From contig DATAUW010000012.1 in NCBI GenBank assembly GCA_036268055.1, positions 62,001-126,000 of the forward strand: a stretch of DNA of 64,000 nt. Direction: 5' to 3'. Within the stretch, counting starts at the first letter, position 1, and every line of letters starts with the position of its first letter. Positions 1-64,000 of this stretch are shown here, piece after piece. The translations under genes and the position numbers were made by a program. This DNA is from Verrucomicrobiia bacterium. GTDB taxonomy: Bacteria > Verrucomicrobiota > Verrucomicrobiia > Limisphaerales > Pedosphaeraceae. The notes beneath the pieces were generated by a model. That model did not search any database. It saw nothing but the letters and a program-made list of their open reading frames with translations, and had not been told where the DNA came from.

Positions 1-2
1 TG

Positions 3-1187
3 CACCGCGGTTTTCACATCGCCTACGTGGAGTCGAGCGCGACGTTGCGTCCCGGAAAGACGTGGGAAGCCTGGTACGATTTTCTCGTAAAACATGGGCT
101 CGCGAAAAAACCGGCGTTCGTGGGCATGAGCCGCGGCGGGGAATTCTCCTACACCTGGGCGACGATGCATCCCGACGAAGCCGCGTGCATCTACGCGGAT
201 AATCCCGGCGGCAGTTTTCAGATCATGACGAAGCTCGGCGAACTGGCGACCAACAACGTGCCGTTGATGCATGTGGTCGGCAGCATTGATCCATTGCGGG
301 GCCGCGTGTCGGACCCGATGGAAAATATTTACCAGCAATTCGGCGGGCGCATCAGTGTGATGATGAAGGAAGGACGCGGGCATCATCCCCACAGCCTGCA
401 CGATCCAAAACCCATCGCGGATTTTATTGAGACGAGTGTGAATGAAACGCTCGCAACGCCGCCTGAGTATACCGGTCACCGCTCGCGGCACAGTTTTTTT
501 TACAGCATCGAAAACATGTATCGCGATTTTCCGAAAGAAGGCACTTACATCGCGTGTCGCGGCCCGGTGTTCACGAATTGTTATGACCGGTACGATTTTG
601 AATTGCCCGGCGTGGAAGGCACGATTTGTGTCATCGCGCCAAAAACTTCCGCGGCGGGAATGCCCTGGGTTTTTCGCGCGGATTTCTTGCGGCGCGACGC
701 GGCGGTGGACCTCGCCCTGCTCGCCAAGGGTTTTCACATCGTCACCGGGCCGGTTCCTTACAATTACGATGGGCCGCAAGTCGCGAACTGGAACATTGTT
801 TATAAACATCTGACCGACGCAGGCTTTTCCAAAAAGCCGGTGATGGAAGGCGCGGGCGAAGCGGCGGGTGAAGTGTATGCGTGGGCGATTGAAAATCCCG
901 ACAAAGTCTCCTGCATCTATGCCGCAAATCCGCAGATGCGCAGCAATCTCGCGAAGACCCAGCCGCTGGCGAACCTGGAACCGCTGGCGAAAGCCGGCGT
1001 GCCGGTGTTACACATTTGCGGCAGCCTGGACCCGTTTCTGGCGACCAATACGCGCGTGGCCGAAGAGCGTTACCAAAAGTTCGGCGGGCACATCAACGTC
1101 GTGATCGAAGACGGCGCTGGACATTATCCGCTGGAGCCGAAGGATCCGGGCGTGGCGGTGGATTTCATCACCCAACACGCGAACTGA
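3..1187 (+). CDS. Tandem alpha/beta-hydrolase protein (5' end outside window)
   Basis: The frame is open to the window edge, so the true start lies upstream. Two homologous alpha/beta-hydrolase modules follow one another. Counting the GTG at 27 as residue 1, the first has the nucleophile elbow GMSRGG (Ser35), a GSIDP acid (Asp88) and His119/120 in GRGHHP. The second, from about residue 150, keeps GSLDP (Asp335) and GAGHYP (His366), but the elbow reads GAGEAAG, so the position matching Ser35 is Gly277. The second copy should therefore lack hydrolase activity. The alignment anchors are KKPAFVG versus KKPVMEG, and ACIYADNP versus SCIYAANP. The substrate is unknown; a secreted or carbohydrate-ester role is only a guess. 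The gene 17 bases downstream is probably co-transcribed. Confidence 0.8.
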   Translation, partial: HRGFHIAYVESSATLRPGKTWEAWYDFLVKHGLAKKPAFVGMSRGGEFSYTWATMHPDEAACIYADNPGGSFQIMTKLGELATNNVPLMHVVGSIDPLRGRVSDPMENIYQQFGGRISVMMKEGRGHHPHSLHDPKPIADFIETSVNETLATPPEYTGHRSRHSFFYSIENMYRDFPKEGTYIACRGPVFTNCYDRYDFELPGVEGTICVIAPKTSAAGMPWVFRADFLRRDAAVDLALLAKGFHIVTGPVPYNYDGPQVANWNIVYKHLTDAGFSKKPVMEGAGEAAGEVYAWAIENPDKVSCIYAANPQMRSNLAKTQPLANLEPLAKAGVPVLHICGSLDPFLATNTRVAEERYQKFGGHINVVIEDGAGHYPLEPKDPGVAVDFITQHAN

Positions 1188-1203
1188 TTCGCAAAAATAT
1201 TTT

Positions 1204-2538
1204 ATGAAAGATTCGTTTGTGAGTGGAGCGCGGATATCGGCGCGATCCATTGGAAAGTGGAAAATATTTTTTTGCGCAGCGATGCTCGCAGGCAGTTTTA
1301 TTTTAACGAGCATCACGGCGAGCGGCGAGGATATGAAATCACCGCCGGCAACCGCCCGTACCGGCGGTTACGCTTTTGACAAAACCATTTCGCGCGAGGT
1401 GTTGGAAAATTATCTGGCGCGTTCCATCACCATGCAGGGAATGTTGAATGGCCAGGGCGACCTGAAGGAAAATATTCGCATGCTCAAAGACATGGGCGCG
1501 AAATATATTGGCCGGAGCATTTGCCTGTGGGGCGGGGAAGCGAACCTGTTGAGCAACTTCACGCGCGCGAAGGAGCAAGTGCCGCTGGTGCATGCGGCGG
1601 ACCCGGACATTGTTCTCGAAGCGTGCATCTTTGAAATCGTGAGCCGCCAGGTAAAACAAGTGCCGGTTCCCGCGTGGGCGTTTGAGGCCTTTAACCTGCC
1701 GGTGGAAAAAAGAAATTTCCGCTACGAAGACATCATTTATCCCGAAGGCCAGGGCCGCAAATGGAACCAGAACGCGGCCGTGCCGGACGTCAGCAAGCCC
1801 GAGACGAAGCTATGGTTTTATTTCCTCGCTCGCTCCTATATTGATCTTGGTTTCGAGGGAATTCATTGGGGGCAGGTGGAGTTGATGGCAAAAAATGATC
1901 GCGGAAATGCAAGCTGGGAACAGGTCCTGACCATGACGCGGAATTACGCGACGGAACATGCGCGGCGCCACATGGTTTTGTGCAACGGCCACACGCCCAG
2001 CGGCGGCCTAGCGCGACAAGGAAAATTGTTGTTGGACTTCCACGCGTTTCCCTTGCGCGTGATGGAAGTTCCCGACAAACCGGAGGAAGCGATTTTGAAA
2101 GTCGGATTCTCGGATGGAATTTACGGCCACAGCAAAGGCGGCCTGACCTACAGCGGTTGGTCCTGCGAACATTTGCCTTACCTGGTTGAACTGGATAATT
2201 ACGGCGTGAGTCGGCATCCAAGCAAGCCGAACGAGCCGGGAAGTTTCAACTGGGTTTGGGGCTACGACGAGATTAGCTGGTTTGCGCATCAGAACGCCGA
2301 ATATCGCAGTAATTGGCTGAACTACGCCTGGGACTGGGTGCGCAAGACCGATACTAACGGCTGGCTTGAAATGCCTGGCAGCCGCGTGGTGCGTTCGCCG
2401 CTCGACCATCGAAACTGGTATTACGCGAATAATCCAAGTCCAACCGTTCCCAATGGCCTGGGCGATGAGTCTGTGATTCGCGCCATTTGGTCAAAAGATT
2501 CCGCCAAAGATGCGTCCGCAGTTTCCGCGCGTCAGTGA
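1204..2538 (+). CDS. Secreted protein of unknown function, possible TIM-barrel fold
   Basis: This 444-residue protein has a basic N-terminus and a hydrophobic stretch at about residues 19-38, which looks like a signal peptide or anchor. The body is rich in aromatic residues and has motifs such as GFEGIHWGQVEL and DFHAFPLRV, reminiscent of glycoside-hydrolase-like TIM barrels, but I cannot assign a family. It starts 17 bases after the hydrolase stop, so the two are likely one transcript. It converges on the sigma-factor gene. Confidence 0.7.
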   Translation: MKDSFVSGARISARSIGKWKIFFCAAMLAGSFILTSITASGEDMKSPPATARTGGYAFDKTISREVLENYLARSITMQGMLNGQGDLKENIRMLKDMGAKYIGRSICLWGGEANLLSNFTRAKEQVPLVHAADPDIVLEACIFEIVSRQVKQVPVPAWAFEAFNLPVEKRNFRYEDIIYPEGQGRKWNQNAAVPDVSKPETKLWFYFLARSYIDLGFEGIHWGQVELMAKNDRGNASWEQVLTMTRNYATEHARRHMVLCNGHTPSGGLARQGKLLLDFHAFPLRVMEVPDKPEEAILKVGFSDGIYGHSKGGLTYSGWSCEHLPYLVELDNYGVSRHPSKPNEPGSFNWVWGYDEISWFAHQNAEYRSNWLNYAWDWVRKTDTNGWLEMPGSRVVRSPLDHRNWYYANNPSPTVPNGLGDESVIRAIWSKDSAKDASAVSARQ

Positions 2539-2575
2539 TCATGAGCTTGTCAAAAAGTTGATGGTTTAAAATTCG

Positions 2576-3622
2576 TCACGCGGCGAAACGAATGCCGCCC
2601 TCAAGTTTTTCCACGCTCTTGCGAAGTTTTTTCAACGCCACGTTTTGAATCTGGCGGATGCGTTCGCGCGTCAGGCCGAATTTGTGGCCGACTTCATCGA
2701 GCGTTTTTTCATTCTCGCCGTCCAGGCCGAAACGGCAGCGAAGAATTTCCAATTCACGCGGTGCGAGCGTCGAAGTCAACTGACGAACCATATTGGTGTT
2801 CGTCTTCTGTTCAAGCTGCTCGTAGGGCGTATTGGCATTTTCGTCTTTGACCGTCTCCGAGATTTGGTTGGAATCTTCGTCGCCATCGAAAGGAGTTTCG
2901 AGCGAGATGGGGCGGATGGCCGCGGTGCGGAGTTGCGCGATCTTGGCCGGGCGCATGCCCAACTCGCCACCCAATTCTTCATCGGTCGGTTCGTGTCCGA
3001 GTTCCTGTTGCATCTTCACAGCGGCGCGGCGGATGCGAAACAGTTTATCCACGACATGAATCGGCAGGCGGATGGTTTTGGATTGATTGGCGAGCGCGCG
3101 CTTGATGGATTGCTTGATCCACCACGCGCTGTAGGTTGAAAGTTTGGCGCCCTTGGTGGGATCAAAACGCTCGACCGCCTTCATCAAGCCGACGTTGCCC
3201 TCGCTGATCAAATCGAGCAGCGGCATGCCGCAATCCTCGTAACCGTGGGCGATTTTTACGACGAGCCGCAGATTGGCTTTGATCATCTGCTCGCGCGCGA
3301 CCCGGTCGCCGCGTTTGATTCGGCGGGCGAGCGTCACTTCTTCGGCGGGCGTGAGCAGGCGGGTTTGGCCAACCTCGCGAAGGTACAGTTTGAAAGCAGT
3401 GTTTCCATCGTAAGGACGGCGGTCATCGCGGCGCACGGCAGGTTCCGCGGGTGCGAGAGTAGGCGCTTCCGGCTTCAACAGGCGCGTCAGATTGATGATT
3501 TTTTCTTCGTTCGGCTGCGGAGAAAATTTCGGCCGGCGCGAAAGAGATTTTACCGGTTTAATTTTAAGCGAGCTTTTACGTTTAAAATTGACGCGCGACA
3601 CTTTCATGGATGTTTTTTTCAT
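2576..3622 (-). CDS. RNA polymerase sigma factor, sigma-70 group 2 (RpoD/SigA-like)
   Basis: A 348-residue sigma-70 protein. A lysine/arginine-rich N-terminal tail of about 70 residues precedes region 1.2 (AFKLYLREVGQ). Region 2 is complete, with the 2.2 core-binding segment DLISEGNVGLMKAVERFD and the 2.3/2.4 segment STYSAWWIKQSIKRA. Region 3 follows, then region 4 with the helix-turn-helix TLDEVGHKFGLTRERIRQIQ. It lacks the long region 1.1 and non-conserved insert of primary sigma factors, so an alternative group 2 factor is the best call; an RpoS-like general stress role would be inference. The start ATG at 3622 gives the basic tail, and a nearby internal start is possible. Confidence 0.95.
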   Translation of the reverse strand: MKKTSMKVSRVNFKRKSSLKIKPVKSLSRRPKFSPQPNEEKIINLTRLLKPEAPTLAPAEPAVRRDDRRPYDGNTAFKLYLREVGQTRLLTPAEEVTLARRIKRGDRVAREQMIKANLRLVVKIAHGYEDCGMPLLDLISEGNVGLMKAVERFDPTKGAKLSTYSAWWIKQSIKRALANQSKTIRLPIHVVDKLFRIRRAAVKMQQELGHEPTDEELGGELGMRPAKIAQLRTAAIRPISLETPFDGDEDSNQISETVKDENANTPYEQLEQKTNTNMVRQLTSTLAPRELEILRCRFGLDGENEKTLDEVGHKFGLTRERIRQIQNVALKKLRKSVEKLEGGIRFAA

Positions 3623-3679
3623 GATGCCCTTAATGGTTCATACGCTATTGAGATCGAAGTTGAATGCGACCGTTGCGAT

Positions 3680-3946
3680 TTAGCCAAGCTGCGAATTGAA
3701 AGCCGAAACGGGCATGGCTCCCGGACCGTAAATATGGGAGAAACGACTCTTCCTGGCGCCGCCCGATTTAGATTTGAGGTTCGTGGGAGTGGAGAGATTG
3801 TTCACGATCTGGTTCTGAAGCAAACGCGAGAAGTGGGTCTTCATCGTTTCCACGAGGTTGTTCCAACGGCTGGCTTTGCCGAAATGAGGGACCATATTTG
3901 GACCGTCACATCTGCTGGAAATCTGGTATCGAGAATTGTTCGTCAT
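3680..3946 (-). CDS. Hypothetical small protein (doubtful)
   Basis: An open frame of 88 codons starts at an ATG at 3946 and lies just upstream of the sigma-factor gene on the same strand. The product would be basic and Ser/Asn-rich, with no recognisable domain and no clear Shine-Dalgarno. It may be coding, or the sequence may be the untranslated leader of the sigma-factor transcript. The stretch from 3947 to 4191 shows nothing else. Confidence 0.25.
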   Translation of the reverse strand: MTNNSRYQISSRCDGPNMVPHFGKASRWNNLVETMKTHFSRLLQNQIVNNLSTPTNLKSKSGGARKSRFSHIYGPGAMPVSAFNSQLG

Positions 3947-4191
3947 GCTATCATTTAACGCTAGAGATGTGCCACGAGCCTGGCTGACAGCGATTGGCAA
4001 AAATATTAGGGAAATGAAACATTCCTCGCGCGGGCCGATTTCCGCAGAATGCAAGATGCGAAGATGGGGGTTTTAGTGAGTGGCAGAATGCGAAAAGAGG
4101 AAAAGTTAAGGTTTACGTTTTCGGTTTTCAGGCCCCATCCTGAAATAGATTGGTACTTTGGGAATAAAAAACCGGAAACGCTTACCGATTG

Positions 4192-5265
4192 TTATTTTCC
4201 GATGCGGGAATTGCGGAAGACTTCGTGGACAAATTTTAATTTCTCAATCGCGGGATCGGATAAAACGAAGGGATAGGCATCGAGCAGACCCATGCCGCGA
4301 TTAAGGGAGTTGAGCGCGTGGGTCAACGGAAACCAACTGGCGAGGATGGTTTCAAAATCGGCGTCGCGGTCGTCAACGCGCTTGAGATCAGTGGACATGG
4401 ATTTGGCGGCGGGGTGATTCGGCTTGAGCGAGACGCCGAAACTGTGCGCCGTCTCGACCATATCCACGATATGAAAATAATGCGCGCCGGTCTCCGCCCA
4501 GTCTTCCCACGGATGCGTCGTCGCATACGCGCTGACAAAATGGGTTTGCCAATCGGGTGGTGGCCCTTGCGCGTGATGACGCTTGAGCGCGGCGGCGTAA
4601 TCGGTGGTTTCATCGCCGAATAATTCACGAAAATGCGCGAGCCATTGGCTGTTCGCGATAAGCCGATCCCAATAATAATGCGCGACCTCGTGCCGGAAAT
4701 GGCCAAGGAGCGTGCGATAGGGTTCGTGAAAACCGACGCGGCGGCGCTCGCGTTCGGCGTCGTCCGCTTCGGCGATATTCAAGGTGATCAAGCCGTTCAA
4801 ATGACCAGTGAGGGCTGGCGGTCCGCCGGGTACGTCGGCAATAAATTTAAAACGCAATGAGGGACGATTTTCGGCAGGCGCGCCTTCGGTCGGAAGTCCC
4901 AAGTGCATTAAGGTATAAACCAGTCGGCGCTTGGCCTTTTCGAGTTTGCGCCAGCGCTCGAGATTTTCGGCGATAGACAAATCGGGAATCATCTCGTTGA
5001 GGCGGCAGGATTCGCAAAAGGGATTGGGGTCAGCCATTAAGACCATCCAATTACACACTTCATGCTCGCTGCTGTTTTGGCATTGGCGATAGAGCTGATT
5101 TCTAAAAGCGCTAGCAATGGGCCGCCAGGATTGGCCGCCTTCAGGCACAAGCGCGCCCAGTTCGCCGGCAGCCGGTAGGAAACCGAGAACGTGGCCGCAT
5201 TTGACGCACTTGACGTTCTCGAAAAAAACGAGGCTGCCGCAGTTATCGCAATGAAATGTTTTCAC
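4192..5265 (-). CDS. Zinc-ribbon putative metallopeptidase (COG4307-type)
   Basis: A 357-residue protein. An N-terminal zinc ribbon has paired cysteines Cys6/Cys9 and Cys20/Cys23, with a further CESC pair near residue 84. The catalytic region carries HEVAH at residues 192-196, the zinc-metallopeptidase HExxH motif, followed by a conserved FGDETTDYAAAL segment and the downstream PWEDWAETGAHYFHI motif. This matches the putative zinc-binding metallopeptidase family that couples a zinc ribbon to an HExxH domain. No signal peptide is visible, so it is probably cytoplasmic. Substrates are not known for the family. Its promoter should lie in 5266-5400. Confidence 0.85.
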   Translation of the reverse strand: MKTFHCDNCGSLVFFENVKCVKCGHVLGFLPAAGELGALVPEGGQSWRPIASAFRNQLYRQCQNSSEHEVCNWMVLMADPNPFCESCRLNEMIPDLSIAENLERWRKLEKAKRRLVYTLMHLGLPTEGAPAENRPSLRFKFIADVPGGPPALTGHLNGLITLNIAEADDAERERRRVGFHEPYRTLLGHFRHEVAHYYWDRLIANSQWLAHFRELFGDETTDYAAALKRHHAQGPPPDWQTHFVSAYATTHPWEDWAETGAHYFHIVDMVETAHSFGVSLKPNHPAAKSMSTDLKRVDDRDADFETILASWFPLTHALNSLNRGMGLLDAYPFVLSDPAIEKLKFVHEVFRNSRIGK

Positions 5266-5593
5266 CGTAGAATTTTGTCACGCTGCTTTAGCACTCGAAA
5301 TGCCAGCTTAAGAGAAGAATTAGAGACGAGTTTGTGCGGAGAAAGCTCGGCCAAAATAATTTACGCAAAAAAAGAAATTGCGAAATGCAGCTAGGCCGTA
5401 GGTTGTGCGGCAAATTGCGAGAGGCAACAATTCAAACGTGTTCGCGGCAATTTGCTTTCGAAATAATTGCGTTTTGCTTTCTAAAAATGGGGAATTTGAT
5501 TTAACCGGGGCGAATAGACATAAATTGGCGTCAAAACGCCGTGGTTATGGTTGGCATCGCGCCAGCTTGATAAGAATTAATGAAAGGCAAAAT
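5266..5593. other. Intergenic region without a supported gene
   Basis: This AT-rich spacer lies between two divergent genes. It presumably holds promoters for both the metallopeptidase (minus) and the DUF3309 gene (plus). I see no convincing ORF, RNA gene or terminator. Confidence 0.5.
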
Positions 5594-5749
5594 ATGATCG
5601 GCACGATATTACTAATTGTTCTAGTGCTTCTTCTCATCGGTGCACTACCGACCTGGCCGCACAGCCGGTCATGGGGATATGCGCCCAGTGGCACCTTGGG
5701 AACCGTTGTCCTCATTCTATTAATGATGGTGATGCTCGGCTGGATTTGA
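5594..5749 (+). CDS. DUF3309 family small membrane protein
   Basis: A 51-residue protein starting MIGTILLIVLVLLLIGALP, followed by a TWPHSRSWGYAPSG motif and a second hydrophobic helix ending at MLGWI. This is the typical length and layout of the DUF3309 family: two short membrane helices around a conserved W-P-x-S-R-x-W-G-Y loop. An AAAGG-type ribosome site lies about 7 bases before the ATG at 5594. The upstream in-frame extension to 5405 has no coding character and was not used. Function is unknown. Such proteins often sit with envelope-stress genes, as here. Confidence 0.85.
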   Translation: MIGTILLIVLVLLLIGALPTWPHSRSWGYAPSGTLGTVVLILLMMVMLGWI

Positions 5750-5832
5750 ACACCATTTTCTCAGCGCGAATTTAAATTTATCAAGCAAGTCAACCCATCG
5801 TCGCACCTCGCGATGAATAACCAGAAAGCAAA

Positions 5833-6432
5833 ATGAAAACTCAAACTATATTCAAGAGGGCCGCTTCAATGTGCGGAGCCGCGCTTGTGACTTTTGGTCT
5901 TAACGCCTACGCGGCGCCGGGAGTTGTTGTAGGCGGTGGAGCGGCGGGCACGCCGCCGCGCACTGGAACACCGATGAGTCCAAACACGACAGTGCCCAAT
6001 ACGCCGGTTCCCAATAGCCCGAACCTGACACCGCCGAGTAATCCAAATCTGACGTCGCCCACGAGTCTTAACCTCACGCCGCCAAGCAACCCCAACTTAA
6101 CGTCGCCGAACAATCCTAATTTGACGCCTCCAGCGAATCCAAATCTGACGTCGCCCAATAATCCCAACCTGACTCCTCCGGGTTCTTTAAATAATCCGAA
6201 TACACCAGGGACGATCAACACGCCGGGTTCGATCAATCCGAATAATCCTATCTCGTCGAATCCAAATATTCAAAACCCAGCGGTCAATAATGGCAACGGT
6301 GGAATCCGGGGCGGAGTGACCAATGGATTTAATCGCACTCCTAACGGTGGAAATGGCACGAATGGATTTTTTATTCCCGCGACTTCCAACGGTGTTCCGG
6401 TAGTTGGCCCCGGCGCTGGCACGCAGCACTAA
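5833..6432 (+). CDS. Secreted Pro/Asn/Thr repeat protein
   Basis: A 199-residue protein with an N-terminal signal peptide (basic start, then SMCGAALVTFGLNAYA) followed by low-complexity sequence. Residues about 60-120 are an 8-residue repeat of the form NPNLTPP/NPNLTSP, present around seven times. The C-terminal part is Asn/Gly-rich. No enzyme domain is visible. It probably forms an extended, exported surface or periplasmic polymer. A good terminator follows at once, so it is monocistronic or the last gene of its unit. Confidence 0.75.
   Translation: MKTQTIFKRAASMCGAALVTFGLNAYAAPGVVVGGGAAGTPPRTGTPMSPNTTVPNTPVPNSPNLTPPSNPNLTSPTSLNLTPPSNPNLTSPNNPNLTPPANPNLTSPNNPNLTPPGSLNNPNTPGTINTPGSINPNNPISSNPNIQNPAVNNGNGGIRGGVTNGFNRTPNGGNGTNGFFIPATSNGVPVVGPGAGTQH
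6000..6190 (+). repeat. 24-bp coding tandem repeat (NPNLT[PS]P)
   Basis: Near-exact 24-base units such as AATCCAAATCTGACGTCGCC recur about seven times, each encoding an eight-residue Asn-Pro-Asn-Leu-Thr-(Pro/Ser)-Pro-x block. Units differ mostly at synonymous positions, which argues for selection on the protein rather than recent DNA slippage alone. Confidence 0.8.
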
Positions 6433-6458
6433 TCTTTCGGTAAAACGTCCGTTCAAAG

Positions 6459-6490
6459 CCCGGCGACTTTTGGTCCGCCGGGTCTTTTTT
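6459..6490 (+). terminator. Rho-independent terminator of the NPNLT-repeat gene
   Basis: CCCGGCG pairs with CGCCGGG across a 10-base loop and is followed by TCTTTTTTT. It lies 27 bases after the stop codon. Confidence 0.85.
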
Positions 6491-6747
6491 TAGCCACAGG
6501 TGTAACACGAATTAAACACGGGTAAAAATGTTCCGAGAGGATAGTAAACGAATGATCACTGTAATAACGTGCTTCATCCCAGAGATTCCATAATTCTCAA
6601 AGGTTAATGGTTTGTACCGATCACAAGCTGATTTGATCCTCCTTCTTGCCACTTGCGAGAAGAAGCTTGGTCAGAATAGAAGCGTCAGAGTGCAGAAAAA
6701 ATTCTTCAATGGACCGCAGGTCAGGATAAAACCACGAGCGCGTTTTA

Positions 6748-6785
6748 TATAAAAGAAGACCCCGGCGGTTCTCTTTCCGCCGGGG
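6748..6785 (-). terminator. Rho-independent terminator of the outer-membrane protein gene
   Basis: On the minus strand a 9-bp stem CCCCGGCGG/CCGCCGGGG with an 8-base loop is followed by TCTTCTTTTATA. It lies 33 bases after the stop codon at 6818. The stretch 6491-6747 between the two terminators shows no gene. Confidence 0.85.
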
Positions 6786-6817
6786 CGTAGGGGGATTTTA
6801 GCGGGTTTTGTAAATTT

Positions 6818-7465
6818 TTAGAAAGCGACACGCACGCCAGCCCGGCCCAGGCCATAGTCGCGGTCGCGGTCGGTCCATACCCAGCGGGCATCCACGAAGA
6901 TGCCGACATTATGGATGAAACGGTATTCCAAGCCGCCGCCGACATGGCCGAAACTAGCGATCACCGGGTCAAATTGATGACCGCCACCAGCGAACGCATA
7001 AGGCGCAAAACCGGAATTTCCGATGGGAAGGCGCCCGATCAAACTGCCGGAGACATTATCCACGAAGTTGTGGCGGGTATCTTCCGAGTAAGCCTCAGCG
7101 CCCACGCCCAGGTAGCGGAGGAAAAAATAATTAACCCCAAGACCCGCGCCGAGCCGCGAATCGTGCCGGATACGATGGCCGGAGGGATGATCAATGGTAT
7201 GTTTATCCAACGCATCCGTTCCGAACAAATCCACCGAGAATTCGTTTGCTTGATAGAGATCATCAGGGTTCTTGTAGAAGAGACCCCGATCAGTTTGGCC
7301 AGAGGGTTGGCCGGAAGGTTGTGCATGGACTTGATCGTAGGCCAGAGTAGGAGCCGGCGCATCAGGAATGGTGTTTTGATTTGCCGCGGCGGGCTGATTG
7401 TCGGCCAGCAGCGGGGTGGCGGCGGCCATCAGAATCGTTCCTCCCAGTATAAGTTGCTTTCTCAT
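6818..7465 (-). CDS. Outer-membrane beta-barrel protein (OmpA/OmpX-like)
   Basis: A 215-residue protein with a clear signal peptide (MRKQLILGGTILMAAATPLLA), an Ala/Pro/Gln-rich linker, then alternating hydrophobic strands typical of a small eight-stranded barrel. It ends in a strand GRAGVRVAF with a C-terminal phenylalanine, the usual outer-membrane assembly signal. Segments such as YFFLRYLGVGAEAY, YAFAGGGHQF and VDARWVWTDRDRDYGLG look like membrane strands with periplasmic turns. It is monocistronic, with its own terminator. A porin, adhesin or structural role cannot be told apart. Confidence 0.8.
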   Translation of the reverse strand: MRKQLILGGTILMAAATPLLADNQPAAANQNTIPDAPAPTLAYDQVHAQPSGQPSGQTDRGLFYKNPDDLYQANEFSVDLFGTDALDKHTIDHPSGHRIRHDSRLGAGLGVNYFFLRYLGVGAEAYSEDTRHNFVDNVSGSLIGRLPIGNSGFAPYAFAGGGHQFDPVIASFGHVGGGLEYRFIHNVGIFVDARWVWTDRDRDYGLGRAGVRVAF

Positions 7466-8033
7466 ATTTCGATGTGGTTAGTTTGTTGGTGCATTTAGTA
7501 ACTCGCGTTTACGGCAATCTCATTAGCTGATGAAATGCCAAGAGAAGTAATATATTTGTAAATTGCTTATTATTAGTGCATTGCGAATTTGTGGCCGGCA
7601 AAAATTTCCGATGAAATAACCCGCCATTGCTGATTATTCGCGAAATAAGAAAGGCAATTTGCGGGAGCGTGCCAATCCCTCGAAACATAAAAAGATGCGG
7701 CAAAATTTTTGGACGAACGATAATCGCTTGCCCTCCAAGTGACGGTAACGCCCGTTGATAATTCCATGAGGTGCCGAATCCGGACAAAACAACGAATCGG
7801 CCAGAATTCTTCAGTCCAGCGTTTGTGCTTATAGGGATTTAAAGAAAAATTCTGCCACAACTAGACGCCACTTAAGATAGACATTGACGGAAGCGCATAT
7901 TCCCGCTGGCAAACTCTTTAAAATGTTCGCTAGATGGAATTAATAAGAAAACAAAATGCTTGTCATTATCTAATGGTGCGCTAAAACTTCGCCCGGGTTT
8001 TCCAAGTGGCTTAGAACTATTTTTCCAAACAAA
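7466..8033. other. Intergenic region, divergent promoters expected
   Basis: This is 568 bases of AT-rich sequence between the divergent outer-membrane protein gene and the lipoprotein gene at 8034. Two minus-strand open frames of 92 and 95 codons lack domains and overlap each other, so I do not call them. No RNA gene or strong palindrome was recognised. Confidence 0.45.
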
Positions 8034-8684
8034 ATGAAGCCTTTTAAAAACAATAAAAAGGTTTTTAACCGGCCAGCCAGCATGCTCTTGAGGCTGGGTC
8101 TATCCGTTTTTCTGCTGTCGGCGATTTTATTTGAACTCGGCTGCGCCAATGTCTCTTACCGCCGTATCACGACTAAAGCAGACGACGAAGCGGGCGAAGG
8201 AATCCGTTATTACGATACGTCGCCGTATATCCTGGTTCAGCGGGATACGAATTCAAATTGGGCCACTTCAGTGCTCTACCTTGCGGACCACACCAAGAAA
8301 AATCAGGCGAACGCCTTCTCTTTTCTGGCGGTAAACAATACGAGCCTCATTTTCACGAACGGCGTGATGACCGATTCGACTGCTGCCACAGATTCTTCTG
8401 CGGTTCCCGCAGCTATTGTGCAAGCGGCGGCCCAGGTGGCTCTTACTGCTACTAAAGCGGTTTCTTCTAATCCCGCTCTCATCGAATCTACTTCATCTGA
8501 ACTTGGAGAAGCAGAGAGAGTTCCAATCACGCTTAAAGATTTCCTAAACCTAAATCCGATGGAAACCAATCTAACTAAACCGACGGTATTTTTATTTAAA
8601 ATTGTGAAAGTAAATCACGACTGGGGTTTGGTGGGCGCATCCGCTCCCGATCTTGATCGGGTTGATGTTAATGCGGCGAAATAA
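8034..8684 (+). CDS. Lipoprotein of unknown function
   Basis: A 216-residue protein. A basic N-terminus and a hydrophobic segment end in the lipobox FELGC (Cys at about residue 38), which predicts signal peptidase II processing and an outer-membrane or periplasmic lipid anchor. The mature part begins NVSYRRITTKADDEAGEGI and holds an Ala/Val-rich middle (residues about 120-145). No known domain is recognised. The next gene, 40 bases on, is another lipoprotein, and the two are probably an operon. Confidence 0.65.
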   Translation: MKPFKNNKKVFNRPASMLLRLGLSVFLLSAILFELGCANVSYRRITTKADDEAGEGIRYYDTSPYILVQRDTNSNWATSVLYLADHTKKNQANAFSFLAVNNTSLIFTNGVMTDSTAATDSSAVPAAIVQAAAQVALTATKAVSSNPALIESTSSELGEAERVPITLKDFLNLNPMETNLTKPTVFLFKIVKVNHDWGLVGASAPDLDRVDVNAAK

Positions 8685-8723
8685 TGTAAACCCTGCGCTA
8701 TCTCTATCCGGCTCTTAGCCCAA

Positions 8724-11009
8724 ATGAAAATTGCTTCGATTAAAAACTGCGTGGCCGCAATCGCTGGATTCCTTGCGATTCTATTGCTGGCGGGTTGTTA
8801 CACGAGTGTCACTATGCAAAAAGTCGGCCCGGACCATCCCAATCCCGAAGGTGTGCGGGTCAATCTTCCGGCTTCATTTTTAGTGGGCAGGCTGGATACA
8901 AACTTTGCCACTATTTCACTCACGTTGACGACCAATGATGTCAAGAATCCTCGCACATTTGTCACTACTCTTTTGTCCGGGGAAAGTCCGGTCATGGCTG
9001 ATCTCTTGAATAATTCAAAGGCGACAGCCGCAGCGTTGGCCAAAGATCGGGAAGCGTATGAAAACCAAAACGATCTATCGAATGCCCTTCATGACGTCGT
9101 GATCAAAGCGATGGATAATTTTATCCAGTTACCGGTCGCGGAACTGAGCCAGTTGACTAATCATCTGGATGCGAATGGTGTGCCCGTAGGACTGCTTAAG
9201 CATGCCGCCGATGGAAGCCCCAATGCGCAATTTGTGGCGCACGGGCTTCTGATGACGGGTTTTCCACAAGTTCTAAGTCCTTTAGCCACGGACATGAATC
9301 AGTTTGGTTTTCGGGATTTCGATGCCTTTGCCCGGCAGCTGCAATATCCCACGAACGCAGTGGCGATAAAGTTGTTTCAGTTGGTGGCGGAAGCGGACAA
9401 GCAAGCCAGGGCGGACCGCCAGGCGCCGCCAGAGCTGGCCTATGCGTTGACAGCCTATATTGAAAACAGCGACAAGGTAAATGCGCTGCCGTTTGATTTG
9501 GTAAAGCTCCTGAACAAATTGGTCCAGGGGAAAAAAATTGACCTGAGATTGGTATCCGAGGTGCGCCCGGTACGCATTAACGATGTGGTCGGACTTGTTT
9601 CGGCTCTGACAGAAAAGCGCGAAGATAACCAACCCCTTGAACAATTATGGACCGGTTTATTGGAGCCAGATCAGCAGACACTAAATAGTTTTCAAACTAA
9701 GCAATTCGATTCTGATCGGGCTGAGAGTATCCTGCTCGATGCCGTTGAACGGGCTTTGACTTCCTATGAAATTGGAAACAGAAAGCAAATGGTTGATGCG
9801 CTTGCCCCGTTTGTGTCGGCGAAGACCCTTTCTCCCGAAACGATTAACTTAGATAAATCCACGATTGGCGCCACTTCTCCGGCGCGTTTGAACCGCTGGG
9901 TTTTGCGCGATGCTTATCCTGATTTTTTGGGCCAGCCTGATTTGGCGAAAGTCATCTATGATGTGGAGACGTTGCCCGATCCCGACGAGGAATATGCCAT
10001 TTCCGCCGTGCAATTCCTGGCCAAACAAACCGTGGCTATTCATCGCACTCCCGAAATGTATTTGGCGGAGATTGATATGAATCAGGATTCCACGACGATC
10101 GCCGCAGCCGTCGCCGCGGGCACAGGCCAATATTTCCAAAGAAATCAAAGTTCTCAGGTCCAGCAAGCCACCAATACCAACGGCGTTACCACGACTACAG
10201 TAACCACGACTACCAGCACAGGTTCGGGTGGTGGTGGAGGCGGCGGTGGCGGAGGGGGTGGAGGTGGGGGCGGTAACAGCGGCAGTAGTGGAAGCGGCGG
10301 CGGTGGCAGCGGAAGTAGTGCCAATAACGGAGGCGGCAGCGGTTCGAACAGCGGCGGCGGTGGCGGTAACAATGGCGGTGGCGGCAGCACAACCAAACAG
10401 ACGGTCACCACTGCGCAAAGCAATGCTGCCCCGGCCGGGCCGATTGTCATCGTGTACCGGATGGTTGAGACTTCTTTGCCTGAGGATGATTTAGAGGCTT
10501 TGAAATTTTCAAAGGACAATTTTGTAGAGATTCAAGATCTGGTAAATAAACTAAGCCGAGACACGAACCAGTTGGCCTCACCATTGCAGGAAGTTGTGAT
10601 GAAAATCACCGAGCATCTTAACCAGGATGAATCTATAAAGTCTCTGGAGCATAAGCCTGTGCTCGAAAAACTGACCGCCATATTCAATCTCTTGCTGCTG
10701 GATAAAAAATTATGCACACAAGAATTGCTTAATAAATTCCACGCCTCGCCGCAGACGTTGAAACTCATGGCAGCGCGCACTCATGCGGCGCAGTCCCCAG
10801 CCGGCAAAGACCATGTGCCATTCGGCGTGGCGAATCTCATGCGGTTGAATCGAAGCTTTCTGCAAGATGTGTTTCCAAATTCTCTCACGACGGCTGGCAA
10901 CGTGAAGTTAGAGCAAGTGGGTTTTAAACTTTTCAACCTCTCCGACCGGGAAACGCCAGTGACGCCACCGGCAGCCACTTTAACGGGCTTGTTGCATCAA
11001 CAGAAATAA
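8724..11009 (+). CDS. Large lipoprotein with poly-glycine linker
   Basis: A 761-residue protein whose signal ends in the lipobox LLAGC. The region up to residue about 470 is helical and is followed by a Thr-rich stretch and then a Gly/Ser/Asn low-complexity linker of about 60 residues (bases 10222-10390). A second helical domain runs to the C-terminus. The two domains share a short motif, ARLNRWVLRDAYPDFL near residue 386 and MRLNRSFLQDVFPNSL near residue 704, which suggests that an ancestral unit was duplicated and joined by the glycine linker. I recognise no family. It follows the other lipoprotein gene by 40 bases. Confidence 0.65.
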   Translation: MKIASIKNCVAAIAGFLAILLLAGCYTSVTMQKVGPDHPNPEGVRVNLPASFLVGRLDTNFATISLTLTTNDVKNPRTFVTTLLSGESPVMADLLNNSKATAAALAKDREAYENQNDLSNALHDVVIKAMDNFIQLPVAELSQLTNHLDANGVPVGLLKHAADGSPNAQFVAHGLLMTGFPQVLSPLATDMNQFGFRDFDAFARQLQYPTNAVAIKLFQLVAEADKQARADRQAPPELAYALTAYIENSDKVNALPFDLVKLLNKLVQGKKIDLRLVSEVRPVRINDVVGLVSALTEKREDNQPLEQLWTGLLEPDQQTLNSFQTKQFDSDRAESILLDAVERALTSYEIGNRKQMVDALAPFVSAKTLSPETINLDKSTIGATSPARLNRWVLRDAYPDFLGQPDLAKVIYDVETLPDPDEEYAISAVQFLAKQTVAIHRTPEMYLAEIDMNQDSTTIAAAVAAGTGQYFQRNQSSQVQQATNTNGVTTTTVTTTTSTGSGGGGGGGGGGGGGGGGNSGSSGSGGGGSGSSANNGGGSGSNSGGGGGNNGGGGSTTKQTVTTAQSNAAPAGPIVIVYRMVETSLPEDDLEALKFSKDNFVEIQDLVNKLSRDTNQLASPLQEVVMKITEHLNQDESIKSLEHKPVLEKLTAIFNLLLLDKKLCTQELLNKFHASPQTLKLMAARTHAAQSPAGKDHVPFGVANLMRLNRSFLQDVFPNSLTTAGNVKLEQVGFKLFNLSDRETPVTPPAATLTGLLHQQK
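10222..10390 (+). repeat. GGN low-complexity tract encoding poly-Gly/Ser/Asn
   Basis: About 170 bases of GGT/GGC/GGA codons with interspersed AGC and AAC codons. It encodes a flexible linker inside the lipoprotein. Codons are mixed, but the tract is the most repetitive DNA in the neighbourhood and is a candidate for length variation between strains. Confidence 0.85.
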
Positions 11010-11034
11010 CGCCGCTAAACTGTAAATTACGTCC

Positions 11035-12306
11035 TCACTTCGCTTTGGACGGAAGCGCTTCGCCACTGGAGGGCGATGGGGAATTTCCCACCTTCTTTTC
11101 CACGTCCTGCACCTGGACGGGCTTGCCGATGTTCGGCACCAGCGCGCGGATGAAGGCATTCTTCAACAAATTGCCCACAGCGGGAAAAACTCCCACGTGG
11201 CTGTTCGTGTAACTTCCCGAAATCGGAATCTGCGTGGCGAGCTGATCATGCGGATGATTTTTAAATCCGGCGCTCAAAGTCCCAAGGATTCCTTCCCAGA
11301 AAATTTGCAAAATGTTTTTCTTCCGTTCTTTGTCCCACGCGAACACATCCAGGTTTTGAAACAGGACTTTGATGAAGCCCTGATAATTTCCATCCACCGA
11401 CGCCACAGAAGTGAAAAGCGAAAACCGCCCTTTCTCGACATCCGCTTTTGCGTACGCCCGGAGAAAATCATTCAGCGCGGTCAGGTCCACATTTGTGAGC
11501 GTGGCATTGATTTCATAAGTCGGGCGCAATGCCAGCGGGTCGAGCTTCACCGCCATGGTAAACTGGCCATCGCCCAGCGCCTGCGCGCGCGCGGTGACGC
11601 CCGCCGGAAGTTTTTCCTTTTTATCGCGCGTATTGGTGAGGTTTGTCGCCACGAGATAAAGATTGGTGATGTAAATATCCACCGGCTTGGATTTGAAGAA
11701 ATCTTTGAAATGCACGTTGCCATTGCGGATTTCAAATTGGTTCAAATCGAACGGATAAAAACTCTGCACGGTTTTTTCCCAGGGCTGACCTTTGCCGGAT
11801 TGGCTTTCCTTGTCGGTGGGACCGGAGACGAAGTTTAATTGCGGTTCTTCCACCGCGATCTCGCCCACCACCGAGCCGTGAAAGAGTTCGCGCCATTGTA
11901 ATGAAATATCAATCGCGGGCGCAGAAAAAAACGGGACGGGCACGGCGCCGCCGGTTTTGGAGATTTGCAGGTCGCGGATTTTATACGCCCCGCGCCAAAG
12001 ATGAATATCAATCGCGTTCACGTGGCCGGTATATTCGGGCAACTTGGCGAGTTGTTTATTGACGTAATCCCTCACGATGTAAGGCATCGCGATGCGCAAG
12101 GCGCCGAGCAGAACAATGATGGAAATTATTGTGATTTGGATCTTGAGGCCCAGATGTTGCCAGCGTTTCTTCAACCCGCGCGGTTTTGATTTGTTGGCGG
12201 GCTCGGAATTTTTTGAGGGAAGTGGCGCGTCACTGGAATCACTTCTGCGAAAAGTCAATTCTTCAGAACGGCGATGGTCAGACAAGTGCGTTTTATCTGT
12301 TTTCAC
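11035..12306 (-). CDS. DUF748 (AsmA-like) family protein
   Basis: A 423-residue protein. A charged N-terminus of about 50 residues is followed by a membrane helix (IQITIISIIVLLGALRIAM, about residues 54-72) and then a DUF748-type beta-rich domain with the characteristic HVNAIDIHLWRGAYKIRDLQ and SVVGEIAVEEPQLNFV segments. AsmA/DUF748 proteins are inner-membrane-anchored periplasmic proteins linked to envelope lipid and outer-membrane homeostasis; that role is from the family. It follows the AI-2E-type transporter gene by 18 bases on the same strand, so the two are likely co-transcribed. Confidence 0.85.
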   Translation of the reverse strand: MKTDKTHLSDHRRSEELTFRRSDSSDAPLPSKNSEPANKSKPRGLKKRWQHLGLKIQITIISIIVLLGALRIAMPYIVRDYVNKQLAKLPEYTGHVNAIDIHLWRGAYKIRDLQISKTGGAVPVPFFSAPAIDISLQWRELFHGSVVGEIAVEEPQLNFVSGPTDKESQSGKGQPWEKTVQSFYPFDLNQFEIRNGNVHFKDFFKSKPVDIYITNLYLVATNLTNTRDKKEKLPAGVTARAQALGDGQFTMAVKLDPLALRPTYEINATLTNVDLTALNDFLRAYAKADVEKGRFSLFTSVASVDGNYQGFIKVLFQNLDVFAWDKERKKNILQIFWEGILGTLSAGFKNHPHDQLATQIPISGSYTNSHVGVFPAVGNLLKNAFIRALVPNIGKPVQVQDVEKKVGNSPSPSSGEALPSKAK

Positions 12307-12324
12307 GAGAGCAGGGAGGTTCGT

Positions 12325-13455
12325 TTATAAAAACCGGCAGCCAAACGAGAACGCGGGCACCCGCTGGCAAATGACTTTCATCGAGATCAAGATGGGCACG
12401 GCGAGCAGCGCGCCCAGCACGCCCCACAAACATATTCCGAAAAGCAGCGCGACAAAAATGACCAGCGGACTCATCGTGAAATGTTTTCCCAGTAAAATCG
12501 GCGTGATGAAATCCGCTTCAGCGATGTGCAAAATCAAATACCACGCCGCCGGCAACAGGCCTTTCGGCAACGAATCCGCCGTGAGCACGCCGACTGCGGC
12601 GATGATGATGATCCCGACGATGGGGCCAAAATAAGGAATGTAATTCAACAGCGCCGCGAGCAATCCCCACAGCGCCGCGTTGGGAACGCCAAGAAAATAC
12701 AATCCGGTGCCGACACAAATTCCCAACGTGAAATTGATCCACGAAACCGTGAAGAGATAATTCGAGATGGTCTGCTGGACTTCCTGGGCGATGCTTACTG
12801 CGCGATGCTTGTCACGGATGCCATCGCCGTCAAAGATCTTGTTCAAAAAAGCGTCGCCCATCGCGAGAAACATATAGAGCAAAATCGTGGTCTCGATAAA
12901 GCCGCCCAAAAACCCCGCCGTCCAGTTGATGGCCTTGGTCGGATCGGAAGCTTCCTTAACCTGTACCGGGGCTTGTTTGGTTGTTGATTCGCCGGTTTGA
13001 CTGAGCATATCCGTGGCCTGTTTGATTTTTTCCGTGGGCAGCATTTTATCCATGCGTTCGCGCAACTGCCCGATGCTCTGCGGCGCGTTGCTGATCCACT
13101 TCATGGCGGGCTGGCTCAATTCCACAAATCCGAAAGCGAGGATCGCGAGCAGGACGCCGACGATCACGCCGGCGCCGACCACGCGCGGGACGCGCCACCG
13201 CATCTGCCAAAGGAGAAGCGGCTTGAGCGCCATCGCGCCGACTGCGGCCAGCGACACCGGCAAAAAAACCGTGCGCGCAAAATATAGAAACCCGATAATG
13301 CCCAGCGCCGTCAAAATGCTCACGTGGGACGCGAGCGAATGGGCGGGTGCGCGGCTGGTTAATTTATCTTCGTCAAGGTCTTCTCCCTTATGCCACGTGC
13401 TGAAACCGGATGAAACCGATTCATCGTGAGCACTGACTTTTTTTACAGCACGCAT
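12325..13455 (-). CDS. AI-2E family transporter (PerM/YdiK-like permease)
   Basis: A 376-residue integral membrane protein with a hydrophilic N-terminus of about 40 residues. A pair of membrane helices comes next (ILTALGIIGFLYFARTVFLP and a following helix), then a soluble segment of about 100 residues and a C-terminal helix bundle. The latter carries the family signatures NYIPYFGPIVGIIIIA and a final GVLGALLAVPILISMKVI. The family was named for autoinducer-2 export, but most members have other or unknown substrates, so no substrate is claimed here. It is followed directly by the DUF748 gene. Confidence 0.88.
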   Translation of the reverse strand: MRAVKKVSAHDESVSSGFSTWHKGEDLDEDKLTSRAPAHSLASHVSILTALGIIGFLYFARTVFLPVSLAAVGAMALKPLLLWQMRWRVPRVVGAGVIVGVLLAILAFGFVELSQPAMKWISNAPQSIGQLRERMDKMLPTEKIKQATDMLSQTGESTTKQAPVQVKEASDPTKAINWTAGFLGGFIETTILLYMFLAMGDAFLNKIFDGDGIRDKHRAVSIAQEVQQTISNYLFTVSWINFTLGICVGTGLYFLGVPNAALWGLLAALLNYIPYFGPIVGIIIIAAVGVLTADSLPKGLLPAAWYLILHIAEADFITPILLGKHFTMSPLVIFVALLFGICLWGVLGALLAVPILISMKVICQRVPAFSFGCRFL

Positions 13456-13618
13456 AAATTTTTTCGATTATCCATTCAGACTCGCGGACCGTTGTATCTT
13501 CGCAGGAGAAGTGCCAAGCGCTAACGCGCGATAACCAGTTGAGAGCATGGACTAAATTTTTCTGAACCTCTGGCTTGGGGTGCAAAATGCGGCTTCATAG
13601 GCAATTTGCCGGGGCAGG

Positions 13619-15301
13619 TCATTCATTGCGGCGCTTGCGCTTGTCTTTATAATCTTTGATGAGGATCGTCAAAATCAACCAGCCGGACCCTATCAAGGCG
13701 ATGAGAAAACAGACCATTGCCACCCCCGGATAGCCGAACAGCTTGAAGCCCGCGCTGTTCACTTGCATGAGCAGCGAGGCGCCGATGATCAGGGCGGCCA
13801 GGATGACGCCGGTGGTGATGCGGTTGGCGATTTTTTCAAAACCGTTGAGCAAATGATGGGCATCGGGAGTCTTGACGTTCAGTTGCAATTCCGCGTTGGC
13901 GGCGGCATCGAGGAGTTTGTTGACGCGTTCCGGCAAGCCGCCCACAAAATCCTTCATCTCCAGGAATGAGCCGAATAGTTTCGCGGGCGACGCATTCCTG
14001 AGCAAGCGATTCGTCATGATCTTTGTCGAGTTGCGGCGGATCGAGGCGTTTGGATTAAAGTTTGGCGACAGAATTTTTCCGATTTGGTCGAGCTGCATCA
14101 GCGTCTTGCCCAGGATGGTCAGTTCGGATGGGCAATAGAGGCCGGTTTCGGCGGAGATGCGTCCCACCTGCAACAGCGAAAGGCCAACGTCTTTTTGCTG
14201 GATGCTTTTGTTGTTTTGCTCCGCGACCAGGAGCCCGACTTGTTTGCGAAAATCCGTATCGTCGAAGTCGTCCGTCGTCTGACTGACGCGCAGGACAATT
14301 TTGGCGACGTCATCACCGTTGCCATCGCTGACCGCAAGCAGCAGCCGCAAAAGATTTTCCTGCATGCCAGGCGTTACGCGGCCGACCATGCCCAGATCAA
14401 GCAGGGCGAGTTTGCTATCTTCAGTCAAAAAAACATTCCCGGGATGCGGATCCGCATGAAAAAAACCGTCCACCAAAACCTGCTTGAGATAGGCCTCGAA
14501 TAATTGTTCAGCGAGGGCATCGCCTTCGATGTCGAGGCGCACGAGCGGACTGAGGCTCGTGATCTTCGTTCCGCTTACGTAATCCATCGTGAGCACATCG
14601 CGCGAGCAATAACCCTGGACTGGCAAGGGCACCAAAATGCGATCGAACTCGCGAAGGTTTGCGGAGAGCGTCGTAAGGTTCGCGGCTTCGCGTTGATAAT
14701 CGAGTTCCTGCATGAGCGTGACCTTGAACTCAGAAAGAACCTTTACGAATTGATAACGGTGGCCGACGTCGGTGTGCTCGTCAAAAAATGCCGCGATCTC
14801 CTCCAACGCCTCAAAGTCTTCGGCGATTTGCGTACGAATATCCGGCCGCTGCACTTTCACCACTACGGGCCGGCCATCGCGCAACGCGGCGCGGTGGACT
14901 TGCCCAAGCGAAGCCGCCGCCATTTGTTGTTCTTCAAAAAATGAAAATGCCTTGGAGATGCGCGTGCCCAATTCGCCCGCGACGATGCGTTCCACGTCCG
15001 CATACGGAAATGGTTTTACTTTGTCCTGGAGACGCGAGAGCGCTTTGAGATAGGGCTCAGGTAAAAGATCGGGGCGGCTGGAAAGCAGTTGACCAAGCTT
15101 GACGAAAGTCGGTCCCATCTTTTCCAAATCATCGGCCAGCTCGTCTGGTCGGGGCTCGCCCGGTTTTGAAGGAAGCGCCCCAGCCCCGGCAAGGCTTTCC
15201 AAGTCGAATTCCTTAGCCAAGTCGGATCGGCCATATTTGAAAAGCAAAAGCGCAATATCTTTATAGCGCTTCAGATGATGCGGTTTAAAGGACAGCTTCA
15301 T
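13619..15301 (-). CDS. ABC1/UbiB family atypical kinase
   Basis: A 560-residue protein with the ABC1 (AarF/UbiB/ADCK) hallmarks: the KxGQ-motif segment FVKLGQLLSSRPDLLP at about residues 70-85, the VVVKVQRP lysine loop, and HADPHPGNVFLTED followed by LLDLGMVG (the catalytic and metal-binding loops) near residues 280-300. Two C-terminal membrane helices end in a basic tail. The family supports isoprenoid-quinone biosynthesis or lipid handling through an ATPase-like activity; which one applies here is unknown. It stands alone with about 160 bases of spacer before the AI-2E gene. Confidence 0.9.
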   Translation of the reverse strand: MKLSFKPHHLKRYKDIALLLFKYGRSDLAKEFDLESLAGAGALPSKPGEPRPDELADDLEKMGPTFVKLGQLLSSRPDLLPEPYLKALSRLQDKVKPFPYADVERIVAGELGTRISKAFSFFEEQQMAAASLGQVHRAALRDGRPVVVKVQRPDIRTQIAEDFEALEEIAAFFDEHTDVGHRYQFVKVLSEFKVTLMQELDYQREAANLTTLSANLREFDRILVPLPVQGYCSRDVLTMDYVSGTKITSLSPLVRLDIEGDALAEQLFEAYLKQVLVDGFFHADPHPGNVFLTEDSKLALLDLGMVGRVTPGMQENLLRLLLAVSDGNGDDVAKIVLRVSQTTDDFDDTDFRKQVGLLVAEQNNKSIQQKDVGLSLLQVGRISAETGLYCPSELTILGKTLMQLDQIGKILSPNFNPNASIRRNSTKIMTNRLLRNASPAKLFGSFLEMKDFVGGLPERVNKLLDAAANAELQLNVKTPDAHHLLNGFEKIANRITTGVILAALIIGASLLMQVNSAGFKLFGYPGVAMVCFLIALIGSGWLILTILIKDYKDKRKRRNE

Positions 15302-15606
15302 AAATGATGTCTTACAGGTAAACCTTGGTTCAGCAGGCAGTATGCCGATGGGCGCTTTTCCGCGAGCACTAATTATCCCCCTAAAACAAAGCTATTCCCG
15401 CAAAACAACTTTGCGTGAAAACCAAACCGGCGCATTTCGCAACCGGGCGGTGCTGCAAAATGCGAATGGAACTAAGTCGAAAATGTTTGTTCTACAGTTT
15501 AAACGAATAAATTCAGGCTTTTTGCCCGCTTGTAGAGTATGCGCCTAGTTGGCACGATGAGAGCTAATAGACTCACGATACGCAAATAAATTAACAACCT
15601 ACTAAT
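15302..15606. other. Intergenic region without a supported gene
   Basis: This spacer lies between the divergent ABC1-kinase and BON-lipoprotein genes. It is AT-rich, with no domain-bearing ORF and no clear RNA structure. Promoters for both flanking genes are expected. Confidence 0.45.
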
Positions 15607-15927
15607 ATGAAAAGAATTAACTGCTTAACCGCCGCCCTGTTTCTTGCCACGGTCACCGTTGTGGGAGTCACCGGCTGTGCGGGCGACCGTTATAATCAAA
15701 GCACGGGCGAACACATTGACGACGCGGCCACGACTTCCCGGGTGAAGGGTTCGCTGGGCAACGACACCATGTACAAATATCCCGATGTGCATGTGACTAC
15801 TTTCAAAGGCACCGTGCAACTGAGCGGTTTCGTGGATACGCGGGCGCAAAAATCGCAGGCCGGAATCCTGGCAAAAAGTACCGAAGGCGTGAAGGATGTG
15901 GTGAATAACATCAGCGTCAAAGAATAA
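15607..15927 (+). CDS. BON-domain lipoprotein
   Basis: A 106-residue protein. The signal peptide ends in a lipobox-like VTGC (Cys at about residue 24). The mature part is one BON domain, with DAATTSRVKGSLGND, VHVTTFKGTVQLSGFVDT and the closing VKDVVNNISVKE, the usual phospholipid-binding fold found in OsmY-like and related periplasmic proteins. It is likely periplasmic and stress-related by analogy. A strong terminator follows. Confidence 0.88.
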   Translation: MKRINCLTAALFLATVTVVGVTGCAGDRYNQSTGEHIDDAATTSRVKGSLGNDTMYKYPDVHVTTFKGTVQLSGFVDTRAQKSQAGILAKSTEGVKDVVNNISVKE

Positions 15928-15948
15928 TTCGCACGACTAATCTCGCAA

Positions 15949-15982
15949 GCGCGGATGACTTCACGTCGTCCGCGCTTTCTTA
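15949..15982 (+). terminator. Rho-independent terminator of the BON-lipoprotein gene
   Basis: An 11-bp stem GCGCGGATGAC/GTCGTCCGCGC (one G-T wobble) with a 5-base loop is followed by TTTCTTATTT. It lies 22 bases after the stop codon. Confidence 0.85.
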
Positions 15983-16103
15983 TTTGTGGAGGGCGACAAT
16001 GATCGAAATGTGACCAAGCCACTCTACTTCAAGAACAGTGCTCAGATGCCCGCACTTAGGGAAGTTCACAACTTGAGATTGCGAGGGAAACGCGTATAAC
16101 AAG

Positions 16104-16997
16104 ATGATGACAAATCAGTTTGTGTTTCTGGCGATGGTTTCGGCGGGGGCATTGGCGATGGCGGGTTGTGCGCTTGCGGCTCCGGGTACGAACGCGAATT
16201 TCGAGAATTATGTGCTCGATTTCAACACGCCGGTGGATCCGGCGCTGCAATCGGCATTGGAAAAAATAGACGCGGAGATCCGCGCGAAATATGGATTGGC
16301 CACGGAACAAACTTCGGTGGGCGTGCTGGATTTGCGGACGCTGCGCTGGGCGGCCATTCATCCCGATCAGGAGGAGTATGGCGCAAGCGTGCCCAAGATC
16401 GGAATCCTGCTCGCGTATTTTCAACTACATCCCGGCGCGGCGACGAACCTCGATCAACCGACCCGTCACGAGCTTGGCCTAATGGCCAAGGCTTCGGACA
16501 ATGACCTGGCCGCGAAATTTTCGCAGCAACTTGGCCTCAAGGAAATCCAGCGCGTATTGCAGCAATATAATTTATATGACGCGAACCACGGCGGCGGCAT
16601 TTGGGTTGGCAAACATTACGGCGTGACGGGCGAGCGTTATCCCGACCCGGTCGGCAATAATTCCCACGCGGCGACGGTGCGCCAACTCCTGCGTTATTTC
16701 CTGATGCTCGAACAGGGCAAGCTCGTTTCGCCCGCGGCATCCAAAACGATGCGCGAGATTTTTCTATCGCCGGATATTCCGGCGGATGACATCAAGTTCG
16801 TCAAGGGTCTCGATGGGCGCGGCTTGGAAATTATTCGCAAATGGGGTTCCTGGGAGGATTGGCTGCACGACAGCGCGGTCATCACGGGTCCGGGACGGCA
16901 TTACATTCTAGCGGCGCTCACGAAGACGCCCAAGGGCGATGAGTATCTCGTGGACTTGTCGAAGGCGGTGGATGATTTGATGGCGGCGCAACCCTGA
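16104..16997 (+). CDS. Class A beta-lactamase-fold serine hydrolase, lipoprotein
   Basis: A 297-residue protein. The signal peptide has a lipobox-like LAMAGC (Cys22). The catalytic motifs of the serine beta-lactamase/transpeptidase fold are visible: SVPK (Ser95, Lys98) and SDN (131-133). The third box, normally KTG, reads KWG (246-248). No obvious class A omega-loop ExxLN is seen. This points to a beta-lactamase-related hydrolase whose penicillinase activity is unproven; a peptidoglycan or ester substrate is equally possible. It stands alone and converges on speD. Confidence 0.82.
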   Translation: MMTNQFVFLAMVSAGALAMAGCALAAPGTNANFENYVLDFNTPVDPALQSALEKIDAEIRAKYGLATEQTSVGVLDLRTLRWAAIHPDQEEYGASVPKIGILLAYFQLHPGAATNLDQPTRHELGLMAKASDNDLAAKFSQQLGLKEIQRVLQQYNLYDANHGGGIWVGKHYGVTGERYPDPVGNNSHAATVRQLLRYFLMLEQGKLVSPAASKTMREIFLSPDIPADDIKFVKGLDGRGLEIIRKWGSWEDWLHDSAVITGPGRHYILAALTKTPKGDEYLVDLSKAVDDLMAAQP

Positions 16998-17034
16998 TCA
17001 AAGGAAATGCGCGCCCCGCTTTTGTAAACCCTTA

Positions 17035-17409
17035 TTAAGCGGGCATTGCGCGGGCTTTTTTGCTGCGCGGGCCGCGGGAGAAAGATTTTGATTTGACGCG
17101 CGCGGAGGAAAGACCGCGTTTCAAGGCGTCGCGAATCGCGTCGTGGTCGAGCTTCGCGCTGCACGAAAAAATATCCACCGCCGCGTAACCATGCTCCGGC
17201 CACGTGTGAATCGTCACGTGCGATTCGGTGATAACGATGACCCCGCTCACGCCGTAAGGACTGAAATTGTGAAACACCTCTTTGACAATCGTGCCGCCGC
17301 CTTTGAGAACGGATTCGTGCATGAGCGTTTTGACCTGGCGCGAGTGTTTTAGCTCGGCCGGATTGCAGTCGTAAAACTCCAACAACGTGTGCAGTGAAAG
17401 TGAGCGCAT
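17035..17409 (-). CDS. speD: S-adenosylmethionine decarboxylase proenzyme
   Basis: A 124-residue protein of the short bacterial class 1B type. The self-cleavage site lies between Glu62 and Ser63 in TESHVTIHTWPEHGYAAVD. Ser63 (pyruvoyl precursor), His68 and Cys83 fall at the same positions as in the Thermotoga enzyme. It makes decarboxylated SAM, the aminopropyl donor for spermidine synthesis. The ATG at 17409 was chosen over the longer frame because it is 4 bases after the preceding gene's stop and gives the family N-terminus. An unusual basic C-terminal tail (SKSFSRGPRSKKARAM) extends past the core. It is the last gene of the polyamine operon. Confidence 0.93.
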   Translation of the reverse strand: MRSLSLHTLLEFYDCNPAELKHSRQVKTLMHESVLKGGGTIVKEVFHNFSPYGVSGVIVITESHVTIHTWPEHGYAAVDIFSCSAKLDHDAIRDALKRGLSSARVKSKSFSRGPRSKKARAMPA

Positions 17410-17413
17410 TTTA

Positions 17414-19072
17414 TTAAGTGTGTTTTGCAGCGCGGGATAAATTATCGAAAACAAAATCCGCCGCACGATAACCTCGCGTGTAAGCCTCCTCGAAAATCGA
17501 AATGCCACTTAGATCTGAGTGCGCAAAGGCAAGGTTCCCGATGGGCTGCTGCATGGATTGGCGCGCATGTCCCCAAATAAAACCGGGCACTGGCCGCACC
17601 ATCGCGTGGCCCCAAAGCCAAACGTCGAGTTGCTTTACATGCTTCGGAAGTTCGGGGTGCGCCTTGCTTAAATCGGAGAGAATGCGCGCGGACCAATCGG
17701 CGTAGGTGCGTTGCAAAGCTTCCTGCCGCGCGGCGGCGGGTTCGGCGGCATCGAGCGGTTGATAATAAGTGATGACCGTCGCGCGCGGAACGGGCGTGAA
17801 ATTCTGGTGCGTGGCGACCACGTAGCCGAGCGAGTCGCTATCGTGAATCACATTGTCCCAGCAAAGTTCCATGCCGGAACCGGCGGGCATGGCATCGAGA
17901 GTGAGATTGGCAACCATCCACGGCGAATAAACTGTGGCAGACTCGCTATTGGTTTTCTCGCGCAGTTCACGAATGACACGACGCGCGATAAAATTTGGCG
18001 CGGCCCAAATCATTCCGCGTGCGCGCAGGCGAATGCTTTTCTGCCGGGTGTTGTCGAAATAATCCACGAGCAACGCATCGCCGGAATGCTCGACGTTCCA
18101 CACCGCGCAGGAACTTTTAATGTGCGCGGCGATCGGCTCCTGCAATTTGTTGGCAAGCCAGCCGTTGCCTTCGGGCCAGGTAACGACCGCGTAACTCGCG
18201 GCGTTCGCGGCGCGCCCATCGCGCGAGGCAAAATAATGCACACCCGCCCATGCTGAAATCTGTTCGATCCCCGCGCCGTAATCATCGCGGCAACAATAAT
18301 TCACATACCACCGCAACGGCGCGCAATCGCTCCAGCTTTTCTCGCGCAAATAATCGGCCATCGTCATCCGGTCAAGGCGCGTGAATGCTTCGTCGCGCGA
18401 GCTGGCATCCACGGGAATCGTGAAGGCGCGGCGGCCATCGCTGCCACGGGCATTTTGCAAACGCTTCATCTCGTCGAAAAATGTTTCGATGACATGCTGG
18501 TCGGCGGGGCTCACACCGAGTTGCGGAACAAAACCTTCCTGCCAGCGTCCTCGAATAAACAATCGCTCCATCGGATCGGCGCAAAGATATTCTTCGTCAT
18601 AAATCGGCAGGCCGTTCATGTCGTGGCCGCGGATGATTCCGAGTTCGCTGAAAAGTTGCGCGACTTCGGGCATGTCGCTCCCCGCGATGGGAACGTAATG
18701 CGCGCCCCAGGGAAATGCGGAGGTTTCATTTCGCCCGCTCATCGCATTGCCGCCCGCGCGCGATTCCAATTCCAGCAACACAAAATCCTCGCAGCCGCGC
18801 CGTTGCAGTTGGCGCGCCGCCGCAAGCCCACCGATGCCGCCACCCGCGACGACGATGCCCGCTTCGCGCGTCTCGGACACTGCGGGAAATTTTCCATCAC
18901 GCATTGCATGGCCGAGCGCGGAATTGGCGCCGACGATCGAGCCGGTGATCATCCGCGTTTTGCTCTTGCGAATAAAAGGCGCGGTCATGACCACGCCCGC
19001 GCCCGCCGCAGCGGTGGCCACGAAGGCGCGCCGGGAAATTTTTTGCGAATGCGATTTGTGCGGGGCGTTCAT
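17414..19072 (-). CDS. Exported FAD-dependent amine oxidoreductase
   Basis: A 552-residue flavoprotein. The N-terminus has a twin-arginine-type signal, SRRAFVATAAAGAGVVMTA. The Rossmann FAD motif is VVAGGGIGGLAAARQL, with the ribose-binding acid in LLELESRAGGNA and a C-terminal flavin segment near NLAFAHSDLSGISIFEEAYTRG. This is the monoamine/polyamine-oxidase superfamily. It lies between the aminopropyltransferase and SpeD with essentially no spacing, so a polyamine or polyamine-conjugate substrate is likely. That is inference from context; a Tat-exported enzyme would act outside the cytoplasm where SpeD and SpeE work. Confidence 0.85.
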   Translation of the reverse strand: MNAPHKSHSQKISRRAFVATAAAGAGVVMTAPFIRKSKTRMITGSIVGANSALGHAMRDGKFPAVSETREAGIVVAGGGIGGLAAARQLQRRGCEDFVLLELESRAGGNAMSGRNETSAFPWGAHYVPIAGSDMPEVAQLFSELGIIRGHDMNGLPIYDEEYLCADPMERLFIRGRWQEGFVPQLGVSPADQHVIETFFDEMKRLQNARGSDGRRAFTIPVDASSRDEAFTRLDRMTMADYLREKSWSDCAPLRWYVNYCCRDDYGAGIEQISAWAGVHYFASRDGRAANAASYAVVTWPEGNGWLANKLQEPIAAHIKSSCAVWNVEHSGDALLVDYFDNTRQKSIRLRARGMIWAAPNFIARRVIRELREKTNSESATVYSPWMVANLTLDAMPAGSGMELCWDNVIHDSDSLGYVVATHQNFTPVPRATVITYYQPLDAAEPAAARQEALQRTYADWSARILSDLSKAHPELPKHVKQLDVWLWGHAMVRPVPGFIWGHARQSMQQPIGNLAFAHSDLSGISIFEEAYTRGYRAADFVFDNLSRAAKHT

Positions 19073-20584
19073 CTAGTGGACGTAATGCGCCCATTCCTCT
19101 TCGAAATAACGCACGAGCATTTGGTTGTTGAGCCGGTTCGCCTCTACCTGCACCGGCCCCATGTCGGGCGGGAAATGAAACATGTCGCGCGTGCTGGCAT
19201 CGCTGACAAATTTCAAGCCTTCGGGAAGATGAAGCGCTTGCGGCAGAGGCTCATGCGAGGCCAGGATGAAACCCCATTCGCCAAACGACGGCACATAGAG
19301 ATGATACGGTTCAGTCACGAAACCGCTCGCGCGCAACGTCTCGTCCACGCACCAAAAAGATTTTCGCGCGACCCACGGCGAGGTGCATTGCACAACCATC
19401 GCGCCATGCGGACGCAACGCAGGTTTTACGCGCTCGTAAAAGGCGGTGGTGAATAGTTTGCCGAGCGAAAAATTCGACGGGTCGGGAAAATCGGCGACGA
19501 TATAATCGAATTGATTGGTGTTCGATTTCAGCCACGTGAACGCGTCGCCGTTCTTGACATGCACACGCGGAGAGAGCAGCGCCGACTCGTTGATCTTCAG
19601 CAACATTTCCTGCGTCGAAAACAAATGCGTCATCTCGGGATCAAGATCCACGAGGACGACGTTGGTGATGGATGGATATTTTAAAAGTTCACGCACGGCG
19701 ATGCCATCGCCGCCGCCGAGCACGAGGACATCGTGCGGTTGCGCGAGCCGCGCGAGCCCGGGATGCACGAGCGCTTCGTGATAGCGATATTCATCGCGCG
19801 AACTGAATTGGAGATTGCCGTTGAGATAGAGCCGCAGATCTTCAGCCTCGCGTGTGATGACGATGCGTTGATAAGGCGTCGAGCGCGCGAAAATGACGGT
19901 GTCCACGTAAGCGGTTTTTTCCGACCACGCGAGCAAGCGTTCCGAATAAATAAATCCCACGGTCAGCGCCACGAAAATCACCACGCCCGCACTGAACAAT
20001 GAGCGCGCCCAGGCGACGTGCTTTCGCAGGAGATGAAGCGTGGTCATCGCGACAATGACATTGAGGCCGCCGAATAAAAAACTGGAGCGCACCAAACCCA
20101 GATGCGGCACCAGCACGAGCGGAAAGAGGAGCGAGGCGAGCAACGCGCCGATGTAATCGAAAGTAAAAACTTGCGAGACAAGTTCCTTGAATTCAAACCG
20201 TCCTTTGAGGATGCGCAGGAGCAAGGGAATTTCCAACCCCACCAGCGTGCCGATGATCGTGACGATCGCATAGAGCAGGACGCGAAATGAATCCACCTCG
20301 GCGAACAACAGGAACAACAAACCCGCCGAGCAGCCGCCAACCAGACCGATAATCAATTCAACCTGGATGAACACGGCGACGGCATTTTTGTTGATGAACT
20401 TTGAGAGATAGGAGCCGATGCCCATCGCGAACAGATACGTCCCGATGATGGTGGAAAATTGCGTGACGGAATCGCCGAGCAAATAACTCGCGAGCGTGCC
20501 CGCGATCAATTCGTAAATGAGCCCGCACGTCGCGATGGCGAACACGGAGGCGAGCAGCAAAAATTTGATGCGGCGATCAGTCAC
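19073..20584 (-). CDS. speE: Polyamine aminopropyltransferase with N-terminal membrane domain
   Basis: The product has 503 residues if started at the GTG at 20584. The N-terminal part is a bundle of about six membrane helices (from FLLLASVFAIATCGLIYEL). The C-terminal part is a spermidine-synthase domain with the SAM-binding VLVLGGGDGIAVRELLKYP, the acidic VVLVDLDPEMT and the catalytic VADFPDPSNFSLGKL. This matches membrane-anchored aminopropyltransferases (COG4262 type). The GTG lies 5 bases after the stop of the small upstream ORF and gives the usual N-terminus; the longer frame to 20674 only reads through that small gene. It probably uses decarboxylated SAM from speD; the acceptor amine is unknown. 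Confidence 0.9.
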   Translation of the reverse strand: MTDRRIKFLLLASVFAIATCGLIYELIAGTLASYLLGDSVTQFSTIIGTYLFAMGIGSYLSKFINKNAVAVFIQVELIIGLVGGCSAGLLFLLFAEVDSFRVLLYAIVTIIGTLVGLEIPLLLRILKGRFEFKELVSQVFTFDYIGALLASLLFPLVLVPHLGLVRSSFLFGGLNVIVAMTTLHLLRKHVAWARSLFSAGVVIFVALTVGFIYSERLLAWSEKTAYVDTVIFARSTPYQRIVITREAEDLRLYLNGNLQFSSRDEYRYHEALVHPGLARLAQPHDVLVLGGGDGIAVRELLKYPSITNVVLVDLDPEMTHLFSTQEMLLKINESALLSPRVHVKNGDAFTWLKSNTNQFDYIVADFPDPSNFSLGKLFTTAFYERVKPALRPHGAMVVQCTSPWVARKSFWCVDETLRASGFVTEPYHLYVPSFGEWGFILASHEPLPQALHLPEGLKFVSDASTRDMFHFPPDMGPVQVEANRLNNQMLVRYFEEEWAHYVH

Positions 20585-20588
20585 GCGA

Positions 20589-20735
20589 TCATTTGTGCTG
20601 GGTGGCCGGGTTGGTGCGTTGCCACGTATGCGCGGCAACGGTGCGGATGAGGCTCCAGCCATTGTGATTCGCAAGCGCGAGTCCGCCCATCAGCACGAAT
20701 GCGAATGGGATAAAAAGTGGATGGTGTATTTTCAT
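20589..20735 (-). CDS. 48-residue small protein inside the polyamine operon
   Basis: A 49-codon frame (ATG at 20735, TGA at 20589-20591) fits exactly between the DUF4178 stop (3 bases upstream) and the speE GTG start (4 bases downstream). It begins MKIHHPLFIPFAFVLMGGLA, a hydrophobic signal or anchor helix, then continues LANHNGWSLIRTVAAHTWQ with a short polar tail. The tight spacing on both sides is the best evidence that it is translated. No family is recognised. It may be a membrane micropeptide partnering the membrane-anchored SpeE or DUF4178 proteins. Confidence 0.6.
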   Translation of the reverse strand: MKIHHPLFIPFAFVLMGGLALANHNGWSLIRTVAAHTWQRTNPATQHK

Positions 20736-20738
20736 AAA

Positions 20739-22682
20739 TTAATCATCGTCATCACTGCCGCCGAAAGTCGGAAAGGGAGAAAAATCGCTGTTCGCCCAGC
20801 GCGCGCGCTCGAAGGCGATGGCCCGCGTCCAGCGGTAAAGCGGATAGAGGAGCAATACACCGAGAGCGATCCAAAAATTCGACCAGACGACGACATCCCG
20901 CACTACGGTGATGGTGAATGGCATTGTCTGGACCGAAGAATCCGCCGAGACATCCAGCGTAAAATAATACACGCCGGGCGCGATATTGGGAACGAGCACT
21001 TCCTCTTTCTGTTTGCCTTCGTGCCACGGGCCATCGTCGTAGCCGGAATAATATTCTACGCCCTGTACGAAAGTGGCGGCGGCCACGAGCGTGTTCGTAT
21101 TGACAAGTTCGGCGTCAAATTCGATCCAGTTATTATTTACCGGCGCAGTGAACGTCACGTTCAACGCCTGGTTGCCGCCTTTGATTTCAAACGGAGGCGT
21201 CACAATCGTGGCATTCGTCGTGCCACCTTGATAGGTGAACGAACCTTCGTAAATATTCCGGCGGGCGGCGCGCAGGCTGGAGATCATTTGAATCGCCGCG
21301 AGGATCACGATAAGCACCGGCACGAGCCAAAATAACTGCCGTGCTTTCTCCCAATGCGGATTCAACTGGTTCAGATAGACGCCACTCCGTTCGCGTAGCG
21401 GCCCTTCAAGATTGAACGTCTTTTGGATGATCTCGGGAGAAATGTATTCGCCCTGTGACCAGGTTTCTTCGTCGAGGCCGGGATAGGATTCGCGCGAAAG
21501 AATTTGGGGCGGCTTCACATAATCGGCGACTTGAACTCTCTGGCCGACGCCCACCTTCCAATAAAATTCGCCCGCGACGTAATCCGTCGTGACTTCAGTT
21601 TTATCGAAGAGGCGGTAACGCTCGTCTTCAAAGATTGCGTGTTCCGAATTGCCGAAACCGGCGGCCTTGGGCCGTTCGTAAAGGCGATTCACCAAAGTCC
21701 AATGGCCATTATAACTCACGAGCCATATAAAGCCCTGCCACGGGTTGAAAAGCAGATATTCAAACCAGCCGCTAAAACTGTCCCTCACGTGCTGGAAACC
21801 GATGACTTCATAATTCGTGCCCGACAAAGTCCCCCGTCGGCCGATGGGAATTACCGGCGTCATGCGCTGATTTTTTATCGCCGTGCGAATGAGCCGCAAG
21901 TCGGGCGTCGAAGTATCAATGAGTGAACCGCACGAACCACACGCGGCGGACATCGCCGCGCCCGGCGCGCGCAACTGCACGGTCGAGCCGCAGTTCGGGC
22001 AATTCAACGCTGTGGTTTGGTTGTGGATCGGTTCGATGATTTCTTCCGACCAGCCGGGAACAGGCCGCAGGTTGGAAAAATTTAAATCATTGAACCGCGC
22101 GTAACGTCCGACGAACAACCGGATTTCGCCATCGGCATATTCCGCGCTGGCGAAACGATTTTCTGAACCGGTGAGATCAATATTTGTGGCCTCGCGTCCC
22201 GGCTTCGCGACGAACGGCAATTCGCCCTCGCCCCAGAGACAGGTCGTCTGCTTGCGATCAGTAACGATGTAGGCGTGATTTTCGATTCCGGCCGGGCTGC
22301 GCAATTTCAAACCGCCTTCGCGGGTGGGAAAGCCTTGCGGCAATTCGATTTCAAAACCGATGGTGAAAAATCCCTGCGTCTCGCCGAGCCAGCCAATCTT
22401 GCCGTCCGAAAAAGACGCGCACCATTCCGTCCAACTGCCATCGGCATACGCGAGGCGGACGCGCCCGATCAGCGTAAAAGGGCGGCCAGCAAATTCACCC
22501 TTCGTGCCGATTTGCAAGGGGCTGAGATCGGGCGGAAGAGCGGCCATCTGGCCGATGGCCTCCACGTTCACATCGTGGCGCACGACCATCGAGCGGCAAT
22601 ACGGGCACACCGCAAAGACGGCCACGCTGGACTGGAAAAGCAGAGCGCCGCCGCAGTTGGGACAATCGTATTTCTGGTTCAC
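20739..22682 (-). CDS. DUF4178 protein with two zinc ribbons and membrane helices
   Basis: A 647-residue protein starting at a GTG. Zinc ribbon 1 is CPNCGG...CPYC at residues 8-31. A first DUF4178-like unit (IGTKGEFAGRPFTLIGRVRL...WTEWCASF) follows, then zinc ribbon 2 (CPNCGS...CGSC, about 225-250) and a second DUF4178 unit (IGRRGTLSGTNYEVIGFQHV...WFEYLLF). Near residue 450 there is a membrane helix, then a beta-rich extracytoplasmic part, and a last helix before the acidic tail GGSDDDD. DUF4178 genes are known to neighbour SpeD and spermidine-synthase homologues, probably in a membrane-associated polyamine pathway. Here it is the first gene of that operon. Confidence 0.87.
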   Translation of the reverse strand: MNQKYDCPNCGGALLFQSSVAVFAVCPYCRSMVVRHDVNVEAIGQMAALPPDLSPLQIGTKGEFAGRPFTLIGRVRLAYADGSWTEWCASFSDGKIGWLGETQGFFTIGFEIELPQGFPTREGGLKLRSPAGIENHAYIVTDRKQTTCLWGEGELPFVAKPGREATNIDLTGSENRFASAEYADGEIRLFVGRYARFNDLNFSNLRPVPGWSEEIIEPIHNQTTALNCPNCGSTVQLRAPGAAMSAACGSCGSLIDTSTPDLRLIRTAIKNQRMTPVIPIGRRGTLSGTNYEVIGFQHVRDSFSGWFEYLLFNPWQGFIWLVSYNGHWTLVNRLYERPKAAGFGNSEHAIFEDERYRLFDKTEVTTDYVAGEFYWKVGVGQRVQVADYVKPPQILSRESYPGLDEETWSQGEYISPEIIQKTFNLEGPLRERSGVYLNQLNPHWEKARQLFWLVPVLIVILAAIQMISSLRAARRNIYEGSFTYQGGTTNATIVTPPFEIKGGNQALNVTFTAPVNNNWIEFDAELVNTNTLVAAATFVQGVEYYSGYDDGPWHEGKQKEEVLVPNIAPGVYYFTLDVSADSSVQTMPFTITVVRDVVVWSNFWIALGVLLLYPLYRWTRAIAFERARWANSDFSPFPTFGGSDDDD

Positions 22683-22696
22683 CTCAGTGCCATGGG

Positions 22697-22725
22697 CCGG
22701 TTGCGAAAAATATTTTTCTCACCGG
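22697..22725 (-). promoter_or_regulatory. Palindrome just before the DUF4178 start
   Basis: An inverted repeat CCGGT...ACCGG encloses a perfect 14-base palindrome GAAAAATATTTTTC. It ends about 14 bases upstream of the GTG start. It could be an operator or a hairpin that hides the ribosome site. No T-tract or upstream gene makes it a terminator. Confidence 0.35.
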
Positions 22726-22790
22726 CTGCATTTATCCTCATGGCGCGAGGAATCACAATTAAAATTTCCGACTGATTTTATAATGGCATG

Positions 22791-22813
22791 GCGCGGCAAA
22801 AATTTTGCCGCGC
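22791..22813 (-). promoter_or_regulatory. Perfect 23-base palindrome upstream of the polyamine operon
   Basis: GCGCGGCAAAA and TTTTGCCGCGC are exact inverted repeats around one central base. The site sits between the DUF899 stop and the DUF4178 start. It may be the DUF899 terminator (a hairpin with no good T-tract after it) or an operator for the operon. Confidence 0.4.
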
Positions 22814-22851
22814 GGTTGAGCCACTATATTACTTTTTTGCGCCGATAGAAT

Positions 22852-23553
22852 TTATGCGCGTTTGCGTTTTGGGGTTTGTTCGTATTCATCATGCAGCCGC
22901 CACCATTTATATGGCGGAGTCTGCGGCCAGCCTTTGGGCGAGTCTTCCCACGTTTCCTGGCGGCCAAGCGGGGTCAGGTCGAGCAGGTTGAAATCGAACC
23001 GGAGCCGGTCAACGCCGCGGCTGGTGGTGAAATAAGTTTGGAAGACCGAATCGTCCGCGCGCAGAAAAATGCTGAGGCCGAAACTGCCTTCCTCCACTCC
23101 GCAATCGCGATTGAACGTGGTGCCTTGCGACGAATACCACGGCAGCGTCCATCCCATGCGTTTCTGGAAGGCCTTGATCTCTGACCAGGGGCCGTCGGAT
23201 ACCTGCACGAGAGATGTGTTCCGGGCGTGCAGATGTTCGAGCCGGGGAAAATTATCCACTATGGACGCACATCCGCTGCAATAATCCGGCGCGCCCAGCC
23301 ACATGTGATGGTAAATCACAAGCTGACGCCGGCCTTCAAACAGATCGAGCAGATTCGCCTCGCCCGCTGTATTTTTGAAGGCGTAATTTTCCGCAACCGG
23401 TGTCATGGGCAATCGCCGGCGTTCGGCGGCGAGCTTATCGAGCGCGCGCGTGAGTTGCTTCTCCTTCACCAGCAATTTTTGCCGGGCTTTCTTCCAGATG
23501 GCGCGTGGAACAATGGCTGGAAGCGCCGTCGATTTTTTGCTCTTTGTTTTCAT
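22852..23553 (-). CDS. DUF899 family thioredoxin-like protein
   Basis: A 233-residue protein from the ATG at 23553 (a GTG 13 codons earlier is possible). The body matches DUF899: YAFKNTAGEANLLDLFEGR, YHHMWLGAPDYCSGCASIVDNF with a paired-cysteine CSGC, DGPWSEIKAFQKRMGW, and the C-terminal PYKWWRLHDEYEQ. The family adopts a thioredoxin-like fold; enzymatic function is not established. It is the gene before the polyamine operon but is separated by 170 bases and two palindromes, so joint transcription is uncertain. Confidence 0.88.
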   Translation of the reverse strand: MKTKSKKSTALPAIVPRAIWKKARQKLLVKEKQLTRALDKLAAERRRLPMTPVAENYAFKNTAGEANLLDLFEGRRQLVIYHHMWLGAPDYCSGCASIVDNFPRLEHLHARNTSLVQVSDGPWSEIKAFQKRMGWTLPWYSSQGTTFNRDCGVEEGSFGLSIFLRADDSVFQTYFTTSRGVDRLRFDFNLLDLTPLGRQETWEDSPKGWPQTPPYKWWRLHDEYEQTPKRKRA

Positions 23554-23673
23554 TGGTTTGAATCGTTTGTTTTCTAATGAACGAATCGGCACGCTGATTC
23601 AGGACAAGGTAAATGGGATTTTTTTATTTTTTGGTCCAAAACAAAAAAGCACCACTTCGGGAAGTTGTCAAAA

Positions 23674-23750
23674 TGGTGCGCTCGGCGGGATTCGAACCCA
23701 CGACCGCCTGCTTAGAAGGCAGATGCTCTATCCAGCTGAGCTACGAGCGC
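23674..23750 (-). tRNA. tRNA-Arg (anticodon UCU)
   Basis: A full cloverleaf is visible: acceptor stem GCGCTCG/CGAGCGC, D-arm GCTC...GAGC, anticodon arm TCTGC-CTTCTAA-GCAGG with TCT at the anticodon, and T-arm GTGGG-TTCGAAT-CCCGC. The discriminator A and CCA are encoded, and TTTT follows, which may help termination. Confidence 0.96.
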
Positions 23751-23969
23751 AAAAGTTGCGAACATATTGACATCAGCAGAGGCCGTTTCTGAAAACTTCC
23801 AGCTTGCCGCAATATGTTTCCACCTTTGTATTTTAAGCTCGGATTAAAGTTCGGGGCAAGCTCGTTTGACACCGCTTAAAGACCGTGCCCGGAGTTCGCC
23901 ATCTCCTGAACGGCGTATTTACAAGTAGCGCCCGGATGTTTATCTTTTGACCGTTCACCACGCAACCTT

Positions 23970-25088
23970 ATGAAGAAACTTTTATTTTCAACGCTCTTCA
24001 GTCTCGCGCTGACTTCGGTTTTTGCGCAACCCACCAACGCCATTCGCCGCGGGCCGCCGCCGATGACGCTCTCGCCCGATATCGAAGCCGGCCGCATGGT
24101 CACGTTTCGCTTGCGCGCGCCCAGGGCGCAGGAAGTTTCCGTGAACGGACAATGGCCCAATGGGCGCGCCGCGATGAGCAAGGACTCGAATAGTGTCTGG
24201 AGCGTCACGGTGGGGCCGGTCGAACCCGGCGTCTGGGAATATAGTTTTCAAGTGGACGGCTTGACGATGATTGATCCCGGCAATTCGATGATCAAACCGA
24301 TGCGTCTGCCAGTCACGAGTATTTTGCAAATCCGCGGCGAGCCGCCGTTGCTCTGGGATTTTCAGGACGTGCCGCACGGGACCGTTCACGAGCACACCTA
24401 TTTTTCAAAATCACTCGGACGCATGCGGGCCTTCGATGTTTACACCCCGCCCAATTATGAACACGAGCCAGACAAAAAGTTTCCCGTGCTCTATCTGCAA
24501 CACGGCTCGGGCGACAACCAAATGACGTGGACCGTCCACGGCAAAGCGAACTGGATCCTCGACAATTTAATCGCCCAGGGACGGGCGGAACCAATGATTA
24601 TCGTCATGATGGATGGACACGCAGTGCGTCCCGGCATGGGCACAAACGGGCCGCCGCTGGATCAAAACACCAAATTGTTCGAGCGCGATTTGCTGGAAGA
24701 TGTCATGCCGTTCGCCGAGCAGGAATATCGGGTCAAAGGCGGCGCGGCAAACCGGGCGATTGTCGGACTGAGCATGGGCGGCGGCCAATCGTTGACGATC
24801 GGATTGAATCATCCGGATCTATTTGCCTGGATTGGCGGTTTCAGTTCTGCCGCTCCGTCTGACGATGCCATCGCCTCCGCTTTAAACGACCCGGCGATCA
24901 ATCAGAAATTGAAACTGCTTTGGGTCGGCGATGGCAAAGATGATTTTCTGCGCAAACGCAACGAAGATTTTATCGCTACGCTGAAGGCGCACAACATTCA
25001 ATACCAATGGCATCTTAGCGAGGGTGGCCACACGTGGCCAGTCTGGCGAAACTATCTGATAGAACTCACGCCGAAATTATTTCGTTGA
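23970..25088 (+). CDS. Secreted esterase with N-terminal CBM48-like domain (esterase D/feruloyl-esterase type)
   Basis: A 372-residue protein. The signal peptide (KKLLFSTLFSLALTSVFA) is followed by an Ig-like E-set domain (VTFRLRAPRAQEVSVNGQW, about residues 45-120) and a C-terminal esterase D-type alpha/beta-hydrolase. The nucleophile sits in GLSMGGGQS, the acid probably in WVGDGKDDF and the histidine in EGGHTWPVW. This architecture matches XynE/Fes-like acetyl or feruloyl esterases acting on plant polysaccharide side chains; the exact ester is not predictable. It is a single gene downstream of the tRNA on the opposite strand. Confidence 0.9.
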   Translation: MKKLLFSTLFSLALTSVFAQPTNAIRRGPPPMTLSPDIEAGRMVTFRLRAPRAQEVSVNGQWPNGRAAMSKDSNSVWSVTVGPVEPGVWEYSFQVDGLTMIDPGNSMIKPMRLPVTSILQIRGEPPLLWDFQDVPHGTVHEHTYFSKSLGRMRAFDVYTPPNYEHEPDKKFPVLYLQHGSGDNQMTWTVHGKANWILDNLIAQGRAEPMIIVMMDGHAVRPGMGTNGPPLDQNTKLFERDLLEDVMPFAEQEYRVKGGAANRAIVGLSMGGGQSLTIGLNHPDLFAWIGGFSSAAPSDDAIASALNDPAINQKLKLLWVGDGKDDFLRKRNEDFIATLKAHNIQYQWHLSEGGHTWPVWRNYLIELTPKLFR

Positions 25089-25169
25089 GGGCGCCGAATT
25101 TGGAGAAGACCGGCGTTCAACCATAATCCGCCCGATGGGCAGGAAGCTCCGCCTTGCCGGGTGGGAACT

Positions 25170-26030
25170 TTATTGTTCCAGAGCGGTGGTATTGGGAACG
25201 GTCCAGCTCGCATCGGCCAAATGGGGGTTGTGGTCATTGCACCAGTCGGCCCGCCAATTCTGGTTGTTGGGGTCAATCACATCGCTGCGCAACGGACTTT
25301 CGGCATGACCATCGGCGAAGTTTATATCCGTGTGATAATTATGCCGGTTGCAGGGACATTGATTGTGGACGGTGGGATTTTGTTGATTGCTCACTTGCGG
25401 ATCCACGTTGGCGCCAAATTCAATCGAGGTAACATCGCTTCGAGTTTCACCCATCGCGATCATTTGGGATGGGCTTACCAAGGTGCTGTCAGAGATGGCG
25501 CGACTGCCCACGTCTCCGCCCATTCCCAGCGCCAATGACTGGCTCAATCCCCAATCGTTATAGCCGATCGAAAAACGCGTTCCGTTTCCGCTCCCGTCGC
25601 CGGACGAAATGGCGAAGGAATCAATTTTTCCGTTTTCGCCGATGCGCGGCACCAGGGTCTTATTCGCATTGGTATCCCAGGCACTTTCCGGCTTGGCCGC
25701 CGGACAATAGAACACTCCGCGATTGTTGCCGACATAGGGCAATAACCGTGGAGCCCAAACGTAAATCTGGAGATTCGGCGAGTAACAACTCGGATATTGG
25801 TGCGCATCCCCCACATACATGGCCGATGAGTAGCCCAGTTGCCTCATGTTATTGACACAGGCAGTCTGTTTGGCTTTTGACTTTGCCCGGGCAAAGGCGG
25901 GTAACAGCAGTCCGGCCAGAATCGCAATAATCGCAATGACCACCAAAAGTTCGATGAGGGTGAATGCCTGGGAAACCTTTACGGCGCGCCGGCCGTTCGG
26001 ACCACGACGGATGTGAGAATGGATGTTCAT
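25170..26030 (-). CDS. Prepilin-type pseudopilin with H-X9-DG domain
   Basis: A 286-residue protein. A short basic leader precedes the prepilin motif [20 protein letters not shown]. The C-terminal part carries the H-X9-DG processing-associated motif ([12 protein letters not shown]). Such proteins are found in large numbers in Verrucomicrobiota and Planctomycetota and are exported by a type II/IV-pilin-like route; individual functions are unknown. It follows the LamG gene by 70 bases on the same strand, with a UUCG-loop hairpin between them, a pairing consistent with shared expression. Confidence 0.9.
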
Positions 26031-26046
26031 TGTTGGAAATGGCAGC

Positions 26047-26062
26047 CGGGGCCGAAGCCCCG
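26047..26062 (-). other. UUCG-tetraloop hairpin between LamG and pseudopilin genes
   Basis: On the minus strand CGGGGC-TTCG-GCCCCG makes a six-pair stem with the very stable UUCG loop. There is no T-tract. It may stabilise the upstream message or reduce read-through. Confidence 0.45.
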
Positions 26063-26103
26063 ACCGCCGTTGAATTGTCTTTGCTAATCGTTACTGCCGC
26101 ATT

Positions 26104-29100
26104 TTAGTGGCTAACCAATACTTTATAGAATTCGGTCCCACTCGCCGCCGAGGTGGTGAACGGAGAGGTGGCGGAATTCGTCGTCCACGGACCATTCACT
26201 GTCGGTGCCTGCAAGAGGACGCCGGTTGGCCAGGTGATGACGACATTCTGGCCGGAACGCGTAATCGTCAACGACACCGGGGCGGTGAATACGCCGTTGT
26301 AAAGCCCCTGAATCGCCTCCGCCGAAAGGGCATGAGCGAAAATGGCGCAATGCGCGATCTCAGCCGGGATCAAGCGCCCGCTGTTGCCGAGACCATAATC
26401 AGGCGCGCCGCCGATCCACACGTCCAGATTGTTTCCAATCGGAGGAGCCGTGAAGTCTTCGGTGCCCACCGGCGCGCCGTCCACGTAGAGAGTGCCAAGA
26501 CCGGCACCCACGCCGCCAGTATAGGTGTAGGCAAGCATGTGCCAGGCATTGAGAGAAATCCCGGTTCCGTCGGTCACATCGGGCGCGCTGCCGTCGGCGG
26601 CGCCGGGTTGCGGCGGGGAATTTTGATTGACGCTTATGCGCCAGGAGGTATCGCCGTGTCCGAAGGCGTCTGTGAAATGGGTCGGGCTGGCCAGCACGTT
26701 CACCCAGGTCACGACCGTGATCGCGTTCGTAATATTAAACGGACCTTCGGGAATATCCACGATGCTGGTTGATCCATCAAAGAACGCCGAGAGACTTGAA
26801 TCACCGAAGAACGCATTCGTAGGCCCGGGTTGACCTTGAGTTATTTGGCCCTCGTAGGTTCCATTATAAGAACCAGCGGCGTCATACGCGATGGTTCCGG
26901 AGGTTTCGTTCAGCGGCCAGTAACCGAGTGGGCCGAGTTGCAACAAGGCCTGCTGATAAGTGGTCGGCGCGGTGACTGTCAGGACCAGCGGAGTCGTGCC
27001 GATCGTGCCGATTTGATTACTGACCAAGCAAGTATAACTGCCGGCATTGGCCAACTGCACGTTTGGTATGGTCAAAGTGGGCGAGGTGGAAATGCTGATG
27101 GGTTGAGCGCCATTATTGAAGAACCAGAAGAACGTGATGGGTTCGTTGCCCACCACGCCGATGGTTGCGTTGAGCGTGCCGCCCACCAAAAGACTGTCTG
27201 AATCCGCCGGCTCGGTCACGATGACTGGCGCACTCGCCGGAACCGTCACGGCCGTGCTCGTTCCCGTTACACCGGCCAAGGTGGCGCTGATGGTAGCGGA
27301 GCCGCTGGAAACAGCCGTGATCACACCATTGCTATTCACCGAGACGACGCCCGGTGCGCTGCTGACCCAGTTGGTGATAAATGGCGTCACCAGGACACCC
27401 GGCGCACCGGCGAAGTTCGCCGTGGCGGTCGCGATTTCAGTTTGACCGACGATCAACGTCGCGTTCGTCTCGGTGACATCCACTTCCGTGGGCGTCAGAT
27501 TCGTCGCGATGACACTCGGACCGGCGACGCTGCTGACCGCGAGATAGAGCGGAGAAACGACGCCCTTCCAGATACGCAGTTCATTGATGGTTCCGTTGAA
27601 TTGGGCGTCACCGCCAAACGGATCCGACCCAAGAGTATCCAGAGTCGTGTTATAAGTGCCCGGCGAATAAGTCGCATTTGGCAACACCGTCGAGGCATTG
27701 AGCGCGCCATTGAGGAAGAGGCTGCCGGTCAGATTGCCATTGTTGTAGGTGACCGCGACGTATTGCTGCGAACCCACCGGCAGCGAGATCGGCGAATTGA
27801 TGTCATTCTCTCCACCGTTCGGAGTGAAAGCCACTTTGATATTCGGCGTTGGGCTCGAAGGAATTAATCCGAAGTTGACCGAGCCGCCGTTGACGCCGAA
27901 GGACCAGATTTCCGCCCAGGTGTTGGCCTGATTTTCCGTCACCCAGCATTCCACCGTCACCGAAGTGTCGCCGGAAAGAAGATTGTTGGGGAGAGAAACG
28001 TAACCCGAAGGCGTGCCGGACGTGCCGGTGCCCGGAAGCATCAAACCGTTGCTGATGGTCGCCGGATTATTGCCGGGAACCAGCGTTCCATTTGCATTAC
28101 CCACGGAGTCCGAGGCGTCACTCACGAAACTATAACGATGTTGCAAAACCGAAGGCACAACTGTGAGGACCGAAATGGTGCTGTTGGTGCTGCCGAGCGA
28201 ATTGGTGACGAGCACCGTATAATTGCCGGCGCTGGAAACCTGCACGTTGGTCAGAGTCAGCGTGGCGTTGGTCGCGCCTGCAATGGCATTCGCGCCATCA
28301 CTCCATTGATAGGACAAATTTCCACCAACGGCCTGGACACTGAAGTTGGCCGTATCGCCAACCACCAAACTCTGCAAAGTGACCGGCTGGCTGGTAATTC
28401 TCGGAGCCGTCAAGGCTACGGTAATGGACGGGCTGGTGGCCGTTACGCCGCCGACGGTGGCGCTGACGGTGGCTGTGCCGCCGCTTTGAGCGGTGATCAA
28501 GCCGGTGGAACTGACCGTGAGAATATTCGTGCTGCTGCTCGTCCAGTTAGTGGCCGCGCTGGTGACAGTGACGCCCGTTGCATCAGCAAAGTTGGCCGCA
28601 ACCGTCGCCTGCTGCGTTTGCGTTCCGATCATGGTCGTATTCGAAACCGAAACCGTCACTTGAGAAGGCGTCAGGTTTGCCACCACCACGCTGGGACCGG
28701 CAGCCGCGCTCACCGCGACATACAATGGTGTCACTGCGCCGCTCCAGATGCGGAACTCTTTGATCGTGCCGTTGAACTGATCATCGCCGAACACATCATT
28801 GCCGAGCATGTTTTCGGTCGTGCCATTGGTTCCACCGTAACTACCGGGAGAATAAGTGGTGTTCGGGAAAGTGGTTGATCCGTCAAGGAGACCGTTCAGA
28901 TAGAGGCGTCCATTGAGGGTGGAATTGTTGTAAGTCGTGACGAGATATTGTTGCGAACCGGAAACCAAAGCGGGAGCCACCACATCGTTTTCACCGCCGT
29001 TGGGTTCAAAAGCGACGCGCATATTTGGCGTGGGGCTGACAGGAATCAGGCCGAAGTTAATTGAGGTGCTGCTGCCGAGGTCCCAGATTTCCGCCCAGGT

Positions 29101-30381
29101 ATTGGCTGCGTTCTGTGTCACCCAGCATTCGACGGTAACTGAACTATCGCCCTGAACGATTCCATTTGGCAAAGAGACATAACCGGAAGCGCCAAACCCA
29201 CCGGTCGTAGTGCCGGGCAGATTCAAGCCGTTCGAGATAGTGGCTGGGCTCCCGTTGGTGGGCGCAACCAATGTTCCATTGGCGCCGCCGACGGAATCCG
29301 TGGCGTCGGTGGCAAAGCTATAACGATGCGTGAGCGTTTGAGGAGTGACGGTGATGCTGCCGCTGGTTGCGGTCGTGCCATTGATAGTGGCGCTCACCGT
29401 GGTCGTGCCCGCACCGACGCCGGTAATGAGGCCGCTGGAGTTCACCGAGAGGACATTTGGATTGGCGCTGGTCCAATTAGTGGCATCGAGAGTCGCGAGC
29501 AATGCGTTCGTGCCGGTTTGCTGCAAGGTCACGTTAGCTGTGGCTTGTTCGGTTCCCGTGATCACAATCGCGGGAGTCGTTTTAAGAGTCACCGACGTGG
29601 GAGTTACATTTGAAACCAGGACGCCTGGCCCCAGCAAAGCGGAGGCGGACAAATACCGTTGCGAAACCACGCCATTCCAAATGCGCAATTCAGCAATGGT
29701 TCCGTTGAACTGGGCATCGCCGCCGAACGGATCCAGGCCGAACGTATCCAAGGTGGTCTTGTAAGTGCCGGGCGAGTAAGTCGCATTAGGCAACACCGTC
29801 GAGGCATTCAGAGCCCCGTTAAGGAACAGGCTGCCGGTAAGATTGGCGTTGTTGTAAGTAACCGCGACGTATTCCTGCGTGTTATTAGGGAAAGCAAAAG
29901 TTGTCTGCAAATCGCGTTCATTGCTATTGGGCGTGAAGGCCACTTCCATGTTATTGCCATTGTTGCCGGGATGCGGGATCAAGCCAAAGTTGACTGAGCC
30001 GCCGTTGACGCCGAAAGACCAGATTTCCGCCCAAGTGTTGGCGGTGTTCTGGGTCACCCAGCATTCGACGGTGATTGAAGTGTCGTTGGTGAGAAGTGCG
30101 TTGGGCAGGGAAACATAGCCCGAAGGATTGGCGGAAGTGCCCGTTCCGGGAAGCATTAAGCCATTGTTAATGGTCGCGGCATTATTGCCCGGGTTCAACG
30201 TGCCATTAGCACCGCCAACGGAATCTGTGGCATCAGTGGCAAAGCTATACCGATGCACTAGGGTCTGGGCTGAGAGTGGGCTGGCCAAAGCGATCAAAGG
30301 CAACGCCAGGGCAATCAAAAATCTGGAAGTTGCGCGCGCAAATCCAGTTTGCGATGAGTTACAGGTCGGTTGTTTTTTCAT
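26104..30381 (-). CDS. Giant secreted LamG-repeat/Ig-like protein
   Basis: A 1425-residue exported protein with a signal ending PLSAQ near residue 40. Three close LamG (concanavalin-type) modules begin at HRYSFATDATDSVGG (about residues 43, 351, 749), and each is followed by a bacterial-Ig (Big2-like) unit such as NWTSANPNVLSVNSSGLITGV. Ig-like domains follow modules 2 and 3 (ITSQPVTLQSLVVGDTANF; VTEPADSDSLLVGGTL). A divergent fourth LamG (YWPLNETSGTIAYDAAGSYNG) starts near residue 1160. The C-terminus FYKVLVSH lacks a clear PEP-CTERM or LPxTG sorting signal. LamG modules bind glycans or proteins, so an adhesive or polysaccharide-handling role is likely. Confidence 0.87.
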   Translation of the reverse strand: MKKQPTCNSSQTGFARATSRFLIALALPLIALASPLSAQTLVHRYSFATDATDSVGGANGTLNPGNNAATINNGLMLPGTGTSANPSGYVSLPNALLTNDTSITVECWVTQNTANTWAEIWSFGVNGGSVNFGLIPHPGNNGNNMEVAFTPNSNERDLQTTFAFPNNTQEYVAVTYNNANLTGSLFLNGALNASTVLPNATYSPGTYKTTLDTFGLDPFGGDAQFNGTIAELRIWNGVVSQRYLSASALLGPGVLVSNVTPTSVTLKTTPAIVITGTEQATANVTLQQTGTNALLATLDATNWTSANPNVLSVNSSGLITGVGAGTTTVSATINGTTATSGSITVTPQTLTHRYSFATDATDSVGGANGTLVAPTNGSPATISNGLNLPGTTTGGFGASGYVSLPNGIVQGDSSVTVECWVTQNAANTWAEIWDLGSSTSINFGLIPVSPTPNMRVAFEPNGGENDVVAPALVSGSQQYLVTTYNNSTLNGRLYLNGLLDGSTTFPNTTYSPGSYGGTNGTTENMLGNDVFGDDQFNGTIKEFRIWSGAVTPLYVAVSAAAGPSVVVANLTPSQVTVSVSNTTMIGTQTQQATVAANFADATGVTVTSAATNWTSSSTNILTVSSTGLITAQSGGTATVSATVGGVTATSPSITVALTAPRITSQPVTLQSLVVGDTANFSVQAVGGNLSYQWSDGANAIAGATNATLTLTNVQVSSAGNYTVLVTNSLGSTNSTISVLTVVPSVLQHRYSFVSDASDSVGNANGTLVPGNNPATISNGLMLPGTGTSGTPSGYVSLPNNLLSGDTSVTVECWVTENQANTWAEIWSFGVNGGSVNFGLIPSSPTPNIKVAFTPNGGENDINSPISLPVGSQQYVAVTYNNGNLTGSLFLNGALNASTVLPNATYSPGTYNTTLDTLGSDPFGGDAQFNGTINELRIWKGVVSPLYLAVSSVAGPSVIATNLTPTEVDVTETNATLIVGQTEIATATANFAGAPGVLVTPFITNWVSSAPGVVSVNSNGVITAVSSGSATISATLAGVTGTSTAVTVPASAPVIVTEPADSDSLLVGGTLNATIGVVGNEPITFFWFFNNGAQPISISTSPTLTIPNVQLANAGSYTCLVSNQIGTIGTTPLVLTVTAPTTYQQALLQLGPLGYWPLNETSGTIAYDAAGSYNGTYEGQITQGQPGPTNAFFGDSSLSAFFDGSTSIVDIPEGPFNITNAITVVTWVNVLASPTHFTDAFGHGDTSWRISVNQNSPPQPGAADGSAPDVTDGTGISLNAWHMLAYTYTGGVGAGLGTLYVDGAPVGTEDFTAPPIGNNLDVWIGGAPDYGLGNSGRLIPAEIAHCAIFAHALSAEAIQGLYNGVFTAPVSLTITRSGQNVVITWPTGVLLQAPTVNGPWTTNSATSPFTTSAASGTEFYKVLVSH
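27480..30270 (-). repeat. Three long LamG-encoding DNA repeats
   Basis: Blocks of roughly 700 bases starting near 30258, 29330 and 28140 share long near-identical stretches at the DNA level, for example around 30030, 29096 and 27916 (CCCAGCATTC context). The first and third are most alike. The DNA similarity, beyond protein similarity, suggests recent duplication or gene conversion. Confidence 0.8.
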
Positions 30382-30748
30382 AGTTGGTCGGCGGGTTTTT
30401 TATCTGCTATCCACGGTCGAGTGCTCGAGCTGTTTAATGTCCGGTGCTTGAATTCTAGTTTTACGCGTGCCAGTTGCCTCTGTGGGGCGCAAAGATGACG
30501 ACGCTTCACAGAACGATTCATGTAGGCTTTGAAAAACCATAGCACGGAAGCCGATTCCGTCATGTGGCATGAAATGGCCACAAAGTTTCAGCGGAAAATA
30601 TCCTTTAAAATCCGGCGTCAAACCGGGGGGGTGCTTATGCGGAATTTGTGTAGTAACAGAAACTTAGCGGCGTTAAACCGGTTTGACTTACTAACTTCGA
30701 AGCGACCCGAAAAAGTGGAGAAGGGGCCCAAAATTCGGGTCGGCCTAA
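30382..30748. other. Intergenic region, no supported gene
   Basis: This is the leader of the LamG gene and the downstream region of the SGNH/TPR gene. Minus-strand frames of 67-73 codons have no domain. The short palindrome AAACCGGTTT near 30677 is the only structure noted. Confidence 0.4.
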
Positions 30749-33232
30749 TTACTGGTTTGCGGGCTTATCCAAACGTGCGCTTATTTTTTTAATCTGAGCC
30801 AGCGCGATGGGATTGTTCGGATCGCGGCGCAATACTTCATTGAATTGTTCCATCGCCTGGCGATTGTGTTGTTCATTTGCCAAAGCGATTCCCAGATTCA
30901 AACGCGCTTCGATCAACTCTGGTTTCAACCGGACGGTTTCAGTAAATTGCGCGGCGGCTCCGGCGGCATCCCCGTCCTGGCCAAACTCCAGCCCAAGGCA
31001 AAAATGCGCCTCGGTGAGATTCGGTTTTAATCGGATGGCTTCCTGATAATGCTCTTTGGCTTCCGTGCGACGGCCCAGCTGGTCCAAGGCCAAACCGAGA
31101 TTCACATGAGTTTCGGGATCGGAAGGATAGAGCTTGAGCGAATCGGAATAATTTGTGACGGCAGCAGCATACCAGCCGCGCAAAAACGAAAACTTGGCCA
31201 GCGTATTGAATGATTCCGGGCTGATGATTCGGTTGCGAAGCGCTTCCTCGAATTCGTGATTGGCTTCGTTGGTCTTGCCCATCAACTCAAGTTCTTTGCC
31301 CAATCCTAAATGAGCCGGACCCCAGTAAGGTTTCCTCCGCAAGACTTCCTGAAATTCTGCAGCGGCTTGATTCGTTTTATTTTGACGCGCGTAAAGCTCG
31401 GCCAGACTGTTTAGGCTGACCACGGATTCAGGGTGCAAGCGAGCCGCCTCTTGAAATGCCGCGACGGCTTCGTCATCACGCTTGGCCGCTTCCAATCCCA
31501 AACCCCACGCCTGCCAATTATCTGGATTTTGCGGCTGAAGATTCACAACGCGGTGCAACGATTCGATCGCGTCCGCATTGTCTCCGGTCTGCTGCTGCAA
31601 AATCGCGAGGTTGCGTTGAAGAATCCAATCGCTGGGCGCGGCGTCGGCTGCGGTTTTGGTGCGTGATTCGTCTTGTCGCAACGCATCAGGAAGCATCGCC
31701 GGTTGAAGCTGTTCGATTTGCTGAACCAGCCGTTCGTAAATTTCCCGATGATTGGCTTGTTCATTGAATGGCGGATTGCTAAGGCGGCTGAGAATTTCCA
31801 TGTCCGCCTTGCGCCGGGTGAAATCGTTCCAGCCAAGGCGGTCGGCACATTGGTCGGCGGTCAGCCACGGATGCGTATCGCCACCGGTAAATGCGTTGCC
31901 TACCGATTCCGCGAGGACGCGCGCCACGGCATAATTTCCTTTGAAGTTCAGGTGAACATGCTCGTAAAGAAATTCTTCGCCAGATATTTCATTGGGACTT
32001 TGCGCGCAAATCGCCGCATCCGAATCGGCCAACTGCACTCCCGCCGTTTTTGAATTGGCCGCCACGTCGCGAATGATTTTATTGATGCGATCATCCGCGC
32101 GAAACCGGAGGGTATCGTCATCGCAGGCCAGTTTGAATTGTTGCTTCGCGTCCGCACTTTGTCCCGCAAGCAAAAGACATTGGCCAAGGCGGAAATGAAT
32201 TTCGGCAAATGTGTCGTCAATTTTCAAAGCTTGCTGATAGTTACTGATGGCATCGGCGATGCGCTTCTCCTGTTGGGCGCGAATTCCTTCTTCGTAAAAA
32301 TTTTCCCAATGCGCCAGATCTTTCGCCGACAGCCCGGGTTTATGATCAGACGCGAACGGCCCGCAATCCTTGAGGTTGCGCGCCACCGTGCTTACCACCA
32401 CTTTTGCGCCGCTGCGAACGCCGACGTCAATGATGTCAGCCAGATTTTTTTCAAAGCTATCATAAACCGTGGCCATGCGTGGGTCGTCCTGCCGGACATG
32501 ATTTTGCTCGAACATTTTCATGCCACCCCACTCGCTGTCATTGGCGGTTCGGTTTTGCGCGTGGCGAGCCAGAGTGCCGAACGCCTGCCCGATGCGCGTG
32601 CCTTTGAAAGCCACAGCGGCACGAACCATCGCGAGGCTCGGAGCTTTGGCTCCGAAAACTGTGCCCGCGCCGTAAGGTCCCACGACTTCATTGTTGCCGA
32701 TGTAAAGCACCCAGAAATCGCCGTGCTGTTTGGCACTGTCGCGAGCGATGGGCAGGATGACATGCGAATTGATCGCGGTCATGGCGGTGTTGATCACTTC
32801 AAAATGACGATCAGGAAAACGCGCGTTCAACAAAGTTTCCAGGATGCGGCTCATCCCAAATTCCGGCTGCGGATCGCCGAAGGCCGCGGATTCGCCGAAC
32901 ACAAATACCCGCGTGGTATCCGGCGGTTTGACTTTTGACATGACGAAGGGAAACGGTGTGCGCGCCATCTCCGGTCCAAAAAAACGCCAGCCGAACCGGT
33001 CATTTTCGACGAGTGAACTTTTGCCGTTGATTTCCATCGGAAGAAAAAACGACAGATCATGTCCGACGCCCGCCACGTGCAGACCGCCTTCCAACGCGGC
33101 GAGCATCAGCAATGGTACCAGCATCACCGCCACGATCCGAAAAATCCAGCGGCGTGCGGGTGAAATGGAAATTTCCGCAGCCTTCGTTGGTTGAGTTCGT
33201 TTCGAAGGGCGTTTTGAACGGGACTGTTTCAT
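30749..33232 (-). CDS. Membrane-anchored SGNH hydrolase with TPR insertion and C-terminal TPRs
   Basis: An 827-residue protein. A basic N-terminus and membrane helix (residues about 32-50) are followed by an SGNH/GDSL-like domain: VFGESAAFGD (nucleophile Ser115), YIGNNEVVG (Asn180/181) and, much later, FLYEHVHLNFKG (His427 with an acidic residue three before). Between the Asn block and the His block sits a TPR segment (residues about 310-375). After the hydrolase, about eight more TPRs run to the C-terminus. SGNH proteins of this kind often modify or deacylate extracellular glycans; the TPRs suggest a scaffold. It is divergent from the sensor-kinase gene. Confidence 0.85.
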   Translation of the reverse strand: MKQSRSKRPSKRTQPTKAAEISISPARRWIFRIVAVMLVPLLMLAALEGGLHVAGVGHDLSFFLPMEINGKSSLVENDRFGWRFFGPEMARTPFPFVMSKVKPPDTTRVFVFGESAAFGDPQPEFGMSRILETLLNARFPDRHFEVINTAMTAINSHVILPIARDSAKQHGDFWVLYIGNNEVVGPYGAGTVFGAKAPSLAMVRAAVAFKGTRIGQAFGTLARHAQNRTANDSEWGGMKMFEQNHVRQDDPRMATVYDSFEKNLADIIDVGVRSGAKVVVSTVARNLKDCGPFASDHKPGLSAKDLAHWENFYEEGIRAQQEKRIADAISNYQQALKIDDTFAEIHFRLGQCLLLAGQSADAKQQFKLACDDDTLRFRADDRINKIIRDVAANSKTAGVQLADSDAAICAQSPNEISGEEFLYEHVHLNFKGNYAVARVLAESVGNAFTGGDTHPWLTADQCADRLGWNDFTRRKADMEILSRLSNPPFNEQANHREIYERLVQQIEQLQPAMLPDALRQDESRTKTAADAAPSDWILQRNLAILQQQTGDNADAIESLHRVVNLQPQNPDNWQAWGLGLEAAKRDDEAVAAFQEAARLHPESVVSLNSLAELYARQNKTNQAAAEFQEVLRRKPYWGPAHLGLGKELELMGKTNEANHEFEEALRNRIISPESFNTLAKFSFLRGWYAAAVTNYSDSLKLYPSDPETHVNLGLALDQLGRRTEAKEHYQEAIRLKPNLTEAHFCLGLEFGQDGDAAGAAAQFTETVRLKPELIEARLNLGIALANEQHNRQAMEQFNEVLRRDPNNPIALAQIKKISARLDKPANQ

Positions 33233-33398
33233 TTCCTGGTTGGCTGCCTTGCCATCTAAAAAGCCGGTATTAATTTAGAACAAACACGAAAAGTGCGGGA
33301 CTGGCAAAGGAAATTGAAAATCGTGCGGCCTCGTGAAATCCCGCGCAGGATAGCTTAATACTTTACGCATCTGCTAAATTGATTGATATGTTTTCAGT

Positions 33399-36300
33399 AT
33401 GAACCGGCAAATTCATAAACTTTTGCTTTTTTGCCTGCTCTGGATCGCGGCCCAAACCGGGCGCGCCGCCGGTTCGGAATCGGATTTGTCCGCGACCTCC
33501 GGCGCCATGCGGATTTGGCAAAAGGCGGATGGCTTGCCGTCGGAGGTCGTGACGACTGTGGCCCAGACCAGCAACGGTTTTTTGTGGGTCGGAACCAGCG
33601 CGGGATTGGTCCGGTTTGACGGCGCCAAATTTACCGAGATTAAATTAGAACCGGTTGCGGACAGCAATCCCGTGTATGTGACCGCCTTGTGCGCGGACAG
33701 CAACGGCGGTTTATGGATCGGCACACAACAGCAAGGTTTGTTTCAATTCTTCCAAGGGAAACTGCGGCACTTCACCAAAGAACAAGGTTTGCTGGACGAT
33801 GATGTCACGTGCCTCGCGCTCGATAAAAAAGGCCAGCTTTGGGTCGGCGGAAAAGTTGGCCTGAATTTATGGACGGGCCAAGCTTTCAAGCGCTTCACGG
33901 AAGCGAATGGTTTGTCGGATGAATATATTTCCAGCGTTCACGTGGCGCGCTCGGGAACGGTGTGGATCACCACGCGGTCGGGCATGTGCCAGTATGTCGA
34001 AGGACGAATCATCCCCTACGACTTTCAAGCCAAGAGCCAGGGACGCAGTCCTGAATATTTGGGCGCGTATGAAGATCAAAGCGGAAATATTTGGGCGTTC
34101 GGCGATACTTATTTGATCAACCTAGCGGAAGGCAAACGCTTTAATTATTTTCACAGTTCGGCTTCCGGCTCGGTGCGCATCTGGAGCTTGTGCGAAGGCC
34201 GGGATGGACGCCTGTGGATCGGCACGAGCGGGCGCGGGTTGCTTTGCTTTGAGGACGGCCGGTTTCAACCGCTGATCCTTGGAGAAAATCGCTGGCCGTA
34301 CGATGTTCGTTCCATCTGCGAAGATTCGGAAGGAAATCTTTGGCTGGGAACTTCGGGCGGAGGGCTTTTGCAATTACGCCCGCAATCGGTTCATGTTTTT
34401 CAAGCCGGACAAGGTTTGCCCGCGGGTTCGACCACGGCACTCGCGTTGGATTCGCGCGAGCGAGTTTTTGTCGGGCTCTTGCGCAGCGGACTTTTTGTCG
34501 GCGAAGCCGGAAGATTCGAGCGCGTGGACAGCGCGGGGTTGGCGGTTCAAAATCTCATTTCCTCCATTTGCGTGGCGCGCGATGGGACGATTTGGGCCGG
34601 CACTTTGGGCGATGGATTGTATGGTTTGCAAAACGATCGCGAGATTCATTTCACTACTGCCAACGGCCTGGCCAACGATAGCGTTCTGGCCGTGAGTCTC
34701 GACGGCGAAGGCACTTTGTGGACGAGCACTGCGGGCAACGGCCTGCAATATTATACGAATCAAAAAATGATCCAGCTCGACGCCGCCACACCCGGGCTTC
34801 CGACCGCGCCGGTGACAGCGATGATTCCCGCGACCGCCGGCGGCCTTTGGCTGGGGACGGAAGAAGGTTCCATTCTTCACGAAGACAAAAATAAATTGTC
34901 CGCCGTCAAATTGTCGCAAAATATCGGCGCGCGTCCGGTGCTGGTTTTGCATGAAGGTGAAAAGTCGCGTCTCTGGATCGGCATGGATGAAGGCGGCCTC
35001 ACTTGCCTCGATCACGGCGCGACGATTCATTGGAATACCCACAACGGTTTGCCCAACACCACCGTCGCCGGCATCGTCGAGGACAACGCAAATAATTTAT
35101 GGCTTTCAACCGGCGGTGGGATTTACCGCGTCAGCCGGAGCGATGTTTCCAAAGCGCTCGGCGATCCCACCATCCCGCTCGAATGCAAATTGGTTTCTGA
35201 ATCGAAGACTTTGCCCGAACCAGCGACGGCATTTTGCGGAACGCGTTCGGTGCGTTCGCCAGAAGGCATATTGTGGTTCGCCACTTCGGAAGGCGTGCTC
35301 AAAGTGGACCCGCACCAATCGGAAACCGTCGCCGCCGCGATTCCGCTCTATCTCGAAACCGCAACCTTCAACGGCCAGACACCCATCTCACTTTTGGAAG
35401 GCGGCATGTGGATGCCCGCTCCCACCAACGATCCCGTCGTGCGCGCGCCCATGCATTTGCGCTCGCTGGAAATTCGTTTCACCGCCCTGGATTTCACCGC
35501 GCCGTCGGAAGTTCGGTTTCGGCATCGGCTGGATGGCTTCGACTCCGATTGGGTGGATGATGGCTCGGCTCGCTCCGCCCGTTACAGCCGCCTGCCCTAT
35601 GGCGATTATCGTTTTCGCGTGGCCATTCGCGATCCCGACGGCGAATGGCAGGAGGCGCAAAGAACCTTTGCGTTCATCGTTCCCACGCCGCTTTATTTTC
35701 AAGTGTGGGCGATTTGCTTATACGTCCTCGCAGTGGTCGCGGTGATCGTGCAAATCGTCCGCGTAGTTTCGCACCGGCGTTTGCGCATCACGCTCGCGAC
35801 CCTCGAGCAGCAGCAATCCGTCGAACGCGAGCGCATGCGCATCGCGCGCGATCTCCATGATGAAATCGGTTCCAAGCTCGCCAAAATTTCCTTCCTCAGC
35901 GAGCATGCCCAAGTCGCCGCCGAGGCGACCGGTCCTTTGGGAACCAAGATCGCCTCAATCGCGCATACAACGCGCGAATTGCTACGCACCATGGATGAAA
36001 TTGTCTGGGTCGTGAATCCTCACAATGATACCTTGGAAAATCTAGTAACTTACTTGAGTCACTATGCCGCCGAATATTTTCAAAACACTTCCATTCAGTG
36101 CGAAGTCCAACTGCCGCGCGAAATGCCCAATCACTTGCTCTCGTCCGAAGCCCGCCATAATTTGTTTCTCACTTTTGAAGAAGCGTTGAACAATGTCCTG
36201 ACTCATTCCGGCGCGACAAACGTAAAAATTGATATGACCGTAAAGGCGCTCGAATGTGAAATCACCGTCACCGATAACGGCCGCGGATTCGATGCCCAAA

Positions 36301-36476
36301 ACGTCTCGCCGTCCAGCAACGGCAAGCGCGGCAAACGCGGCGGCAATGGGTTGGTGAACATGCGCCAACGTCTCGCAGACATCGGCGGCGAATGCCGTAT
36401 CGTGAGCACCCCCGGCGCCGGCACGAGTGTCAAAATCCACGTCCGGTTGAATTCCAAAATAAGCGGCAAGCCATGA
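33399..36476 (+). CDS. Periplasmic-propeller sensor histidine kinase (two-component)
   Basis: A 1025-residue sensor. After a signal peptide, about 600 residues form repeated two-component-propeller units (LWIGTSGRGLLCFEDGRFQ, LWLGTSGGGLLQL), then a Y_Y_Y domain (residues about 685-750). One membrane helix lies near residue 770. The kinase core is HisKA_3 with phospho-acceptor His820 in RIARDLHDEIGSKL and a HATPase with NNVLTHSGATNVKI, DNGRGFD and GNGLVNMRQRL. This architecture usually senses polysaccharide fragments in the periplasm. Its stop overlaps the response-regulator ATG by 4 bases, so the two are translationally coupled. Confidence 0.93.
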   Translation: MNRQIHKLLLFCLLWIAAQTGRAAGSESDLSATSGAMRIWQKADGLPSEVVTTVAQTSNGFLWVGTSAGLVRFDGAKFTEIKLEPVADSNPVYVTALCADSNGGLWIGTQQQGLFQFFQGKLRHFTKEQGLLDDDVTCLALDKKGQLWVGGKVGLNLWTGQAFKRFTEANGLSDEYISSVHVARSGTVWITTRSGMCQYVEGRIIPYDFQAKSQGRSPEYLGAYEDQSGNIWAFGDTYLINLAEGKRFNYFHSSASGSVRIWSLCEGRDGRLWIGTSGRGLLCFEDGRFQPLILGENRWPYDVRSICEDSEGNLWLGTSGGGLLQLRPQSVHVFQAGQGLPAGSTTALALDSRERVFVGLLRSGLFVGEAGRFERVDSAGLAVQNLISSICVARDGTIWAGTLGDGLYGLQNDREIHFTTANGLANDSVLAVSLDGEGTLWTSTAGNGLQYYTNQKMIQLDAATPGLPTAPVTAMIPATAGGLWLGTEEGSILHEDKNKLSAVKLSQNIGARPVLVLHEGEKSRLWIGMDEGGLTCLDHGATIHWNTHNGLPNTTVAGIVEDNANNLWLSTGGGIYRVSRSDVSKALGDPTIPLECKLVSESKTLPEPATAFCGTRSVRSPEGILWFATSEGVLKVDPHQSETVAAAIPLYLETATFNGQTPISLLEGGMWMPAPTNDPVVRAPMHLRSLEIRFTALDFTAPSEVRFRHRLDGFDSDWVDDGSARSARYSRLPYGDYRFRVAIRDPDGEWQEAQRTFAFIVPTPLYFQVWAICLYVLAVVAVIVQIVRVVSHRRLRITLATLEQQQSVERERMRIARDLHDEIGSKLAKISFLSEHAQVAAEATGPLGTKIASIAHTTRELLRTMDEIVWVVNPHNDTLENLVTYLSHYAAEYFQNTSIQCEVQLPREMPNHLLSSEARHNLFLTFEEALNNVLTHSGATNVKIDMTVKALECEITVTDNGRGFDAQNVSPSSNGKRGKRGGNGLVNMRQRLADIGGECRIVSTPGAGTSVKIHVRLNSKISGKP

Positions 36477-37105
36477 AAAAAATTATCAGTGTTTCCATCG
36501 TTGACGACGAAGCCGATTTGCGCGAGCACATCAAGGATTACCTCGCCGAGGCCGCCGAAATCCATTGCAAGAGCGTCTATGCCAGCGCGGAGGAAGCGCT
36601 CGAACATCTGCCGCACGATAAACCCGACGTCGTGCTCATGGACATCAATCTCGGCGAAATGGACGGCATCGAATGTGTCCGCCGCCTGACCGCCATCGTG
36701 CCCGATGCCCAGGTTTTGATGCTCACCGTGTTTGAGGATTCCGAAAAAATTTTCCGCGCCCTGGCCGCCGGCGCAAAAGGTTATCTCCTCAAACGTCTCT
36801 CGCCGAAAAAATTGATCGAAGCCATCAAGGACGTGCAGGACGGCGGCTCGCCGATGTCCGCCTCCATCGCGCGAAAAGTCGTGCAGTCGTTCAACACCGT
36901 CGCGACTCGCGGCGACAATACCACCGAACTTTCCCCGCGTGAACGCTCCGTGCTCGACGGCCTCGCGGGCGGCCTTGCCTACAAGGAAATCGCTGACCAA
37001 CTGGGCGTCAGCATTCATACCGTGCGCAATTATATCCGGCGCGTTTACGAAAAACTGCACGTATGCTCGCGGACCGAAGCCGTCGCGAAGTTCATGCGCA
37101 AATAA
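36473..37105 (+). CDS. LuxR/NarL-family response regulator
   Basis: A 210-residue protein. The receiver domain has acidic residues Asp11/Asp12/Glu13, phospho-acceptor Asp57 in VVLMDINLG and the closing lysine in YLLKRL. The C-terminal LuxR helix-turn-helix (LSPRERSVLDGLAGGLAYKE, then IADQLGVSIHTVRNYIRRVY) spans residues about 145-205. The ATG at 36473 overlaps the kinase stop (ATGA), and the longer open frame reads into the kinase gene and was rejected. It is the cognate partner of the propeller kinase and probably regulates the adjacent glycosidase gene. Confidence 0.95.
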   Translation: MKKIISVSIVDDEADLREHIKDYLAEAAEIHCKSVYASAEEALEHLPHDKPDVVLMDINLGEMDGIECVRRLTAIVPDAQVLMLTVFEDSEKIFRALAAGAKGYLLKRLSPKKLIEAIKDVQDGGSPMSASIARKVVQSFNTVATRGDNTTELSPRERSVLDGLAGGLAYKEIADQLGVSIHTVRNYIRRVYEKLHVCSRTEAVAKFMRK

Positions 37106-37109
37106 AAAA

Positions 37110-39440
37110 ATGTCAGCCGAAATAAAATCCAAACACCGAATCACGCATTCCCTCAAGGCACATTCGCCCTGCCAATTACCGGCCTTGCGCGAACCCAACT
37201 CATTATTCGCCATCACCATTTTTCTCCTGCTCCTTCTCACCAGTCCTCGTCCCACCCAGGCAGCCGACTCCAACTCCTGGCACGCCGCGCGCGCGCCGCT
37301 GATGACCCGTTGGGCCAAGGAAGTCAGCCCCACCAATGCCCTGGTGGAATACCCGCGCCCACAACTCGTCCGCCCCGATTGGCAAAACTTAAACGGCCTT
37401 TGGGATTACGCCATCACGCCCGACACGACGAACAACTTTTCCTCGCCAGACGGAAAGATACTCGTTCCCTTTCCCGTCGAATCGGCGTTGTCCGGTGTCA
37501 TGACGAATTTCGGCGAACACAGCAAATTGTGGTATCACAAAATGTTTGCCGTGCCGCCTTCCTGGAATGGCCGCCGGGTGCGCTTGAATTTTGGGGCGGT
37601 AGATTGGCTTTGCCACGTGTGGGTCAACGGCCATCTCATCGGCGAGCATCAAGGCGGATACGATCCCTTCACCTTCGACATCACCGACGCCCTCACCTGG
37701 AAAGGCGCCGAGGATATTTTAGTGTGCGTCACCGACCCGACCGAGGGCGACCAGCCGCGCGGCAAACAATCGCGCAAACCGGAAGGAATTTTTTACACCG
37801 CCACCTCCGGCATCTGGCAAACCGTGTGGCTGGAACCGGTGCCGGTCATGTGCGTGGACCGGGTAAAAATTGTTCCCGATGTGGATACCAAATCCGTCCA
37901 CCTCTGGGCTTCCGTAAATAGCTTTACCGAAAACCTGACGGTCGAGGCGGTCGTATCCGCCGGGGGAAAAGAAATCTCCCGCGGCACGAGCGCGCCCAAC
38001 GCCGAGTTGGCGATCAATTTGCCCGACGCCCATCTTTGGTCGCCGGACGATCCCTTTCTCTACGATTTGAAAGTCACTTTGAAAAGCGGCGACCGGACAC
38101 TGGATTCCGTTTCCAGTTATTTCGCCATGAGAAAAATCGCGTTGAAAAAAGATGCGCAGGGCTTCACCCGCATCGCGCTCAATGACCAATTTATTTTTCA
38201 GATCGGCACACTCGACCAGGGCTTTTGGCCGGATGGAGTTTATACCGCGCCGACCGATGCCGCGTTGCGTTCCGACATCGAGTTCCTGAAAAAAACCGGA
38301 TTCAATTTCACTCGCAAGCACGTGAAAGTGGAACCGGACCGCTGGTATTATTGGTGCGACCGGCTCGGACTCATGGTTTGGCAGGACTTTCCCAGCGGCA
38401 ACAACGCCACGGTGGCGAGCCAGCGCGATTTTGAAAATGAAGTGCTGCACATCGTCAAGAGTTTGGAAAATCATCCGTCCATCGTGGTCTGGGTTTTATT
38501 CAACGAAGGCTGGGGCCAATACGACACTGAGCCTTTGGCCGGCTGGTTGAAGGAATTGGATGCGTCGCGCCTCGTGGACAATGCCAGCGGCTGGACCGAT
38601 ATGCGCGCCGGCGACCTCATTGATATGCACAGCTATCCCGGGCCGGATTCTCCCGCCAACGAACCGCATCGCGCGTCTGTGCTCGGCGAATTCGGCGGAC
38701 TCGCGGTGCGCGTGGATGGTCACATGTGGTCATCCAATTTTTGGGGCTACGTCCTGCTGACCAATACCACCGAGCTTGCCGATCAATATACCCGCATGCT
38801 CAAACGAGTTTGGCGTTCGCACAATCTTCGCGGGTTAAGCGCCGCCGTGTACACCCAAACGACCGATGTGGAAACCGAGGCCGATGGTCTTTTGACTTAC
38901 GACCGCGCCGTGGCCAAGGTGGACCCCGCGCAGTTGCTGGCCGCGAACCACAGTGGTTTCAACGAAATTCCCAAGAAGGTCGTCCTGGCCGATGCCTTGT
39001 ACGATCGTGTCGTTTGGAAATACACCATCGAGCAGCCGGAAGAGAACTGGTTTAAACCCAAGTTTTACCCCGCCGGCTGGCGGGATGGCGCGGGCGGTTT
39101 CGGCACGGACGGAACCCCGGGCATCTATGTCGGCACGATCTGGAACTCGCCCGACATTTGGCTGCGGCGGGATTTCAACCTCGCGGCGGAAGATATTCCC
39201 GGAATGAAATTCCAGGTCTTCCATGATGAAGACGTCGAAATATATCTCAACGGCGTCCTCGCCTTGAAACAGCCCGGATTCATCACCGACTACGATGATT
39301 TTGACATTTCCAAAGAAGCCTTGGCCGCGCTGCACCCCGGCAACAACACTATCGCCCTCCACTGCCATCAAACCACCGGCGGACAAGGAATAGACGTCGG
39401 AATTTTAGCGCCCCTACCGCAAACCCCAAAGGAAAAATAA
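37110..39440 (+). CDS. Glycoside hydrolase family 2 enzyme, secreted
   Basis: A 776-residue protein. The signal peptide (SLFAITIFLLLLLTSPRPTQA) leads into the GH2 sugar-binding jelly roll (RVRLNFGAVDWLCHVWVNG, YDPFTFDITDAL), an Ig-like domain and the TIM barrel. The probable acid/base is Glu466 in VLFNEGWGQY and the nucleophile Glu527 in VLGEFGGL. About 120 extra C-terminal residues form another beta domain. The sequence resembles beta-galactosidase/beta-glucuronidase-type GH2 enzymes, but the sugar is not predictable. The ATG at 37110, 4 bases after the regulator stop, was chosen; the longer frame lies inside the regulator gene. Kinase, regulator and glycosidase look like one operon. Confidence 0.92.
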   Translation: MSAEIKSKHRITHSLKAHSPCQLPALREPNSLFAITIFLLLLLTSPRPTQAADSNSWHAARAPLMTRWAKEVSPTNALVEYPRPQLVRPDWQNLNGLWDYAITPDTTNNFSSPDGKILVPFPVESALSGVMTNFGEHSKLWYHKMFAVPPSWNGRRVRLNFGAVDWLCHVWVNGHLIGEHQGGYDPFTFDITDALTWKGAEDILVCVTDPTEGDQPRGKQSRKPEGIFYTATSGIWQTVWLEPVPVMCVDRVKIVPDVDTKSVHLWASVNSFTENLTVEAVVSAGGKEISRGTSAPNAELAINLPDAHLWSPDDPFLYDLKVTLKSGDRTLDSVSSYFAMRKIALKKDAQGFTRIALNDQFIFQIGTLDQGFWPDGVYTAPTDAALRSDIEFLKKTGFNFTRKHVKVEPDRWYYWCDRLGLMVWQDFPSGNNATVASQRDFENEVLHIVKSLENHPSIVVWVLFNEGWGQYDTEPLAGWLKELDASRLVDNASGWTDMRAGDLIDMHSYPGPDSPANEPHRASVLGEFGGLAVRVDGHMWSSNFWGYVLLTNTTELADQYTRMLKRVWRSHNLRGLSAAVYTQTTDVETEADGLLTYDRAVAKVDPAQLLAANHSGFNEIPKKVVLADALYDRVVWKYTIEQPEENWFKPKFYPAGWRDGAGGFGTDGTPGIYVGTIWNSPDIWLRRDFNLAAEDIPGMKFQVFHDEDVEIYLNGVLALKQPGFITDYDDFDISKEALAALHPGNNTIALHCHQTTGGQGIDVGILAPLPQTPKEK

Positions 39441-39759
39441 CCCACGAACGGTTATGACTTTTCCAAATAAGCGCGTGCTCTCCCCGGACAAAAACTGGCA
39501 TTCTTTCACTGGCGAATTTTGATACCGTCCGAGGTAAAGCCCGACCCCGAAGTCCCGCAGGGACGACAGATCCTTAGCCCAGCTATTTATGCTGGGTTTG
39601 CATCCGTTCCACCCAAGTCCCGCAGGGATGAAAGAGTTCAGCGATCCTGAGGTTCCCCCAATTCCGCGTTCCGCACTTTCCCAAATTTCCCCATTCTTTC
39701 CCCCTTGCCACCGCCCGCAAATTTGGCTCTGCTAATGTCCGATAATTAAAAATATCGCT
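39441..39759. other. Intergenic region holding a composite palindromic repeat
   Basis: No gene is seen. The region contains a three-hairpin dispersed repeat (39546-39640) and degenerate TTCCGCACT-type sequence near 39665-39680, then the fabI leader. Confidence 0.6.
39546..39640 (+). repeat. Three-hairpin palindromic repeat, copy 1 (family A)
   Basis: AGTCCCGCAGGGACG, then CCCAGC-TATTTAT-GCTGGG, then CAAGTCCCGCAGGGATGAAAG. An inverted copy with the same order of parts lies at 54418-54516. It is intergenic and resembles REP/BIME-type elements. Confidence 0.75.
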
Positions 39760-40530
39760 ATGTCACAACTCACCGGAAAACTTGGGATCGTCTTCGGCGT
39801 CGCCAACAAACGCTCCATCGCGTGGGCCATTGCGCAAGCCTGGCACAAAGCCGGCGCCCGCCTCGCCTTCACCTACCAGGGTGAACGCCTCAAGGAAAAC
39901 GTCGAAGAACTCGCCGGCACCTTCGGCCCCGACACCCTCCTCATGCCTTGCGACGTCACCAAAGACGAAGACATCGCCCGCGTCTTCGCCGAAGTCGGCC
40001 AAAAATTCGGCAAACTCCATTTGCTCCTCCACTCCGTCGCCTTCGCCCCCAAAGACGCCCTCGAAGGCGAATTCGTCAACACCACCCGCGAAGCCTTCCG
40101 CATCGCCCACGACGTCAGCGCTTATTCACTCGTCGCCCTTGGCCGCGCCGCTGCTCCCCTGATGACCGAAGGCGGCAGCCTCGTCGCCATGAGTTACTAC
40201 GGCTCGCAAAAAGTTGTGCCCCACTACAACGTCATGGGCGTCGCCAAAGCTTCACTCGAAGCCAGCACCCGCTACCTCGCCTACGACCTCGGCCCCAAAA
40301 AAATCCGCGTCAACTGCATCAGCGCCGGCCCCATGAACACCCTTGCCGCCCGCGGCATCGCCGGCTTCATGGACATGATGAAACACTACGAAGCCCATTC
40401 CCCGCTCAAGCGCAACGTCGCACCTGACGAACTCGGCGCCACCGGCACCTTCCTCGCCAGCGACGGCGCCGCCGCCATCACCGGCCAAGTCCTCTACGTG
40501 GATTGCGGCTACGAAATCATGGGCATGTAA
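39760..40530 (+). CDS. fabI: Enoyl-[acyl-carrier-protein] reductase (NADH), FabI
   Basis: A 256-residue SDR-family enzyme that carries out the last reduction of each fatty-acid elongation cycle. The FabI-type N-terminus is LGIVFGVANKRSIAWAIAQ. The catalytic Tyr156 and Lys163 (Y-x6-K) lie in HYNVMGVAKAS, with Tyr147 in YYGSQK also conserved. The C-terminal ITGQVLYVDCGYEIMGM is typical. Length and motifs fit canonical triclosan-target FabI. It is apparently monocistronic. Codon use is notably C-rich at third positions compared with neighbours. Confidence 0.97.
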   Translation: MSQLTGKLGIVFGVANKRSIAWAIAQAWHKAGARLAFTYQGERLKENVEELAGTFGPDTLLMPCDVTKDEDIARVFAEVGQKFGKLHLLLHSVAFAPKDALEGEFVNTTREAFRIAHDVSAYSLVALGRAAAPLMTEGGSLVAMSYYGSQKVVPHYNVMGVAKASLEASTRYLAYDLGPKKIRVNCISAGPMNTLAARGIAGFMDMMKHYEAHSPLKRNVAPDELGATGTFLASDGAAAITGQVLYVDCGYEIMGM

Positions 40531-40979
40531 GTCCAACCCGCGCTCCGTCCCTTTTCTAATTCCGATGCCTTATCCAGGAACCTCAACGAGGTTCAGGCAA
40601 CAAAGCCCAGCGGTTGGTTCGTCTTCGAACCTACCCTGGGTCAGCCACCAAAAAAATCCCCCCACCATATAGAGCGAAGCGAGTCGCGCCTTAAGCGCGT
40701 TACCGCCTTCCCACCCCTGCGTTCAATTACCAGCCGAAGGAATAAAAAAACCATCACGCAAAACAAAACCGCCAGCCCCTTTCGAGACTGGCGTCGCCTA
40801 ATTTTATCCACCTCACCGTTTCAATACTACATCGCCACGCCCGGCAAAAAACCCAACTGCCGAAATGACTACACCCAATCTCCTTCCTCTCCTTCACGGA
40901 CTAGCCGGCCTCTAAATAAATTGTTGCTCCAACCATCATGAAGCCCGACCCTTGGTCCGATAGAAAATCTCATACCAAA
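40531..40979. other. Intergenic region with hairpins
   Basis: No gene is seen. It contains a multi-hairpin repeat-like block (40577-40640) and a small hairpin CGCCAG/CTGGCG (40770-40793) followed by TCGCCTAATTTT, a possible weak terminator. Confidence 0.5.
40577..40640 (+). repeat. Candidate dispersed hairpin element (family D)
   Basis: GAACCTCAACGAGGTTC is a 7-bp stem with a 3-base loop. It is followed by CCCAG...CTGGG arms enclosing GGTTGGTTCGTCTTCGAACC, which is itself partly self-complementary. This layout is typical of intergenic palindromic repeats, but only one copy lies in this window. Confidence 0.45.
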
Positions 40980-42767
40980 ATGAAACAACGCATCCTCACG
41001 TTAATCGCCTTGGTGTTGTTTGATTCAATCTCAATCCACCCCGCCACCGCCCAAATCAATCGCGGCGACCGCTACTCCGGTGAAACCTGGGCCACGCGCT
41101 CCCCCGTCATCGCCGAACACGGCATGGCCGCGACCGAGCAACCGCTTGCCTCCGCCGCCGCCATCGCCATCCTGAAACAAGGCGGCAGCGCCGTGGACGC
41201 CGCCATCGCCGCCAACGCCATCATGGGCGTCATGCAACCCGTCCTCAACGGCATGGGCGGCGATCTGTTCGCGATTGTTTGGGACCCCGACACTCATCAA
41301 CTCTACGGCTACAACGCCTCCGGTCCCGCCGCCCGCTCGCGCAGCCTCGAAAAAATGCGCGCCGAAGTCGCTGCCGCTTATCGCAAAGCCGGCTTGCCGC
41401 AAACAAACCACATCCCCTCTGTCGGCTCGCTGCCCGTCACCGTTCCCGGCGCGGTGGACGGGTGGTTCGCGCTCCACCAGAAATTCGGCAAGCTCCCCAT
41501 GACCGATGTCCTCGCTCCTGCCATCGGCTATGCCCGCGACGGCTTTCCTGTCACCGAACTCATCGCCAAATATTGGAAAGGCGGCATGATGGCCTTCGAG
41601 CGCCGCCGCAATTTGATCGAGGAACTCGACAACGCCCGCCACACCTATCTCATCGCCGATGACCATGGCGGCCACCCGCCCGAGCAAGGCGAAATTTTCA
41701 AAAACCCCGACCTCGCCCACACGCTCACGCTCATCGCCAAAGGCGGACGCGATACCTATTACAAGGGCAAAATCGCCCACACCATGGACGCCTATTTCAA
41801 ACGCATCGGCGGCGACCTCAACTATTCCGACTTCGCAAACTTCCACGGCGAATGGGTCACGCCGCAATCCGTCAACTATCACGGCTACGATGTCTATGAA
41901 TTACCGCCCAACGGCCAGGGCTTTGCCGTGCTCGAGATGTTGCAGATCCTCAAACATTTCGATCTGAAAAAAATGGGCATCGGTTCCGCCGATACCTTGA
42001 TCACCTTGCTCGAAGCCAAACGTCTCGCCTATGAAGACCTCGCAAAATTCTACGCCGACCCACACTTCGCCAGTGTGCCAATGAAAGGTTTGATCTCCGA
42101 AGCTTACGGTGCTGAACGCGCCAAAGAAATTAATTCCTCACAAGCCAATCCCGCCATCGGCCCCGGCAATCCACAACTCTTCAACGGCGACACCATCTAC
42201 CTCACCACCGCCGATAAAAACGGCATGATGGTTTCCCTCATTCAATCGAATTATCGCGGCCTTGGCTCCGGCCTCGTCGCCGACCATCTCGGTTTTATGT
42301 TTCAGGATCGCGGCGAACTTTTTTCGCTCGATACCAATGCGGCCAATGTCTATGCGTCCGGCAAACGCCCCTTTCACACCATCATTCCCGGTTTCGTCAT
42401 GAAAGACGGCCAGCCTTTCCTGAGCTTCGGCCTCATGGGCGGCGACATGCAATGCCAGGGTCACGCCCAGGTCCTGACCGACATCATTGACTTCGGCCTC
42501 AACATTCAGGAAGCGGACGACGCCGCGCGCTGGCGCCACATCGGCAACGCCGAACCGACTGGCGAAGCCTCCACCGGCATCGGAACCGTCGAAATGGAAT
42601 CCGGCTTTGACCCCACCGTAAAAGCCGCCTTGCAAACGCGCGGCTACAAAGTTATGCCGGGCACTGGCGGCTTCGGCGGCTACCAGGCCATCATGTGGGA
42701 TGCCCAACACCACGTCTATTGGGGCGCCTCCGAAATGCGCAAAGACGGCGAAGCCATCGGTTATTAG
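40980..42767 (+). CDS. ggt: Gamma-glutamyltransferase family protein, secreted
   Basis: A 595-residue Ntn-hydrolase. The ATG at 40980 gives a clean signal peptide (KQRILTLIALVLFDSISIH, cut near ATAQ); an ATG 14 codons upstream is less likely. Family signatures are AAAIAILKQGGSAVDAAIAA near the N-terminus, NGMGGDLFAIV, and the autocleavage region GDTIYLTTADKNGMMVSLIQ, where the nucleophile is probably the Thr of DTIYL. The small subunit ends with GTGGFGGYQAIM. It hydrolyses or transfers gamma-glutamyl groups, as in glutathione breakdown, in the periplasm; some members act on other amides. Confidence 0.92.
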   Translation: MKQRILTLIALVLFDSISIHPATAQINRGDRYSGETWATRSPVIAEHGMAATEQPLASAAAIAILKQGGSAVDAAIAANAIMGVMQPVLNGMGGDLFAIVWDPDTHQLYGYNASGPAARSRSLEKMRAEVAAAYRKAGLPQTNHIPSVGSLPVTVPGAVDGWFALHQKFGKLPMTDVLAPAIGYARDGFPVTELIAKYWKGGMMAFERRRNLIEELDNARHTYLIADDHGGHPPEQGEIFKNPDLAHTLTLIAKGGRDTYYKGKIAHTMDAYFKRIGGDLNYSDFANFHGEWVTPQSVNYHGYDVYELPPNGQGFAVLEMLQILKHFDLKKMGIGSADTLITLLEAKRLAYEDLAKFYADPHFASVPMKGLISEAYGAERAKEINSSQANPAIGPGNPQLFNGDTIYLTTADKNGMMVSLIQSNYRGLGSGLVADHLGFMFQDRGELFSLDTNAANVYASGKRPFHTIIPGFVMKDGQPFLSFGLMGGDMQCQGHAQVLTDIIDFGLNIQEADDAARWRHIGNAEPTGEASTGIGTVEMESGFDPTVKAALQTRGYKVMPGTGGFGGYQAIMWDAQHHVYWGASEMRKDGEAIGY

Positions 42768-42786
42768 AGCATTCGGCTCACTCACG

Positions 42787-42810
42787 TTTTGGCCGTAGTC
42801 GGTGCCAAAA
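42787..42810. terminator. Possible bidirectional terminator
   Basis: TTTTGGC and GCCAAAA are exact inverted repeats around a 10-base loop, placed between the convergent ggt and methyltransferase genes. The A/T flanks could serve both directions, but the stem has only three strong pairs. Confidence 0.35.
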
Positions 42811-43548
42811 TTATTTCCGTTCGAGACTGATGAGGCAGCGCGCGCCGAACAGACGCGGCCATTGCGAAAGAAATTCGTCAAGTTGTTGAAAAAGTTCGAG
42901 ACCGCTCGCCGGATAAAGCGCGGGTTTGCTGTAGCCGCCGCTCAAAAGATAACTGAAACTGCTGAGCGCGCGCGCCTGAAGCAGATTCCAGCCGTCAAAC
43001 CAGCCCGGGAATTCCTCGCGAAAAAAGAGTCGCGTGGCGTTGCCTTGCGCGGCGTAATAATCGCGCGGCCTCGGCAATTCACTGGTGAGATCAATGGATT
43101 GTTTCCACGCCACCGGTTCGTGATGCAGCAATCCGTAAACTGGGAAACTGCTCAGGCTGATATACGGTTCAAATAAAATCACACGCCCGCGCGAAGTCAG
43201 GACGCGACGCGCCTCGCGCAGAAACGCATTCGGCGCGCGCAGATGATGAAACACATCGAAGAGAACCAGATGCGAAAGCGTGCCGCTGGCAAAGGGCAAA
43301 TCGTATCCATCGCACGCGAGATCGAGCCACGGGTTTGGAAATAAATCGGTGGCTATGGCTTGCGGCAAGTGCTCCTTCAGATTGCCGATGCCTGAGCCGA
43401 TCTCGACGATTTGCCCAGGAATATTTTGGTCAATCAGCGGAAGGATCTGGCGATAGAAACCGGCGTAAATATTTTGCAGCAGCGGCTTCGCGTGCCACGC
43501 GCGGAGATTTTTTTGGATCTCAAGCTGGTGTTGGTCGAGCGGGATCAT
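42811..43548 (-). CDS. Class I SAM-dependent methyltransferase
   Basis: A 245-residue protein. The SAM-binding motif I is IVEIGSGIGNLKE (about residues 46-58), followed by an acidic ATDLFPNP and the LVLFDVFHHLRAPNAFLREA segment typical of methyltransferase domain 11. Its start overlaps the stop of the upstream fusion gene by 4 bases (ATGA), so it is co-translated. The substrate is unknown; context with a glycosyltransferase suggests a sugar or lipid-linked sugar. Confidence 0.9.
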   Translation of the reverse strand: MIPLDQHQLEIQKNLRAWHAKPLLQNIYAGFYRQILPLIDQNIPGQIVEIGSGIGNLKEHLPQAIATDLFPNPWLDLACDGYDLPFASGTLSHLVLFDVFHHLRAPNAFLREARRVLTSRGRVILFEPYISLSSFPVYGLLHHEPVAWKQSIDLTSELPRPRDYYAAQGNATRLFFREEFPGWFDGWNLLQARALSSFSYLLSGGYSKPALYPASGLELFQQLDEFLSQWPRLFGARCLISLERK

Positions 43549-44939
43549 TTCAAAAACTTCATGCGCCGCGCCGCGAACAGCACCATCCGCAGCAGAAGCC
43601 AGCCGTGGCTCCAGCGATGAATATTCGTCGAGCCGTAGGTGCGCGCGCGATAACGGATCGGCAAATCCACCATGCGCAGATTCAATTTCGCCGCGCCGAA
43701 AATCAAATCGAAATCGCCGAACGGATCGAAGTCGCCGAAGTAGGCGCGGTTGCGGGCGATGGCTTCATAATCGGCGCGGAACAAAACCTTGGTTCCGCAA
43801 AGCGTGTCCTTGAGGTTCTGGCCGAGCAGCCAGCTAAAACTCAGGCCAAAAGCTTTGTTCGCGATCATGTTGAGAAATTGCATCGCTTCCTCTTCCATCG
43901 GATAAACCAGCCGCACGCCGTTCACGAATTGCGCCGTGCCCGAACGCGCGACTTCGTAAAACTTGGGCAACTCCTCCGGCGGCATCGTCAGGTCTGCGTC
44001 GAGAATGAAAAGAATATCGCCCGTGGCAACGGCAAACGCTTCGCGCACCGCGCCGCCTTTGCCTTTGGTCTGTTGCTTGAGAATTTTAATTTGCCGCTGC
44101 GGATATTTCGCGGCGACGCGCTGGATTTCCTCCCACGTATTATCTTTCGAGTGGCCTTCGATGAAAATAATTTCCGTGCCCAGGCCCATCTCCGGCGTGC
44201 GCTGCACGGCGGCTTCGATGTTGCCAGCTTCGTTGCGCGCGGGAATGACGACCGAGCAACGATATTCGGGACGTTCAGCGGGACGCGGTTTTGGCCGCGC
44301 AACGATGGCAACCGTCACACAAAAATGCGGCACGATCGGCGCCGCCCAGCGATTCAATAATGGCGCGACAAGTGGCGTGCCCGCGGGCCACAGCAAACGC
44401 GTGTCGGTCTTGATGACTTCCCACCCGGCGAGATGCAACAGGTTCACCATGTCATCGGTGGAAAGCCAGTTTTGCAAAACGGTCGGGGCCTTCGCGCCGA
44501 TTTTTTCCGCGCTGCCCAGAATCGGCCGCCACAGGTTGTTGAAGAAATTCAGGACCAGCCGCGTGTCAGAAGTCGAAACTTTTTGCAGATGCTCGAGCAA
44601 CGCCTGGACATCCGGCAGATCGTTCACAAGATCGGACAGGATGATGTAATCGAATTTTTCTTCGGACGAAAATTCCGTGGCATCGGCGAGTTGAAATTCC
44701 AGATCGGGATGGCGCTCGCGCGCGAGCTTCAACATGGCGGGACTGAAATCCACGCCGAGGCCGCGTGAAGGTTTTACCGCCGCCAGCAGATCACCGATGC
44801 CACAGCCAACTTCGAGCACGCGCAAATTCGGCGGCACGAGAAACGTGAAATAATTCCGCAACGCGCGTTGATAATAGCGGTCCGTTTCCCGCACCCGGGC
44901 GGCGGCGCGCTCTTCGTAAAACGCTCGGCGGTCAATCAT
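43545..44939 (-). CDS. Fused SAM-methyltransferase and family 2 glycosyltransferase
   Basis: A 464-residue two-domain protein. Residues 1-230 are a class I methyltransferase (RVLEVGCGIGDLLAAVKPSR, DYIILSDLVNDLPDV). Residues about 238-464 are a GT2-type glycosyltransferase resembling dolichyl-phosphate mannose synthase: CSVVIPARNEAGNIEAAV, then GDILFILDADLTMPPEELP with the metal-binding acidic cluster, CGTKVLFRADY and FGDFDLIFGAAKLNLR. No membrane helices are predicted after the GT domain. The fusion implies that one pathway both methylates and glycosylates, probably a polyprenol-linked or cell-surface glycan. It is divergent from the YfhO pair. Confidence 0.9.
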   Translation of the reverse strand: MIDRRAFYEERAAARVRETDRYYQRALRNYFTFLVPPNLRVLEVGCGIGDLLAAVKPSRGLGVDFSPAMLKLARERHPDLEFQLADATEFSSEEKFDYIILSDLVNDLPDVQALLEHLQKVSTSDTRLVLNFFNNLWRPILGSAEKIGAKAPTVLQNWLSTDDMVNLLHLAGWEVIKTDTRLLWPAGTPLVAPLLNRWAAPIVPHFCVTVAIVARPKPRPAERPEYRCSVVIPARNEAGNIEAAVQRTPEMGLGTEIIFIEGHSKDNTWEEIQRVAAKYPQRQIKILKQQTKGKGGAVREAFAVATGDILFILDADLTMPPEELPKFYEVARSGTAQFVNGVRLVYPMEEEAMQFLNMIANKAFGLSFSWLLGQNLKDTLCGTKVLFRADYEAIARNRAYFGDFDPFGDFDLIFGAAKLNLRMVDLPIRYRARTYGSTNIHRWSHGWLLLRMVLFAARRMKFLK

Positions 44940-45025
44940 TCTCCAAGCTGGTAGCGCAAAAATGCGCTGCTGGCGAGCGGCATTTTTTTCTTGGGTTCAA
45001 GTTCAGGTATGACACATTGACGGCG

Positions 45026-47317
45026 ATGACTGCACCGGTTCCCGCCAATGCCGTGCCGGAAAACGCCGCCGACGGCTGGTTCACTCCGGGCCGGTTTGCG
45101 GCGCTGCTCGCGATTTTCCTCGCGCTGGCATTTCCCGGAATCCTGCTCGGCCAGGAAACTTTTTTTTATCGAGACTTCGGACTTTTTGGCTATCCGCTGG
45201 CGCATTATCAACGCGATTGTTTTTGGCGCGGCGAATTGCCCTTGTGGAATCCGCTCAATGACTGCGGCCTGCCGTTCCTCGCGCAGTGGAACACGCTCGT
45301 GCTCTATCCGCCTGCGTTGTTTTATTTAATTTTTCCGCTGTCGTGGTCGCTTGGCGTGTTCAATCTCGGCCATCTTTTCCTCGCGGGCATGGGCATGTAT
45401 TTCCTGGCGCATCGCTGGACGGGAAATCGCCTCGCGGCTTCGATCGCGGGACTCGCCTTCGCCTTCAACGGCCTCACCTGGCATGCGCTGATGTGGCCGA
45501 ACGACATCGCCGGGCTGGCCTGGATGCCCTGGGTGGTGTGGGCCGCCAAACGCGCGTGGCGCGAAGGCGGAAGACGCATTGCGATCGGCGCGGTGATCGG
45601 CGCATTGCAGATGCTGACCGGCGCGCCGGAAATTATTTTGCTAACGTGGCTGTTCATTGGCGCGTTGTGGCTGCCGCAATTTATTTTGGAAAAAAAAGTG
45701 CGCGTGAAATTTCTGCTGCGCGCTGTGGCGATGGGTCTGCTCGTGGGCGGAATCGCCGCCGCCCAACTGCTGCCGTTTTTGGATTTGCTCCACCACTCGC
45801 ATCGCGACACCGGTTTCAGCAGCGGAGCGGACTGGGCGATGCCTTTGTCCGGGCCGGCGAATTTTCTCGTGCCGTTGTTTCATACTTACGCGGGCAGCCA
45901 GGGAGTTTTCGTGCAGTATGATCAATATTGGATTTCATCGCATTACCTTGGCGTGGGAATAATCGCGCTCGCGCTCGCGGGCGTGTGGGGCGTGCGCAGG
46001 CGAGGCGTCTGGTTTTTATTTGCGGCGGCGGTGGCCAGTGTGTTGATGGCGCTGGGCGCAAACGGGTATCTTTACCCGGCGGTGAAAGCAGTGCTGCCGC
46101 AGTTAGGCTTCATTCGCTACCCAATTAAATTTGTCGTCGTAGCGATGCTCGTGATTCCTTTGCTTGCCGCCTATGGCGTGGCCTGGTTTCAGAATGGCCC
46201 CGAAACCATCGCTCGCAAACGGATCACGTTTGTGAATGTGATGTTAATCCTGCTGGCCTTGATGGCGCTGATTGTTTGGGTGGAATACGAGCATCCCTTG
46301 GTTCGCGATGATTGGACGGCGGTCTGGCACAACGCGATTGTTCGCGCGGTATTTTTAATTTTGGCCGTGCAAATTTTCCTGGCGCTGAACCGTTCGGAAG
46401 CTTTCCAGACGCGCCTGCTTGCACGCGTTGGTCTGTTGCTGGCGCTGGGATTGGATGTCTATACCCACGCGCCAAACTTGAGCCCGACCGTGACGCGCTC
46501 GGTTTATCAAACGGGAATTATCCAAACGGAATTAGGCCTGCCGCAAACTCCTTACAACGGCGGCCCGCGTTTCATGGAGACGCTTGCGGCGATGGACAAG
46601 GTTCACTACACCGCGCTCGCCAAACCTTCGGACGATTATTTGTGCCGCCGCGTCGCGCTGTTCGATAATTGCAACTTGATTGATGGCGTGCCGAAGATTG
46701 ACGGTTTTTATTCGCTGTATTTGCGCGAGACGGAGCAGGTCATCGCCGCGCTTTACGGACTCGACGGGCCCAAGACGGATTTGAAACCGTTGAAGGATTT
46801 TCTGGAAATCGGTTACAGCAATCCGGTGGGAAACGCGCGCGAAAATCCGCTGGATTGGGTGGCCCGCACGAATTTTATGCCGCTCGTGACCGCCGGGCAA
46901 AAACCGATTTTCGTGGATGAAACCAATTCCCTGATCGCGCTGGTGCAAACTAATTTCACTCCGCGCGAGATCGTTTACCTGCCGCTTGCCGCAAAAAATA
47001 TTGTTACTGCAAAGCAAACCACGGCGCACATTCTTAATCAAAATATCCAGTCACAACGGCTTGACTTCAAAGTGACCGCCGACGCACCGGCGATGGTCGT
47101 GATCGCGCAATCGTTTTATCATCCATGGCGGGCATACGTGGACGGCGCGCGGGTCACGCTCTGGGAAGCGAACCACGCGTTTCAGGCGTTGGAAATTCCC
47201 GCGGGCGCGCATGAAGTGAAATTGATTTATCGCGACCGCGCATTGGAATTGGGCGCGCTTATTTCGCTGGTGTCGTTTGCGCTGGCGAGTTGTGTGTGGA
47301 TTCGTGATCGCGCATGA
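45026..47317 (+). CDS. YfhO-type multi-pass membrane protein, paralogue 1
   Basis: The product has about 763 residues from the ATG at 45026 (a TTG three codons earlier is possible). It has about 12 membrane helices and the periplasmic loop pattern of the YfhO/GT-C-like family (FRDFGLFGYPLAHYQRDCFW, GELPLWNPLNDCGLPFLAQW). A C-terminal beta domain contains IAQSFYHPWRAYVDGARVTL. YfhO proteins are implicated in lipid-linked sugar transfer, as in lipoteichoic acid glycosylation in Firmicutes; the role here is inferred. Its stop overlaps the start of a close paralogue by 4 bases. Confidence 0.85.
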   Translation: MTAPVPANAVPENAADGWFTPGRFAALLAIFLALAFPGILLGQETFFYRDFGLFGYPLAHYQRDCFWRGELPLWNPLNDCGLPFLAQWNTLVLYPPALFYLIFPLSWSLGVFNLGHLFLAGMGMYFLAHRWTGNRLAASIAGLAFAFNGLTWHALMWPNDIAGLAWMPWVVWAAKRAWREGGRRIAIGAVIGALQMLTGAPEIILLTWLFIGALWLPQFILEKKVRVKFLLRAVAMGLLVGGIAAAQLLPFLDLLHHSHRDTGFSSGADWAMPLSGPANFLVPLFHTYAGSQGVFVQYDQYWISSHYLGVGIIALALAGVWGVRRRGVWFLFAAAVASVLMALGANGYLYPAVKAVLPQLGFIRYPIKFVVVAMLVIPLLAAYGVAWFQNGPETIARKRITFVNVMLILLALMALIVWVEYEHPLVRDDWTAVWHNAIVRAVFLILAVQIFLALNRSEAFQTRLLARVGLLLALGLDVYTHAPNLSPTVTRSVYQTGIIQTELGLPQTPYNGGPRFMETLAAMDKVHYTALAKPSDDYLCRRVALFDNCNLIDGVPKIDGFYSLYLRETEQVIAALYGLDGPKTDLKPLKDFLEIGYSNPVGNARENPLDWVARTNFMPLVTAGQKPIFVDETNSLIALVQTNFTPREIVYLPLAAKNIVTAKQTTAHILNQNIQSQRLDFKVTADAPAMVVIAQSFYHPWRAYVDGARVTLWEANHAFQALEIPAGAHEVKLIYRDRALELGALISLVSFALASCVWIRDRA

Positions 47318-49602
47318 GTGCGAAAACAAAGGACGTGCGCGGAGAAGCGGTCGCGGACGCGTGGCTGACGCCGGGAAAGTTTGCCGCCCTTTTAGGCATA
47401 TTGTTTTTTGTTTGTTTTCCGCTGGTGGTGATTGGGAGCGAGACATTTTATTTTCGCGACTTCGGATGCTTTGGCTATTCTCTGGCGTTTTATCATCGCG
47501 AAGTATTGTGGCACGGCGGGATTCCGCTCTGGAATCCGTATAACGAATGCGGCCTGCCATTCCTGGCGCAATGGAACACGCTCACCCTTTATCCGCTCTC
47601 GTTGTTCTATTTGATTTTTCCATTGTCATGGTCATTGGGAATGTTCTGTCTCGGACATCTGTTTCTCGGCGGGATGGGAATGTATTTCCTCGCGCGCCGA
47701 TGGACGGGAAATAATTTTGCGGCATCGCTGGCCGGCGCGCTATTCGCATTCAACGGCTTGACCTGGCAGGCATTGATGTGGCCGAACAACAGCGCGGCCC
47801 TGGGATGGATGCCGTGGGTGGTGCTGGCCGTGGAACTCGCGTGGCGCGAGGGCGGGCGGAAAATAATTCTCGCCGGGCTGGCGGGAGCGATGCAGATGCT
47901 CGCGGGCGCGCCGGAAATCATTTTACTGACGTGGCTGGCGGCGGGGGCATTTTGGCTGGTGGAAATATTTCACTCGAAGGTTCCCCGCAAAAAAATAGTT
48001 TGGCGATTCGTCCTGGTGATTCTCCTGGTGGCGGCGCTGGCGGCGGCGCAATTATTTCCTTTCCTCGACCTGCTTCAACATTCGCAGCGCGACAGCAATT
48101 ACAGCGACTCGAATTGGGCGATGCCGCCAACCGGCTGGCTGAATTATCTCGTGCCGCTATTTCGCACGTTTTTTCAGAAAGGAATTTTTTCGCAATATGG
48201 ACAGTTCTGGACGGCATCGTATTTTGCCGGGATCACCACGATTGCCCTGGCCGGTTTCGCCGTGTGGCGGGCGCGCGAACGGCGAACCTGGGTCCTCGCC
48301 GCACTGGCCGCGCTGAGTCTGCTTCTTTCGCTGGGCGACAAGGGGGTGTTATATGGAGTGCTGCGCCGGGTCATACCGGCGATGGGCTTCATGCGTTTCC
48401 CCATCAAGTTCGTGACGCTCGCCACGTTTGTTTTGCCGTTGCTGGCCGCCGTGGGGTTGGCTCGATTTCAAAATTCCCGGGATGCGGAAAGGGATCGGGA
48501 GCGAAAGAGACTTTGGTATATCGGTGGAATTCTGGGCGCGGGAATAACCGCGGTGGGGTTGTGGACCTGGGCCGTTCCGATGTGGCCGGGCGCTCCATTA
48601 ACGGTGGGGAAAAATGCGGCGGTGCGAATCATTTTTCTCTGCGCGTCGCTGGCGTGCATTGTGTCGCTGCATCGCGCGACTGAATTGCGGTGGCAGCGGG
48701 CGCTGCGGGTTGGCGTGATCGCGTTATGCTGGTTCGATGTGTTTACCCATGCGCCGAATTTAAGCCCGGCATTTGATCGAAGCGTTTACGAACCGGATTC
48801 CGTGCGGGATTTTTACAAGTGGGACGGCGAATTACGGCCCGGGGTTTCGCGCGCGATGTCGTCCCTCGCGGCCCGGCGCTGGATTTCCCTTCATTCGGTC
48901 GCCGATCCGATGGCAGACGTGAATGGCCGGCGATTGGGCCTGTTCGCAGATTTCAACCTGCTGGATCATGCGGCCAAGGTTGATGGTTTTTACTCGCTCG
49001 ATTTGCGGGAGTATAGCCTGGTAGCGCGTCTGCTGGATTCCACGACGAACGATTTTCCAAAGCTGGAGGATTTTTTATGCGTGTCGCGGATGAGCAATCC
49101 CACGAACCTGGTGGATTGGCTGCCCCGCGAGACGGCCATGCCCTTTCTCACCGCGGGCCAATCGCCCGCAGCCCTGGATGATGAAGCGGCGTTGCGCGGG
49201 ATGTTGAGCGCGAATTTCAACCCGCGACAAATTGTGTTTCTCGAACCCGCCGCCAGCGGACAAATCAAAGCCTGGCCGGCGAAAGCAAGCGTAACTCCAA
49301 AATCAATCGAAGCCGAAAAGGTGGTCGCGGAAGTTACGGCGGACGCGCCCACAATGTTTGTGGTCTCCCAGGCTTTTTACCATGACTGGCGCGCGTACGT
49401 GGACGGCCTGCCTGTGCGATTGTGGCGGGCGAACGTGGCATTTCAAGCGCTCGAAGTTCCGGCGGGAAAACATGAAGTGCGGTTGGTGTATGAGGACTCG
49501 GCGTTCCGGTGGGGCGCGATCATTTCAATGGCTGCCCTGCTTGCCGCAGCCGCGAGCTGGTTTGGGCTGGGAAAAATGGCGACGCGACCGGGGGCAAAAT
49601 AA
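47314..49602 (+). CDS. YfhO-type multi-pass membrane protein, paralogue 2
   Basis: A 762-residue tandem duplicate of the preceding gene, starting within it (ATGA overlap). Shared blocks include FYFRDFGCFGYSLAFYHREV, WNPYNECGLPFLAQWNTL, the APEIILLTWL loop and the C-terminal VSQAFYHDWRAYVDGLPVRL. The copies have diverged throughout, so the duplication is old. They probably act as a pair or on two related glycan acceptors, divergently arranged from the methyltransferase/GT2 genes. The stop nearly abuts the convergent ExbD gene. Confidence 0.85.
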   Translation: MSAKTKDVRGEAVADAWLTPGKFAALLGILFFVCFPLVVIGSETFYFRDFGCFGYSLAFYHREVLWHGGIPLWNPYNECGLPFLAQWNTLTLYPLSLFYLIFPLSWSLGMFCLGHLFLGGMGMYFLARRWTGNNFAASLAGALFAFNGLTWQALMWPNNSAALGWMPWVVLAVELAWREGGRKIILAGLAGAMQMLAGAPEIILLTWLAAGAFWLVEIFHSKVPRKKIVWRFVLVILLVAALAAAQLFPFLDLLQHSQRDSNYSDSNWAMPPTGWLNYLVPLFRTFFQKGIFSQYGQFWTASYFAGITTIALAGFAVWRARERRTWVLAALAALSLLLSLGDKGVLYGVLRRVIPAMGFMRFPIKFVTLATFVLPLLAAVGLARFQNSRDAERDRERKRLWYIGGILGAGITAVGLWTWAVPMWPGAPLTVGKNAAVRIIFLCASLACIVSLHRATELRWQRALRVGVIALCWFDVFTHAPNLSPAFDRSVYEPDSVRDFYKWDGELRPGVSRAMSSLAARRWISLHSVADPMADVNGRRLGLFADFNLLDHAAKVDGFYSLDLREYSLVARLLDSTTNDFPKLEDFLCVSRMSNPTNLVDWLPRETAMPFLTAGQSPAALDDEAALRGMLSANFNPRQIVFLEPAASGQIKAWPAKASVTPKSIEAEKVVAEVTADAPTMFVVSQAFYHDWRAYVDGLPVRLWRANVAFQALEVPAGKHEVRLVYEDSAFRWGAIISMAALLAAAASWFGLGKMATRPGAK

Positions 49603-49603
49603 T

Positions 49604-50032
49604 TTACTGGGCGGCGGCGGATTTGGTGTCGGCGTCGAGCGACTTGATGTTCGCGCCTTTGGCGGCATCCATCACGCGGACGACCTGGCCCCACGGCGCT
49701 TTTTTGTCAGCCTTGAGTTCCACCTTGAGCGAGGGATTTTTCGCGGCTTCGGCTTGCAATTCGCTTTTTAGCGCATCCACGGTGATCGGCCTGGCTTCAG
49801 GGCCAAAACGCAATCCGCCATTTTCCTCGATGACGATCACCAGCGGCGGCGAATCGGTGGCGCCGGGTTTGGCCGCGTGAGAGGATTCCGGGAGCGCGAG
49901 GCGGAGAGAATTTTGCGGTTTCTTGAACGTGGTCGTGACCATCAAAAAAATGAGCACGACGATGAGCACATCAATCATCGCGACGATGATGACCGCGGGC
50001 GGCGAATTTTTTTTGCGGACGAAGAAGCGCAT
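49604..50032 (-). CDS. ExbD/TolR-type biopolymer transport protein
   Basis: A 142-residue protein with one N-terminal membrane helix carrying the essential Asp in AMIDVLIVVLIFLMV (residue about 20), then a periplasmic domain ending with VRVMDAAKGANI. It uses the proton-motive force with ExbB to energise TonB. It follows the ExbB gene by 3 bases. Confidence 0.9.
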   Translation of the reverse strand: MRFFVRKKNSPPAVIIVAMIDVLIVVLIFLMVTTTFKKPQNSLRLALPESSHAAKPGATDSPPLVIVIEENGGLRFGPEARPITVDALKSELQAEAAKNPSLKVELKADKKAPWGQVVRVMDAAKGANIKSLDADTKSAAAQ

Positions 50033-50035
50033 GGC

Positions 50036-50632
50036 TCAGTGTTTGGACAGCGCGCGATATTGCCGGCGCAAAAATTCCGAGCAGATGGTTTCCATTTCCA
50101 CGGCGAGCATCTCAACTTTTTTATTGTAGTAACTCCACGCGATGAGCGAGGGAATGGCGATGAGCAAGCCGGTCATCGTAAAGCCAAGGATGAACGAGAT
50201 GCCGCGCGCGAGCACGCTGTTGTCGGTGGCGGCGGCATCGCCCAAGCCGCCGAAAAGCGTGATCATGCCGTAGATGGTTCCGACCAACCCGAGCAGCGGC
50301 GCGATGCCCACGATGATTTCCAGGATGACCAGCCCGCGTTCGAGATAGACGACTTCCTGCCGCGCGCGCGTTTGCAGCGCAGCTTCATTTTCCTCCTGCG
50401 GAAGATCGAGATGATCCTCGGCGGAGAGCAGCAGCCGCGCGAGCGGCGAATGGGATTGTTCGCACAGCCGCTTCAATACTGGACGGTCTTCGGGCGTGCG
50501 ACAGGCGTCGGCGGTGCTTTGCAGCGCGGAGGGCATGACGCGTTCGGCGCGCAGGGCGAAGCCGCAATAGACGATGAAGGTCAGGCTCGTGACCGACGTG
50601 AGGAACATGATGCTGATAAAAAAAGTTTCCAT
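50036..50632 (-). CDS. ExbB/TolQ/MotA-type proton channel protein
   Basis: A 198-residue membrane protein with three helices. The MotA/TolQ/ExbB core is EIIVGIAPLLGLVGTIYGMI followed by GISFILGFTMTGLLIAIPSLIAW, which lines the proton path. It forms the motor with ExbD. It lies between the TonB-like gene and ExbD in one minus-strand operon. Confidence 0.92.
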   Translation of the reverse strand: METFFISIMFLTSVTSLTFIVYCGFALRAERVMPSALQSTADACRTPEDRPVLKRLCEQSHSPLARLLLSAEDHLDLPQEENEAALQTRARQEVVYLERGLVILEIIVGIAPLLGLVGTIYGMITLFGGLGDAAATDNSVLARGISFILGFTMTGLLIAIPSLIAWSYYNKKVEMLAVEMETICSEFLRRQYRALSKH

Positions 50633-50677
50633 CTTGATTCAAATTATGACTCGCAGGGCGGTTGTTTATTCAGGACT

Positions 50678-51700
50678 TCATTCGTAATAAAAAGCGAAAC
50701 GCACCACGCGGGTGTCCGTGTTGTAATATCGCTGCATGTCGGGCGGCCACTTCCCGAACGGCGCGGGTTTGCTGATGGCGCTTTCGCAAACATAGGTTAG
50801 CAGGTCGCCGACGTCGCTTTCAATCACGCGCATATCACTAACCCGGCCGTCGGAATGCAAAGTGAATTCCACCACCGCCCGGCCGGTGCGATCGCGAGAG
50901 AATTCCTTGCTCTCAAGCTGGCTGTACCATTGGGTCGTGATGGCCTCGATGATTTCACGGTCGTATTCACCAAAGGGAGTGCCGATGGCGTTGAGCGACG
51001 AACTGACGGCGTGATGTTGGACGCCGCCATCCTGTTTCATTTTTTCGCCGGGCAAGGCTGAGGAATGCGAAACGTCGGCCAACCGGCGCGCGCGCTGATG
51101 GGCCGGCGGAGTTTCGGATTGGCCAGTGTCGTTCTCGGCCTGGCCTTCGCCGGTTTGGGGCGCGGGTTTGGCCATCGTGAGATCGCCGACAGGCGGGCCA
51201 CCTTTGGGTTTGGGCTTGGACTCAGCTTCATCGGTTTCGGCGGGTGTGGCTTTGGGCGGCGAAGGTTGCAATGGGGAAATTTTGGCGACAGTGGCCGTCT
51301 GGGTTTTGATCACGTGAGTTTGCCGGCCATCAATTTTGGGTGTGTCGCTAGCTATGGTGGCGTCGGGATTGGCGGCCTTGGAATTGTGTGAGGAATAATA
51401 TTTGGCGTCCTTGGGCGCTTCCACGACGGCGGTCGGATCGGTTTCAACAAATACCAACTCGGGCATTTGCTGTTGTGGTTTCAAAACTTGTTTGGCGAGT
51501 TCCGCTTTTTTCAATTCGGCAGCGGTGGGTTTGTGATGGAACCAGAACGGGTGAAGTTCTTTTTTCCACCAGCCGTAACGCTGACCGAGCGCGAAGCAAC
51601 CGTAGAAAAGAATGTGAGCGACGACGGAGATCACCAGCGCCCGGCGGAGCAAATGCTCGGCGGGATGCAGCGGGCTTTCGGTCGTGCGACTCACAGACAT
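50678..51700 (-). CDS. TonB-like energy transducer
   Basis: A 340-residue protein from the ATG at 51700 (ATGs at 51712 and 51736 are possible). It has an N-terminal membrane helix (RRALVISVVAHILFYGCFAL), a long Pro/Lys/Glu-rich periplasmic spacer (residues about 65-215) and a C-terminal TonB-type domain: WYSQLESKEFSRDRTGRAVV, FTLHSDGRVSDMRVIES and a final strand VVRFAFYYE. With ExbB and ExbD it should transmit the proton-motive force to outer-membrane receptors; no TonB-dependent receptor is in the window. Confidence 0.85.
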   Translation of the reverse strand: MSVSRTTESPLHPAEHLLRRALVISVVAHILFYGCFALGQRYGWWKKELHPFWFHHKPTAAELKKAELAKQVLKPQQQMPELVFVETDPTAVVEAPKDAKYYSSHNSKAANPDATIASDTPKIDGRQTHVIKTQTATVAKISPLQPSPPKATPAETDEAESKPKPKGGPPVGDLTMAKPAPQTGEGQAENDTGQSETPPAHQRARRLADVSHSSALPGEKMKQDGGVQHHAVSSSLNAIGTPFGEYDREIIEAITTQWYSQLESKEFSRDRTGRAVVEFTLHSDGRVSDMRVIESDVGDLLTYVCESAISKPAPFGKWPPDMQRYYNTDTRVVRFAFYYE

Positions 51701-51826
51701 GCTGTCCAACATGCCGCAGTAAATCGAGAGCGGCAACTTATTAGGGGGAGATTCAAGTTTTCAGTAAAAATGACTCAGGGATTGCCAGAACCAAAGGCTG
51801 AGCCGTAAACAGCAATCTTTTCTTGT

Positions 51827-51859
51827 GTTGCTGCGGCTCACAGAGCCGCGGTCCGTCAA
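51827..51859 (+). repeat. Palindromic repeat, divergent copy (family C)
   Basis: TTGCTGCGGCTCACAGAGCC followed by GCGGTCCGTC. It has the same layout as the copies near 54711, 54783, 63171 and 63319, with GGCTC/GAGCC replacing GGGTC/GACCC; compensatory change keeps the hairpin. Confidence 0.65.
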
Positions 51860-51860
51860 G

Positions 51861-51895
51861 AAAAATGGCAGCGACGTTTTGCATCGCTGCCATTT
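51861..51895 (-). terminator. Rho-independent terminator of ilvB
   Basis: On the minus strand AAATGGCAGCGA pairs with TCGCTGCCATTT around a 9-base loop and is followed by TT and TTCTTG. It lies 28 bases after the ilvB stop codon. Confidence 0.85.
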
Positions 51896-51922
51896 GAAGT
51901 TCAAGGAATGCCTTTTCGCGCG

Positions 51923-53791
51923 TTACGGTTTCCAGATCATTTCGGCGACGGATTTGCCCGCCGGGATGAACGGAAGCACGTGCTCGGTGTAGGGCACGAT
52001 CACGTCCAGCACGTACGGCTGGTCAGAATCGAGCATGCGCTGCAAGGCCGCGCGCAAATCTTTTTTATACATCACGCGTTCGCAAGGCACATTGAACGCC
52101 TTGGCCATCGTGATGTAATCGGGATAGATTTGTTTCATGTTCTCAGGATCGCCGAGGTAGGTGTTGCCCCGGTTGCCCTGATAGAACTTGTCTTCCCATT
52201 GCACCACCATGCCGAGATGCTGGTTGTTCAAGATGAGCGCCTTCGCGGCGATTTTTTCGATGTGCGCCGTGGCAAGTTCCTGCACGTTCATCAGGAACGA
52301 ACCGTCGCCGTCAATGTCCACCACTTGCTGGTTGGGGCACGCGACCTTCGCGCCGAGCGCGGCGGGATAACCGTAGCCCATCGCGCCGAGGCCCGCGCTG
52401 GTGAGCAACTGCCGCGGGAATTTGTATTTGTAATATTGCGCGGCCCACATCTGATGCTGGCCCACGCCGGTCGTGATGATCGCGTCGCCCTTGGTCAACT
52501 CATACAACATCTCGATCGCCATCTGCGGCAGGATCACTTCGCTTTCCTTGCCGGTGAGATGATCCTTCATGTGCTGCGACGTCACCACTTCTTCCGTCAC
52601 GCGATAGCTGAACGGCGCCTTGGCTTTCCAATCGGCAACCTGCTTTTCCCACGCGGTAAATTTTTTCGTGATCGCGCGTTTGCGGACAAGCGCATTGAGC
52701 CGCTCCAACGCATATTTGATATCGCTCACGATCGGCAAATTTGCCGGCTTGTTTTTGTTGATTTCGGACGGGTCCACGTCAATGTGAACAATCGTGCCGC
52801 GCTCGCAAAACTTTTCCACCTTGCCCGTCACGCGATCGTCAAAACGCACGCCGAACGCCAGCAACAAATCCGCTCCCGGCGCGATGAGTTGCGGGATCTC
52901 CGCGTCCGATTTCTTCGGCGCGAATTCCCCGCTCACCGCCCAATTCGCGTATGCCGCGCCGTGCATCCCGAGCCAGCGCAACGACAGCGGATGCGTCTCC
53001 GGGAAACAACCACAACCCATGATCGTCGTCGTCACCGGAATCTGCGTCGCCTCCGCGAACTTCAACAACTCCGCGCTCGCCTCGCCGCTGATGATGCCTC
53101 CGCCCACATAAAGCAACGGCCGCTCGGACTTCTCGATCAAGCCGATGATCTCATTCAACTCAATATCACTCGCCTGCTTGAGCGGTTCGTAACCACGCAA
53201 ATGAATCTCCGTCGGATACACCGGTTGCGCCTTCGCCTGCTGAATATTCTTCGGCACATCCACCACCACCGGACCCGGACGCCCCGTCTGCGCGATATAA
53301 AACGCTTCCTTGATCACCCGCGGAATATCATTGATATCCGTCACCAGATAACTGTGCTTCACGATCGGCAACGTCATCCCAAAAAAATCGGTCTCCTGAA
53401 AACCGCCCTTGCCAATCATCGCCTGCGGCACCTGCCCCGTGATCACCACCAGCGGGATCGAATCCATATACGCATCCGCGATGCCCGTCACCAAATTCGT
53501 CGCCCCCGGCCCACTCGTCGCCATGCACACCCCCGCGCGCCCGCACGCCCGCGCGTAACCCTCCGCCGCGAACGCCCCGCCCTGTTCATGGCGCGGGAGA
53601 ATCGTGCGAATCTTCGACTTCGTCAACGCCTGGTGGAACTCCATGCTCGCCCCGCCCGGATACGCGAAAATCGCCTCCACCCCCTCGCGCTCCAGACACG
53701 CGATCACGATCTCACTACCCTTCATCGCCGGGCCCACCTCAGCCCGTTTGCGGGTGGAAGCTTTTCTATCAGACAACAATGTTTTGCTCAT
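51923..53791 (-). CDS. ilvB: Acetolactate synthase, large (catalytic) subunit
   Basis: A 622-residue thiamine-diphosphate enzyme condensing pyruvate with pyruvate or 2-ketobutyrate, the first common step of valine, leucine and isoleucine synthesis. The N-terminal domain has [16 protein letters not shown] and the catalytic Glu in [35 protein letters not shown] and [15 protein letters not shown] follow. The ThDP/Mg motif is [15 protein letters not shown]...NNQHLGMV. The start ATG at 53791 adds a basic, Ser/Lys-rich N-terminal tail. A small regulatory subunit gene (ilvN) is not adjacent. The 160-base leader carries an attenuator and a valine-rich peptide. Confidence 0.96.
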
Positions 53792-53831
53792 TTTATTATT
53801 TAAGTTGAAGCCGGTCGGCGCGAGTCACAAT

Positions 53832-53866
53832 AAAAAACCCACGACCGTTGCCAGCCGTGGGTTTTT
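53832..53866 (-). terminator. ilvB attenuator terminator
   Basis: On the minus strand AAAAACCCACG pairs with CGTGGGTTTTTT, giving a stem of 7 bp plus A-T extension and a T6 tract. It lies between the leader-peptide stop (53880) and the ilvB ATG (53791), where termination would prevent ilvB transcription. Confidence 0.85.
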
Positions 53867-53879
53867 GTCGAAATCCGTT

Positions 53880-53951
53880 TTAGCCTCGACAAGCCCCGGC
53901 CACGCCGCCTACTACGACGACTACCAGGACCTGTTGAACATTTTTAATCAT
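53880..53951 (-). CDS. ilvB leader peptide (attenuation)
   Basis: A 23-codon ORF, MIKNVQQVLVVVVVGG followed by VAGACRG and TAA. Codons 8-14 (GTC CTG GTA GTC GTC GTA GTA) give Val-Leu and five further valines, the end products of the pathway. Its stop is 14 bases before the terminator hairpin. A second hairpin, TTGTCGA with TCGACAA, overlaps the stop region and runs into the terminator's 5' A-tract, a candidate competing structure. Ribosome stalling on valine codons when charged tRNA-Val is scarce should favour read-through into ilvB, as in the enterobacterial ilvB leader. There is no Shine-Dalgarno, and the probable mRNA start is only a few bases upstream, so translation may be leaderless. 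Confidence 0.8.
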   Translation of the reverse strand: MIKNVQQVLVVVVVGGVAGACRG

Positions 53952-53961
53952 TACGCCACCC

Positions 53962-53990
53962 ATCCTACCCAACCCGCGCCCGACCGTCAA
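53962..53990 (-). promoter_or_regulatory. Sigma-70-type promoter of the ilvB leader
   Basis: On the minus strand TTGACG is separated by 17 bases from TAGGAT. Transcription would start about 7 bases further, within a few bases of the leader-peptide ATG at 53951. Confidence 0.7.
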
Positions 53991-54059
53991 CCCCCAATAT
54001 TCCACCACAAACCCCACTAATTCCAAGCCCACAACGTAAATCAACCCATAATACGGCAG

Positions 54060-54213
54060 GGCGGAGCGGCGGAGATGGCGTGCCGGGTTAGTGAGTTGGG
54101 AGGCGGAGTTGTGGTGCGTTTATGAAGGGGTGTGGCGGTTTTTAGGATCCCGCAACCTCAAGGGTTGCGGGGCGGACGGCGGACCGGCAGGTCCGCCGTA
54201 CCAAGTTAGTGGT
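54060..54213 (+). repeat. Intergenic direct repeat, copy 1 (family B)
   Basis: The block runs from GGCGGAGCGGCGGAGATGGC to CAAGTTAGTGG and includes hairpins CCGCAACCTCAAGGGTTGCGG and GGCGGACC...GGTCCGCC. A second copy lies at 54517-54662; the last 70 bases are almost identical. Confidence 0.8.
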
Positions 54214-54417
54214 TGGAGGAGTGGGGAATAGGGTGTTTTGGAACGGTGGTGGGATGTGGAAGCGGTGGGTTGGTGGGTGGGCTTGCCTCGCTGCGCTCGG
54301 GATAGTTTTTTGGCGGGGAGGTGCGTACCCCGGGCTGAAGCCGCGGGGTTAATGAGAAGGGCTGGGTTGTCGGGGGTGATGGTAAATTAATGTTCGTGAG
54401 CGTTGTTTGGTTTGGAG
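54214..54417. other. GC-rich intergenic sequence with a hairpin
   Basis: No gene is seen. ACCCCG-GGC-TGAA-GCC-GCGGGGT near 54328-54350 forms a strong imperfect hairpin of the common GGCTGAAGCC type seen in dispersed repeats. Confidence 0.4.
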
Positions 54418-54516
54418 GTTCTTTCGTCCCGTGGTTGACGGGACTTGGATGGAATGGGAATTCGACCCAGCAATAAATTGCTGGGCTAAGGTCTGCCGTC
54501 CCTGTCGGGACTTTGG
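54418..54516 (-). repeat. Three-hairpin palindromic repeat, copy 2 (family A, inverted)
   Basis: Read on the minus strand it matches the copy at 39546-39640: AGTCCCGACAGGGACGGCAG, CCCAGCAATTTATTGCTGGG, then CAAGTCCCGTCAACCACGGG. Loop sequences differ while stems are kept. Confidence 0.75.
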
Positions 54517-54662
54517 CCGGCGGAGCGGCGGGGATGACGTGGCAGGTTAGTGGGTTGGACGGGTGAGTTTATGAAGGGGTGGGGGCGGTTTTAGGATCCC
54601 GCAACCTCAAGGGTTGCGGGGCGGACGGCGGACCGGCAGGTCCGCCCTACCAAGTTAGTGGA
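54517..54662 (+). repeat. Intergenic direct repeat, copy 2 (family B)
   Basis: Near-copy of 54060-54213, with a few substitutions in the first half and near identity from TATGAAGGGGTG onwards. Confidence 0.8.
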
Positions 54663-54710
54663 TTGGACGGGGGGCGGTGGAATGAGTCGGAGGCGGCAAT
54701 CTTTGTCGGG

Positions 54711-54747
54711 GTTGCTGCGGGTCATAGACCCGCGATCCATTGGGAGG
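54711..54747 (+). repeat. Palindromic repeat (family C)
   Basis: GTTGCTGCGGGTCATAGACC followed by CGCGATCCATTGGGAGG. CGGGTC-ATA-GACCCG is the hairpin core. Confidence 0.75.
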
Positions 54748-54782
54748 CCGTCGCCGAGGCCCGCATCATACCACTTATTGAC

Positions 54783-54819
54783 GTTGCTGCGGGTCATAGA
54801 CCCGCGGTCCGTTGGGAGG
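54783..54819 (+). repeat. Palindromic repeat (family C)
   Basis: Second copy 72 bases after the previous one: GTTGCTGCGGGTCATAGACC followed by CGCGGTCCGTTGGGAGG. Confidence 0.75.
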
Positions 54820-54874
54820 GGAGGCGCAGGGGCGAGGTTACGGCTTGCGGGTACGTTCGGCCTTACATTTTAGA

Positions 54875-57136
54875 CTATGCGAGGTCTACGGGGTCTATGT
54901 CTATGGAGATGAGGATGTCTTCGGGGGTTTTTAGATTTTCCATGAGGGTGGCGAGGCGGTGGCTGATGGTGGTCATTTGCCGGGCGCGGAGCATGATTTG
55001 ATAACGGTAGAGGGTTTCGGCGCGGGCGAGGGGCGCGGGGGCGGGGCCGGAGATGACGAGGTCTTTGATTTGGACAAGGGCTTTTTCTAGTTCTTTGCGG
55101 AGATAGTTGGCGGTCATTTCGACTTTTTCTTCGTTGCGGCCTTTTAAGGTGAGCAAGGCGACGCGGCTGGTGGGGGGGTATTTTAGTTGTTCGCGGTATT
55201 CGATTTCTTGTTCGTAGAAGCCGTTGAAGTCGTGGCGTCGCGCATATTGGATGGCGGGGTGGAAGGGGGTGAAGGATTGGACGAAGACTTCGCCTTCGAT
55301 GTCGCCGCGGCCGGCGCGGCCGGCGACCTGGGTGATGAGTTGGAAGGTGCGTTCGGCGGCGCGGAAGTCGGGGAGGTGGAGGGCGAGGTCGGCGTGGATG
55401 ATGCCGACGAGGGTGACGTTGGGGAAGTGGAGGCCTTTGGCGATCATTTGGGTGCCGACGAGGATGTCTATTTTGCCGACGCGGAAGTCGCCCAGGATGC
55501 GGCGGAAATCGTCTTTGCGTTTGAGGGCGTCGGAGTCCATGCGTTTGATGCGGGCGTCGGGAAAGAGTTTGAGGAGGGTGGCTTCGACTTTTTCGGTGCC
55601 GAGGCCGGAGTAGCGGATGCCGGGGTTTTTACATTTGGGGTTGGGGCAGAGTTTGGGTGCGGGTTCGGTGTGGCCGCAGACGTGGCAGGCGAGTTTTTGG
55701 TCCTGGCGATGGTAGGTGAGGGAGACGCTGCAGTTGGGGCATTGGGCGACGTAGCCGCAGAGTGGGCATTGGAGGGAGGTGGAGAAGCCGCGGCGGTTGA
55801 GGAAGAGGATGGTTTGTTCTTTGCGTTCGAGGCGTTTGGTGATGGCTTCTTTGAGTTGGGGGGAAAAAATGGGAGGGCCTTTGCCGAGACGGGCGGCTTG
55901 TCGAAGGTCCACGACGCGGACGATGGGCATTTGGATGTTGTCCACGCGTTCGAGCATTTCGAGGAGGGTGTATTTGCCGCGCTGGCAGTTGTAGAAGCTT
56001 TCGAGTGAGGGGGTGGCGGAGCCGAGGACGACGGTGGCGGCTTCCATTTGGCCGCGGACGATGGCGACATCGCGGGCGTGGTAGCGGGGGGCTTCTTCCT
56101 GTTTGTAGGTGTGTTCGTGCTCTTCGTCCACGATGATGAGGCCGAGGGGGTCAACGGGGGCGAAGATGGCGCTGCGGGCGCCGATGACGATGCGGGCGCG
56201 GCCCTGGCGGATTTTGTGCCATTCGTCGTGGCGTTCGCCGGCGGAGAGGTGGCTATGGAGGACGGCGACGAGGGTGCGAAGGGGGCCGGTGCTGAAGCGG
56301 GCTTTGAAGCGTTCGACGGTCTGGGGGGTGAGGGAAATTTCGGGAACGAGGACGATGCCGCCGCGGCCTTTTTCAAGGGTGTGGGCGAGGGCTTGGAGGT
56401 AGACTTCGGTTTTGCCGCTGCCGGTGACGCCGTGGAGGAGGAAGACGGGATTGCGCGCGGTCGTGGGGGATTGCGCGCGATCGTGGGAGGAGAGAGGGGG
56501 TGGCTCGTCGAGGGCGGTTTTGATTTTGTCGAGGGCGACGATTTGCTGGGGGTTGAGGGTGTGGGGTTGGGTGGGGAGAATTTGTTCGCGGGCGTAGGGA
56601 TCGCGTTCGGAAATTTCGGTGGTGATGGCGACGAGGCCTTTGTCTTCGAGATGGCGGACGGTGGCGGCGGTGGTCTCGGCGAGGGTGAGAAGTTCGGCGA
56701 GGGGAAGTTCGCGTCGCTCTTCGATGAGGTGCCAAACCTGGAGCTGGCGTTTGGGAAGTTTGGGCAGTGCGCCGGTGACGGGGAGCATGCGCACGAAGAG
56801 GCGTTCGCGCCAGCCGGCTTGCTCTTTGCGCACGGCTTCGGGCAGCACGCTCTTGAGGGCGATCTCGGGCGCGCAACAATAATATTCGCCGATCCAGCGG
56901 GCGAGTTGGAGGACCTTGGGGGTGACGAGGGTTTGCGCGCCGATGACTTTGACGATGGATTTTAAATTTGCGTGCGCGGATTCTTCAGCGAGCGCGGTAA
57001 CAACGCCCAAAACTTTGCGCGAGCCGAAGGGGACTTGGACGCGGCTGCCGATATCCACCTGCCCGGCGAGCGCGGCGGGGATGGCGTAATCGAACTCCTT
57101 GCGGAGGGCGAGTTCGAGAGTGACGCGGGCGATCAT
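54875..57136 (-). CDS. priA: Primosomal protein N' (PriA replication-restart helicase)
   Basis: The product has 753 residues from the ATG at 57136, which gives the family N-terminus MIARVTLELALRKEFDYAIP; the longer frame to 57280 was rejected. The order is 3' DNA-binding domain, winged helix, then helicase core with Walker A GVTGSGKTEVYLQ (about residues 236-248), the DEEH box in IIVDEEHEHTYKQ, and GSATPSLESF. The zinc-binding insert has eight cysteines (CPLCG, CPNC, CHVCG, CPNPKC; about residues 455-505). Helicase motif V/VI is TQMIAKGLHFPNV and VAGRAGRG. It reloads the replisome at stalled forks. Codons are strongly C-biased, which creates long antisense frames. Confidence 0.97.
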   Translation of the reverse strand: MIARVTLELALRKEFDYAIPAALAGQVDIGSRVQVPFGSRKVLGVVTALAEESAHANLKSIVKVIGAQTLVTPKVLQLARWIGEYYCCAPEIALKSVLPEAVRKEQAGWRERLFVRMLPVTGALPKLPKRQLQVWHLIEERRELPLAELLTLAETTAATVRHLEDKGLVAITTEISERDPYAREQILPTQPHTLNPQQIVALDKIKTALDEPPPLSSHDRAQSPTTARNPVFLLHGVTGSGKTEVYLQALAHTLEKGRGGIVLVPEISLTPQTVERFKARFSTGPLRTLVAVLHSHLSAGERHDEWHKIRQGRARIVIGARSAIFAPVDPLGLIIVDEEHEHTYKQEEAPRYHARDVAIVRGQMEAATVVLGSATPSLESFYNCQRGKYTLLEMLERVDNIQMPIVRVVDLRQAARLGKGPPIFSPQLKEAITKRLERKEQTILFLNRRGFSTSLQCPLCGYVAQCPNCSVSLTYHRQDQKLACHVCGHTEPAPKLCPNPKCKNPGIRYSGLGTEKVEATLLKLFPDARIKRMDSDALKRKDDFRRILGDFRVGKIDILVGTQMIAKGLHFPNVTLVGIIHADLALHLPDFRAAERTFQLITQVAGRAGRGDIEGEVFVQSFTPFHPAIQYARRHDFNGFYEQEIEYREQLKYPPTSRVALLTLKGRNEEKVEMTANYLRKELEKALVQIKDLVISGPAPAPLARAETLYRYQIMLRARQMTTISHRLATLMENLKTPEDILISIDIDPVDLA

Positions 57137-57308
57137 GGTTTTTGGTTTGGCGAAATTTTTTTCACGCGCTCGCAATGATGACGATGAGCATGCGATGAAA
57201 TTACGAGGAAACGCGGGAAAGTAAAATGAGGATTCGCGGCGGGTGGGAATTTTAAATAATGGAAAAATCAAAATCGCCAAGCGCGGGTTGATGGGTTAGA
57301 AGGAAGCG

Positions 57309-57869
57309 GTGAAGGGCAGGCATTGGATGACGATTTTGTTGCTCGTGCTTTTGGGCGCGGGGAACGGCTATTGGTATTACCTGGATTGGCGCGATCACAG
57401 CCAGGACTTGCCGATTCTCGCGGCGTCGCAGCGGTATGGAGTGGAGCCGGCGCTGGTGAAGGCGGTGGTTTGGCGAGAGAGCCGGTTCAACGCAACCGCG
57501 CGCGGCAGCCGTGGAGAAATAGGTTTGATGCAGGTGTTACCGAAGGCGGCAGGACGCGATTGGGCGGCGGCGGAACATGCGCAACTTGCGTCGGCGGCGT
57601 TGCTCGATCCGCGGACGAATGCAATCGTCGGCGCATGGTATCTGGAACGGTTGCTCAAGCGTTATGCGCAGACGGATCGGCCGATGGCTTATGTGCTGGC
57701 GGATTACAATGCGGGCCGCAGCAATGTTTTGAAATGGATGCAGGGGGCGGGGGCGACAAACAGCGCCGTGTTCCTGGAACAAATCAATTTTCCCAGCACT
57801 CATAATTACGTGGTGTCGGTGCTGCGGCGGTATGAACATTACCGGCCGATTTTTCCGCCAAAAAGTTGA
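57309..57869 (+). CDS. Lytic transglycosylase (SLT domain), membrane-anchored
   Basis: A 186-residue protein. An N-terminal helix (WMTILLLVLLGAGNGYWYYL) is a signal or anchor. The SLT domain has the catalytic Glu in VKAVVWRESRFNATARG, then GEIGLMQVLP and a C-terminal AYVLADYNAGRSNV. It cleaves peptidoglycan glycan strands in the periplasm. It is divergent from priA. Confidence 0.9.
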   Translation: MKGRHWMTILLLVLLGAGNGYWYYLDWRDHSQDLPILAASQRYGVEPALVKAVVWRESRFNATARGSRGEIGLMQVLPKAAGRDWAAAEHAQLASAALLDPRTNAIVGAWYLERLLKRYAQTDRPMAYVLADYNAGRSNVLKWMQGAGATNSAVFLEQINFPSTHNYVVSVLRRYEHYRPIFPPKS

Positions 57870-57911
57870 TTTATGCCATATAAAGCCCGCTTTTCGTCAT
57901 AAAAAAGTTAC

Positions 57912-57940
57912 TTGATTTCGCGCGAAAGTAGTAGCATTGT
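57912..57940 (+). promoter_or_regulatory. Candidate promoter upstream of infA
   Basis: TTGATT, a 17-base spacer and CATTGT. The -10 match is weak. It would give an infA leader of about 100 bases. Confidence 0.3.
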
Positions 57941-58045
57941 GCCCGGCTTACAAAAGCATTGAATGACGTAGTTGGTCTATTCATTGATTTGGCCCGCCAC
58001 GAAATGCGATGCGCAACCGGCATAACATTAACCCATCAGAATCGC

Positions 58046-58264
58046 TTGGCTAAAGAAGAACCAATAGAACTGACCGGCGCGGTGACTCAGGTATTGCCGG
58101 GCACGATGTTTCGCGTAGCTCTCCCCAATGGCCATGAAGTGCTGGCGCACATCTCCGGGAAGATGCGCAAAAATTTCATCCGCATCAGCGTGGGTGATCG
58201 CGTGAATGTGCAGATGTCTCCCTACGACCTCGGCAAAGCCCGCATCACTTTCCGGCACGCCTGA
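58046..58264 (+). CDS. infA: Translation initiation factor IF-1 (TTG start)
   Basis: The product has 72 residues when started at the TTG at 58046, exactly the length of canonical IF-1. It reads [20 protein letters not shown] followed by [19 protein letters not shown] and [14 protein letters not shown], the full S1/OB-fold pattern. The longer frame from 57959 adds 29 residues with no family counterpart. No strong Shine-Dalgarno precedes the TTG. IF-1 binds the 30S A site during initiation. Confidence 0.92.
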
Positions 58265-58270
58265 CGCCCG

Positions 58271-58696
58271 TCAACGGGTGTGCAGCGTGCGTCCGCCCGG
58301 GCTGCCTTTCTGCGGAACTTCCATGCGGAATTTCGGGATGCGCGCGATGACGCCGCGTCCCTTTTCATCTGAGCCAAGGTAACTACCCTCGGCGATTGCG
58401 GTCAGCGTATCGAGCAGGTGATAGCTGTCGTAGCTAAAGCTAGAACCCGGTTCGATGAGCGGAGTCTTGCCGACGACTCCCGCGCCTTCCACCGCTGTGA
58501 TTTCGCCGCGCTCATTCGTGACGACCCATTTGCGTCCGCGAATGGTGATTGTGTGCTCGGTGCGATTGTGGATGGTGATGAAATAGACGAAGCAATGCGG
58601 ACGATCCAGCGGTGTCTGCGCTTCGGCGTGATAGACGACGCGATCCACGGAGACCGTCAACCCCGGCAGCTCAAGAAAATGACGATGGGTGTTCAC
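58271..58696 (-). CDS. apaG: ApaG family protein
   Basis: A 141-residue protein with the ApaG/DUF525 beta-sandwich pattern: FVYFITIHNRTEHTITIRGR, KWVVTNERGEITAVEGAGVV, GKTPLIEPGSSFSYDSYHLL and a C-terminal MEVPQKG. ApaG-type proteins are linked to divalent-cation and diadenosine-nucleotide phenotypes, and the fold recurs in F-box proteins. It converges on infA with a 6-base gap. Confidence 0.9.
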   Translation of the reverse strand: MNTHRHFLELPGLTVSVDRVVYHAEAQTPLDRPHCFVYFITIHNRTEHTITIRGRKWVVTNERGEITAVEGAGVVGKTPLIEPGSSFSYDSYHLLDTLTAIAEGSYLGSDEKGRGVIARIPKFRMEVPQKGSPGGRTLHTR

Positions 58697-59277
58697 GCGG
58701 TTTAATGCGGAGACTGCCCGGCAAGGCTAAACGCCAGACCGAAATGAGCAGCCATCAGGGCGGCAACCAGCGAGATCCGTTTCATGTGATCATTGAGGCA
58801 AGGCGGCGGCTCCAAAGCCAGCAAAATTTTTACATGTTTCCGAACCGGCGGCCTTGAAGATAAGAACGTCCGGTTATGGGTTTTGTTCCCGTTGAGCAGT
58901 AGAATTTTTGGTGAAGAAAAAGGAACAACCGGCTAGCAGTGCGGAGTGCGGAGTACGGAATTTGGGAATGTGAATTCTTAAATTATTGGTTCGATTTTAA
59001 TTTTTGTCGAAGTCAATGCGGTTCTTCGCTGAAAACTGAACACTTGAAACTTGAAACTTCTTCCCATTCCGCACTGTCACGTTCTGGGACACGAGCGAAC
59101 CGTTTTTGGACAGAGTGGATGAAGCGGCAGGAGACGCGCCAAAAGAACCATTCGCGTTCGAGGCAGTTTGCGAATGGCAGCGCACTTGCTTGTATCCCGT
59201 CGAACCGGGCCCGCGGTGGTTGCAAGCGTTGGCTACAGTTCATAGGCGAAAGTTTGATTATCCCGGTGATTATTGCC
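58697..59277. other. Intergenic region with an inverted-repeat-bounded segment
   Basis: No supported gene. A 140-base segment (58937-59076) is flanked by CAGTGCGGA and TCCGCACTG and contains AACACTTGAAACTTGAAACT. Frames reading through to the pseudopilin gene at 59278 lack any domain. Confidence 0.45.
58937..59076. repeat. Possible small inverted-repeat element
   Basis: Nine-base perfect inverted ends (CAGTGCGGA/TCCGCACTG) bound an AT-rich core. Inside are iterated GCGGAGTGCGGAGTACGGA and ACTTGAAACTTGAAACTT. No transposase is present, so mobility is speculative. Confidence 0.35.
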
Positions 59278-59733
59278 GTGAAAACACAGTTAAAAAATTT
59301 ACCTCGCAAGAGCGGATTTACCATCGCGGAGATGGTCGTCTGCTTTACGATCATCACGCTCGTGATCGGCGGCACCATGACGGCTTATAACCGGTCGGCG
59401 CTGTTCACTGAGCGTGCCGGTTATCAGTTGGCCGCGCAAGCCCAGGCGGTGCAGCAATTCGAGCATGTGCGCGCCGCGTTGTGGGACACGATGTCCACGC
59501 CGCCGGTGGACAACACCACCAATTTTTCCAGCTTCATCAACGTCGCGATTCTCGAATTGCCCATCTCCGGTACGAACGTCATCTATGCGACGAATTATCT
59601 TACCGTCAGCACCATCACGGTGACCAACAACCCGCCGACTTACGTCAAGCTGGTGCAGGTGGATACCTTCTGGCCCTGGAACGGCGTCACCATGAGCAAT
59701 GTCATGGTCGCCTATCGCGCTCCTGACGAATGA
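59278..59733 (+). CDS. Prepilin-type (minor pseudopilin-like) protein
   Basis: A 151-residue protein started at the GTG at 59278, giving the short basic leader VKTQLKNLPRKS and then the prepilin motif GFTIAEMVVCFTIITLVIGG. The remaining 120 residues are a secreted beta-rich domain. The longer frame from 58939 lies in the repeat-like spacer. It overlaps the next gene by 4 bases (ATGA), so it is part of an operon of export-pilus-like proteins. Confidence 0.8.
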   Translation: MKTQLKNLPRKSGFTIAEMVVCFTIITLVIGGTMTAYNRSALFTERAGYQLAAQAQAVQQFEHVRAALWDTMSTPPVDNTTNFSSFINVAILELPISGTNVIYATNYLTVSTITVTNNPPTYVKLVQVDTFWPWNGVTMSNVMVAYRAPDE

Positions 59734-60383
59734 AAATCATAATCAAACAACTTCGCGGCGTCCGGGGCACCCGGGGCATGACGCTGGTGGAACTGATGTG
59801 CAGCGTGGCGATCTTCGCGTTGCTGATCGCCGGATTGATTTCGGTCAACCTCTTCGGCCTGCGCCAGGACGAGCTGGTCAACAGCGCGCTCGGGGCGAAT
59901 GACCAGTCACGCCTGAACTTCAATTTGATGCTCGATGAAATCCGTTCGAGCAAAGACATCCAGATCGGCCACGGTGATTACACCACCTTCGTCGCGTTGA
60001 CCAACGGCCTGGCGCAACAGGGCGAGACGTTGCAGATCATCCCCAGCACGAACCTGACGATGTTCATCTATTATTGGTTCGACACCAATAACTGCGTGCT
60101 CTGGCGGGCGGGCGTCACCAATGGAAGCATCACGACGAATATCGTGGCGCAATACCTGACCAATATGACCAGCGCGTGGCTGACTAATTCGATGACCTTC
60201 CGCGCGATGGACTACACCGGCACGACGAACCTCACGGTGGATCCGACCAATTATAATTTCAACTACGTGGTGAATATCCTGATGCAGTTCTACCAGTATC
60301 AATACCCGCTGACCACGGTGGGAAGTAATTACCTGTATAACTACTACCAGTTGACTTACAGCGCCACCCGCCGCAGTCCTTAG
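59730..60383 (+). CDS. Prepilin-type protein (PulJ/PilW-like)
   Basis: A 217-residue protein with the cleavage motif GMTLVELMCSVAIFALLIAG and a Gln/Asn-rich C-terminal domain. It is the second gene of the cluster, overlapping the first by 4 bases. PulJ/PilW-like minor pseudopilins help start pilus or pseudopilus assembly. Confidence 0.85.
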   Translation: MKIIIKQLRGVRGTRGMTLVELMCSVAIFALLIAGLISVNLFGLRQDELVNSALGANDQSRLNFNLMLDEIRSSKDIQIGHGDYTTFVALTNGLAQQGETLQIIPSTNLTMFIYYWFDTNNCVLWRAGVTNGSITTNIVAQYLTNMTSAWLTNSMTFRAMDYTGTTNLTVDPTNYNFNYVVNILMQFYQYQYPLTTVGSNYLYNYYQLTYSATRRSP

Positions 60384-60412
60384 TTTTATCATAGTCAGAG
60401 ACGAGATGTATT

Positions 60413-62344
60413 ATGAAAATTAAATCCTCATCCCGCGCCCGCCGGCAAGCGGGCTACAGTGCCCTGTTCATCACTTTGGTGTTGGTTGGAGCCAGCCTTC
60501 TGGTGCTGGGCGCGACCCTGAGCCGTTCCACGGCCAGTTCAAGATTGACGGACCGCAATACGCTGTTCATCGCCTCGGATGGCGCGGCGGAAGCGGCGGT
60601 GGAAAAAGCGCTCGCCCGCGTCATGGTGGACTTTGCCAACGGCGGCGAATCCCTCGTGTTGACCAACCTGACTTACTATCAAACCCAGTTGTTGCCGACG
60701 TCTGCCGAAAGTTCCTACTGGACCAATTTTACCTGGTCCGACGGCCAGGGGCATGACAACCAGATTTATGTCGCGCGCACAACCAGCGGAGCCAATGCGC
60801 CGTACGTCGCCCTCGAAGAACAATACCAAGGACTTTCGGGCTATGCTTCGACCTATCGCATCCTCTCGAATGTGCGGATGAAAAGCAGCACCTTCGGCTA
60901 TACCTTCACCAACGCCGTGCAACAAGACGTGCAACTCGCGCAGATTCCCGTGTTCCAGTTTGCTATTTTCTACAATGGCCTGCTGGAGTTCAGCGATACG
61001 GCGACGCTCGTCGTCACCGGTCCCGTGCACGCGAACAGCAATATCTATGTCGGTTCGCCAGATAATTTGACCTTTAATTCCATCGTCACGACCACGGGCA
61101 ACGTCAGCAAGCCCGGCAACGCCGGTTACAGCACGAACAGTTGGTCGGGCCAGGTCTATTACAACGGCACGCCGACTCCCGGGTTTCTGACCGGCCAGCC
61201 TTCGTTGAACCTGCCGATCGGCACGAACAGCAGTTCCTCCACGAACGTGCAACAGATCCTCTATCCACCGCCTACCAACGAAGTGTATAGCTCGGCGATG
61301 GGCCAGCAACGCTATTGGAACAAGGCCGATTTGACTATCGTAGTGAGCAATACCTTTTTCACCTGCACTTTCAAGAGTGCGGCGAATGATCCGCTTCCCT
61401 GGGTGTTCAGCACGAATATCAATTACCTGACAAATTCGTATGCGACCCAGACAGGCGCGAAATTGCCCTGGCTGTCCGCCACCAATAGTTTCTACGACTG
61501 GCGTGAGAACAAGACGGTGAATCTCATGCAAGTGGATGTGGGTGCATTGACCAACTGGATGGGACTTAACGGCTGGCTTACAACCAATGCCTACACCAGC
61601 GCGAAGTTCGGCAATAACAATCCGTTCAACATCATCTATATCGTGGATTATCGCACGACGAACAGTTCCACCTTGACCGCGGTCCGCCTGGTGAACGGCG
61701 CAAACCTTCCCGCTGCGGGCCTGACTGTGGCCACGCCGAACCCACTGTATATCCAAGGCGTTTATAATTGCCCGAACTCGGCTTATCTTGACACGACCAA
61801 TACTACGCAATCAGCGCCGGCTTCCGTGGCGTGCGATGCGTTGACGATCCTTTCGCCAAGCTGGCAGGACTATGGCCCAACATATACTAACGGCACCAAA
61901 AAATCAGGCGGAAAGACTGTGCCAAATGTGGTGAGTTCTGAATTGGCCCAAAATGCAGCGAATGATACAGTGAACGCGGCGATCATCGCCGGAATCGTTC
62001 CCTCCACAGGCACGACTGCGAGTACCTACAGCGGCGGAGCGAACAATCTTCCGCGCTTGCTGGAAGATTGGGGCAACAGTGTTTCCGCAACGCTGACGTT
62101 GAACACGTCGATCGTCTGTCTCTACAACAGCACCTGGGCGACCGGTCCGTTCGTTCTGCCCGGAACTTACTACTATGCACCGTCGCAACGTAATTTTAGC
62201 TTCGATTTGAACTACACGCTCTCCTCGAAGATGCCGCCGGGCACGCCGAACATCTGCCGCCTGGTGCGCGCCGCCTGGTGCAATCCGCCGCCGCAAACCG
62301 TCACCTTCGCGCCGTCGCCGACGCTGGATTTCGTTCCGCAATGA
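60413..62344 (+). CDS. Large PilX-like pilus-associated protein
   Basis: A 643-residue protein. A basic N-terminus and one hydrophobic helix (SALFITLVLVGASLLVLGAT) are followed by RSTASSRLTDRNTLFIASDG, the pattern of PilX/GspK-type minor pilins. No canonical G-[FM]TLxE prepilin site is seen, although AGYSALFIT is a possible relict. The long C-terminal part is beta-rich and Asn/Thr-rich. It is the third gene of the pseudopilin cluster, and its size is well above standard PilX. Confidence 0.75.
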   Translation: MKIKSSSRARRQAGYSALFITLVLVGASLLVLGATLSRSTASSRLTDRNTLFIASDGAAEAAVEKALARVMVDFANGGESLVLTNLTYYQTQLLPTSAESSYWTNFTWSDGQGHDNQIYVARTTSGANAPYVALEEQYQGLSGYASTYRILSNVRMKSSTFGYTFTNAVQQDVQLAQIPVFQFAIFYNGLLEFSDTATLVVTGPVHANSNIYVGSPDNLTFNSIVTTTGNVSKPGNAGYSTNSWSGQVYYNGTPTPGFLTGQPSLNLPIGTNSSSSTNVQQILYPPPTNEVYSSAMGQQRYWNKADLTIVVSNTFFTCTFKSAANDPLPWVFSTNINYLTNSYATQTGAKLPWLSATNSFYDWRENKTVNLMQVDVGALTNWMGLNGWLTTNAYTSAKFGNNNPFNIIYIVDYRTTNSSTLTAVRLVNGANLPAAGLTVATPNPLYIQGVYNCPNSAYLDTTNTTQSAPASVACDALTILSPSWQDYGPTYTNGTKKSGGKTVPNVVSSELAQNAANDTVNAAIIAGIVPSTGTTASTYSGGANNLPRLLEDWGNSVSATLTLNTSIVCLYNSTWATGPFVLPGTYYYAPSQRNFSFDLNYTLSSKMPPGTPNICRLVRAAWCNPPPQTVTFAPSPTLDFVPQ

Positions 62345-62366
62345 TTTGAATCATCCACCAGAACTT

Positions 62367-62987
62367 ATGTTGCGCTTCACTCTTACTCTGGGCCTGCTTG
62401 GCACGCTGGCGGCCGCTTCACAAGCCGGCACGCTCGTGCCGAGCGGCGAGGCGATCACAACCTCCGTCCAACGCGAACAGGTGGACACCGTCGAACCATT
62501 CTATCGGGCTTATCTGACCACCGACGCGGAAAAATTCGCTTTTCTCATGCCGGACAAATACCGCCTGGGTGGCGATCCGGCCCACGGCAAGCTGCTCCTC
62601 GAGAACATGGAAAAGGGGGGGATGATCTCGTTCACGTTCATGCGTTCCTCCGATTCCGATCCGGCGGAAACCGGTCGCGACGCCTACCGTCAATTACTGG
62701 CGAGCCGTTATCCGAAGGCAAAATTTGTTGGTGAATTTTCCACCTCAGCGGGAGGCCATAGCGGAGATGGCTTTGAATTTCAATGGGTGGCGCCGAATGG
62801 CCTGGTGGAAAAAACCCGCGCGGTTTATCTCCACACCAACGCGGGCCTGCTGGAATTGATTTCGACACGAAGCGCGACCAACGCTCCCGAAGCCCAGAAT
62901 TCCCTCGATGAAATCATCCACACCTTCGCGGCCAGCGCGAGCGCGAATGGACAATTAGTTGTGCATCACATCGCCCGCTCCAATTAA
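62367..62987 (+). CDS. Secreted protein of unknown function, last gene of the pseudopilin cluster
   Basis: The product has 206 residues from the ATG at 62367, which gives a signal peptide (LRFTLTLGLLGTLAAASQA); a TTG seven codons earlier is possible. The mature part has no recognised domain. It follows the pilus-like genes by 22 bases and ends the operon before a strong terminator. Confidence 0.7.
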   Translation: MLRFTLTLGLLGTLAAASQAGTLVPSGEAITTSVQREQVDTVEPFYRAYLTTDAEKFAFLMPDKYRLGGDPAHGKLLLENMEKGGMISFTFMRSSDSDPAETGRDAYRQLLASRYPKAKFVGEFSTSAGGHSGDGFEFQWVAPNGLVEKTRAVYLHTNAGLLELISTRSATNAPEAQNSLDEIIHTFAASASANGQLVVHHIARSN

Positions 62988-63070
62988 CGCGTCATTCGGC
63001 GGCCAGACACATCGCTTCAGAAAATATTTCAGAATCTAACGCATCACCGAAACTACAACACGGTTGATGC

Positions 63071-63099
63071 GGCCGGCCTGCGTGGGCCGGTTTTTTTAT
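63071..63099 (+). terminator. Rho-independent terminator of the pseudopilin cluster
   Basis: CCGGCC pairs with GGCCGG around a 6-base loop and is followed by TTTTTTTATT. It lies about 85 bases after the last stop codon. Confidence 0.8.
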
Positions 63100-63149
63100 T
63101 TTTGGAGAGAAAGCCGTGAATTGCGCCTTCAAAATGGGATAATGGAGAG

Positions 63150-63208
63150 CGGCGGTCTATGACCACCGAATCCGTTGGGAGCGCGGGTCTATGACCCGCA
63201 GCAACTCC
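63150..63208 (-). repeat. Palindromic repeat (family C), inverted, with a degenerate neighbour
   Basis: CGCGGGTCTATGACCCGCAG followed by CAAC is the reverse complement of the 54711 copy. Just before it GCGGTCTATGACCACCGAA is a decayed version of the same hairpin. Confidence 0.65.
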
Positions 63209-63318
63209 CGCGAAGATTGCCGCTTTCGATTAGGCATAGGTTTTAAAAGTAACCGATCCGGGATGCGACAATTAAACATGTGGTGGGCTAAGCCGCAGAC
63301 GGCTTGACCTTATGGACC

Positions 63319-63349
63319 TTGCTGCGGGTCATAGACCCGCGGTCCGTTG
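63319..63349 (+). repeat. Palindromic repeat (family C)
   Basis: TTGCTGCGGGTCATAGACCC followed by GCGGTCCGTTG, nearly identical to the copy at 54783. Confidence 0.75.
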
Positions 63350-63359
63350 AACATCAAAG

Positions 63360-64000
63360 TTACGCCTCCGGCTTTTTGTAGGCTTCAATCGTATCAATCC
63401 GGTAACGCTTCTTTGCGCCGTCCATTTCAAAGTCCACCATCTCGCCGGGTTTTTTGTTGAGCAAGGATTGGGCGACGGGCGTGAGGTAACTGATGATGCC
63501 GGTTTCGGGATCGGAATCCCACGCACCGAGGACGGCGAATTGTTCGACGTTGTTGGTGTTAAGGTCGGTGACCTTCACGGTCGTGCCGATGTTGACGGCG
63601 TCGGTCTTGACGTTGGCGAAGTCGGTTCCGCGCGCGCGGACGAGTTGCGCTTCCAATTCGGATTTGCGGCGCATCAGAAGCTTCTGCATTTCCTTCGCGG
63701 CCTTGTATTCGTGGTTTTCGCGCAAGTCGCCGTAGCTGCGGGCGATGGCGATTTCCTTCGAGTTGGCCGGGATTTTCTTTTGTACCAGCTCGGTATATTC
63801 GTCTTTGCGGCGTTCGAGACTTTCCCACGAAACGAGGTAATTCGCTTCCTGTTTGGTCGCCTCGCCGGAGATGAGCGATTGGATGGCGGGGTAACTCTTG
63901 ACGATGCGCGCGAGGAGCGAGCGTTTGTCCATGTCATCAAAGCACGGCGAAAGTTGCAGCGCGCGGGTCAAGTCCTTGATGACTTCCAGATCCGCGGAGC
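63360..64000 (-). CDS. GreA/GreB-domain transcription factor with long N-terminal part (5' end outside window)
   Basis: The frame stays open to the window edge, so the start lies beyond it. The visible 213 residues contain a coiled-coil segment (AKEMQKLLMRRKSELEAQLV) and the C-terminal GreA/GreB FKBP-like domain (NIGTTVKVTDLNTNNVEQFA, ISYLTPVAQSLLNKKPGEMV). The N-terminal part (LEVIKDLTRALQLSPCFDDM and beyond) is not standard GreA, indicating a fused or extended variant. Gre factors rescue backtracked RNA polymerase. Confidence 0.85.
   Translation of the reverse strand, partial: SADLEVIKDLTRALQLSPCFDDMDKRSLLARIVKSYPAIQSLISGEATKQEANYLVSWESLERRKDEYTELVQKKIPANSKEIAIARSYGDLRENHEYKAAKEMQKLLMRRKSELEAQLVRARGTDFANVKTDAVNIGTTVKVTDLNTNNVEQFAVLGAWDSDPETGIISYLTPVAQSLLNKKPGEMVDFEMDGAKKRYRIDTIEAYKKPEA

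Follow-up and report, generated by a model that had tools for sequence, protein, structure and literature searches.

The acetolactate synthase gene ilvB of a Verrucomicrobiota bacterium is preceded by a short leader that is very likely (probability about 0.92) a ribosome-mediated transcription attenuator sensing charged valyl-tRNA and, to some degree, leucyl-tRNA. This reading is founded on the sequence, its conservation, selection at the codon level, competing helices and a folding geometry resolved codon by codon. The leader lies in a stretch of 64,000 nucleotides (here called the window), with all its parts on the minus strand running from 53990 to 53832 (Table 1). The product of the controlled gene, a biosynthetic enzyme that matches TIGR00118 with 689 bits (cut-off 538), catalyses the first step common to the formation of valine, leucine and isoleucine. 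Amino-acid attenuation of ilvB had been proposed in an earlier note on this DNA; it is supported by the conservation of the valine codons, the terminator and the competing helices, and by the existence of a leucine-coded version ahead of leuA.

Table 1. Features of the ilvB leader region and of the leucine-coded leader in the same genome
Feature	Position	Strand	Basis or remark
Promoter TTGACG-17-TAGGAT, sigma-70-type	53962..53990	-	sequence, promoter scan, relatives
Leader ORF, 23 codons, MIKNVQQVLVVVVVGGVAGACRG (then stop)	53880..53951	-	homologous ORFs in 85 order loci
Control codons GTC CTG GTA GTC GTC GTA GTA (Val, one Leu)	53910..53930	-	Val conserved in relatives
Segment 1 (protector), UUC-A-ACAGGUCCUGGU	53923..53938	-	MFE pairing with segment 2; relatives' consensus CGACAAG
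Segment 2, GCCGGGGCUUGUCGAG	53885..53900	-	partner is segment 1 or segment 3
Segment 3, UCGACAA-AAA-CCCACGGC	53854..53871	-	CCCACGGC part doubles as terminator 5' arm
Intrinsic terminator (segment 3:4), AAAAACCCACGGCUG-GCAA-CGGUCGUGGGUUUUUU	53832..53866	-	sequence, folds, relatives
ilvB, acetolactate synthase large subunit, controlled gene	51923..53791	-	profile match
Leu-rich leader (L174 / L211)	G000:C19:65224-65345		leuA at 65498

The promoter, the open reading frame (ORF) with its run of leucine and valine codons and the stem with T6 that the earlier note had listed were all recovered ahead of ilvB, exactly as described. The ORF opens with ATG at 53951 and closes with TAA at 53882-53880, and an intrinsic terminator, as attenuators have, stands between it and the structural gene, with a 15-bp stem (53866-53852 / 53847-53833), T6 at 53837-53832 and a gap of 40 bases from the end of the T6 (53832) to the start of ilvB (53791). 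The hairpin TTGTCGA/TCGACAA (53892-53886 / 53871-53865), noted earlier as overlapping the stop codon, does exist and encloses that codon in its loop; it is, however, not a separate element but the core of the antiterminator formed by segments 2 and 3. The earlier parts list, sound in every element it named, omitted the hairpin of segments 1 and 2, the leuA counterpart and how closely the start codon follows the promoter. Compared with 200 dinucleotide shuffles, the folding energy of the leader (-56.2 kcal/mol) has a z-score of -5.8, and a promoter scan returned two promoter-like sites against 0.3 expected. A simple terminator scan did not report the ilvB leader terminator, though both its stem and its T-run are evident from the sequence and the folds. 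On the plus strand, upstream of the ilvB region, lies an Acido-Lenti-1 RNA (RF01687, 45.7 bits, 54466-54512).

The leader ORF is probably leaderless, to judge from its start codon, which lies 10 nt past the -10 box and has no Shine-Dalgarno motif, and from the same arrangement in relatives. Among the latter, TTGAC occurs in 81-82 of 83 well-scored promoters, the promoter spacer is 17 nt long in 60 of 84, and the start codon falls 6-10 nt past the -10 hexamer in 72 of 84 leaders (mode 7), a distance that with the usual start-site spacing would leave a 5' UTR of 0-4 nt. An alternative to this step only is that the attenuator is real and its translated leader belongs to a longer transcript begun further upstream, as might be read from the 12 of 84 leaders whose start codon lies over 10 nt past the -10 box. 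It is rather unlikely, given that 93% of leaders have TTGAC-17-TAnnnT scoring 8 or more at a fixed distance before the start, compared with 3.6% of random anchors, and that Shine-Dalgarno-like motifs occur in only 4 of 84 leaders, a number not above that of a control stretch (7).

Conservation was examined by searching 196 genomes of the order and reading the DNA upstream of ilvB at 92 order-level loci, which include a few near-duplicates and two named relatives (Verrucomicrobiales bacterium and Verrucomicrobia subdivision 3, at 70-74% identity). The whole device is kept ahead of ilvB in about 90 of these 92 upstream regions, so that the leader is not a product of chance; a lack of the peptide or terminator in close relatives, which the earlier note had named as speaking against its reading, is the opposite of what was found. 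A clean leader ORF and terminator were extracted at 85 of the 92 loci, and the leader was recognised by eye in L116, L145, L156, L149 (which contains N) and L128 (where the contig end cuts it). The ilvB leader is degenerate in L142 (genome G193) and absent in L161 (genome G072), and these two natural losses could be used for comparing ilvB regulation. Valine codons, terminator and competing helices are conserved over several dozen of the order's families. A covariance model, for which 66 leaders were used, gave matches adjoining ilvB in order genomes outside its training set (G060, G113, G051, G034, and G068); in a phylum-wide sample it had no match at E 1e-6 beyond the order, and in distant ilvB regions (Opitutae, Verrucomicrobiaceae and others; L035-L042, L053) no such terminator was found. 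Lower-scoring matches of the model within the own genome (L175, L176, L178-L180) had no comparable leader, and most of them resemble ordinary terminators.

The homologous ORFs of the 85 loci are 23-33 codons long, with start codons chosen by a rule that prefers a length of about 25 codons; they carry the marks of two kinds of selection. When codons are numbered backwards from the stop, those at 11, 12 and 13 encode valine in 69, 80 and 71 of the 85 leaders, respectively, and codon 14 encodes valine or leucine in 73. At codons 11-13 the first two bases are nearly fixed (codon-position entropy 0.25-0.8 bits) and the third is free (1.2-1.6 bits), which indicates selection for valine itself and agrees with the run of pathway-product codons in a short, presumably translated ORF that an attenuator would need. 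At codons 3, 4, and 7 before the stop, which lie inside segment 2, the third base is constrained (0.6-0.9 bits), a sign of selection on the RNA; downstream of the valine run the codons are kept constant as nucleotides by their part in the competing pairs 1:2 and 2:3. The distance from stop codon to terminator is 21-24 nt in 81 of the 85 leaders.

In the minimum free energy structure segment 1 pairs with segment 2 (53938-53923 with 53900-53885), beside the terminator (3:4). Segment 2, with the consensus GCCGNNGGNNCTTGTCG, may take as its partner either segment 1 (CGACAAG, in the early part of the ORF) or segment 3 (TCGACAAG..CCCACGGC, past the stop), and since these two have an identical short sequence they compete for it. 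The combination of 1:2 and 3:4 has 91.5% standard pairs, and nine core pairs of the terminator are retained in 99.3% of cells (66 sequences). In the 2:3 structure 80.9% of the pairs are standard, and the cells changed on both sides number 20, where shuffles give 7.8 (none of 500 as high); when the partner is shifted by 1-3 columns, the pairing falls from 81% to 27-48%. As the 2:3 helix and the others were defined after the consensus had been seen, and the sequences are related, these counts support the pairing and do not prove it. RNAalifold applied to the leader alignment found the terminator alone and not the competing helices, an outcome expected because the structures are alternatives, and for this reason the competing helices were counted explicitly. 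The leader has a mutually exclusive antiterminator (2:3) and protector (1:2), the antiterminator being favoured kinetically only.

The bearing of ribosome position on these alternatives was modelled by folding the RNA downstream of the ribosome for each A-site codon, with free RNA starting 12 nt past the first base of that codon and segment 4 excluded. Across the 85 leaders upstream pairing holds the terminator arm in 0% when the ribosome is at the stop codon, in 13% at codon 9, 54% at codon 10 and 92% at codon 11, and in 93-100% at codons 12-15, so that the rise in antiterminator availability coincides with the 3' end of the conserved valine run (codons 11-14). In the own genome the antiterminator formed on a stall in the run is GCCGGGG-C-UUGUCGA..UCGACAA-AAA-CCC-A-CGGC. 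According to these folds, a stall at the control codons would expose segment 2 and a ribosome at the stop would hide it. When the last nine codons were synonymously recoded the arm was still occluded in 84% of cases against 93% observed, so the occlusion measure by itself is not very specific; the paired state of the recoded sequences was weaker by about 6 kcal/mol (-18.3 vs. -24.6 kcal/mol). When the complete leader is folded to equilibrium, the terminator prevails even if the ribosome is stalled (mean probability 0.92-0.97), and stalled and released states separate only while segment 4 is not yet made. Since equilibrium favours the terminator whatever the state, antitermination has to operate kinetically, which is the accepted view of other attenuators.

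A working model of the ilvB leader can be drawn from these elements. Transcription would begin at the leader ATG or a few bases from it, so that a ribosome could load on the 5' end and trail the RNA polymerase. With sufficient valyl-tRNA the ribosome would reach the stop codon and cover segment 2, whereupon segments 3 and 4 would pair and the terminator would halt transcription 40 bases short of ilvB. With valyl-tRNA scarce it would stall in the valine run and cover segment 1, leaving segment 2 (GCCGGGGCUUGUCGA) free to pair with segment 3 (UCGACAA..CCCACGGC) before segment 4 exists; the 5' arm of the terminator would then be sequestered and transcription is predicted to read through into ilvB. 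If no ribosome were loaded, 1:2 would pair and the terminator would prevail. Expression of ilvB would thus be expected to respond to valine.

The second match of the covariance model in the own genome is a leucine-rich leader, MIRNLNLDLLLNVLLGRAAGGF, with a TTGACC promoter and a terminator of its own, a design like that of the ilvB leader. The gene behind it encodes a leuA-type isopropylmalate synthase that scores below the curated family cut-off, so the name leuA rests on similarity. Among the leuA genes of this type that were sampled in the order, most have a leucine-rich leader ahead of them (e.g., MNRNLNLLLSKALLLAGAAVGF and MNGNLNARLLLLNALLLSGAAVGF). Judged by their codons, the valine run at ilvB and the leucine run at leuA are what attenuation by pathway product predicts, and the leuA leader appears to serve as an internal specificity control for the ilvB attenuator.

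A conserved, structured 5' leader with a terminator ahead of a biosynthetic gene, and conserved at the nucleotide level outside the valine run, might also be a ligand- or protein-sensing element (a riboswitch, a T-box or the ppGpp riboswitch that precedes ilvB elsewhere), with the short ORF there only incidentally. This is very improbable in view of the valine codons, which are kept at the amino-acid level with their third bases free, of an antiterminator availability that follows ribosome position, and of the leucine codons that replace valine in the leuA leader. Nor does Rfam provide a relevant family: a scan of 53700-54100 for riboswitches, T-boxes and known leaders gave nothing at gathering score and nothing relevant at E up to 5, the best scores (L10_leader, E 0.23; His_leader, E 0.29) reaching about half the required bits. 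Least credible of all is that the ORF, conserved in almost all sampled genomes and with a C-terminal GxCR resembling a peptide motif, encodes a functional small hydrophobic peptide that the terminator merely separates from ilvB, as its N-terminal residues vary freely, its length and hydrophobic run vary while the spacing from ORF to terminator is almost always the same, and segment 2 accounts for the C-terminal motif (third bases under constraint, double changes together with the non-coding segment 3).

Attenuation of ilvB, as preferred here, may have counterparts elsewhere in the class. In other orders (L191, L192, L193, L196, L197, L198, and L199) ORFs rich in valine, isoleucine and leucine, with terminators of the CCCACGG..CGTGGG type, lie ahead of a class I SAM-dependent methyltransferase that stands alone; the five members compared with one another are 32-58% identical, and two that were scanned reached no NCBIfam cut-off. 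One genome with such a methyltransferase leader (G320) also has a Val/Ile/Leu-rich leader ahead of ilvB (L190). Another acetolactate synthase-like gene has its own terminator in genomes G465 and G503 (L201 and L202), and in L202 the leader ORF, MKFNLLVVLVKVVVVVVASNESARA, apparently belongs to an independent or much diverged attenuator. It is conceivable, if somewhat doubtful, that leaderless attenuators of this kind (valine for ilvB, leucine for leuA and valine/isoleucine for the methyltransferase of other orders) form a class-wide set that is a main means of branched-chain regulation in Verrucomicrobiota; in that case ribosomes would load directly on the 5' ends of the leaders, and an unexpected methyltransferase would join the branched-chain regulon.

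The ilvB leader would extend branched-chain leader-peptide attenuation to Verrucomicrobiota on comparative evidence that is unusually clear, with a single ORF of 25 codons displaying separate selection at the amino-acid and RNA levels, and one genome holding two parallel leaders, valine for ilvB and leucine for leuA. The conserved RNA is missing from Rfam and is a candidate new family, and its apparently leaderless start is a distinctive trait that bears on ribosome-polymerase coupling at attenuators.

Leader-peptide attenuators are known from the enterobacterial ilvBN and ilvGMEDA operons. These share with the present leader a Val/Leu-rich peptide and alternative antiterminator and terminator hairpins before an acetohydroxy acid synthase gene; they differ in having ordinary 5' UTRs with ribosome-binding sites and no recognisable sequence relation to it (no Rfam match). 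According to a survey of 2010, leader-peptide systems had until then been known only in Proteobacteria and Actinobacteria, to which Firmicutes were added (PMC2965389). No earlier description of such an attenuator in Verrucomicrobiota was found in open-access full text, a scope that makes this weak evidence; the one paper there that names the phylum together with leader peptide and attenuator is on EF-P and has each term only once or twice (PMC11611912). The Corynebacterium ilvB-II motif, for which attenuation is backed by reporter assays, likewise combines an uORF rich in branched-chain codons with a terminator before ilvB, but is a genus-restricted RNA of other sequence and controls an ilvBNC operon, whereas no ilv gene follows ilvB within the window (PMC10272879). 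The ilvB-OMG and Leptospira ilvB motifs, for which attenuation is likewise only predicted, also place a structured RNA and a predicted branched-chain-rich uORF before ilvB (PMC10272879); the Rfam scan matched no such family, insofar as Rfam includes both motifs. Leaderless short ORFs acting as attenuators have a precedent in the mycobacterial polycysteine ORFs, described as amino-acid-specific (Canestrari et al., 2020, as cited in PMC9031893), which differ in amino acid (cysteine), genes and phylum, the leaderless start of the ilvB leader being deduced from promoter spacing only. In layout a comparison can be made with the ilvB1NC attenuator of M. tuberculosis, where ribosome position on a uORF with the control codons LVVI selects antiterminator or terminator and the terminator also ends about 40 nt before the gene (U-tract end +126, ilvB1 start +168), although that system belongs to another phylum and has fewer control codons (PMC13236596). 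The attenuation mechanism is a known one, and the lineage and the RNA family are apparently new.
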